From a bacterium (GTDB lineage: Bacteria > Ratteibacteria > UBA8468 > B48-G9 > DTJG01), in assembly GCA_029552985.1 (NCBI GenBank), contig JAKPDB010000034.1, forward strand, positions 1-33,761: 33,761 nt of DNA, in the 5' to 3' direction. Each line of letters opens with the position of its first letter. Position 1 is the stretch's first letter. The notes beneath the pieces were generated by a model. That model saw only the letters and a program-made list of their open reading frames with translations, did not search any database and was not told the origin of the DNA. Positions 1 to 33,761 of this stretch are shown here, in pieces. Made by a program: the position numbers and the translations under genes.

Positions 1-131
1 TTTTCAAATTGAGCAACCTTAAATACGCCATTTCGCTGGGCGTCAAAACCATATCTGAACAGAACACCTGTTTTCAACACCTCTGTAACCTGGTCAAGTT
101 CTTCCTGTCCAAAAACTTCTCTTCCTGGCAT
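1..131 (-). CDS. DegT/DnrJ/EryC1/StrS aminotransferase, N-terminal fragment cut by window edge
   Basis: About 43 residues are visible, starting MPGREVFGQEELDQV and running through TGVLFRYGFDAQRNGVF. This matches the usual opening of one subgroup of PLP-dependent sugar aminotransferases of the DegT family (N-terminal helix followed by the TGVLFRYG stretch). The PLP lysine and the rest of the fold lie outside the window, so the family call rests on this opening only. The ATG at 131-129 has a good SD (AAAGGAG) about 7 bases upstream. It lies 17 bases after the stop of the Fe-type alcohol dehydrogenase gene and is probably the third or later gene of the same transcript. Two further DegT paralogues are encoded at 31070-33637. 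Confidence 0.7.
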   Translation of the reverse strand, partial: MPGREVFGQEELDQVTEVLKTGVLFRYGFDAQRNGVFKVAQFE

Positions 132-148
132 TGTGCACTCCTTTTGTA

Positions 149-1282
149 TTAAAAAGCAGATTGATAGATATGTTCAATATCTTTTTCTGTTAATGTTACA
201 GGGTGATTTTCAAGGGGAACCTTCACCTGCATCGCGCCTTCAATAAGCACGGGTATTGAATCTTCTGGGATATCAAGATTTTTCAAACTTTCTGGAATAC
301 CAAGGGATTTTTCAAGATTTTTCAATTGCTTTATAAAACAGGTTGCGTCCATTTTTTCACCTGTCAATGATTGAGCGATTTCTTCAATGGAATTTTTTAT
401 GTATGGCAGGGTTGATTCCAGCACAAACGGAAGCAATACTGCATTTCCCACTCCATGTGGCACACCGAAAAGTCCGCCAAGCGGATATGAAAGAGAATGG
501 ACTGCAGTCACCCCTGCATTCGCCAGCCCGACCCCTGCAAGAAAACTTGCATACAGCATGTGTTCCCTTGCTTCAACATTGTTTCCATCTGAAAAGGCAA
601 CCGGCAGGTTTTTCCATATCAATTTCATTGCTTCCATAGAAACAGGTTTTGAGAAAAACGTGGCTTTTTTTGAAAGATAACTTTCAATAGCATGACAGAA
701 CGCATCCATTCCAGTGGAAGAAGTAACAGACGGGGGCAAACTCAATGTTAATAGTGGATCAAGAATTGCTGCTTCAGGATATAAATATTTGCTGTTAATT
801 CCTGCTTTTTTCTTTTCACTGGCTCTGATGAATACTGCAGTAAATGTTACTTCGCTTCCAGTGCCAGCAGTCGTTGGTACCATAATTTTCGGGACAGACG
901 GAAATTTCAGTTTATCAATTCCCTGATAATCTTCAATAGTACCAGGATTTTTTATCAGTCCTGCTACTGCCTTGGCAGTGTCAAGGCTGCTTCCACCACC
1001 AATACCTATGGTGATGTCACAATTGTGTTTTCTTGCCAGTGCGCATGCCTCATTTCCAGTATCTGTGGTTGGTTCTGAAGAAATTTTATCAAATATGACG
1101 CATTTAATACCATGGTTCTCAAGGATTTTCTCTGTTTTTTCTCTCAGGGGAGTTTTTGAAAGCACCTGGTCAATGACAACAAAAGCATTTTTGCCACCAA
1201 GATTTATGGCAACCTCTCCCAGTGTCTCAAAACTTCCCTTTCCAGAAATCACTTCAGGACTACAGACAAATTTGAATTTCAT
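149..1282 (-). CDS. Iron-type alcohol dehydrogenase family protein
   Basis: 377 aa, the normal length for group III (iron-dependent) alcohol dehydrogenases, which oxidise or reduce alcohols and aldehydes with NAD(P). The nucleotide-binding GGGSSLDTAKA motif is at about residues 95-105. Four expected metal ligands are visible: D193 and H197 in GMDAFCHAIES, H262 in AVHSLSYPLGG and H276 in VPHGVGN. It is cytoplasmic, with no signal peptide. The gene starts 9 bases after the TIM-barrel gene and precedes the DegT fragment, so the three are likely co-transcribed. The substrate cannot be read from the sequence. The setting among sugar-type enzymes suggests a sugar-derived aldehyde or polyol, which is inference. 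Confidence 0.9.
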   Translation of the reverse strand: MKFKFVCSPEVISGKGSFETLGEVAINLGGKNAFVVIDQVLSKTPLREKTEKILENHGIKCVIFDKISSEPTTDTGNEACALARKHNCDITIGIGGGSSLDTAKAVAGLIKNPGTIEDYQGIDKLKFPSVPKIMVPTTAGTGSEVTFTAVFIRASEKKKAGINSKYLYPEAAILDPLLTLSLPPSVTSSTGMDAFCHAIESYLSKKATFFSKPVSMEAMKLIWKNLPVAFSDGNNVEAREHMLYASFLAGVGLANAGVTAVHSLSYPLGGLFGVPHGVGNAVLLPFVLESTLPYIKNSIEEIAQSLTGEKMDATCFIKQLKNLEKSLGIPESLKNLDIPEDSIPVLIEGAMQVKVPLENHPVTLTEKDIEHIYQSAF

Positions 1283-1291
1283 AAATTAATT

Positions 1292-2179
1292 TTATCCGAT
1301 TTTGTGGTTTATTTCAATTTCACTTTTCAGAGATTCCAAAACAATACTGTTAATTTCTTTAATCATATTTTCCCATGCCTCAAAACTGTATTTATAACAA
1401 TCAGCGTGAGCAAACGGTAATGCTTCAATTGTAAGAGGAAATGAAAGATTAGACCGTGAAAGTTTATTGAAAAAACTTTTCCAGTTTACAAGCCCTTTTC
1501 CAGGTTGAATGTGAAGGTCTCTGTCGCCTGGGTTATCCTGAATATGGAATGAAACAATGTGTTTTTTCATTGCCTCAAAAAATTTCGTAGGACCTTCTCG
1601 CCCATATGATATATTGGCATGGCCTGTGTCAAGACAAAAACCAAAATGTCTGCAACCAAATGTTTTTGAGAAAATCTGAAAATGCTCAATCATTGAACCA
1701 AACCTTTCTCCTGCAGTTACCTTTGGCATGTTTTCAATCGCAATGATGAGTTTTAATTTTTCTGCAACAGGTATCAGTTCCTTCAAACTTTTTTCCATTT
1801 GCAGCAGATATCTATTAAATCCTTCGGTATGGACGTCAAAATGATTTGTTGTCGGATGTAAAATGACGACCTTACAACCCAGCATTGATGCCTTTTCCAT
1901 ATCATATGTTAACCTTTTCACTGCTTTATTGCGGATTGTTTCGTAAAAACAGGCAATGTCATCCTCCTGTGTAAACGGTAGATGGAAACTATAAAAGTTG
2001 ATGCCAGCGTTTTTGAAAAAATTTTTTATTTCAATGATTTCTTTTTCTGTCTTTTCAGCCGTGTAATTGTAATTCAACTCTAAATACTTGACCCTTGTAT
2101 ACATGCAAATTTTTACTATTTCCTGGTTGCTGTAAATCAATGGGTCAGGGCAGATTGCCCATTTCCAAGGAATTTTCAC
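1292..2179 (-). CDS. Sugar phosphate isomerase/epimerase family protein (AP_endonuc_2 / xylose isomerase-like TIM barrel)
   Basis: 295 aa with the ordered metal-site residues of this TIM-barrel superfamily: E149 (AIEN), D184 and H187 (CLDTGHAN), H212 (FHIQDN), H223 (LHIQPGKG) and E252 (IEALP). Members isomerise or epimerise keto-sugars, or act on related substrates such as myo-inosose, using a divalent metal. The start is a GTG at 2179-2177 with a strong SD (AAAGGAGGG); no better ATG is present. It heads the run into Fe-ADH and DegT. Upstream is a 307-base gap with a structured region and a possible TATAAT at 2203-2208. Exact substrate unknown; the fold assignment is secure. Confidence 0.87.
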   Translation of the reverse strand: MKIPWKWAICPDPLIYSNQEIVKICMYTRVKYLELNYNYTAEKTEKEIIEIKNFFKNAGINFYSFHLPFTQEDDIACFYETIRNKAVKRLTYDMEKASMLGCKVVILHPTTNHFDVHTEGFNRYLLQMEKSLKELIPVAEKLKLIIAIENMPKVTAGERFGSMIEHFQIFSKTFGCRHFGFCLDTGHANISYGREGPTKFFEAMKKHIVSFHIQDNPGDRDLHIQPGKGLVNWKSFFNKLSRSNLSFPLTIEALPFAHADCYKYSFEAWENMIKEINSIVLESLKSEIEINHKIG

Positions 2180-2202
2180 AAAACCCTCCTTTTTGACGCT
2201 TT

Positions 2203-2235
2203 ATTATAATCTGAGATGAAGTAGATTAAAAATCT
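2203..2235 (-). promoter_or_regulatory. Weak candidate promoter and palindrome upstream of the TIM-barrel gene
   Basis: On the minus strand TATAAT lies at 2208-2203, about 24 bases before the GTG start at 2179. A small perfect palindrome, AGATT-AAA-AATCT, occupies 2223-2235, where a -35 box would sit. No good -35 sequence is visible (best is TTTAAT), so this could be an activator- or repressor-controlled promoter, or a chance A+T-rich match. Confidence 0.35.
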
Positions 2236-2343
2236 GATATCATAAATTGGTGAGAAAAAGGATGTTTAGGTATCAAACTGAGACAAGTTAATCTCCAACG
2301 TACTTATTCCAGAAATCTGGCACATTAAAGAAGTAAAGATCAA

Positions 2344-2449
2344 CAACACCGGATACAACTTTTATATTGAGCGGGTTTTTCAATCTCAATATATGTGCCG
2401 TTCAGTCAAAAATAATAAATTTTTCCGGTGTTGCCTGAATTTTGACTGA
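2344..2449 (-). other. Candidate structured RNA or regulatory DNA: three perfect inverted repeats in crossing order
   Basis: Three perfect inverted repeats lie within 106 bases. Pair A is CAACACCGGA at 2344-2353 with TCCGGTGTTG at 2424-2433. Pair B is TATATTGAG at 2363-2371 with CTCAATATA at 2385-2393, nested inside A. Pair C is TCAGTCAAAA at 2402-2411 with TTTTGACTGA at 2440-2449, interleaved with A. A and C therefore cross: as RNA they would form a pseudoknot or two mutually exclusive stems. Both flanking genes run on the minus strand, so that strand is the likelier template. It would lie in the GYD 3' region and the leader of the TIM-barrel gene. I do not recognise a known riboswitch class. 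A remnant of a small palindromic element is the main alternative. Confidence 0.5.
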
Positions 2450-2486
2450 TAAACCTGCTGAATCAGATCCTCTTTTACCTGTTTTT

Positions 2487-2771
2487 TTACTTTATGCTTT
2501 TTATAAAATCATCAATTCCAACTGCAGCAAGAGTCAGAATTTTCACACTTCCCCGTGCGCTTATTTCAAGAGAAATCTTTGTCACTGTGTCATTATCAGG
2601 CGCTTCAATAATGGTGATAAAATCATATGGTCCCAGCACTGCATACTGGGAAATAATTTTCCCGCCCATTTTTTCAACTTCTTTGTTGACTTCTTTAATT
2701 CTTTCCGGGTTATTCTTGATTGTGTTTGCTCCCTGAGGAGTTAGGGTACTGAGCATAATGTACACTGACAT
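2487..2771 (-). CDS. GYD domain-containing protein
   Basis: 94 aa, the full usual length of the GYD family, small alpha/beta proteins of unknown function related in fold to the dimeric alpha/beta-barrel group. The family hallmark is visible as LGPYDFITIIEAPD near residues 46-59, followed by the typical region ending in a hydrophobic strand (TLAAVGIDDF). I chose the ATG at 2771 because AAGGA sits 10 bases upstream, inside the end of the preceding small ORF. A GTG at 2780 would add three residues but its SD would be too close. The start is only 5 bases after the stop of the 44-aa ORF, which suggests translational coupling. Function unknown. Confidence 0.82.
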   Translation of the reverse strand: MSVYIMLSTLTPQGANTIKNNPERIKEVNKEVEKMGGKIISQYAVLGPYDFITIIEAPDNDTVTKISLEISARGSVKILTLAAVGIDDFIKSIK

Positions 2772-2776
2772 TTTTA

Positions 2777-2911
2777 TCACCGTCCTTTCCTTGATTCAAG
2801 ACGTCTGAAAAATAACCGCTGATGAGCATGGACTACACTACCCATTACTGATGAAATCTTTGACAGATACTTTGGCGGGCGAGGATGACTGCTATGTTTC
2901 TGTTTTTGCAT
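2777..2911 (-). CDS. Small basic 44-aa protein, unknown
   Basis: Reading from ATG at 2911 gives 44 residues ending in TGA at 2779-2777. It contains SSHPRPPKYLSK near the N-terminus and ends in RRLESRKGR. There are 5 Lys, 6 Arg and 4 His against one Glu and no Asp, so it is strongly basic. The SD is ideal (GGAGGTGAT, 4 bases before the ATG), and a near-consensus promoter lies just upstream at 2931-2960. The stop codon lies 5 bases before the GYD start, so it could be a genuine small protein or a leader peptide coupled to GYD. I recognise no family. Upstream signals are the main support. Confidence 0.6.
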   Translation of the reverse strand: MQKQKHSSHPRPPKYLSKISSVMGSVVHAHQRLFFRRLESRKGR

Positions 2912-2930
2912 AGGCATCACCTCCAAAAAC

Positions 2931-2960
2931 ATTATACCCTTGTAAAAACCCATGTGTCAA
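2931..2960 (-). promoter_or_regulatory. Sigma70-type promoter for the 44-aa ORF and GYD gene
   Basis: On the minus strand TTGACA (2960-2955) and TATAAT (2936-2931) are both perfect consensus hexamers, with an 18-base spacer. A start about 7 bases downstream would put the 5' end of the mRNA right at the GGAGGTGAT ribosome-binding site. It is divergent from the promoter at 2978-3007, with only 17 bases between the two -35 boxes, so the two transcription units may share control. Confidence 0.8.
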
Positions 2961-2977
2961 CAATCAGAAAATCTTTA

Positions 2978-3007
2978 TTGACCGAAGTAATCATAAAAAA
3001 GTATAAT
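2978..3007 (+). promoter_or_regulatory. Sigma70-type promoter for the amidohydrolase operon
   Basis: TTGACC (2978-2983), an 18-base spacer and TATAAT (3002-3007) lie 28 bases before the ATG at 3036. The predicted leader is about 20 bases and shows no clear SD. Confidence 0.7.
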
Positions 3008-3035
3008 AATAGTTAAAAGTTGAGTAACATTTATT

Positions 3036-4046
3036 ATGAAAGTACAGATAAAAAGCGTTGATGAAAAAATATGGAATGAGGAAATTCAGAACCTCCTTCC
3101 CTCGAGAATTTTTGATTTTCACCTTCACACTTTTACATCAAAATCTTTCTCTGGCGGTACTCCTGATTCTTTGAAAATTTTTGGCAATTGTTCTGCTGGT
3201 GCCATTATAGAAAAACTTATTCATCTTTTCCATCAGAAAACTACGGAATTTTTGTTTACTGGCTGGCCAACGTCTTCTTCTCTTCTGTTGCAGCAGAATC
3301 AATATCTTGCAAAAGCAGCAGAAAAATACAATTTTTATTTTCTGGCGCTTGTAAGTCACAAACTGGACGAAAAATATCTTGAAAATCTTCTAAAATCAGA
3401 AAAACGTTGTCTTGGCTTCAAACCCTATAAATGTTTTTCGGTAAGGGTTGACCCTGAAGACGCAAAAATTTCTGACTTTCTACCAGAAAAACAGATTGAA
3501 ATTGCAAATCAGTATGGACTGGTCATTACACTGCATCTTTCAAAGAAAAAAGGGATTTGTGACCCTGAAAATATTGAACAACTTTTGTATTTTGTTGAAA
3601 AATATCCTCATGTAATCTGGAATCTTGCACATTGTGGAAGGTCTTATATTCCCCATAACCTTGAAAAATCAATTAACTCCTTGTCTCGATTGAAAGGTAA
3701 AAAACAGGTATTTTTCGACACATCAGCAGTTACAGATAGAGAGGTTTTTGTGATTCTATTTTCTGAGTTTGGAGCAAATCAGATTCTTTTTGGAAGTGAT
3801 GCTCCTGTGTGTTTTTACAGGGGAAGATGCGTAAGGTTTGGCTATGACTGGGCATTTATCACCCAGGAGACCCACTCCATTACAGCAAGTTTTCCAGTCA
3901 GTCCAGCATTGCTGTTATATGAGCAACTCTGGGCAATGTGTCACGCTATAAAAGTCAATAGGATAGAACAAAAAGATATTGATAAAGTTTTCTATCAAAA
4001 TGCGAAGGAAATCATTGACAGGGTGAACAAAAGGAGGTTAATGTGA
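3036..4046 (+). CDS. Amidohydrolase family protein (Amidohydro_2-like, metal-dependent TIM barrel)
   Basis: 336 aa. The metal-site pattern of amidohydrolase-2 type TIM barrels is visible: H29-x-H31 in FDFHLHTF, H167 in ITLHLSK, H199 in WNLAHCGRS and D255 in LFGSDAPV. Members are metal-dependent hydrolases, decarboxylases or lactonases; the substrate here is not evident. No signal peptide, so cytoplasmic. A divergent promoter lies upstream, and the gene ends in GTGA, overlapping the start of the aminotransferase gene by 4 bases. It shows no obvious SD (the leader ends GTAACATTTATT before the ATG), unlike nearly every other gene here. Confidence 0.85.
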   Translation: MKVQIKSVDEKIWNEEIQNLLPSRIFDFHLHTFTSKSFSGGTPDSLKIFGNCSAGAIIEKLIHLFHQKTTEFLFTGWPTSSSLLLQQNQYLAKAAEKYNFYFLALVSHKLDEKYLENLLKSEKRCLGFKPYKCFSVRVDPEDAKISDFLPEKQIEIANQYGLVITLHLSKKKGICDPENIEQLLYFVEKYPHVIWNLAHCGRSYIPHNLEKSINSLSRLKGKKQVFFDTSAVTDREVFVILFSEFGANQILFGSDAPVCFYRGRCVRFGYDWAFITQETHSITASFPVSPALLLYEQLWAMCHAIKVNRIEQKDIDKVFYQNAKEIIDRVNKRRLM

Positions 4047-5359
4047 CCCGGATAAAAAAAGGACCAGAATTATGGCAAAAGGCAAAAAAAATTATTCCAG
4101 GCGGAACAAACCTTCGTTCAAAGTATGCTGAATTGTTTGCTCCAGGACTCTGGCCGTCTTACTTCACAAAAGCGAAAGGAATAAAAATATGGGATTTAGA
4201 TGGAAACTGTTTCAAAGATTTTTCAATATTTGGAATTGGCGCATGCGTACTTGGTTACTCTGACAATGACGTTAACAAGGCGGTTATCAATGCTGTAAGA
4301 CAGGGCTCAATGACAACCTGCAATTGTCCTGAAGACATTGAACTTGCAACAATGCTTCTAAAAATGCATCCATGGGCTGGTATGGTAAGATTTGCCCGCA
4401 CAGGTGGAGAGGCAATGGCAGTTGCTGTCAGAATAGCTCGTGCTTATACAGGAAGAGATACCATTGCATTCTGTGGATATCATGGATGGCATGATTGGTA
4501 TATTTCAGCAAATCTTGCTGATGCATCAAACCTTGATGGCCATCTTCTACCAGGGCTTGAACCAAAAGGCGTACCAAGATGCCTGAAAAAAACAGCCATA
4601 CCATTTTCATACAATAACATAGATGAGATCTCCATAATCGCGAGCAATAACGAACTTGCAGCAATTGTAATGGAACCGATGAGAAGTACATGGCCTGAAA
4701 ACAATTTTTTGCAAAAGGTTAAGGAAATTGCAAAAAACAATGGTGCAGTGTTAATTTTTGATGAAATTACCAGTGGCTTCAGAATGAATGTCGGAGGTAT
4801 TCATGAAATTCTTGGAGTTCAGCCAGATATTGCAGTTTATGCAAAGGCGATCAGCAATGGCTTTCCTATGGCTGCGATTGTCGGGAAACAGAAGATTATG
4901 AAAATGGCTGAAGAAAGCTTTATCAGCAGTTCCTATTGGACAGAAAGAATCGGCCCTGTTGCAGCAATTGCAACAATAAAGAAAATGAGAAAAGAAAATG
5001 TTCCAGCGCACCTGGTGAAAATTGGAAAAACAATTATGGATGGCTGGCATGATATTGCAAAACAGAATAATGTGAAAATCAAAGTTTATGGCATTCCTCC
5101 TCTTGCAAGTTTTACCTTTGATTACAACGAGGCATTGTCATTGCAAACCCTTTTTACCAGGGAAATGCTGAAACACGGCTATCTTGCCTGGAAATCTGTG
5201 TATGTATCCTATGCACACAAAGAAAAAGATGTTAAAAAATATCTTTGCGCAGTGAACAAAGTGTTTTCATTGATTGCTGACGCACTGAAAAAAGGGAATG
5301 TTGATAAACTGATAAAGGGGAAAGTTGCAAATCCAGGATTCAAAAGATTGGTGAGATAA
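4043..5359 (+). CDS. Class III PLP-dependent aminotransferase (glutamate-1-semialdehyde aminomutase-like)
   Basis: 438 aa, the normal size for class III aminotransferases. The fold markers are IPGGTNLRSKYAE near the N-terminus, FARTGGEAMAVAVRIARAYTG around 117-136, the cofactor Asp240 in IFDEITSGFR and the Schiff-base Lys268 in YAKAISNGFP. The opening and FxxTGxEA region resemble glutamate-1-semialdehyde 2,1-aminomutases, but the setting is not haem synthesis, so a role on an amino sugar or keto-acid is more likely. It starts with GTG at 4043, overlapping the previous stop as GTGA, with the SD AAAGGAGG 5-6 bases upstream. The SDR follows after 22 bases. Confidence 0.88.
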   Translation: MTRIKKGPELWQKAKKIIPGGTNLRSKYAELFAPGLWPSYFTKAKGIKIWDLDGNCFKDFSIFGIGACVLGYSDNDVNKAVINAVRQGSMTTCNCPEDIELATMLLKMHPWAGMVRFARTGGEAMAVAVRIARAYTGRDTIAFCGYHGWHDWYISANLADASNLDGHLLPGLEPKGVPRCLKKTAIPFSYNNIDEISIIASNNELAAIVMEPMRSTWPENNFLQKVKEIAKNNGAVLIFDEITSGFRMNVGGIHEILGVQPDIAVYAKAISNGFPMAAIVGKQKIMKMAEESFISSSYWTERIGPVAAIATIKKMRKENVPAHLVKIGKTIMDGWHDIAKQNNVKIKVYGIPPLASFTFDYNEALSLQTLFTREMLKHGYLAWKSVYVSYAHKEKDVKKYLCAVNKVFSLIADALKKGNVDKLIKGKVANPGFKRLVR

Positions 5360-5381
5360 ATCAGATGACAAAGGAGGCGCG

Positions 5382-6158
5382 ATGGGTATCCTTGATAAGT
5401 TTCGCTTAAAAGACAGAATTGCAGTAGTGACAGGAGGCGCAGGAAAATACGGACGATTCATTGTTGAAGGACTTGCAGAGGCAGAGGCAACTGTTTATGT
5501 TGTTTCAAGAAATATAGAAAATTGCGAAAATCTTGCTTCAGAGTTACGCAAACAAAATTATTCAGTGTTTTCTGGATACCTGGATATGGGAAGTACTGAA
5601 AGTATCCTTGCCCTGTATGAAAAAATTCTAAAAGAACAAGGCAAAATTGATATTTTGGTGAACAATGCTGTTTTAAGACCGATGAAACACTACGAGGACC
5701 CGATTGATGCCTTTGACCTTTCAATGAAAATTAATGCCACAGGGATTATGAATGTAACAAGAATTTTTGTTCAGGACATGCTGAATAGAAAAAGTGGGGT
5801 AATCGTCAACATCTCTTCCATGCAGGGCGTTGTTGGGCCAGATTTCACTCTTTATGAAGGAACAGATATGGGTGCTGCACCTGATTATTTTTTCCATAGA
5901 GCAGGACTGATTTCTCTTACAAGATACCTTGCTTCAAAATTTGGACCGTATAATATCCGTGTCAATTGTGTCTCGCCAGGCGGGCTATATTCGGGACAGC
6001 CAGAGATTTTTGTTGAAAGATACAACAAGCGCACATTTCTTGGAAGAATGGCAAATGGTGAAGATATTAAAGGGGTTGTTGTTTTTCTTGCTTCTGATGC
6101 TTCTTCATATATTACTGGAGCAAATATTTTAGTGGATGGTGGCTATACTCAGAAATAA
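5382..6158 (+). CDS. SDR family oxidoreductase with an Arg in place of the catalytic Lys
   Basis: 258 aa, classical SDR length. The Rossmann motif is TGGAGKYG at 17-24 (a variant of TGxxxGxG), with NNA at 94-96, N118 in KINATG, Ser at 145/146 in NISSMQG, and C-terminal SPGG and DGGYTQK. The active-site Tyr is Y169 but the expected Lys four residues later is Arg (Y169-FFH-R173). The normal YxxxK Lys positions the nicotinamide and lowers the Tyr pKa, so activity may be altered. It is the last gene of the plus-strand operon, with a good SD (AAAGGAGGC). Substrate unknown; a sugar or keto-acid is plausible from context. Confidence 0.88.
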   Translation: MGILDKFRLKDRIAVVTGGAGKYGRFIVEGLAEAEATVYVVSRNIENCENLASELRKQNYSVFSGYLDMGSTESILALYEKILKEQGKIDILVNNAVLRPMKHYEDPIDAFDLSMKINATGIMNVTRIFVQDMLNRKSGVIVNISSMQGVVGPDFTLYEGTDMGAAPDYFFHRAGLISLTRYLASKFGPYNIRVNCVSPGGLYSGQPEIFVERYNKRTFLGRMANGEDIKGVVVFLASDASSYITGANILVDGGYTQK

Positions 6159-6218
6159 ACAATGATAGGAATGGGGTTTTGATGCCTTTTCATTCAATGT
6201 ATACTGCATAGAATTTAT

Positions 6219-7217
6219 TCATGGAGAAAGTAAATAGAATAGCAGATACGAAAGAATAAATCTTCCATAGTGATTCGGATGAATGTTATCTCTGAGAAAA
6301 AACGAATAAGGTTTACCTGACTGATGAATATACTGTCTGCAGAATTTTGCAGTATCAAAAAACATGAATTTCATATCATCTGATAGTTTTTTTAATTTCA
6401 CAGAGAATTCATCCTCAGTGTTTGACCTTGTTTGTTTCCATGGATTGCCAGTTTTCCCAAATGCGCCATTGGTCACCACTATTTCTACATCAGTATAACG
6501 TCTGATTTTTTCAATGACACTCTTAATGGAGGAAACGTCGTTTCTATGACTTATACCGCCAATGATAACCAGATCCGGAGAATAATCAATCACAAGTTTT
6601 TTCACTCTATTTCCATGCTTAAAGTACCAGCAACCTGTAGTATTCCTTACAGATGAAATAACTTCAATTTTTACTGCTGGATATACTCTTCTTAAAAGAG
6701 CATCAAAAAAACTGTTAGCCATATCATTGACAATACTATCGCCTAAAAAAACAATTTTCAATTTTCCACCTGTTTTTAATAACTCTGCTGTTTTTGTTAG
6801 ATGCTTTTTCTCTATTTTAAGCAAAGGAAAAACAGGAATCTTTCGGGACTCGCTAGCGATCCATACATCTATATCCTGATATTCTTTTTCTTCTACGGTG
6901 ATATTTTTTACTCGCAGAATCTTACTTCCCTGATTTTCGAGTACTACTTTTGCAAAGGCAACATTAGAAAACGTCCTGAAGAAGTATGTGTGGTCCAATA
7001 ATTTATTTGATTTTCTTATCTCAGAACAAAAATCTGCTGTCAATTTCTTTCTTTCTGAATTATAAAAATTCACAAAACATAAACTCTTCTTCGAAGCAAT
7101 AGAAGAAAATGACATCTGATAAAAGGTACCTTTTTTAACAGAAAATACACGACCTGACCACTTTTTATTTATAGTGGCTGGCTGCAACGAATGATAAACA
7201 AATGTTGATTTGCACAT
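6219..7217 (-). CDS. SGNH/GDSL hydrolase family protein with N-terminal beta domain
   Basis: 332 aa. A beta-rich N-terminal domain (about 1-115; SGRVFSVKKGTFYQMSFSS) is followed by a SGNH hydrolase domain from about 152. Block I is FLGDSIVND (nucleophile S161), block III-like is GGISHRND around 220-227, and block V is D310-x-x-H313 in DNIHPNHYG. Such enzymes are esterases, often deacetylating glycans. Relatives usually have a signal peptide before the beta domain, and none is visible here. The ATG has no SD and lies in the same frame as the upstream glycosidase fragment, with only TGA-CCC-TAT between them. The start is therefore uncertain, and N-terminal truncation is possible. It is the last gene of the glycan operon. 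Confidence 0.82.
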   Translation of the reverse strand: MCKSTFVYHSLQPATINKKWSGRVFSVKKGTFYQMSFSSIASKKSLCFVNFYNSERKKLTADFCSEIRKSNKLLDHTYFFRTFSNVAFAKVVLENQGSKILRVKNITVEEKEYQDIDVWIASESRKIPVFPLLKIEKKHLTKTAELLKTGGKLKIVFLGDSIVNDMANSFFDALLRRVYPAVKIEVISSVRNTTGCWYFKHGNRVKKLVIDYSPDLVIIGGISHRNDVSSIKSVIEKIRRYTDVEIVVTNGAFGKTGNPWKQTRSNTEDEFSVKLKKLSDDMKFMFFDTAKFCRQYIHQSGKPYSFFLRDNIHPNHYGRFILSYLLFYLLSP

Positions 7218-7223
7218 ATAGGG

Positions 7224-8176
7224 TCAAAATGTCAGTGTGACATTAATTGAGTTAGTGAATTTTTTGAGAATAATAGATTCTTTTTCTGGACAATATTCTC
7301 CGGCATCCCAATTCCTTGCAGCAATCTCATCTGGTTCTATAATCTCTTGAAAAATAAGGTACAATGGACCAACCAAACTATCTCTGCACAGAAAACTTCC
7401 ATGAGTGAACCATTTCCCACCGTCCACATAATGAATAACCAGTCCGTCATGTTCGGGCCATGGAGGAGCTGCTAAAACCCAGGTACCGTCGCCAGCCGGC
7501 ATTACAGGGCAACGTGCCATAGCAGAGAAAAAAGATTGCCTGATATTATTTTTTAGCTCCATTGCTGACTGTTTTATTTTCCCTGCACACGACTCTTCGA
7601 TTTTTTCAGACATTTCTGATACCCTTTGCAGTCCAAGATATGCGTACCCGTTCAACATAAAACTATGATAGAAATCATCAGGGTCTCCCACTTTTCCATC
7701 AATTAGCCCGTATCCTTTATTGAGAAATTCTTCTTTTTTATTATTTTCAATCCATTTCAGTATGTAGTCAACTGCTTTTAGAATCACCGGCTTAATCCTT
7801 TTTACCCAGGATGAATCTTTATTATACTAAAATGCTGCCCCATTGTCCACAAAACAGCACCGGTTTCCAGCATATAGTTGTCAAAATTTTGCATGAAGCC
7901 ATTTTCATGTTGTTTTTCAATAAAGAACTGTAAACATCTTTTAGCAAGTTTATGCCATCCCATTGTATCAAACACCTGAATAATTGGCGCACTTTCAGAC
8001 CCAATAGGGCTATATTTCCCTACGCAGGCAGCAACTGGTTTGTCTGGCTCAATTCCATACGAGATAAGATCAAGTCGAATAAGCCCGGCTTTTATCATGT
8101 TTTCAATTGTTCCACCATTAACCCTGATGACTCCTTGCTGAGGTTGTTTCCAGATTATCGCTATTGTTTTTCTCAT
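7224..8176 (-). pseudogene. Alpha/alpha-toroid glycosidase-like gene split by a frameshift
   Basis: Two ORFs read as one protein. The first (ATG at 8176, overlapping the PIG-L stop as ATGA, with SD AGGA) ends at TAA 7804-7802 and includes KYSPIGSESAPIIQVFDTMGW, then LETGAVLWTMGQHFSIIK. The second runs to TGA at 7224 and is open in the -1 frame across the junction, reading KDSSWVKRIKPVILKAVDYI. Joined, this looks like consecutive helices of a six-hairpin glycosidase domain. The break falls in the A-rich stretch near 7816-7826, and one missing base would explain it. The joined protein would be about 317 aa, short for such enzymes. The second half could start at GTG 7787, which has AAGGA 8 bases upstream. 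A true mutation, a sequencing error and two separate chains all remain possible. Exact GH family not assignable. Confidence 0.65.
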
Positions 8177-8931
8177 TTTATTTCCTGACATAATTCGCCC
8201 AGAATTTGCTTAAGAATATTATCTTGTGGATGACCGTTTCCCTTATGTTGAATAAATCCCTCAGCAAACTCAACTCCAATTTTTTCACCTTCCTTTCTTG
8301 ACTGCCTCTTCATGATTTCAAGATAATTTTCCCATTTGTTATGGTACTTAAGCCATTCCATCTGGGATTTATGGCAGGCAAGCATTTCCTCTTTAATGTT
8401 AATGGTGGATGAAATGTCAACAATACAGGTTAATGGAAGCTCATTTCCAAAAATATCTTTCAAACCACTGGCATTCCAGTAATAAAGATATGGAAATCTA
8501 TTTGTTGGTTTTAACCCTGGTTCTTTGTCATAATTGGGTACTGACGCGATATAACAGGCATTTCTCACAAGTCTTGATGTTTCTTTGTGGTCTATCAGAT
8601 AATCAAATGGGAAAGTGGTAAACACAATTAGTGGGTCAACCTTCCGGATAATCCTCACAGATGCCCTTCTATAGAAATCGTTGTATTCAACCTCTAAGTC
8701 AGAACCTCCTGCATAGTGGAAAAACCCACCTATTATTTTTGCAGAATTCTCGTTTTCTTTCAATCGGATATTTCTTATTTCATGCGCTGCCAAAAATGGA
8801 TGACCAACTTCACCACCTGTCATTGTAGCCAGATGTATTTCAAACCCTTTTTTTACCAGTAGTGCAAGTGTTCCCGCACACATAAATTCGATATCATCTG
8901 GATGGCATCCAAATGCAAGAATTCTTTCCAT
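8173..8931 (-). CDS. PIG-L family deacetylase (LmbE-like)
   Basis: 252 aa, the normal length for the zinc-dependent GlcNAc-PI / LmbE-type de-N-acetylases. The metal motif HPDD is at H10-D13 (FGCHPDDIEF), and H115 lies in YLIDHKETSRLV. TMTGGEVG around 37-44 follows the usual second strand and loop. These enzymes remove N-acetyl groups from GlcNAc-type sugars and related small molecules. No signal peptide, so it probably acts in the cytoplasm on imported sugars. The SD AAGGA precedes the ATG, and the 3' end overlaps the glycosidase fragment by 4 bases (ATGA). It lies 55 bases downstream of the secreted unknown protein, inside the glycan operon. Confidence 0.88.
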   Translation of the reverse strand: MERILAFGCHPDDIEFMCAGTLALLVKKGFEIHLATMTGGEVGHPFLAAHEIRNIRLKENENSAKIIGGFFHYAGGSDLEVEYNDFYRRASVRIIRKVDPLIVFTTFPFDYLIDHKETSRLVRNACYIASVPNYDKEPGLKPTNRFPYLYYWNASGLKDIFGNELPLTCIVDISSTINIKEEMLACHKSQMEWLKYHNKWENYLEIMKRQSRKEGEKIGVEFAEGFIQHKGNGHPQDNILKQILGELCQEIK

Positions 8932-8986
8932 TGTTTTTCCTTCTGTTAGAAGATTGGGGGAATATATGTGAATTAGGTTATCTGTT

Positions 8987-10132
8987 TTATTTTTTCATTT
9001 CTTCAATCAAAACATTATACATCGCATCCTTTATAATTTTCAACATATCCTCGATATCAATGGACTTTCTATAATCTTTTTCCTTTTTCGCCAGTTCAAA
9101 ATCTTTCCTTATTTCATCAAAATTGTATTTCTCAAGCAAATCTTTTACTCCAGGGTATTCTATATACTTTTCAATTTCTTTCAATGTTCTTTCAACATTT
9201 GTCCATTCTTTATAATCAGGAATCCAGTTAATAGAATTAAGTTTGTTTCGTATTTCTGTTGACTGACTTTGCAAGAATTCATTAACCACCTTTTCCTGCT
9301 TTTCATCAGAAGAATCAGACCTGTCAAACCAGTATCCAACAGCAAAGGAAAATTTGTAAGCCATTGAACTTTTTGTATCTTTGGGTGTTACTATTAGCCT
9401 CAATGCAGGAGAAAATTCAAAAGAGATATTTTTTATTTCATCCTGGTTAAAAACAAAAAACTTCTTGAAAGTTTTTAATGAAATGTCCTTTACCCCTTTA
9501 TTGATAATAGCAACAGCAAAATCCCCTTCCTGGAATGAGGGCTGTTCAAACCTGGTCCACGCGCTTATTTTAAATGGGCCGCTTTTATTAAAGACGCACC
9601 AGATTTCGCGTCCTTCTATCTGGAAAGCATGCAGAGGAACGACTCCGAGAAATTGAATTGTTGTGAGTGGATATTCACACTCAATTCTCCCGAATATCCA
9701 TTGAGGCATATCTCTATACTCAACAATTTTTATGAAAAAGTTTCCATAGTCAGTTTCCCATAATTGCTCAACAAATATCCTATCTTTATTATTTTCAACG
9801 ACGTAATAATTCTTCAGAACATAGGGATAAAATGGGTTTATTGTTTTTCCCCCGACAGTAAATCCTGTCCAAATACCGCTATACAGACAATAACCATTTA
9901 AATAAATTCTGGGAGCACTGGCTAAATAATTGACATTTCTGTTTTCTTCTTTTGATTTCCGAGAGTCCTTATAATCAAACGATAAATTTCCAACTTCAAG
10001 TTTCTTGATAAAAATGAAATTATCCGTGTTGTTGTTTTTTGTTTTTGGAAAAAGAATGTCTTCAGTTTTATAAGCTGGCTGAGAAAAACTTACACCTTGA
10101 AAAAACATTATCAGAAAAAAAATTATTATCAT
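8987..10132 (-). CDS. Secreted protein of unknown function, beta-rich with helical C-terminus
   Basis: 381 aa with an N-terminal signal peptide (MIIIFFLIMFFQGVSFSQPA, probable cut after FSQ or SFS). Residues about 40-270 are rich in aromatic and alternating hydrophobic residues, typical of a beta-sandwich, for example YLNGYCLYSGIWTGFTVGG. From about residue 280 the chain becomes charged and helical (KDLLEKYNFDEIRKDFELAK). I do not recognise a family. The start overlaps the stop of the GH42-like gene as ATGA, so the two products are probably translated together. A role in glycan binding or processing is inferred from position only. Confidence 0.7.
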   Translation of the reverse strand: MIIIFFLIMFFQGVSFSQPAYKTEDILFPKTKNNNTDNFIFIKKLEVGNLSFDYKDSRKSKEENRNVNYLASAPRIYLNGYCLYSGIWTGFTVGGKTINPFYPYVLKNYYVVENNKDRIFVEQLWETDYGNFFIKIVEYRDMPQWIFGRIECEYPLTTIQFLGVVPLHAFQIEGREIWCVFNKSGPFKISAWTRFEQPSFQEGDFAVAIINKGVKDISLKTFKKFFVFNQDEIKNISFEFSPALRLIVTPKDTKSSMAYKFSFAVGYWFDRSDSSDEKQEKVVNEFLQSQSTEIRNKLNSINWIPDYKEWTNVERTLKEIEKYIEYPGVKDLLEKYNFDEIRKDFELAKKEKDYRKSIDIEDMLKIIKDAMYNVLIEEMKK

Positions 10133-13100
10133 TTCGTACTCTGTATGTTTATTATTTCCTGGTTTTTTAACCCGGTTAACACATCTGTGACCTCAACAGT
10201 ATAGTTTCCAATTTGCTCATTATATGCAACAGGAATGGACAGATGTTTTATGTCTGATGTGATGATTTTCTGATATATTTCTTTTTCGCCGCTTAAAATC
10301 CTGACTCTAAAAATTCTGTTTTCTTTTTGAATGGGAAAATCAAGTTGAATGTTTTCACCCTGACGCACAATTTTGTTTCCAACTCTTATTTCTGGAGATT
10401 TTTGTTTTTCCTTAAAAAGAGAGTACAGAAGAAGTACCGGAGAATACGTCATTTTGTCAGTGATCTCAGTTCCTTCCTGTAGAAATCCCCTATCAACCTG
10501 GTAGACATAATAGCTGGAATCAAGTTTTATTTTAATACTTCGTTCACCTGAAAAGTTATAAACATAAGCAATCACACCCAAGATTTCAAAATCTTTTGTT
10601 TTTCTTATCGCGATTCTATCAATGATCCCGGCAAAATCCTCAATGGTGACTTCCTTTTTTATGTCTCCAAGAGATAACAGGTCCAGCATAAAATTATCAA
10701 AATCTTCTACTGATGCGATGTTGTTGAAGACAGAAGATAATGTAAAGTTCAATAGTATCGCCATTCCCTTACCATTAGTGTTGACCTTGAAAACTTCTCC
10801 CTCCGGAGGACATGGAATGTTTTGTGCAAACAAATGAATTTTTTTCCCATTGATTTGCCTATCAACACTAACTTCTTGTAGAACAGGATTCTCAACCGGG
10901 CGAATATCATACCCGAATAATGAAGAAAAAATGCTTCTCTCAAATAATCTACCAAATTCATTTGAGATTCCTGGATTCAAATCAGCGATCACAATCCCGC
11001 CATTTTTAACAAATCCCTCAATTGCCTCTTTTTCTTCTTCAGAAATGCATGTTGCGCCGAAAAGAAAGAGAATTTTATACTTCTGAAGAATCCCCTGTTT
11101 TATCATTGTGGAGTTTAAAAAATCAAAGTTCAAGCCATTCCGATAACAGAAGTTTATAAGCGCAGAACATGACGACGACAACGGTACAAATTTCTTTTCA
11201 CCAAAAGACGAAAGTACAACACTGGGATAGGAATAAAGTACAGCAATTCCATAATTTTTTAAATCATTTGTAATCAGAAGTTGAGCGACTCCATCTTCAA
11301 GTTTTTTGATATGGGGAAACATTTTTTCAAAATAATCAGCATAGGAAAGGTCAACTGACAAAAATCCTTCATTCCATGGGCCTGCCATAAAAAAACTATT
11401 TCCATTAACAATACCGGAAAGTAGATATCGCCACAAAGGAATTGGGACCTCATTTCGTCCTCCGTGCGTCCCGACATATCCTCCCCACCATATCGTTCTT
11501 AATTTGTCTTTGCCAAAGCATCGCATCAATTCATTTTCTATTGTGTCAGAATATGGACCCCAAACATCCAGTTTACTGATCATATATTCAAGGTTGCCAG
11601 AAGGAGAGCCTTCTGCCCCAACATGGCCGTTTGGGTCTACTTCCTTTACTGCTTCAGCTGCGATATGGTGAGCATCAGCATATTCTTTTGCTACAAACAT
11701 CGCATGGTCCATAAACGCAGCATAATTCTTCATCTTTCTTATATCTTCCAGATAATAATGTTTGACTTCATCAAAGTTCTTAAAGTTCTCATCCCATTGT
11801 TTGTTCAGTTTTTCTATATTGCCATATCTTTCTCTAAGAAATTTTATGAATTCCTTATTTTCGCTTGGTGAATATCCACCTTCTAATCTGTAGGCATTTT
11901 CATCTCCAAAGTTATAGAAAAGTGGCGGAAAATCTTTTCTAACCTGCCTTCTGATACTTTCCTTAAACACTTCCTTGATTACAGGGTTATATAAAGAAAA
12001 ATCCCCAATTTCTATCAATTTCTTTGCGTTCATTTCAGGGTCTATTTTTTTTATTATGTCTTCATATCTGGGCAATGAATTTTTTATGCCTAACTGGCTC
12101 ATCCAGCCCTTTCTTTCTGGTGAAGTGTCTGCAGTCAAAAAAATCCTTGTAACCATCGGCCATGTTCTTAAATTGAATTTTGCACTTGTTTCAGGTTCTG
12201 CCTGTAATGCGTCAAAACCTGCTTTTGTAAGTTGCGGTAAATAAAATTCAGGATACGGCGTTGTATTAAAAGACCAGACAAAGGATGGGTACAGGGGCAT
12301 TGTTCTGTCAGGGAAAGAAAGTCCTTTTTCGCATTTTGTTAAAACCATGCCTTTGTGAATAATTTCTGCCTCGATATATCCATAAAGAGTGGGAAACTCT
12401 GTGAGTGGAAATTCAAAGTGTAGTTGTTTTTGTCCAGGTTCAAGTGCCAGTACTTTTCTATACCATACTCTTTCTGAAGGAGAATCGACAATCTGTACAG
12501 CCACAGAGGCATTTTCTTGCAACGGATTTTCAATTTCAAGTGTTCCGCTTATTTTCTCCCCTTTGTCGTAATAATTTTTCTCTGTGAGAATACTTGCATT
12601 ACCGATTGGTGATACAATTGTAAATGCGGAGTATCCAAAATCCAGTACTATATTTTTTCCATTCCTGACAATGTAATCAAGATAGTACTTACCTGACTTC
12701 AAAAAAGCAACAGTATAAGGAATATTCACCTGACTTTGGGACATCTTAATTTTTACATTTTTTTCTTCAACCACCTTATTCCATTCATCTCTTAATCGTA
12801 GCATGATTTGATAATTTTCATTTTGCCTGCCGACAAGTGTAAATTGCAATTCTTTTGGGAGGGATGATTGATCGAAAGATTCCCCATTAGTAAAGCTTTG
12901 CTGACTAATGAAACATGATGGTTGTCTTTTTGTTACCCACAATAATGCCTTTGCAATTGCGACCATATTATTTTCATAATGCGCTTTCCAGAATCGTGAA
13001 TATGTTTCAGGAACAGTTAAACTTGTACCTCCATAATAGCCACTCCACCCACCCATAGATCCGCCTGACATTATTAAAATTCTGCCATTTCCGTATTTAT

Positions 13101-13677
13101 ATCCCTTAAAGAAATTTTTCCCAAGACCCGGGATTCCTTCAGTAGGAGCACCAATAAATGCCTCTCCTGCATCTAACTTCTCAATAAAAACCTTTTTATA
13201 AATTCTATCAATTGAATTGTTTGGATTAAAAAATATCAGCCCTGTTCCATTGTACGCTTTTTCAAGGATTTTCACCCGAGCTTCTGCAGGAAGAATGTCG
13301 AAACCACAAGAAATCACAATTGCATCAAAATTTTTTTCAAGTTTTGCTAAAATTTCTGCCTTTTTTTCTCTATTGCTGGTCCCTTCTATAGCGGCTTCAT
13401 ACATGTCTTCTTTTGCAAGTTCTCCTGGCCACCATGTTGTAAACCCATCAAAGTCAATATCTAATCTTTGCCATAATTCTACAACTTCCCGTGCTCCATG
13501 TCTCCCAACAAGAAATAAACAGGTAATTTTTCTATCCCCGAGTGGCTTAGCCCAGGTAAGATGTGGAGTGATATATTTTGTCGTGATTTTATTCAGGTAA
13601 TCTCCATTGTGTTTTGCCAGGCAGGGTAACACACAAAAAAATAGTGTGACAGTAAGAACAAACTTCAGATTTGTCAT
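10129..13677 (-). CDS. Large secreted GH42-like (beta-galactosidase-type) multidomain protein
   Basis: 1182 aa with a signal peptide (residues 1-21, cut near CLA-KH). Residues about 45-250 look like a ThuA/GATase1-like alpha/beta domain (ITCLFLVGRHGAREVVELW through RILIMSGGSMGGW). About 330-455 is beta-sandwich. About 465-790 looks like a GH42-type TIM barrel, with FYNFGDENAYRLEGG near 588-601 (E593 a possible acid/base) and WGPYSDTIENEL near 706-717. About 805-910 resembles the GH42 trimerisation, glutaminase-like domain (ILFLFGATCISEEEKEAIEGFV). The rest is beta-rich. GH42 enzymes cleave beta-galactosides, but the catalytic residues here are not secure. SD is GGGGGAG. It lies between the CBM9-like gene (9-base gap) and the secreted unknown (ATGA overlap). 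Confidence 0.75.
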   Translation of the reverse strand: MTNLKFVLTVTLFFCVLPCLAKHNGDYLNKITTKYITPHLTWAKPLGDRKITCLFLVGRHGAREVVELWQRLDIDFDGFTTWWPGELAKEDMYEAAIEGTSNREKKAEILAKLEKNFDAIVISCGFDILPAEARVKILEKAYNGTGLIFFNPNNSIDRIYKKVFIEKLDAGEAFIGAPTEGIPGLGKNFFKGYKYGNGRILIMSGGSMGGWSGYYGGTSLTVPETYSRFWKAHYENNMVAIAKALLWVTKRQPSCFISQQSFTNGESFDQSSLPKELQFTLVGRQNENYQIMLRLRDEWNKVVEEKNVKIKMSQSQVNIPYTVAFLKSGKYYLDYIVRNGKNIVLDFGYSAFTIVSPIGNASILTEKNYYDKGEKISGTLEIENPLQENASVAVQIVDSPSERVWYRKVLALEPGQKQLHFEFPLTEFPTLYGYIEAEIIHKGMVLTKCEKGLSFPDRTMPLYPSFVWSFNTTPYPEFYLPQLTKAGFDALQAEPETSAKFNLRTWPMVTRIFLTADTSPERKGWMSQLGIKNSLPRYEDIIKKIDPEMNAKKLIEIGDFSLYNPVIKEVFKESIRRQVRKDFPPLFYNFGDENAYRLEGGYSPSENKEFIKFLRERYGNIEKLNKQWDENFKNFDEVKHYYLEDIRKMKNYAAFMDHAMFVAKEYADAHHIAAEAVKEVDPNGHVGAEGSPSGNLEYMISKLDVWGPYSDTIENELMRCFGKDKLRTIWWGGYVGTHGGRNEVPIPLWRYLLSGIVNGNSFFMAGPWNEGFLSVDLSYADYFEKMFPHIKKLEDGVAQLLITNDLKNYGIAVLYSYPSVVLSSFGEKKFVPLSSSCSALINFCYRNGLNFDFLNSTMIKQGILQKYKILFLFGATCISEEEKEAIEGFVKNGGIVIADLNPGISNEFGRLFERSIFSSLFGYDIRPVENPVLQEVSVDRQINGKKIHLFAQNIPCPPEGEVFKVNTNGKGMAILLNFTLSSVFNNIASVEDFDNFMLDLLSLGDIKKEVTIEDFAGIIDRIAIRKTKDFEILGVIAYVYNFSGERSIKIKLDSSYYVYQVDRGFLQEGTEITDKMTYSPVLLLYSLFKEKQKSPEIRVGNKIVRQGENIQLDFPIQKENRIFRVRILSGEKEIYQKIITSDIKHLSIPVAYNEQIGNYTVEVTDVLTGLKNQEIINIQSTK

Positions 13678-13686
13678 GTACTCCCC

Positions 13687-14745
13687 CTATTTATAATCTT
13701 TTTCAATTTTGAGTTTCCAGTAAAAGTCATCAATCTTTTCTTTGATACTGATCATTTCATCTATATCCCCGATGAAATGGGTGCTTTCAGGAATAGTTTC
13801 TAACTGACGTTTTAATGCTTCATATTCGTCTTGAATTTTTTTGTTATTCTCAAAATCAATAATTATGCTATCTACTTTTGATATTTTTTCCCTTGCCTGT
13901 TGGTATTCCTTTTTGAAAATTCCATCTATTTCCTCTTTTGTCCATTGACCTTTTTCTTTGCCAATAAATAAAAATTCTCCATATGGTATCATCCAGCCAG
14001 GTAAAAGAGTTTTTGAAAGAATATCACATATTTTTTCCATTCCTGGTGTTTCTTGCCCTGAAAAAAACAGGAAACCGAATTTTTCAGGATTCAAGTACGA
14101 AGCGCCAAAAGACCAGCTTGCTCCAGCAAACCAGCTTTTACCAGTAGTATAACAATATCTGTTGATATTAAATTTCCACAGATCGTTGACCCTGGCTTTT
14201 CTTCCAATGTCTGACCATGGCAAAAAGATTTCTACAATCCATCGATCTTTGTCTTTTGAAGTCTTGTAAATCCAGTTTTCGCCATTCCAGCTTACGTCTG
14301 TCACCTGGGTATCAGTTCTTTTCTCATCATATTTTGTGCCGTTGTATGTTGTTATGAACTTTGTATAACCAATCCCTTTTCCTTCTGGGTCAATATAGAT
14401 TTCATCGCAATCATCCATCCATAATAGCGGATCATCCCTTTCGTATCTGGATGCCCTGATTTTATCAACATTCTCATCATAGTTGATAATTCCAATATAA
14501 AGCCCTTTCTCATTGTAAAAAATTCCAAAAGAAGTTTTAAATCCAGGCGAAATCGGTTTTTTTGAAAGATAAACATAAAAACTATCTGTGAATGCTAATT
14601 GCTTCCAGCAGTCGTCATTCAAAATGCCATCTATGTTTGGTTCTTTCTCAAGGTATTTAACAGGATACAGTGAAATTATATCTGCAAAAATACACCTAAT
14701 ACTGATGGCAAAAAAAATCAAAGAAATCCGCCACAGATAATGCAC
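13687..14745 (-). CDS. Secreted CBM9-like sugar-binding domain protein
   Basis: 352 aa starting with GTG at 14745, with GGAGG 4 bases upstream. Residues 1-21 form a signal peptide (LWRISLIFFAISIRCIFAD). About 30-230 fits the CBM9-like carbohydrate-binding fold: EPNIDGILNDDCWKQL at the start, YNEKGLYIGIINYDENVDKI, DDCDEIYIDPEGKG, then WIVEIFLPWSDIG and the late aromatic stretch SWFAGASWSFGASY. Such domains bind sugars outside the cell. The last third is charged and helical (QDEYEALKRQLE), perhaps a spacer or coiled segment, and resembles in style the tail of the secreted unknown at 8987-10132. It lies between pseudopilin 2 and the GH42-like gene. Confidence 0.8.
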   Translation of the reverse strand: MHYLWRISLIFFAISIRCIFADIISLYPVKYLEKEPNIDGILNDDCWKQLAFTDSFYVYLSKKPISPGFKTSFGIFYNEKGLYIGIINYDENVDKIRASRYERDDPLLWMDDCDEIYIDPEGKGIGYTKFITTYNGTKYDEKRTDTQVTDVSWNGENWIYKTSKDKDRWIVEIFLPWSDIGRKARVNDLWKFNINRYCYTTGKSWFAGASWSFGASYLNPEKFGFLFFSGQETPGMEKICDILSKTLLPGWMIPYGEFLFIGKEKGQWTKEEIDGIFKKEYQQAREKISKVDSIIIDFENNKKIQDEYEALKRQLETIPESTHFIGDIDEMISIKEKIDDFYWKLKIEKDYK

Positions 14746-14765
14746 GCTCCCTCCACTATTTGTTT

Positions 14766-15509
14766 TTATCTTGCATATTCCCAGGTACTTCCGTCCGTAG
14801 GATCAAATCCTGTCCATATTCTATAAGCATCAGGTCTTCTATAAGCATCAGGTCCAAAAGGAAACTCAGAAAACTTATAATTTCTCACAGAACCGTCTGA
14901 AAAAAGAATGTTCAAGCCCTGTCCTTTGTTATTAGCAGGTGTGTTAGGATTACCAAAGGGAGAGATTCCTTCTGGATGCCGATAGCAGTAATATGCGTGG
15001 CCAGTGCTTGTCCATGTGCCTAGACCATCAGCAAGAAGCATCCTGGGATATTTTGGAATTTCCTTAAATGGGAATGAAAAATAGTAAGGTGATGAAAGCG
15101 CACCCCTTATGTCATAAACATTGTTGATACAGTAGGAAACATAATAACCCGAAGAATAAGTGTAGTCCACTTTCGGTCCAGCAACTGTCATAATAGAACC
15201 TTTTACACTCGGACACATAAACGGACTTTTGCTTCGTGCGTCTCTCCAGTCGGTATATCCTCTGGCGCTTTTCCCCATATACTTACCTATGTGCGCATCA
15301 AAGAACCAGTAAGCGATCGGGATATAGCCATCCCAGTCATCAGCATACAGTTTAAAACCGAGATACAATTGTTTAAGATTATTAATACAGGTTGCCTGCC
15401 GTGCTTTGTCTCTTGCTTTACTGATGACAGGCAGCAACATTGCTGCAAGTATTGAAATAATCGCAATTACAACAAGAAGTTCTATAAGCGTAAAACCATT
15501 TCTTCTCAT
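14766..15509 (-). CDS. Type II secretion-like pseudopilin (prepilin N-terminal motif, H-X9-DG type), second copy
   Basis: 247 aa. The prepilin peptidase site is [10 protein letters not shown] at residues 5-10, followed by a hydrophobic helix ([19 protein letters not shown]) and the [21 protein letters not shown] region. Near the C-terminus is [14 protein letters not shown], the DG-SVR end typical of the H-X9-DG pseudopilins that are abundant in Planctomycetes and Lentisphaerae. The SD AAAGGAGGTGA is close to ideal, suggesting high expression. It follows the first pseudopilin by 25 bases and precedes the CBM9-like gene by 20. Pseudopilins are assembled into short fibres by type II secretion or type IV pilus machinery, and none of that machinery is encoded here. 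Confidence 0.93.
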
Positions 15510-15534
15510 TTCGTTTCACCTCCTTTTTTTGGTA

Positions 15535-16368
15535 CTATTTACTGTCAGGCGCCCTTAGTGGAAACCTTGTATTTTGCCAGTATGTATTGGAATAACCAAC
15601 ACCAGGAAATGGAATTCTCCATGCTCCACTATAATAGAAAGAGGGCATCCATCTCACTGAACCGTCAACAAACAAAAAATTTGCTCCTTCTCCTTTGTGT
15701 GGTGCAGTTGCCTTCGTAATAGGTGCTGAAGGAATACTGATGTCATTATTTGTCCAGCCACCACCTGTTAAATCACTCATCAATGGTCTTGTTTCAGGTT
15801 TGTTTAATGGGTCAACAGGGAAAAATGACCCAGCTGCAGGCAAAATCTTGGCAAGCCTTTGAGGTTCAGCAGTCAGTCCTGGTGCATATGTATAGGCACA
15901 GGTATGATAGCCATTCCAGGTACCCCGGGTACCATCTGCAGTTTGAATTTTTACAAGCCAACCGGTTTCAGAAACTGTTGATGGGGTAGCAGGGCATATA
16001 AGCAATCTGAAATTCTTCACATAGTTAGGACCTTCAAGTTCAGGTGTACTTTCATTATATTGCCCTTCAAGCAACTGTAAGGAATTAGAAGCATTGGGTG
16101 TATTTCCGTTTTTGTCTGTCCAGTTCGCAGGGACTGAACCAGGAGAAGTAGAATAGCTTTGAGAGTCAATGTTTGAAGGGAACCAGCCATCATAGTCGAG
16201 ACTATAAATATGAATGGCAAGCCCTAATTGCTTCAGGTTATTTGCACAGCTTGTTTTCCTGGCAAGTTCTATAGCTTTTTGAATTGCTGGAAGGACAATT
16301 GCTGCAAGAATCGCGATAATAGCGATCACAACGAGCAATTCTACAAGGGTAAAGCCTTTTGATTTCAT
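15535..16368 (-). CDS. Type II secretion-like pseudopilin (prepilin N-terminal motif, H-X9-DG type), first copy
   Basis: 277 aa. The prepilin site is [10 protein letters not shown] at residues 5-10, then a single transmembrane helix ([19 protein letters not shown]), then [27 protein letters not shown]. The C-terminal mark is [15 protein letters not shown]. It shares layout and N-terminal sequence with the neighbouring copy, but the variable middle differs, so it is a paralogue and not a recent duplicate. The SD is AAAGGAGGTGA. The gap to the regulator gene is only 17 bases with no terminator, so it is probably transcribed from the regulator promoter. A role in surface capture or secretion of glycan-active proteins is inferred from the operon. 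Confidence 0.93.
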
Positions 16369-16385
16369 CTCAAATCACCTCCTTT

Positions 16386-17414
16386 CTATTTTGGACAACT
16401 ATTTCTGAAAACAATGTATGGCGAAATTTTTTTCACATGTCCCTTTAGATTTTCTTTCAAACAGTTAATCACCTCGTCAATAATTTGTTTTTGATTGATG
16501 CAGATGGAAGTAATTCCAAAGGTCTCTGCCCAGGGAGTATTATATGTTCCAACAATTTCTACATCTTCAGGAATCTTTACCCCAAGCTTATGAAAAATTT
16601 TCAAATAAGGAATGGCTCTGAAATCACCAAGGGAAAAAATTCCATCAAACTTTTTATCAATGAAAAGATTCTCCATCTCTGTTTCATTAACTTTGTTGGT
16701 ATCCAGAAAATGATATCCCTGTACTTCAAACTCATTCATGGCTTTTTCGCAACCCTGACAAAATAAGTTGATAATTCCGTCAGGCTCTTTTTCATAACCA
16801 AGAACAAGGATATTTTTTCTGTTATGGGAAAACAGTGCTTTCATGCCTTCATATCCAACACTTATGTAGTCAGTATAAATCACGCTGAAGGTATGGTTAT
16901 CCGAGATTTGAATTGGCTTGTGAATAAAGATGATATTTTCATATCCTTTAAATCCTGTTAATTCCTTGACTACCATGTCTCTGGGTGGGTCAATAACACA
17001 TGCCTTTGGCTGTTGTTCTAAAACTTTCCAGAAGCTTTCCGAAATGTTTTCAGCATCTGTGTTTAAAAGAATTGTAAAAAAACCAGTATCCTGTAAGGCA
17101 TTTGTTAAGTCAGGATAAAACAATGGATGGTTATGAATCTCAGCAGGAATTGCAACCATAATCAATTTTGAGGATATAAAGGCGTGGTCACCAATAATAA
17201 ACGTACCATTTCCATGAACCCTTTTTAACATTTTCTTGGCAACAAGAAGTGACAGCGCTTTGTTTACAGTCATATGGGAGATGCCATATCTTTTCGCTAA
17301 ATCTCTTTCAGAGGGAAGTTTTGTTCCAGGGATATATCGACCGAGTTTTATCTCTTGCTCTATCAGGTCTGCTACTTGCTGGTATTTTGTAATTGTCTGA
17401 ATTTTGTTTTCCAT
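16386..17414 (-). CDS. GntR-family regulator with LacI-type sugar-sensing domain
   Basis: 342 aa. Residues 1-75 are a GntR winged helix-turn-helix (KYQQVADLIEQEIKLGRYIPG, LPSERDLAKRYGISHMTVNKAL, GNGTFIIG). From about 85 to the end it resembles a periplasmic-binding/LacI sensor domain (LIMVAIPAEIHNHPLF, DGIFSLGDFRAIPYLK, IVGTYNTPWAETFGITSICIN). This AraR-like arrangement usually represses sugar genes until a sugar binds. It is the first gene of the glycan operon and divergent from the heparinase-like gene. A 19-bp palindrome covers its promoter, so autoregulation is likely. The promoter lies so close to the ATG that the mRNA is probably leaderless. Whether it represses or activates is not shown by the sequence. 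Confidence 0.9.
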   Translation of the reverse strand: MENKIQTITKYQQVADLIEQEIKLGRYIPGTKLPSERDLAKRYGISHMTVNKALSLLVAKKMLKRVHGNGTFIIGDHAFISSKLIMVAIPAEIHNHPLFYPDLTNALQDTGFFTILLNTDAENISESFWKVLEQQPKACVIDPPRDMVVKELTGFKGYENIIFIHKPIQISDNHTFSVIYTDYISVGYEGMKALFSHNRKNILVLGYEKEPDGIINLFCQGCEKAMNEFEVQGYHFLDTNKVNETEMENLFIDKKFDGIFSLGDFRAIPYLKIFHKLGVKIPEDVEIVGTYNTPWAETFGITSICINQKQIIDEVINCLKENLKGHVKKISPYIVFRNSCPK

Positions 17415-17419
17415 ACAGG

Positions 17420-17438
17420 TGTATTATACTATTATACA
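17420..17438. promoter_or_regulatory. 19-bp palindrome, candidate operator of the GntR-type regulator
   Basis: TGTATTATA-C-TATTATACA has two 9-base arms with one mismatched pair around a central C. It lies between the divergent regulator (17414) and heparinase-like (17465) genes and overlaps the regulator's -10 box at 17428-17423. GntR/AraR-type proteins bind palindromes of this size, and the place is right for control of both directions. The A+T richness makes some symmetry expected by chance. Confidence 0.6.
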
Positions 17439-17452
17439 ATCGTTTTTGTCAA
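17423..17452 (-). promoter_or_regulatory. Promoter of the regulator and glycan operon, probably leaderless
   Basis: On the minus strand TTGACA (17452-17447), an 18-base spacer and TATAAT (17428-17423) are perfect hexamers. The -10 box ends 8 bases before the ATG at 17414, so transcription would start 1-3 bases before, or at, the start codon. No SD is visible before this ATG. A second TATAAT at 17436-17431 is too close to this -35 box. Confidence 0.7.
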
Positions 17453-17464
17453 GAGGGAGTCAAA

Positions 17465-19639
17465 ATGAAAGAAATAACATTTGGAAATGCCAGGGATTTA
17501 TATGAAAAAGGCATCCATCCCAGGGTTGTATTTGGCCCGGATGAAATGAAGATGATAAAAATTAGAAACAAATATGGCGTTGGCAGTCGAATTGCCAGAG
17601 GAATTGCTGAAATTGGTCGTGATTGTCTAAGAAAATTTTCAGAAAACAGGGATTATTTCACCCTTCTGACATCAAATGGTAGTGCAGTTGCCAGCATATA
17701 TCCAATAGCAGAAACTGCGTTAATTTACCAGGATAGTGATTGCCTGGAATTGTTAAGAGAGGTCTTTCATGCCGTCTGCACTGAACCGAAAACAGAAGGA
17801 TTCCTAAAGGAGTGTAAGAATAACAATTCATTGTTTCCTGATATTTTACACGCTTTCTTCCCGATTTATGACTGGTTTTACGACTTATTGTCATATGAAG
17901 CAAAGCATGCCTATAGGGTTCTTGCAAAAAACATTTCATCTTTTGTTGTAGAAAAACAGGAAAAATCATATTTCCTATATCCAGCGCACAATACTCCCAT
18001 GATTAGTACTCTTTCCTGTATCCCGGTTATCCTTTCAGTATACAGAGACGACCCAGAAATTTCTATTGAATCTGAATTACAATGTCTATTACGTTTTTTC
18101 GACGCATCTATTCATTCAGCCATAGGTATCGATGGTTATCCTGTAGAAGATATTGGCTATGGAACAAGTATGTTGTGCTTTCTTGGGCAACTGGCAGAAT
18201 TTTTATTCAGAGCTGGATTCTATAACGCATACGCAAACAGGAGATTTTTAAATGCTGGTAATGCGATCCTGCATTTTGTTCAACCCTGGGGACAGTTTTT
18301 ATCAAATACTGGTGACCATGGAGATGATATAAACAACAGGTTACCTTTGCTTGTAAACCTTTCACGACACACTGGAAAAAAGGAATTGTTATGGTTAGCA
18401 AGTACCTTATACTATAACAGGAATTTGATCGGAGGTCTTGGGGGATGGAATCCCATTGGATTTTTCGATGAAATTGTTGTCAGGAAAACTGTGCATCTAC
18501 CCAGAAACCTGTATTCTCTTTTTTATTTTAATGACATTATGCAGAAAAGGGTTCATCCTGAAAAATTAAAGGTCCCAACATCTTTTGCTGACCGGCAGAC
18601 AGGAATTGTCTCGTTTAGAAGTGGTTGGGGTAAAAACGATACAATGGTAGTTTTTCATGGCTCACAGAGAAGTAGTTTAGCAGAAGGACATCAGCATGCA
18701 AGTTGCGGTCATTTTTCCATCTCTTCTCATGGAGAATACTTCGCTATAGATACAGGAAGATACAATATGGAACAGAGCTGCCACAATGTCGTGCTGATTA
18801 ATGGAAAAAGCGGAGAATCTACTGGTGGAAACTGGCGAGCTGTAAGACATCACGGAGTTCTCCTTGAATATCAGCCAGGCAAATTTGTTGATTATGCTGC
18901 TGTTGATAGTTCGCATCAGCACAATTGTTACTGGGCAAAAAGATTCCTTGGTATGGTGAAAGGAAACGCTTACTCATACGTCTGGATAGTAGATGACATT
19001 AATTACAATGATGGTTCTGCAGAATTCGTCTGGCAGTTACATACTGCCTATGGGAATCAAATTGAAATCAATGACAAAAAGGCAACAATCACAGGGTTCA
19101 GATATGGTAATCGAATGGATATACACTGGGTTATACCCGATGATTGGCCATATGACCCTTACACAATAAAAGTTGAGCAAGACATTGCGTTTCCAAGTTC
19201 GTACAAGTATCTTGGATTTGACCCTGACGAGAATCCATCAGAAATTTTAAAAAAATTAAAGAAAATTGCTCTTACTGGATTTCAGAAACTGGAAGATATG
19301 GTCCATGGTCCTGTATACTTCAGGCCAAGGGTTTTTGCAAGAATACACGGTGCAAATGGTAGATTCATCTCTTTTTTGATTCCGTATTTTGCAAATTCTC
19401 ATCCTCCGCAACTGATTAAGTTGAAGACTGTTCCGAATGCTTTTGCTGTAAAAATAATGTGGGATAAATTTGAAGATACTGTAATTTTTTCGTACGGCCA
19501 CAATATACTGGAAACAGAAGATATCGCTGCCAGAGGTCAATGGTGCGTTGTAAGACGAAATAAGAGAAAAAAAATTATTAATTATGCCTTAAAAGACGGT
19601 GAATACCTGAAAATCGGCGGAAAGAATTATCGTGTCTAA
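17465..19639 (+). CDS. Heparinase II/III-like protein
   Basis: 724 aa from the ATG at 17465, chosen for its SD (GAGGGAG); the frame is open further upstream to 17393, but that would overlap the regulator gene and its operator. The N-terminal half is mostly helical (alpha/alpha toroid). The C-terminal half has the heparinase II/III beta-sandwich features: SGWGKNDTMVVFHGSQ, then GHQHASCGHFSISSHGEYFAIDTGRY near residues 406-430 and HNVVLINGKSGES. These enzymes are lyases for acidic polysaccharides such as heparin-like glycans or alginate. No signal peptide is visible, which is unusual for a polymer-degrading enzyme and suggests action on imported oligosaccharides. It is convergent with the URO-D-like gene, with 20 bases between them. 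Confidence 0.85.
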   Translation: MKEITFGNARDLYEKGIHPRVVFGPDEMKMIKIRNKYGVGSRIARGIAEIGRDCLRKFSENRDYFTLLTSNGSAVASIYPIAETALIYQDSDCLELLREVFHAVCTEPKTEGFLKECKNNNSLFPDILHAFFPIYDWFYDLLSYEAKHAYRVLAKNISSFVVEKQEKSYFLYPAHNTPMISTLSCIPVILSVYRDDPEISIESELQCLLRFFDASIHSAIGIDGYPVEDIGYGTSMLCFLGQLAEFLFRAGFYNAYANRRFLNAGNAILHFVQPWGQFLSNTGDHGDDINNRLPLLVNLSRHTGKKELLWLASTLYYNRNLIGGLGGWNPIGFFDEIVVRKTVHLPRNLYSLFYFNDIMQKRVHPEKLKVPTSFADRQTGIVSFRSGWGKNDTMVVFHGSQRSSLAEGHQHASCGHFSISSHGEYFAIDTGRYNMEQSCHNVVLINGKSGESTGGNWRAVRHHGVLLEYQPGKFVDYAAVDSSHQHNCYWAKRFLGMVKGNAYSYVWIVDDINYNDGSAEFVWQLHTAYGNQIEINDKKATITGFRYGNRMDIHWVIPDDWPYDPYTIKVEQDIAFPSSYKYLGFDPDENPSEILKKLKKIALTGFQKLEDMVHGPVYFRPRVFARIHGANGRFISFLIPYFANSHPPQLIKLKTVPNAFAVKIMWDKFEDTVIFSYGHNILETEDIAARGQWCVVRRNKRKKIINYALKDGEYLKIGGKNYRV

Positions 19640-19659
19640 CAGATTTTTAAGTTATTCCA

Positions 19660-20808
19660 TCATAAGGTTCTGCCATGTTTACGATAATATTGAAGACCTT
19701 CGACAAAAGCCAGAATATTTTTCAGTGGTACCTGTGGAGGTATTGAACTTGAACCACCCAGAAACAATCCTGTTTTGGGTCCATGTTCTACCAGCCATTT
19801 CATTTCATTCTTTACATCTTCAGGAGTGCCAAATGGCAATGTTCTTGTGACAGAGACACCCGCAATAATAAAAAGGTCTTCTCCGTTTTTTGTTTTCATT
19901 TTGCATATTTTTTCATAATCCATTCCACATTCATATTGAAAGCCCTGAAATCCTTTGATCCCACATTCTATCAACCTTGGAACCATTTCCATCAGGTTTC
20001 CATCACAATGCCATATCAGGGTAATTTTATCTACCAGTACCTTTATTGATCGTTCAAAATGTGGAAACCACATTTTATCAAGGGATTTAATGTTAACCAA
20101 TGTACCTTTTTCGCCTGCCATATCATGGTCAAGACGAAGCAGAGGGGCTAAATTACCTTTTTCATAAGCAAGGGCAACTGCGTTATTGTATAACTGGCAG
20201 TAATCAGCAACCAAACTGAAATATTTTTCTATCACATCAGGGTACAATGCATAAGCCATAAAATAATTTTCATAACCATAAGTTCCATATCCAAAACCTG
20301 GGAACATTGCAACCCCATATGGAACTTTCAATATATCAGGACCGAATTCTGTTTGGATTTCTTTTTCGTTATTGATGATCTTTTCTGCAATTGGAACAAT
20401 AAAATCTTCTGACCATGTTTTAATATTGTGTTTGATTTTTGGAAAAATGAATTTTTCCATATGCTCAACCACTGCTTCAGGCGAATCAATTTTCATCCCG
20501 TCGCAGACAATTTCTTTTGCACCTGTGGTCGGTGTATCCTGTTTTTTTTCAAAACCTTTTGTTCCTATAGACAGAGGATTTTCAGGAATATACTGGTCAA
20601 TCATACAAGTTCCTATATTCTTTTGCATTTTCAGATACGTCTGCCTGGGAAATTTTACATACGCACCGGGTTGTTCGCCAGCAAGATAATCTATTACAGA
20701 ATGTTCCATTGGATGAATGACCCAGCTTGGTATTTTTTTTGTCTGTTTTTTATAAATAGTGTCAAGTGCAAGAAGTGCATTTTCGCCAAGAGATATTTCA
20801 TCCACCAT
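19660..20808 (-). CDS. Uroporphyrinogen decarboxylase-like (URO-D superfamily) protein
   Basis: 382 aa from the ATG at 20808, chosen because AAGGAGG lies 5 bases upstream; an in-frame ATG nine codons earlier lacks an SD and lies inside the previous gene. URO-D superfamily features include the C-terminal barrel region with LIWHCDGNLMEMVPRLIECGI, then FIIAGVSVTRTLPFGTPEDVKNEM and the glycine-rich FLGGSSSIPPQVPLKNI. The superfamily holds haem-pathway decarboxylases and corrinoid-related methyltransferases. The divergent N-terminus and the setting make haem synthesis unlikely. It is the last gene of the FAD oxidoreductase/sialidase group. Substrate unknown. Confidence 0.82.
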   Translation of the reverse strand: MVDEISLGENALLALDTIYKKQTKKIPSWVIHPMEHSVIDYLAGEQPGAYVKFPRQTYLKMQKNIGTCMIDQYIPENPLSIGTKGFEKKQDTPTTGAKEIVCDGMKIDSPEAVVEHMEKFIFPKIKHNIKTWSEDFIVPIAEKIINNEKEIQTEFGPDILKVPYGVAMFPGFGYGTYGYENYFMAYALYPDVIEKYFSLVADYCQLYNNAVALAYEKGNLAPLLRLDHDMAGEKGTLVNIKSLDKMWFPHFERSIKVLVDKITLIWHCDGNLMEMVPRLIECGIKGFQGFQYECGMDYEKICKMKTKNGEDLFIIAGVSVTRTLPFGTPEDVKNEMKWLVEHGPKTGLFLGGSSSIPPQVPLKNILAFVEGLQYYRKHGRTL

Positions 20809-20827
20809 GGTTTCCTCCTTCTGGTTA

Positions 20828-22720
20828 TCAAACAAACACCCATTTTGCCATTCGCAATACTGCGTATGGATGATTTTTCAAAACCTCATACCATACTGTA
20901 ATTATGCTACCATCATCCAGTTGTACTGATGATGGATAACCAAGGTCACAACAGCATCCATCATCACTTATCACAATTGGTTCTGACCATGTTTTTCCCT
21001 CATCCTTACTGATACTTGCGCGAATTCCATAGGGATTCTCCCGATATCCATAAGTTGTTAGAAGATGTCCATTTTGAAGACAAATTAAGTGAGCAGGTAA
21101 TCCTTTTATCCCAGTGGGATGCGGAACACTCCATGTTTTTCCACCATCCTCAGATTCAGATTGTAGTATTTCTCCAGGAAAAACCGATTGACACTGGTTT
21201 CTGATATGCATAATTAGGGTTCCTGACTGTGTTTCAACAAGATGGGGTTCAACAAAGTTGTCAGGTGGTACAGGTGGTAAGACAGGAACAATACCTGAAA
21301 TGACCCAGTTTTTCCCATCATCTTTTGATTCTGCAACTGCAATGTTTGCATTATCCCTGTCTATGCCAAAAAATGGTGCACCATAAAGAGAACGTTTTTC
21401 TGCCTGAAGGGATTGCCTTCCAGCAAAAAGAAGTCTTCCATCCTTTAACTGAACTGGTCCATGGGGACTATGGACAGGTATTTTTATTCTTTCTGACCAG
21501 GATTTTCCGCCATCTTCTGAACGAATCATCCATGTATCCATTTCTCTCCCAGTATCCACATTTTCTTCTATAAGTTTATCCCGAATTCTGCGCCATTTTT
21601 TACACGTGTCTTCTGACAACCACCTGATAAGTCCAATTTCAGCCCTGTATAAATAATTCATCCAGGTTAATGATGTAAACCAGCTAACAAGTAATGTGTT
21701 TTTATTCGTCTCAATCATACCAGGGTCCCTATCATCAAGCCAACTATTATAAAGAACATCCGGACCATCCCAGGTATTTCCGCTGTCATCGCTTCGATAA
21801 AGATATATTTTCCCATAAGGGCAGACATGGGCCTGTCTTCCACCACTGCAGACAACAAGCAATTGTCCATTTTTTCTTTTGCATAACGTTGGCCATCCAT
21901 GATAACTGTTATCCCTGCTGATGATTTCTTTTTTTAAAACTTTTACCTTCATGGCTTCTCCTGTGCTGATGGATTGCTTCATCTGTATAAGCATTGAAGA
22001 ATATTGATCAGTGCGCCTTCTTACTTCATCACATAGTGTATCAACAAAATCCCTTATTTTAAAAAGTCGTGAGTCCGCTTGTCCAATAAATGCGCGGGAA
22101 AGTTTCCCGAGTGAATCAAAATACTGGCCGAGTTTTTCTCTGTTAAGCCAGATGTAAACTGCCTTTTTACTAGTCAAAAGCCTCTCATTCCAGAAAATCA
22201 CTTCCACAAGATGACAGAAGGTTGATGAACGATAGGCAACACCCAGCATCAGGACTTTGCTTTTTGGGTGCAAATAGAGTTTCATAAAAGGGCTTTCATA
22301 TCCAAAATCACATCCAAATTGTTCATGGTCCCAGGGTGAAACCATGCCTCTTGCACCACGATGACCTGAAACAAATTCACAGGCGTTTGCGCCCCGGGCA
22401 GCAACTGAATGGCAATAATGATCTGAACGAAAAGTACCTGGCATTGTTCTGAAATATTCTGTAAGATATCCTGTCGTTGATGGTGTGGTTTTTACATCCC
22501 ATGTGCCAAGCCTGTCCTTCACAAGATTAAATACAGGCATCAATATAGTTCCACTTTCTCCGACAGATTCCATCAGCGCATCAATAACTGTCTGGGCACC
22601 ACCCTCTACTTTTCCAATGCTTTTGAAAGAAGAATGTATAAAAAGGACATCTCCTTGTTCAACTCCGATCTTTTTCAGGTCAGAAACAATTTTTTCTTTT
22701 GTAATCAGTTGTTCTTCCAT
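20828..22720 (-). CDS. AAC(3)-like N-acetyltransferase fused to an Asp-box sialidase domain
   Basis: 630 aa in one frame. Residues 1 to about 250 resemble the aminoglycoside N(3)-acetyltransferase family (VEQGDVLFIHSSFKSIGKVE, GTILMPVFN, HSVAARGANACEFVSGHRG, SKVLMLGVAYRSSTFCHLVE). Members outside resistance loci acylate amino groups of other compounds. From residue 257 on is a sialidase/BNR propeller with five canonical SxDxGxxW boxes, the first at 310-317 (SDDSGNTW). Met257 is preceded by an internal SD, so the propeller may also be made alone. No signal peptide. The ATG at 22720 has no SD, but a promoter sits 7 bases before it. An acyl-transferase plus glycosidase in one chain would suit trimming and modifying amino or acylated sugars; this is inference. 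Confidence 0.82.
   Translation of the reverse strand: MEEQLITKEKIVSDLKKIGVEQGDVLFIHSSFKSIGKVEGGAQTVIDALMESVGESGTILMPVFNLVKDRLGTWDVKTTPSTTGYLTEYFRTMPGTFRSDHYCHSVAARGANACEFVSGHRGARGMVSPWDHEQFGCDFGYESPFMKLYLHPKSKVLMLGVAYRSSTFCHLVEVIFWNERLLTSKKAVYIWLNREKLGQYFDSLGKLSRAFIGQADSRLFKIRDFVDTLCDEVRRRTDQYSSMLIQMKQSISTGEAMKVKVLKKEIISRDNSYHGWPTLCKRKNGQLLVVCSGGRQAHVCPYGKIYLYRSDDSGNTWDGPDVLYNSWLDDRDPGMIETNKNTLLVSWFTSLTWMNYLYRAEIGLIRWLSEDTCKKWRRIRDKLIEENVDTGREMDTWMIRSEDGGKSWSERIKIPVHSPHGPVQLKDGRLLFAGRQSLQAEKRSLYGAPFFGIDRDNANIAVAESKDDGKNWVISGIVPVLPPVPPDNFVEPHLVETQSGTLIMHIRNQCQSVFPGEILQSESEDGGKTWSVPHPTGIKGLPAHLICLQNGHLLTTYGYRENPYGIRASISKDEGKTWSEPIVISDDGCCCDLGYPSSVQLDDGSIITVWYEVLKNHPYAVLRMAKWVFV
21950..21962 (-). 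promoter_or_regulatory. Internal ribosome-binding site and start codon in the AAC(3)/sialidase fusion
   Basis: AGGAGA (21962-21957) lies 5 bases before an in-frame ATG (21952-21950, Met257). The position coincides with the boundary between the acetyltransferase and propeller domains, and would give a free 374-aa sialidase-like protein. It may also be the relic of two genes that fused. Confidence 0.5.
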
Positions 22721-22727
22721 GGTAGTA

Positions 22728-22756
22728 ATTATAGAATGTCTCCTGAAGTTTCACAA
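22728..22756 (-). promoter_or_regulatory. Candidate promoter giving a leaderless mRNA for the AAC(3)/sialidase gene
   Basis: TTGTGA (22756-22751), a 17-base spacer and TATAAT (22733-22728) lie on the minus strand, overlapping the last codons of the FAD oxidoreductase gene. Only 7 bases separate the -10 box from the ATG at 22720, so transcription would begin at or next to the start codon. The nearest SD-like AGGAG is about 20 bases away, too far to serve. Confidence 0.55.
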
Positions 22757-24076
22757 ACTCATTCCTGCATTTCGAAGGGTAGAACGTAATTTAGAAACAG
22801 GAATTTCTCGTGGCATACAATGTTCTTTTACTGCGATCGATGCAGCAATGCCAACTGCTTCTCCAATTGGCATACAAACTACCATCACCCTTGTTGAACC
22901 CAGTGCCCGATAATCAGCAGAAATGCACCTGCCACCAGTAAGAATTCCATCAAGTCCTTTTGGAAGAAAACACCTGTACGGAATTTCATAATGGGTACCG
23001 GGTTTTAAATACTCGTGTTTGAAATCCTTTCCACAAGGGTCATGGACATCTATTGAATTACAACCTGGTACCACCCCGTCTTCAAAATGCCGTGCTGAAA
23101 TCACATCTTCTCTTGACAGGATATAGTCGCCAATGATGCGACGCGTTTCACGAATTCCAACCTGCGCTGCTGTTCTGTCAAGATAACAGTTTTCAAATCC
23201 TGGGACATATTTACGAAGAAAACGTATTAAACAATCAACCTGTCTACGTGATTCGATCTCAGCCCTTGTGAGGTCTTCAACATCACAGCCATTCACATTC
23301 AAGACATTTGTTGCATTGAAAAAGAAGAATGAACTTTTCGGGTTTACTGGCTCACCCCGTTTTATTACCCTTCCATAAGAGAAAAACCTTTCAGTGGGGA
23401 TTGTCCACTCATTGTTTTGCTTTGCTTCAGCAATGAATGTCTTCACTTTCATAAAGGCATCAACAGAAATCTTTGTGACGTCAACATTACCAACAATCAC
23501 CTCAAGAGTTACAGGTTGAAGAATATCTGGCCTTCCATGACCGATTTCAAATTGGGCACCTGCTCGTGCAGCAATATCTCCATCCCCTGTGGTATCAATA
23601 ATCACCTTACCAAAAAATGCCTGTCTTCCTGATTTACTTTCAGTAATCACCCCTTTTACCACATTGTTTTCAACAATGGGTTCACATATCCATGAATGAA
23701 ACAGAATTGTGCAACCTGCCTCAAGAACCATTTCCTGAGACACCATCATCATACTTTCAGGGTCAAAAACCATGCTATGGGTTTTTTCATCTCTCATCCA
23801 GGCACCACCATATTTTTCGAGCGAGTGTAAAAATTCATGGGTAATGCCGCCGACAATGACCTGGTTTCCATCATAAATGGAACCAAAATCTACCATCATT
23901 CCTGCTGTTGCAGTACCTCCAAGAAAGCCATATCGTTCAATCAGCAGGGTTTTTGCGCCTGCCCTTGCTGAAGCAATTGCAGCGATAAAACCAGAAGGAC
24001 CTCCGCCGCAAACAATCACATCGTATTTCCCTTTTACAGGCACCGTTCTTTCTTTTTCAATAAAATATTCCACCAT
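22751..24076 (-). CDS. FAD-dependent oxidoreductase (FAD_oxidored-type)
   Basis: 441 aa. The FAD-binding Rossmann motif is VIVCGGGPSGFIAAIASARAG around residues 20-40, followed by an acidic strand end (LLIERYGFLGGTATAGMM). IDTTGDGDIAARAGA and a late GILTGGRCISADYRALGSTRV complete the FAD-binding pattern of this large family, found often in glycan-degrading PVC genomes. No signal peptide or twin-arginine motif is visible. The ATG has AGGGG 6 bases upstream. It is the first gene of the group leading to the acetyltransferase/sialidase fusion (30-base gap, with its own promoter) and the URO-D-like gene. The substrate is not evident. Confidence 0.85.
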   Translation of the reverse strand: MVEYFIEKERTVPVKGKYDVIVCGGGPSGFIAAIASARAGAKTLLIERYGFLGGTATAGMMVDFGSIYDGNQVIVGGITHEFLHSLEKYGGAWMRDEKTHSMVFDPESMMMVSQEMVLEAGCTILFHSWICEPIVENNVVKGVITESKSGRQAFFGKVIIDTTGDGDIAARAGAQFEIGHGRPDILQPVTLEVIVGNVDVTKISVDAFMKVKTFIAEAKQNNEWTIPTERFFSYGRVIKRGEPVNPKSSFFFFNATNVLNVNGCDVEDLTRAEIESRRQVDCLIRFLRKYVPGFENCYLDRTAAQVGIRETRRIIGDYILSREDVISARHFEDGVVPGCNSIDVHDPCGKDFKHEYLKPGTHYEIPYRCFLPKGLDGILTGGRCISADYRALGSTRVMVVCMPIGEAVGIAASIAVKEHCMPREIPVSKLRSTLRNAGMSL

Positions 24077-24497
24077 ATTTTTCCCCTATTTTATAAGAGT
24101 TACCACAAACTTTCTTATTATTGTATCCTATGTGACATTCCCTTTTCTATCGCTGTACTGTCCTTTCCCATGATTAACTAATCTGTCAAGATACCCTTTC
24201 GCTGCTATCCCGGTATAGCCTCGCCAGGTGTCTGAACAAATTATTGTTCCTTTCTTTTCTTGCTTTTCTACCAGTGGCTATTTCCAAGGATAACCCAAGT
24301 TTAAAAGATAAAATGCCGTATGGTTCAAAGAGTGAATGTCGTGTTTTTACCAGGGTAGCTGTTCGATAAATTCATGATGCCACTGCCTGCTTTTTCTCTC
24401 AGGATGAATATGCAATTTCACTTTTCAACCCACAGGATTACTCTGATGGTTTGCTTCTTATCTGTTTAACTATCCAGAATATCCTATACTTCTGATT
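24077..24497. other. 421-base gap holding a transposase remnant and unassigned sequence
   Basis: Besides the IS1595-type remnant at 24128-24277, the stretch up to 24497 has only short broken reading frames on the minus strand, one running through ...PERKSRQWHHEFIEQLPW before a stop. I could not place it. Terminal inverted repeats of an intact insertion sequence were not seen. No clear promoter for the FAD oxidoreductase gene was found. Confidence 0.5.
24128..24277 (-). pseudogene. IS1595 family (ISXO2-like) transposase remnant
   Basis: The minus-strand frame between two stops reads PLVEKQEKKGTIICSDTWRG and then YTGIAAKGYLDRLVNHGKGQ, before ending GNVT-stop. This matches the part of ISXO2-like DDE transposases around the second catalytic Asp (pattern G-T/S-x-I-x-x-D-x-W-x-G-Y, then GY and VNHS/G-x-G). 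Only about 50 residues remain, with no N-terminal zinc-ribbon region, no third catalytic residue and an in-frame stop just upstream, so it is an inactive fragment. It sits directly upstream of the FAD oxidoreductase gene. Confidence 0.7.
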
Positions 24498-25151
24498 TTA
24501 TGCAAGGAGTGCCGAAATAATTCCAACGAGAAAAATGCCATCATAAACACCTGCGCCACCAATGCTCATCATCCCGGCAAAATCTCCAAGATTTCCTAAA
24601 TTCATCAAATCAGCGCCAATGAGAACACCGCAAACGCCACTGATATATGCAACTGGGATTTTGTTCCCTGGAGAAAATAAAAACGCAAGAAACACTGCAA
24701 CAATAGGCGGGATGAATGCAGGCAACTGCACTCCGATACCAGGAACCACTTTTGCGAGTTTATGACATATTAATGCAGAGATAATTGTGGCAAAAAACAG
24801 CGGAAGAAATCTTGCTTTTGGAATAAGATAAAGGCATAGACACAGTGGCACAATTGCACCACCCACATTGATTGCGATCACACTGACATCATGAGGTACA
24901 TCAGTCAAAAATCCACCGAAATATGAAAACGCAGGCACAAAACCATCTGGAGTTTTCACAGCGAGAGGTATATTAATAAAACTGCCAACAAGTGATGCAA
25001 GAAGTACAAAAAATGCAACAGCAGGAGATAGTCCGATTTTTTCAAGGGCAATTCTTACTGCCTGTATTGGAAGAACAACCAAGAATAGAAACAAAAGTAT
25101 CAAAAAGAAAAGAAACACCAGCAGTATGGATAGTGGAACGAAAAATATCAT
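24498..25151 (-). CDS. DUF1614 family membrane protein
   Basis: 217 aa of mostly hydrophobic sequence with about six or seven membrane segments. Features of the DUF1614 family are the N-terminal long hydrophobic helix, VGSFINIPLAV, INVGGAIVPLCLCLYL, and the C-terminal GVLIGADLMNLGNL with GGAGVYDGIFLVGII. Function unknown in the family. It overlaps the KorB-like stop as ATGA, so it is translationally coupled to an oxidoreductase subunit. This occupies the place where the gamma subunit gene often follows. It may be unrelated in function, or may anchor or transport something for the complex; the sequence does not decide. Confidence 0.83.
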   Translation of the reverse strand: MIFFVPLSILLVFLFFLILLFLFLVVLPIQAVRIALEKIGLSPAVAFFVLLASLVGSFINIPLAVKTPDGFVPAFSYFGGFLTDVPHDVSVIAINVGGAIVPLCLCLYLIPKARFLPLFFATIISALICHKLAKVVPGIGVQLPAFIPPIVAVFLAFLFSPGNKIPVAYISGVCGVLIGADLMNLGNLGDFAGMMSIGGAGVYDGIFLVGIISALLA

Positions 25152-25894
25152 AAGTTAGTTCCAGGGTCTTTAAAAACCCTTACAGGATAATATTTTTCCA
25201 TTGTTTCCTTCATCCATTTCATGGAGTCTGAAGGACTTTTCTTCCAGTTGACTGGACAGGTGGAAAGTATTTCAACAAAGCCCAGTCCTTTGTTTTCCAT
25301 CTGCCACAAAAATGCCTTTTTTATCGCTCTTTTTGTAGCAAGAATTCCGGGTATATCAGAAATTGTTGTCCTTTCAAGATATGTAACGCCATCAAGGGAA
25401 GAAAGAAGTTCGCACACCCTTATCGGGAAACCATGCATCTGTGGAATTCTGCCGTCAGGAGTAGTTGTAGTTTTCTGACCCACAAGGGTTGTTGGAGCCA
25501 TCTGTCCTTTTGTCATTCCATAAACAGCATTATTAACGAAAATGACAGAAAAATTTTCACCCCTGGCAGCAGCATGAACAATTTCTGCAGTTCCAATCGC
25601 AGCAAGGTCTCCATCACCCTGATAGGTAAAAACAATCCGTGTTGGAAGCAATCTTTTTATTGCTGTTGCAACAGCAGGCGCTCTTCCATGCGCTGCCTCT
25701 GTGACATCAAAATTGAAAAAATTATAAGAAAGAACAGCGCAACCCACAGGAGCAATACCAATGGTTTTTTCTCTTATATCAAGTTCGTCAATGACTTCTG
25801 CAATTAGTTTTTGAATAATACCATGCCCGCAGCCAGGACAATAAGTTGTAATATCAGAAGTTAAACTTTCTGGTTTCTGATAAATCACTTTCAT
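25148..25894 (-). CDS. 2-oxoacid:ferredoxin oxidoreductase beta subunit (thiamine pyrophosphate-binding, VorA/KorB-like)
   Basis: 248 aa, normal for the TPP-binding beta subunit. CPGCGHG is at 19-25, APVGC at about 48-52, and the TPP/Mg motif GDGDLAAIGTAEIVHAA continues to VNNAVYGMTKGQMAPTT. The sequence closely resembles the beta subunits paired with VorB in ketoisovalerate (branched-chain 2-oxoacid) or 2-oxoglutarate ferredoxin oxidoreductases, which oxidatively decarboxylate 2-oxoacids with CoA and reduce ferredoxin. ATGA overlaps join it to VorB upstream and DUF1614 downstream. Substrate preference (ketoisovalerate, oxoglutarate or another 2-oxoacid) cannot be fixed. Confidence 0.9.
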   Translation of the reverse strand: MKVIYQKPESLTSDITTYCPGCGHGIIQKLIAEVIDELDIREKTIGIAPVGCAVLSYNFFNFDVTEAAHGRAPAVATAIKRLLPTRIVFTYQGDGDLAAIGTAEIVHAAARGENFSVIFVNNAVYGMTKGQMAPTTLVGQKTTTTPDGRIPQMHGFPIRVCELLSSLDGVTYLERTTISDIPGILATKRAIKKAFLWQMENKGLGFVEILSTCPVNWKKSPSDSMKWMKETMEKYYPVRVFKDPGTNL

Positions 25895-26934
25895 TTTTTC
25901 TTTATCTCCTTATAAATTTCATCAGGGTTTGGCACTCCGCCACCAGGCCTTCCATAGAAAAATATTCTCGCATCTGAATTTCTTGCAGCGATTTTCACAT
26001 CATCAATCATCTGTCCAAGGTTCATTTCAACAACAAGAATTTTCTTTGCATTTTTCATGTAATCAGCAAGTTGTGAGTATGGAAATGGCCAGAGTGTCAC
26101 AGGTCTGAAAAGGCCTATGTTCAAACCTTGCTGTCTTGCTCTTTCAACTGCTTCCTTTGTAATTCTCGCGCATGTACCAAAACTGATGACAAGATACTCT
26201 GCATCACTGCAATAATATGATTCATATCGTACTTCCCGTTTTTCAATTTTCGAAAACTTTACTGCAAGTTTCCAGTTGTGGGCTTCAAGAACACCAGGGG
26301 TGAGAAAAAGAGATTTTAATGAATTTGGCTTTCTTCTAGAGCACCCGTCAAGCGCCCATGGTTTTTTGGGAAACCTTTTCTTTTTTGGTTTCAATCTTAC
26401 TGTTTCATACATCTGGGCAATCAGGCCATCCCCAAGAACAACAACAGGGTTTCTGTATTTATCGGCAAGGTCAAAGGCAAGATAGGTAAAATCGTGTATT
26501 TCCTGGCATGACCATGGAGCAAGGACAATGGTGCGATAATCTCCATGTCCACCGCCACGGGTTGATTGAAAATAATCTGACTGACTTGGTGTCACATCTC
26601 CAAGTCCTGGGCCTCCTCTGTTCATATTAATAATTACTGCTGGTAGCTCGCATCCTGCAAGATATGAAATACCCTCCTGCATCAATGATATTCCTGGACT
26701 TGAAGACGATGTCATTGCTCTGAATCCTGCTGCTGCTGCACCAAACACCATATTGATTGAGGATGTTTCACTTTCTGCCTGAATAAATATGCCACCGGTT
26801 TCTTCCATCCTCTCGCTCATGTATTCAGGATATCGATTTTGAGGAGTAATAGGATATCCTGCATAGAATTTGCAGCCAGCAGATATTGCGCCCTCAGCTG
26901 AAGCTTCGCAACCATTGAGAAGTTTTAATTTCAT
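25891..26934 (-). CDS. vorB: 2-oxoacid:ferredoxin oxidoreductase alpha subunit (VorB-like)
   Basis: 347 aa, full length. The N-terminal pyrimidine-binding domain reads FYAGYPITPQNRYPEYMSER, then IQAESETSSINMVFGAAAAG and MTSSSSPGISLMQEGISYL, with GGPGLGDVTPSQSDYF. The C-terminal domain includes LVISFGTCARITKEAVERA and VVEMNLGQM. These are the marks of the VorB-type alpha subunit. It forms the TPP active site together with the beta subunit. It starts by ATGA overlap with the DUF1318 lipoprotein stop and is followed by the beta subunit, also by ATGA overlap. The 4Fe-4S delta subunit that often precedes VorB and the gamma subunit are absent from this window. Confidence 0.9.
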   Translation of the reverse strand: MKLKLLNGCEASAEGAISAGCKFYAGYPITPQNRYPEYMSERMEETGGIFIQAESETSSINMVFGAAAAGFRAMTSSSSPGISLMQEGISYLAGCELPAVIINMNRGGPGLGDVTPSQSDYFQSTRGGGHGDYRTIVLAPWSCQEIHDFTYLAFDLADKYRNPVVVLGDGLIAQMYETVRLKPKKKRFPKKPWALDGCSRRKPNSLKSLFLTPGVLEAHNWKLAVKFSKIEKREVRYESYYCSDAEYLVISFGTCARITKEAVERARQQGLNIGLFRPVTLWPFPYSQLADYMKNAKKILVVEMNLGQMIDDVKIAARNSDARIFFYGRPGGGVPNPDEIYKEIKKK

Positions 26935-27503
26935 TTTTTTTGTACCCAGGACCCATCAGAATTTTGATACCACTCTCCAGGTTTTACATTTTTCAGTTTT
27001 GTTCTGGCAAAAAGTTCTCTGAATGTTTGTTTCTGTTCAGGGGCAACATTATTGAGGCGAAAAATTTCCTCAAGAATTATGCTTCTTTGTTTGTTTTCTT
27101 TCTGAACGATGTCCTTTACCTTTTTTCCGAGTTGTTCATCATCAGGCAACTTTACAATTGCCACCTGATAGTCCTGTGTCTCGCCGATATATCCTGCTTT
27201 CTTGTACGATGCGAGTTCGTCTGCCCATGATTTGATTTGTTCAATGGCTTGCCTGATTGCAGGTGAGTCTGTTTTAATCTCTGAACTTACAGACGCATCC
27301 TGGGCAAAAGCAGGGGTAGAAATAAAATGAAATAGTTTACAAAATATTACATTGCTGCCCATGTTTGATTCAATCATTTTTTCTATATCTTCAGCGGCTT
27401 TTTTGATCTTTTCTTCAGGGAACGTTACATAAATTGTCACCATGGCACATCCAGCAAGAAATCCTGCCAGCAATAGCCCCAATACGACACTTTTTCTTTT
27501 CAT
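26931..27503 (-). CDS. YdbL/DUF1318 family lipoprotein
   Basis: 190 aa from the ATG at 27503, chosen for its SD (AGGGGG) and because a lipoprotein signal follows at once: MKRKSVVLGLLLAGFLAGC, lipobox LAGC. The C-terminal half matches DUF1318: YKKAGYIGETQDYQVAIV, VQKENKQRSIILEEIF and the ending GEWYQNSDGSWVQKK. Family members are small exported proteins of unknown function, often next to outer-membrane or intermembrane lipid-transport (YdbH/YnbE-like) genes. The unusual feature is its ATGA overlap with vorB, a cytoplasmic enzyme. The frame is open 32 codons further upstream, but that extension has no SD and would place charged residues before the signal sequence. Confidence 0.82.
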   Translation of the reverse strand: MKRKSVVLGLLLAGFLAGCAMVTIYVTFPEEKIKKAAEDIEKMIESNMGSNVIFCKLFHFISTPAFAQDASVSSEIKTDSPAIRQAIEQIKSWADELASYKKAGYIGETQDYQVAIVKLPDDEQLGKKVKDIVQKENKQRSIILEEIFRLNNVAPEQKQTFRELFARTKLKNVKPGEWYQNSDGSWVQKK

Positions 27504-27592
27504 TTTGCCCCCTTTTGACTTTTTTGTTCTACCAAAAATTTTGAAAAATTTTTCTCCCCTTAAAAATGAGGATTTAATTTCATATAAGCATT

Positions 27593-27620
27593 TTGACATT
27601 ACCCTTTTTTCTTATATTAT
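27593..27620 (+). promoter_or_regulatory. Candidate promoter of the DUF4838 gene
   Basis: TTGACA (27593-27598), a 16-base spacer and TATTAT (27615-27620) lie 34 bases before the ATG at 27655. The overlapping sequence TATTATAGTATA also gives TATAAT on the minus strand (27621-27616), which could serve the divergent lipoprotein gene. That gene's -35 region is weak. Confidence 0.55.
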
Positions 27621-27654
27621 AGTATACCACCAGAATTTTAAAAAAAGGAGCAAA

Positions 27655-30144
27655 ATGAGGAAAACAATAATTTCTGTTTTGATGGCAGTTTTTTTGTGTT
27701 CAGCATGCATACTTTCCTGTCAGACAAAAGACCTGTTCTATGGAGGCAACATTTTCGTGGAAGAAAATGCTTCTCAGAAACTTAAAGATATAGCTCAGGA
27801 ACTTGGGTCCTGGCTTGCAAAAGGGACAGGCAAGAATTTCAACATTACAATGCGAATACCTGAAAGTGGAATTTTTCTTCTGGATGCCAATTCTCAAAAT
27901 TTACCCAAACAACTAAAAAATGCTTTGAAAGACAAAGGGAAAGAAGCGTTTGTGCTTTTTTCTCAGGATTCTGATAGATTGTACATCTCTGGAAATTCAA
28001 ATGCCGCAATTCAATACGGAATTTACAGATATCTTGAAATACTCGGTTACAGATGGTTTTTCCCTGGAGAAAACTGGACAATCATACCATCATTAAAAAA
28101 TATCACGATGAACATCAATAAACTTGAAAGCCCTGCCTTCAAACAAAGGGATTTTTTTGGCACTGGTGGGTTTGGAGGGAAACTTCCTATTGACCAGGAG
28201 ATGAAACTGGCAAAAAGATGGGAGGAGTGGAAAAAGAGAAACTTCCTTGGAGGTGAAATCAGGATTTCAGGTCATGCTGGAGAGGCCTTCAATACAGCAA
28301 ATAAAGCCATACTTCTACAACATCCTGAATATCTTGCGGAAATAGGCGGTAAAAGACAGCCGTGGAGCCCTGGAACTAAACCCTGTTATTCAAATCCTGG
28401 TTTAATAGAACTATACGTCAACGATAGATTAAAACAATTAAAGCGGCAGATTGATGCAGACCCTGATGGACCCGGCTCGTTTGCTGTCAGTGTTGAACCA
28501 TCAGATGGAGGCGGCCATTGCGAATGTGCAGAATGTAAAAAATTGGGTACTGTCAGCGATAGAGTGTTTTCTCTTGCAAATCATGTGGCAAAGGAAGTGG
28601 CAAACCAGTATCCTGGTAAATATGTGAGTTTACTTGCTTATAATGAGCACGCCGCTGTGCCAGATATTGCCCTTGAACCAAATGTGTATGTTGTGGTGGT
28701 GCCATATGGGTTTCAGAGAACAGGTTATTCTGGAGATGAGCTGATTCAGATGTGGGGAAAGAAAATAAAGTTTTTTGGCGTATATGACTACTGGTCTATT
28801 CCTGACTGGACAAATGACATGCCATCATTGAATTATCTTGAGATTCCTGAGAAAAAAATCAAGTTCTGGCACAAAAATCATGTGGCAGCATTTCTTTCTG
28901 AAAGCACCTACAGCAGTGGAGCAGTGGGCATTACCTGGTATATTTCTTCAAGAATTCTATGGAATCCAGATATAGATGAAAAGCAACTCCTTGAAGATTT
29001 TTATAAAAAGGCATTTGGTGAGGCAGAAAAACCCATAAGGAGAATGCTTGAAAGATGGGCGAAATCTTTTATGTTGACAGACCACGAACTTGCGCTTTCT
29101 TTCAGGGATATTTCAGAAGCCGATAAACTTGCTAAAAACCCACAGGTCAAAGCAAGAATTGATGACTATAAAAAATACCTGATATACCTTTCCCTTTTTT
29201 ATGATTACACATCAGAAAAACCTGGCTCTCCAGAAAGAAAACAGGCAGTAGAAAATCTGTTGAATTTTATGTGGAGAATTTACGATTCAACAATGGTACA
29301 TGTTTACAGAATGCACCAGTTGATTGTAAATCGATATGAATCTGACCCTGACTTAAGGCAACAGTGGGATTTCAAAAATAAAGAAAAATGGGAAAGCATC
29401 AAGCCTGTTACATCTGAAGAACTTGATAAAATGGTAAAAAATGGCATTGAAAAATACAGAGCGTATGATTTTGAACCAAAAGAATATGATACAGGTCGGC
29501 TTGTTCCTGTTAAGGATGTGATTGATGTCAATCCTGAATCAAAATATCTTTCGACAAATTCTTTCCATGGTAATCATACCTTTGTATTTTATGTGCCAGA
29601 AGGAGTGCAAAATTTGACACTCAGAATTACAGTCGGTAAAAGGGAAAATCATCCTGGAGACCGCTGCATTGTCAGGGATGACGCAAAAAGGGTTGTTTTT
29701 GACTCATTTATTCAACCTGATGGCATGCCGCACGAAATTACTATTCCAGTAAAAGAAAAAACATCCTACACAATGGATGTCTCTGACCAGAAGCTTTCCT
29801 TTTTCATTGAATTTCCTGACTGGCTTCCATTTGTTGTTGTCAATCACATTGTGATTTTTGACTGGCAGAAAAAAGTATACTTCTTTGTTCCTGAAAAAAC
29901 AAAGAAAGTTGCTATGTTCAGTGGTAGTGTTATTCCGATCAAGATTTACGACGGAGATGGAAAGGAAGTTCAATACGAAGGAACAAAAATTATTGTTGCT
30001 GATGTTGCTGACAAGCAGGATGGAAAACTGTGGTCGTTTTCACACCATAAACTTTATACACCGTCTCCCATCATGCTGAATGTTCCAAAGGTTTTCGGAT
30101 TTAGCAGGGATACAATGATGATACCCGTTGAATGTAAAAAATAA
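27655..30144 (+). CDS. DUF4838 domain-containing lipoprotein (alpha-glucuronidase-like)
   Basis: 829 aa from the ATG at 27655, chosen for its SD (AAAAGGAGC) and because a signal peptide follows (MRKTIISVLMAVFLCSACIL); a lipid-anchored Cys (SAC or LSC) is possible. The N-terminal domain (about 30-140) has the GH67-like alpha/beta layout with AAIQYGIYRYLEILGYRWFFPGE near 115-140. The DUF4838 core follows, with FAVSVEPSDGGGHCECAECKKLG around 278-300 and KFFGVYDYWSIPDW. The last 200 residues are beta-rich, possibly sugar-binding. DUF4838 proteins are common in glycan loci of Lentisphaerae-like bacteria and are distantly related to alpha-glucuronidases; activity is unproven. It is convergent with the Gfo/Idh/MocA gene, with one base between stop codons. 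Confidence 0.87.
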   Translation: MRKTIISVLMAVFLCSACILSCQTKDLFYGGNIFVEENASQKLKDIAQELGSWLAKGTGKNFNITMRIPESGIFLLDANSQNLPKQLKNALKDKGKEAFVLFSQDSDRLYISGNSNAAIQYGIYRYLEILGYRWFFPGENWTIIPSLKNITMNINKLESPAFKQRDFFGTGGFGGKLPIDQEMKLAKRWEEWKKRNFLGGEIRISGHAGEAFNTANKAILLQHPEYLAEIGGKRQPWSPGTKPCYSNPGLIELYVNDRLKQLKRQIDADPDGPGSFAVSVEPSDGGGHCECAECKKLGTVSDRVFSLANHVAKEVANQYPGKYVSLLAYNEHAAVPDIALEPNVYVVVVPYGFQRTGYSGDELIQMWGKKIKFFGVYDYWSIPDWTNDMPSLNYLEIPEKKIKFWHKNHVAAFLSESTYSSGAVGITWYISSRILWNPDIDEKQLLEDFYKKAFGEAEKPIRRMLERWAKSFMLTDHELALSFRDISEADKLAKNPQVKARIDDYKKYLIYLSLFYDYTSEKPGSPERKQAVENLLNFMWRIYDSTMVHVYRMHQLIVNRYESDPDLRQQWDFKNKEKWESIKPVTSEELDKMVKNGIEKYRAYDFEPKEYDTGRLVPVKDVIDVNPESKYLSTNSFHGNHTFVFYVPEGVQNLTLRITVGKRENHPGDRCIVRDDAKRVVFDSFIQPDGMPHEITIPVKEKTSYTMDVSDQKLSFFIEFPDWLPFVVVNHIVIFDWQKKVYFFVPEKTKKVAMFSGSVIPIKIYDGDGKEVQYEGTKIIVADVADKQDGKLWSFSHHKLYTPSPIMLNVPKVFGFSRDTMMIPVECKK

Positions 30145-30145
30145 T

Positions 30146-31060
30146 TTATTTTGTTATTTCTTCCAGCAGCACCGGTCTTTTTTCTTTTTCACTGATCAAT
30201 GATGCTTCCATAAATGCCACAATTTCAATCGTTTCCTGTATTGGAAATGGCGGAATTTTTGTCTGGAAAAATTTCATAATTTCCTTTATCAGCAAAGAGT
30301 ACATGGGAATATCCGGATTGTATGTAGTATGTCTGATTTTCTTTTCACCAAACACAGTCATTCCATATGAAGATTCTCCCTGCTTGATTCCCCTGTAAAC
30401 GCCTATCCGTCCATCTTCCCACAGTCCCACTGCAATGTCAGCGGATTCAGAATTAACTACCTCAACAGATTTACACCCGGTTTTCATCACTGAAAAAAGA
30501 ACTTCAATTCCATGGATTCCATACCAGAAAAATCCAGGCATCGCACTCACCCTGCTTTCAGGAGAAAAACTATCGCAGCCAAAAATCCTGCCCAGTTCAC
30601 TGTCGTTTCTCACTGCGGATATATTGGCGTCAAACCTGAGTGGAGAGCATGAAAATAAAGGACACGAATATTTTTCTGCAAGTTGAACAATTTTTACTGC
30701 ATCACTGTAAGATGTGGTAAATGGTTTATCTATAAATACAGGTTTGCCTGATTTTAATACTGGTTCTGCTTCCCGTAAGTGTCTTCGTCCGTCAACGCTT
30801 TCAAGCAATACCGCGTCAACGACCTCAAGCATTTCTTCTATACTTTCAAAAATTTTCACATGATATTTTTCAATAAGTTCCTTCTTGAAGTTTTCAACCC
30901 TGTTATAGCTTAAATCAAAGTCCTTGCTAAATGTCGGGACTCCAGCAATTACTTTTCCGCCAGGGACATGAAATGGGTCTGAAGTGTCGTTAATCACCTT
31001 TGTGAATGCTGGTACATGGGATGTGTCAAAACCAATAATGCCAATTTTTATTTCTTCCAT
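30146..31060 (-). CDS. Gfo/Idh/MocA family oxidoreductase
   Basis: 304 aa, slightly shorter than the usual 330-400. The N-terminal Rossmann strand reads IKIGIIGFDTSHVPAF, a variant in which the second and third glycines of GxGxxG are replaced, as in a known subgroup starting GIIGxDTSH. The family motif E-K-P appears as FIDKPFTTSYSDA near 114-126. The C-terminal region has SRVSAMPGFFWYGIHGIEVLFSV, including a His in the place of the usual catalytic region. Members oxidise or reduce sugars and polyols with NAD(P). It is the third gene after two DegT aminotransferases (9-base gaps), an association common in sugar-amine pathways. Confidence 0.87.
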   Translation of the reverse strand: MEEIKIGIIGFDTSHVPAFTKVINDTSDPFHVPGGKVIAGVPTFSKDFDLSYNRVENFKKELIEKYHVKIFESIEEMLEVVDAVLLESVDGRRHLREAEPVLKSGKPVFIDKPFTTSYSDAVKIVQLAEKYSCPLFSCSPLRFDANISAVRNDSELGRIFGCDSFSPESRVSAMPGFFWYGIHGIEVLFSVMKTGCKSVEVVNSESADIAVGLWEDGRIGVYRGIKQGESSYGMTVFGEKKIRHTTYNPDIPMYSLLIKEIMKFFQTKIPPFPIQETIEIVAFMEASLISEKEKRPVLLEEITK

Positions 31061-31069
31061 TTTCGCTCC

Positions 31070-32311
31070 TTATTTTAAAAAATGTTTCTCAACCTTTTTG
31101 AATGCTTCTATGATATCATATATTTCCCTGTTCTGATAATATTCGTGAATCGGCAGTGTCATATGGTCTTCAAGAGTTTTTTCTGCCACAGGACAGCAAT
31201 GAACATAATTTATTTTTCTTGCCTGCGGCAGTGACCATGGAAGACCAGACGAGCCGAAGGTATTCTTCTCAACAATCCATTTTGCCTGATACATGGGTAT
31301 GACATACTTCTGTCCAGCTGGAATTCCTTCTGCGCAAACTGCCTTTGCAAGAAGTTCATTATCTGCTTTCAATTTTTCTTTATCAACATGCACGAATAAA
31401 AACCAGGGATTTGGTTCTGAATCTGGTTCTACCTCAGGAATCCTGAATGCCACAAGTTCCTTCTTAAATTCTTCCTTCAACTTTTCGTAGATGGCTCTCC
31501 TTTTTTCCGCAATGCTATCCATCTTTTTTAGTTGAGCTCTACCAATGGCTGCTTCAAGTTCAGTCATCCGATAATTTAATCCAGCAAAGAGATTGGTGCT
31601 TTCTGTGCTATTAAAGGGCTTGCCCCTGTCAGCAAATCTTTTTGCGTCCCAGTATAAATTTTCATTATCAGTGAGAACCATTCCGCCTTGACCACCACTT
31701 GTTGTGTGCTTTCCACTCATCAAACTGAATGCAGAAAGAGTGCCAAAACTGCCTGCATACTTATTTTTATATTTTGCGCCATGCGCCTGGGCACAATCTT
31801 CAATGACAGGGATTTTGTGTTTTTTCGCGATTGCGCATATTTTGTCGATTCTGGCAGGAAAGCCAGCAAGATGGACTACTATGATTGCACCTGTTTTTTC
31901 TGTAATGAGTTGTTCTATTGATTCTGGGGACGGGTTTAAAGTATTGTACTCCACATCACAGAACACAGGGATACATTGTTGAAACACGATCGGCATCACA
32001 GCACCAGGGTCAGTAATGGGACTTGTGATCACTTCACTTGCTGGTTCCATCTTCAAACTTGCTAAAGCGGTGTGAATCGCTGCTGTGCCAGAGCTTACTG
32101 CAGTAGCAAATTTCATTCCAAACTTTTGGGCAAATTCCTTTTCATACTGGTCAACTTCAATTCCACCGTACCTGTCAAGAGCTTGATTGCCTGTCATTGT
32201 TTTTTCGACCACTCTTAACACAGCACTCTTTTCTTCTTCATCAAACATCACCCTTGCAGGCATTGGATTTTTTCTGACTGGACTACCGCCATCAATTGCC
32301 AGCTTACTCAT
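31070..32311 (-). CDS. DegT/DnrJ/EryC1/StrS family PLP aminotransferase, second tandem copy
   Basis: 413 aa, normal length. The PLP fold marks are SSGTAAIHTALASL near 73-86, Asp172 in VIEDCAQAHGAKYKNK and the Schiff-base Lys201 in SLMSGKHTTSGGQGGM. These enzymes transfer amino groups to keto-sugars or act as sugar dehydratases; with the Lys present, aminotransferase is the likely role. It lies 9 bases downstream of the other DegT gene. The two share the opening MSKLAI-GG-P and the SLMSGK active site but differ widely elsewhere, so they are old paralogues that may act on different positions or form a pair. Confidence 0.92.
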   Translation of the reverse strand: MSKLAIDGGSPVRKNPMPARVMFDEEEKSAVLRVVEKTMTGNQALDRYGGIEVDQYEKEFAQKFGMKFATAVSSGTAAIHTALASLKMEPASEVITSPITDPGAVMPIVFQQCIPVFCDVEYNTLNPSPESIEQLITEKTGAIIVVHLAGFPARIDKICAIAKKHKIPVIEDCAQAHGAKYKNKYAGSFGTLSAFSLMSGKHTTSGGQGGMVLTDNENLYWDAKRFADRGKPFNSTESTNLFAGLNYRMTELEAAIGRAQLKKMDSIAEKRRAIYEKLKEEFKKELVAFRIPEVEPDSEPNPWFLFVHVDKEKLKADNELLAKAVCAEGIPAGQKYVIPMYQAKWIVEKNTFGSSGLPWSLPQARKINYVHCCPVAEKTLEDHMTLPIHEYYQNREIYDIIEAFKKVEKHFLK

Positions 32312-32320
32312 ATATCCCCC

Positions 32321-33637
32321 TTATCTTTTGCTTAAGTACCAGTTACCCAGTTCTTCAGGGTCTCCTTTATCACCAGGAAGAAGTTGTTTATAGTTTTCTA
32401 TCACCTTTTTGAAAGCATTTGCATATTCCTGAATTCTTTCAGGCCAGTAATGTTTGAACCATGGTACAGCAAAAACCTTTTTTGCCATTGCTTCAGCATT
32501 TGGAAGAGTACCGATTTTTTCCCTGACATCCCTGTCAGAAAACACAATTCTCGTAGGTTTTCCATGCCTATAAACGTCAACATTATGAAAAAGTGGATGA
32601 AGATGAAGAGGTTTATTGGCACCAGGATGCGCCCATCCCACACCTTCTGCCCTCAGTGCCTCGCAGAATCTTGAAATGGAAAGACCTTCAAGTTCTTCAC
32701 TTACGTATCTTCCCAGCGCACAGTACCAGCCACCTTTTGTGCAGTTAGAATTTCTTGGAGGTCTGTGCGCACGAATACCAGGATATCCTTCAAGAAGGTC
32801 CCAGAAATAATTCATTGCCCGATCAATTTCCACCATATCTTTTTGAAATTGCCTGACCTGAACAAGACCAATTGCTGATGACATTTGATGCATTCTGTAT
32901 TTATATCCACCCCATGGAAGCCCTGCAAATTTTGCCAGTTCAGGATTCTGAATTTCGCTATGTCGTTCATAATGACCAAAAAGAATTGCCCTTTCATAAA
33001 TATCTCTGTCGTTTGTCAGCATAATCCCGGCTTCGCCAATGGCAAACGCCTTTCCGCTCATCAGGGAATATCCCGAAACATCACCAAAAGTGCCAACCAT
33101 TTTTCCTTTGTAAAGGGCACCATGAGCATGAGAAACGTCTTCAATGATTTTAATGTTATGTTTTTTTGCAATGGGGATAATTCTATCCATATCAGCGGGC
33201 ATACCAGCATAATGAACAACCATGATTGCCTTTGTTCTTGGTGAAAGCCTGTGTTCAATGTCATCTGGATCGATACACAAACTTTCAGGGTCTATATCCG
33301 CAAACACAATTGTGGCTCCCAATGAAAATGCAGGTAAACAACTTGCCCAGTATGTTGTGCTCTGGCAGATTATTTCATCTCCCACGCCAATTCCTGCTCC
33401 AAACATCGCGCAATGAAGGGCAGCAGTTCCTGTGTTGCAACCAAGTCCGTACTTCATTCCATGCCAGTCCGCAAATGCTCTTTCAAATTCTATAGTAATA
33501 TCTGTGGAAGACATTTTCCATTCATGAAGAACCTTTAAGACTGCCTCTTCCATTTCCTTTGTAATGTTGCGCATAAAAATGTCATTTGAGGTATTTTTTA
33601 CTTCTGGCTGTCCCCCTAATATTGCAAGTTTACTCAT
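32321..33637 (-). CDS. DegT/DnrJ/EryC1/StrS family PLP aminotransferase, first tandem copy
   Basis: 438 aa. NTGTAALHCAMFGAGIGVGDEI near 68-89, Asp167 in IIEDVSHAHGALYKGK, and Lys196 in SLMSGKAFAIGEAGI are the typical PLP-site elements. The C-terminal part with ALRAEGVGWAHPGANKPLHLHP fits sugar aminotransferases of this family. A very strong SD (AGGAGGAGGA) precedes the ATG at 33637. It is the first gene of a three-gene operon; a promoter and a GC-rich hairpin lie upstream. Confidence 0.92.
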   Translation of the reverse strand: MSKLAILGGQPEVKNTSNDIFMRNITKEMEEAVLKVLHEWKMSSTDITIEFERAFADWHGMKYGLGCNTGTAALHCAMFGAGIGVGDEIICQSTTYWASCLPAFSLGATIVFADIDPESLCIDPDDIEHRLSPRTKAIMVVHYAGMPADMDRIIPIAKKHNIKIIEDVSHAHGALYKGKMVGTFGDVSGYSLMSGKAFAIGEAGIMLTNDRDIYERAILFGHYERHSEIQNPELAKFAGLPWGGYKYRMHQMSSAIGLVQVRQFQKDMVEIDRAMNYFWDLLEGYPGIRAHRPPRNSNCTKGGWYCALGRYVSEELEGLSISRFCEALRAEGVGWAHPGANKPLHLHPLFHNVDVYRHGKPTRIVFSDRDVREKIGTLPNAEAMAKKVFAVPWFKHYWPERIQEYANAFKKVIENYKQLLPGDKGDPEELGNWYLSKR

Positions 33638-33656
33638 AAGTCCTCCTCCTTTTTTT

Positions 33657-33672
33657 CCTCCCCACCGGGAGG
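33657..33672 (-). promoter_or_regulatory. GC-rich hairpin in the leader of the tandem DegT operon
   Basis: On the minus strand CCTCCC-GGTG-GGGAGG forms a 6-bp stem with a 4-base loop, followed by AAAAAAA and then the SD AGGAGGAGGA. There is no T-run, so it is not an intrinsic terminator in this direction. The CCTCCC arm could pair instead with the SD, giving two exclusive states with the ribosome site open or masked. Confidence 0.4.
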
Positions 33673-33730
33673 CAAATGAGACAAGTGGTGATATGCCTTA
33701 TTTCATAATCTTTTCTCGTTTCCCTTGATT

Positions 33731-33759
33731 ATCATATGTCTTTTTTACCTGCTATTCAA
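33731..33759 (-). promoter_or_regulatory. Candidate promoter of the tandem DegT operon
   Basis: TTGAAT (33759-33754), a 17-base spacer and TATGAT (33736-33731) lie on the minus strand and predict a leader of about 87 bases containing the hairpin at 33657-33672. Both hexamers are imperfect matches. Confidence 0.45.
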
Positions 33760-33761
33760 GG

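Follow-up and report, generated by a model that had tools for sequence, protein, structure and literature searches.

A candidate lineage-specific fusion of an AAC(3)-fold acyltransferase gene with an Asp-box propeller gene in a single bacterial genome

The active site of the GH33 sialidases includes an arginine triad, the first arginine of which belongs to the RIP motif, an acid/base aspartate carried on the loop that follows the first blade strand, and a Glu/Tyr pair together with the later arginines. The solved structure closest to the propeller described here is the uncharacterised Dfer_1899 (PDB 5hx0), while the best PDB matches of its fusion partner include 3e4f, 3sma (FrbF) and 2nyg (YokD), with BA2930 among them. 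According to one source, the His and Glu of the T-x-x-H-x-x-E (TxPhiHPhiAE) motif are the catalytic residues of this acyltransferase fold, and BA2930, FrbF and YokD are without activity on aminoglycosides (PMC8956665). In the 33,761-nucleotide stretch of DNA analysed here (the window), the two folds are found in one gene.

This gene encodes 630 amino acids in a single unbroken open frame on the minus strand, and the first frame of the plus strand over the same stretch contains many stops (Table 1). An Antibiotic_NAT match (residues 28-228, E 3.8e-39) is followed by a BNR_2 match (residues 395-606, E 1e-25), both above the curated Pfam cut-offs, which confirms the original prediction that one frame joins an AAC(3)-fold domain to a downstream propeller. 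The propeller half had been described as five-boxed, and it contains exactly five SxDxGxxW Asp boxes. In the structure model this half, with pLDDT mostly >90 for residues 257-630, is complete and starts at about residue 257-260, so that the AGGAGA and ATG do lie exactly at the domain boundary, as had been proposed.

Table 1. Positions in the window of the fused gene, its parts and its two flanking genes
Feature	Coordinates	Strand	Evidence
Fused gene, 630 aa + stop	20828..22720	-	ORF, Pfam
Antibiotic_NAT (AAC(3)-fold) domain, ~residues 1-247	21980..22720	-	Pfam, PDB matches, free orthologue ends
His170-Leu-Val-Glu173, His/Glu pair of TxPhiHPhiAE motif	22202..22213	-	
Linker KQSISTGEA, residues 248-256; first residue uncertain by several	21953..21979	-	Alignment with free orthologues
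AGGAGA, ribosome-site-like, 4 nt 5' of internal ATG	21957..21962	-	
Internal start codon, Met257	21950..21952	-	Aligns with free propeller starts (G010, G020)
Six-bladed Asp-box propeller domain, residues 257-630	20831..21952	-	BNR_2, structure model
Asp box 1, SDDSGNTW, residue 310	21770..21793	-	
Asp box 2, SEDGGKSW, residue 401	21497..21520	-	
Asp box 3, SKDDGKNW, residue 465	21305..21328	-	
Asp box 4, SEDGGKTW, residue 523	21131..21154	-	
Asp box 5, SKDEGKTW, residue 571	20987..21010	-	
FAD_oxidored (PF12831), upstream, ends 30 nt before fused gene	22751..24076	-	Pfam
URO-D family gene, downstream, starts 19 nt past fused stop	19660..20808	-	Pfam

The ends of free relatives fall at the same boundary. 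The nearest relatives of the N-terminal half are free genes (G191 at 54% identity, G122 at 52%, G588 at 53%, G650 at 48% and G1439 at 54%); such relatives span 47-54% identity and appear to belong to Planctomycetota-, Verrucomicrobiota- and Armatimonadota-type genomes. The C-terminal ends of these five orthologues align with window residues ~242-251, the last of them placed by eye. Because the free orthologues end there, the acyltransferase is whole and the linker only ~5-14 residues long, most simply KQSISTGEA as judged from the alignment. On the other side of the joint, propellers at 43-44% identity were found in three of the 35 genomes of the phylum (G010, G011 and G020), as a free gene in each. 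Those of G010 and G020, both signal-less, start at approximately the Met257 equivalent (MKRIQGKHGVV... and MEKLKTENGII..., respectively), and for the G011 gene an internal ATG close to that point is the most likely start.

We searched for the fused protein in five phylum-level samples, comprising 35 genomes of its own phylum and 392, 387, 396 and 291 genomes of the others. In these 1,501 genome searches no frame outside the window carried both halves, and both occur in the genomes searched as separate genes. The sets were samples rather than full phyla and were searched under E-value limits, and since only the 3-4 best candidates were scored per genome, the counts of single-domain matches are lower bounds. 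Among 72,556 plasmid records, 3,291 match one half or the other and none covers 80% of the query, and a locus search with the single fused protein returned 25 pattern matches and 0 relatives. The proposal that AAC(3) followed by a propeller is not a standard order thus held up in a domain-architecture search of other genomes; a literature search on the combination found no report, and our statement is limited to that search.

Twenty propeller-bearing frames longer than ~500 codons were also checked as possible further fusions, namely L158 (766 codons), L159 (727 codons), the 16 stretches L187-L202 from Verrucomicrobiota-type genomes, L218 and L219, and all were rejected for lack of an AAC(3) match. 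Two other candidates, L049 (625 codons) and L082 (530 codons), likewise gave no AAC(3) match and appear by eye to be high-GC open frames extending 5' of the true start.

A scan of 84,980 species genomes with a four-sequence alignment yielded 60 loci of the propeller subfamily, none of them with an AAC(3) match; no AAC(3) gene lies beside the propellers of G010, G011 or G020, and no propeller match was found in the stretches fetched around the five free AAC(3) orthologues. Of the two findings that the original prediction named together as evidence against itself, separate genes in relatives and read coverage betraying an assembly error, the first was observed: relatives do carry two separate genes, which were never adjacent in the loci examined.

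The gene sits in a same-strand run between the FAD_oxidored gene and the URO-D gene, homologues of the latter being present in 15 of the 35 phylum genomes. The window also encodes a GntR regulator, a Heparinase_II_III_C protein and a DUF4838 protein (Pfam), which we read as typical company for glycan breakdown. GntR and DUF4838 genes also accompany the free AAC(3) gene at L185, and other free orthologues have a GH63/MGH1-like gene (L156) or an HGD-D gene (L186) as neighbours. Orthologues of the FAD gene occur in two of the seven other genomes of the genus (G007 at 78% and G001 at 73%), where the fused gene is absent from its side, and no propeller of the subfamily was found in the seven sister genomes at E 1e-40. 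That the sisters keep the FAD gene without an adjoining fusion suggests that the insertion or fusion was recent, and the lack of sister copies means that the fused gene is either new to the lineage or lost in the others; it may have arrived already joined or have been joined on the spot. Elsewhere on the contig, two minus-strand frames (7802-8191 and 7224-7787) look by eye like one glycosidase-type protein split by a frameshift; this likely frameshift, at ~7800-7830, is either a decayed gene or an assembly base error.

The explanation that we favour, if by no wide measure of confidence, is a true lineage-specific fusion of two glycan-catabolism genes that arose when a stop codon was lost and the second ribosome site was retained. 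The ancestral operon, serving glycan catabolism, would have consisted of the FAD oxidoreductase, the acyltransferase, the propeller and the URO-D protein, in which the gene for an AAC(3)-fold N-acyltransferase was followed head to tail by that for a free Asp-box propeller devoid of a signal. Once the acyltransferase stop had gone, the halves would have been joined through a few residues, and the second gene's ribosome site and ATG would have remained inside the frame. As the loci examined include no relative in which the two lie side by side and unfused, we infer rather than observe that they once adjoined. Both halves would serve one pathway, with the propeller as a glycoside-cleaving enzyme outside GH33 and the acyltransferase modifying, by acylation, an amino-sugar or amine that the cluster processes; both probably act inside the cell, because an acetyl-CoA-like donor is expected and no leader is present.

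Less probable, yet deserving real weight, is that these are two ordinary adjacent genes and that the acyltransferase stop is missing in the assembly only, through an error of sequencing or assembly or a decayed strain variant, so that the cell makes two proteins. The second gene does retain its own ribosome site and ATG, the halves stand apart in all relatives found, and of the 19 codons 238-256 at the joint, 8 would become a stop by one substitution. Moreover, the fusion is known from one genome, a single fragmented metagenome assembly (2.2 Mb, 178 contigs, 86% complete), so the lost stop could be an error, and a further gene on this contig probably carries a frameshift, a sign that errors or decayed genes may be present in the sequence. 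However, no indel is required to account for the frame, both halves reading on unbroken with the joint in frame, and the AAC(3) domain is often fused in this phylum, as described below.

Returning to the favoured stop-loss fusion, we compared its two possible starts. In a 16S-tail duplex score the Met257 ribosome site reaches -7.4 kcal/mol, a strength equalled or exceeded by 10 of the 202 internal in-frame ATGs in 23 window genes, itself included (a ~5% event), and the strongest internal ATG overlaps the genuine start of the following gene. It is the position at the domain boundary, not strength alone, that makes the Met257 site meaningful. At normal spacing from the first ATG of the fused gene there is next to no ribosome site (-0.1 kcal/mol), which counts against the fusion. 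A further AGGAGA lies at 22744-22739 on the minus strand, 18 nt upstream of the first ATG and nearer to in-frame ATA and ATT codons. Given the scores of -7.4 and -0.1, a free propeller is quite likely also made from Met257 if the frame is as written; the whole frame would then be translated and accompanied by some free propeller.

This possibility can be extended, tentatively and with rather little confidence, to a dual-product gene, in which one message would give both a fused cytoplasmic acyltransferase-propeller and a free propeller starting at Met257. The propeller would be a non-GH33 enzyme of the RxxHxC...DDRD...H...E...R...DLGY pattern, and its fusion partner would hint at an acylated amino-sugar pathway.

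The modelled propeller superposes on 5hx0 with Z 40.4 and an rmsd of 2.3 over 320 residues, and 5hx0 is also the best PDB sequence match of this half, while GH33 sialidase structures score Z about 32-35. The RIP site reads GWP in the window protein (Gly275-Trp276, in YHGWPT), and the tryptophan is present in 60 of 61 aligned relatives, the remaining row having a gap. R295, H298, C300, G303, D329, R331, D332, H420, E491, R507 and R560 are invariant (61/61), whereas Y595 is found in 60 and R567 in 43 of the 61. The GH33 yardstick was one RIP-bearing L061 paralogue, in which MAFFT placed a two-column gap at the RIP point; E491 and R507 align with its Glu and Arg, and its GDHG stretch falls, in the sequence alignment only, on CPYG of the window protein. 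Of 64 propeller stretches selected, 57 entered the alignment (A2), which omits L059 and L063 (the same places as L026 and L027), the second L061 paralogue, and the L086 and L089 pairs, assumed to be near copies of L085. The label sialidase, used in the original prediction, therefore fits the fold alone: the first GH33 arginine is replaced across the 61-sequence subfamily and the acid/base loop looks replaced. Judged from these residues, the propeller is probably a glycoside-acting enzyme with a specificity other than that of GH33.

The subfamily is widespread, its record titles naming Planctomycetes, Acidobacteria, Verrucomicrobia, Chloroflexi and Clostridia among others, and is marked by an invariant RxxHxC, DxRD, H, E and R, a near-invariant DLGY and no RIP arginine. 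At L083 (2829-7551), L085, L086 and L089, which are gut Clostridia / Oscillospiraceae assemblies, two to four paralogous propeller genes stand in tandem. By eye, a twin-arginine-type leader precedes the propeller in ten loci (L044-L051, L053 and L054), and none does at L055, L056, L058 and L071, among others; the window copy is also without a leader, and a cytoplasmic site of action is expected for its N-terminal partner.

It is improbable, in our judgement, that the protein is a two-step glycan-editing enzyme kept by selection, with a terminal sugar removed by the propeller and the same glycan, or the sugar set free, modified by the acyltransferase. Each domain keeps the residues conserved in its own family or subfamily, and the gene run includes sugar-catabolism genes, which speaks for this reading. 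However, the fusion occurs in no relative and so gives no sign of having been selected, the propeller is only putatively a sialidase, and the structure model has no usable AAC(3) half from which an interdomain interface could be read. The alignment behind the model consisted of propeller relatives plus one AAC(3) row from a viral contig; because MAFFT misplaced that row and pLDDT is <50 over residues 62-220, the AAC(3) half and any interface were left unused. Scanning viral contigs with five AAC(3) sequences turned up two relatives, L203 and L204, both weak. A second structure comparison (VIA-align) lists propellers only and so bears on the propeller half alone. The original prediction of a new type of sugar-editing enzyme had co-occurrence of the domains as its only basis; rather than a new class of enzyme, the gene has the look of a recent fusion, confined to one lineage, within a sugar-breakdown cluster.

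The N-terminal half scores 135 bits against Antibiotic_NAT (PF02522; Pfam cut-off 25). Its motif reads T167-F-C-H170-L-V-E173, with Val in place of Ala, a change shared with the five free orthologues examined. It scores 96 bits against the aminoglycoside 3-N-acetyltransferase model NF033082 (NCBIfam AAC_3), far below the equivalog cut-off of 270, and of the five NCBIfam AAC(3) models that it matches, it reaches the cut-off of none. The description AAC(3)-like is thus apt for the fold and the His-Glu motif and goes too far if taken to mean an aminoglycoside 3-N-acetyltransferase. An aminoglycoside resistance enzyme with an attached propeller, to which the Pfam name of the first domain would point, is very improbable in view of that score, the inactivity on aminoglycosides stated for BA2930, FrbF and YokD in PMC8956665, and the location of the gene in a catabolic cluster.

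Fusions of the AAC(3) domain are common in this phylum. Antibiotic_NAT occurs in 24 genes of 18 of the 35 phylum genomes, and classed by open-frame length, 13 of these are in frames of ~800-960 codons, 7 in frames of ~508-526, one is the window gene and 3 stand alone, so that long frames hold 21 of the 24, the window's counted. We applied Pfam to three other long-frame genes: L222 combines M28/DUF4910 with Antibiotic_NAT, L005 (G000:C14) combines Antibiotic_NAT with AP_endonuc_2, and in L220 (G000:C95) Antibiotic_NAT is the only domain matched, close to the end of a chain of 902 aa. Genes of like size to L005 and L220 are present in sister genomes. That such fusions are common makes the window fusion less odd, and the propeller is a new partner for a fusion-prone domain.

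If the fusion is real, it would offer a fresh case of the merger of neighbouring genes in which the ribosome site of the second gene can still be read in frame, and it would link glycan breakdown with an AAC(3)-fold enzyme that does not serve resistance. The analysis also highlights a large sialidase-fold subfamily for which the fold does not warrant the annotation sialidase.

Compared with L222 (M28/DUF4910 and AAC(3)) and L005 (AAC(3) and an AP_endonuc_2 TIM barrel), the window protein likewise couples this acyltransferase domain to another enzyme-like domain, but the partner differs, and frames of their sizes recur across genera whereas the window fusion was found once. Its N-terminal domain resembles the Antibiotic_NAT proteins of the FrbF, YokD and BA2930 type in fold (by sequence), His-Glu motif and domain length, and differs from them in being fused at its C-terminus. 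The propeller differs from 5hx0 in being fused and without a leader. With the GH33 sialidases (1eut, 2bf6 and 4bbw, for example) it shares the six-bladed fold and the Asp boxes, and it has putative counterparts of the Glu, Arg and Tyr of the later blades, whereas Gly-Trp occupies the position of their first arginine and their Asp loop seems to have been swapped for the invariant RxxHxC motif of the propeller subfamily.
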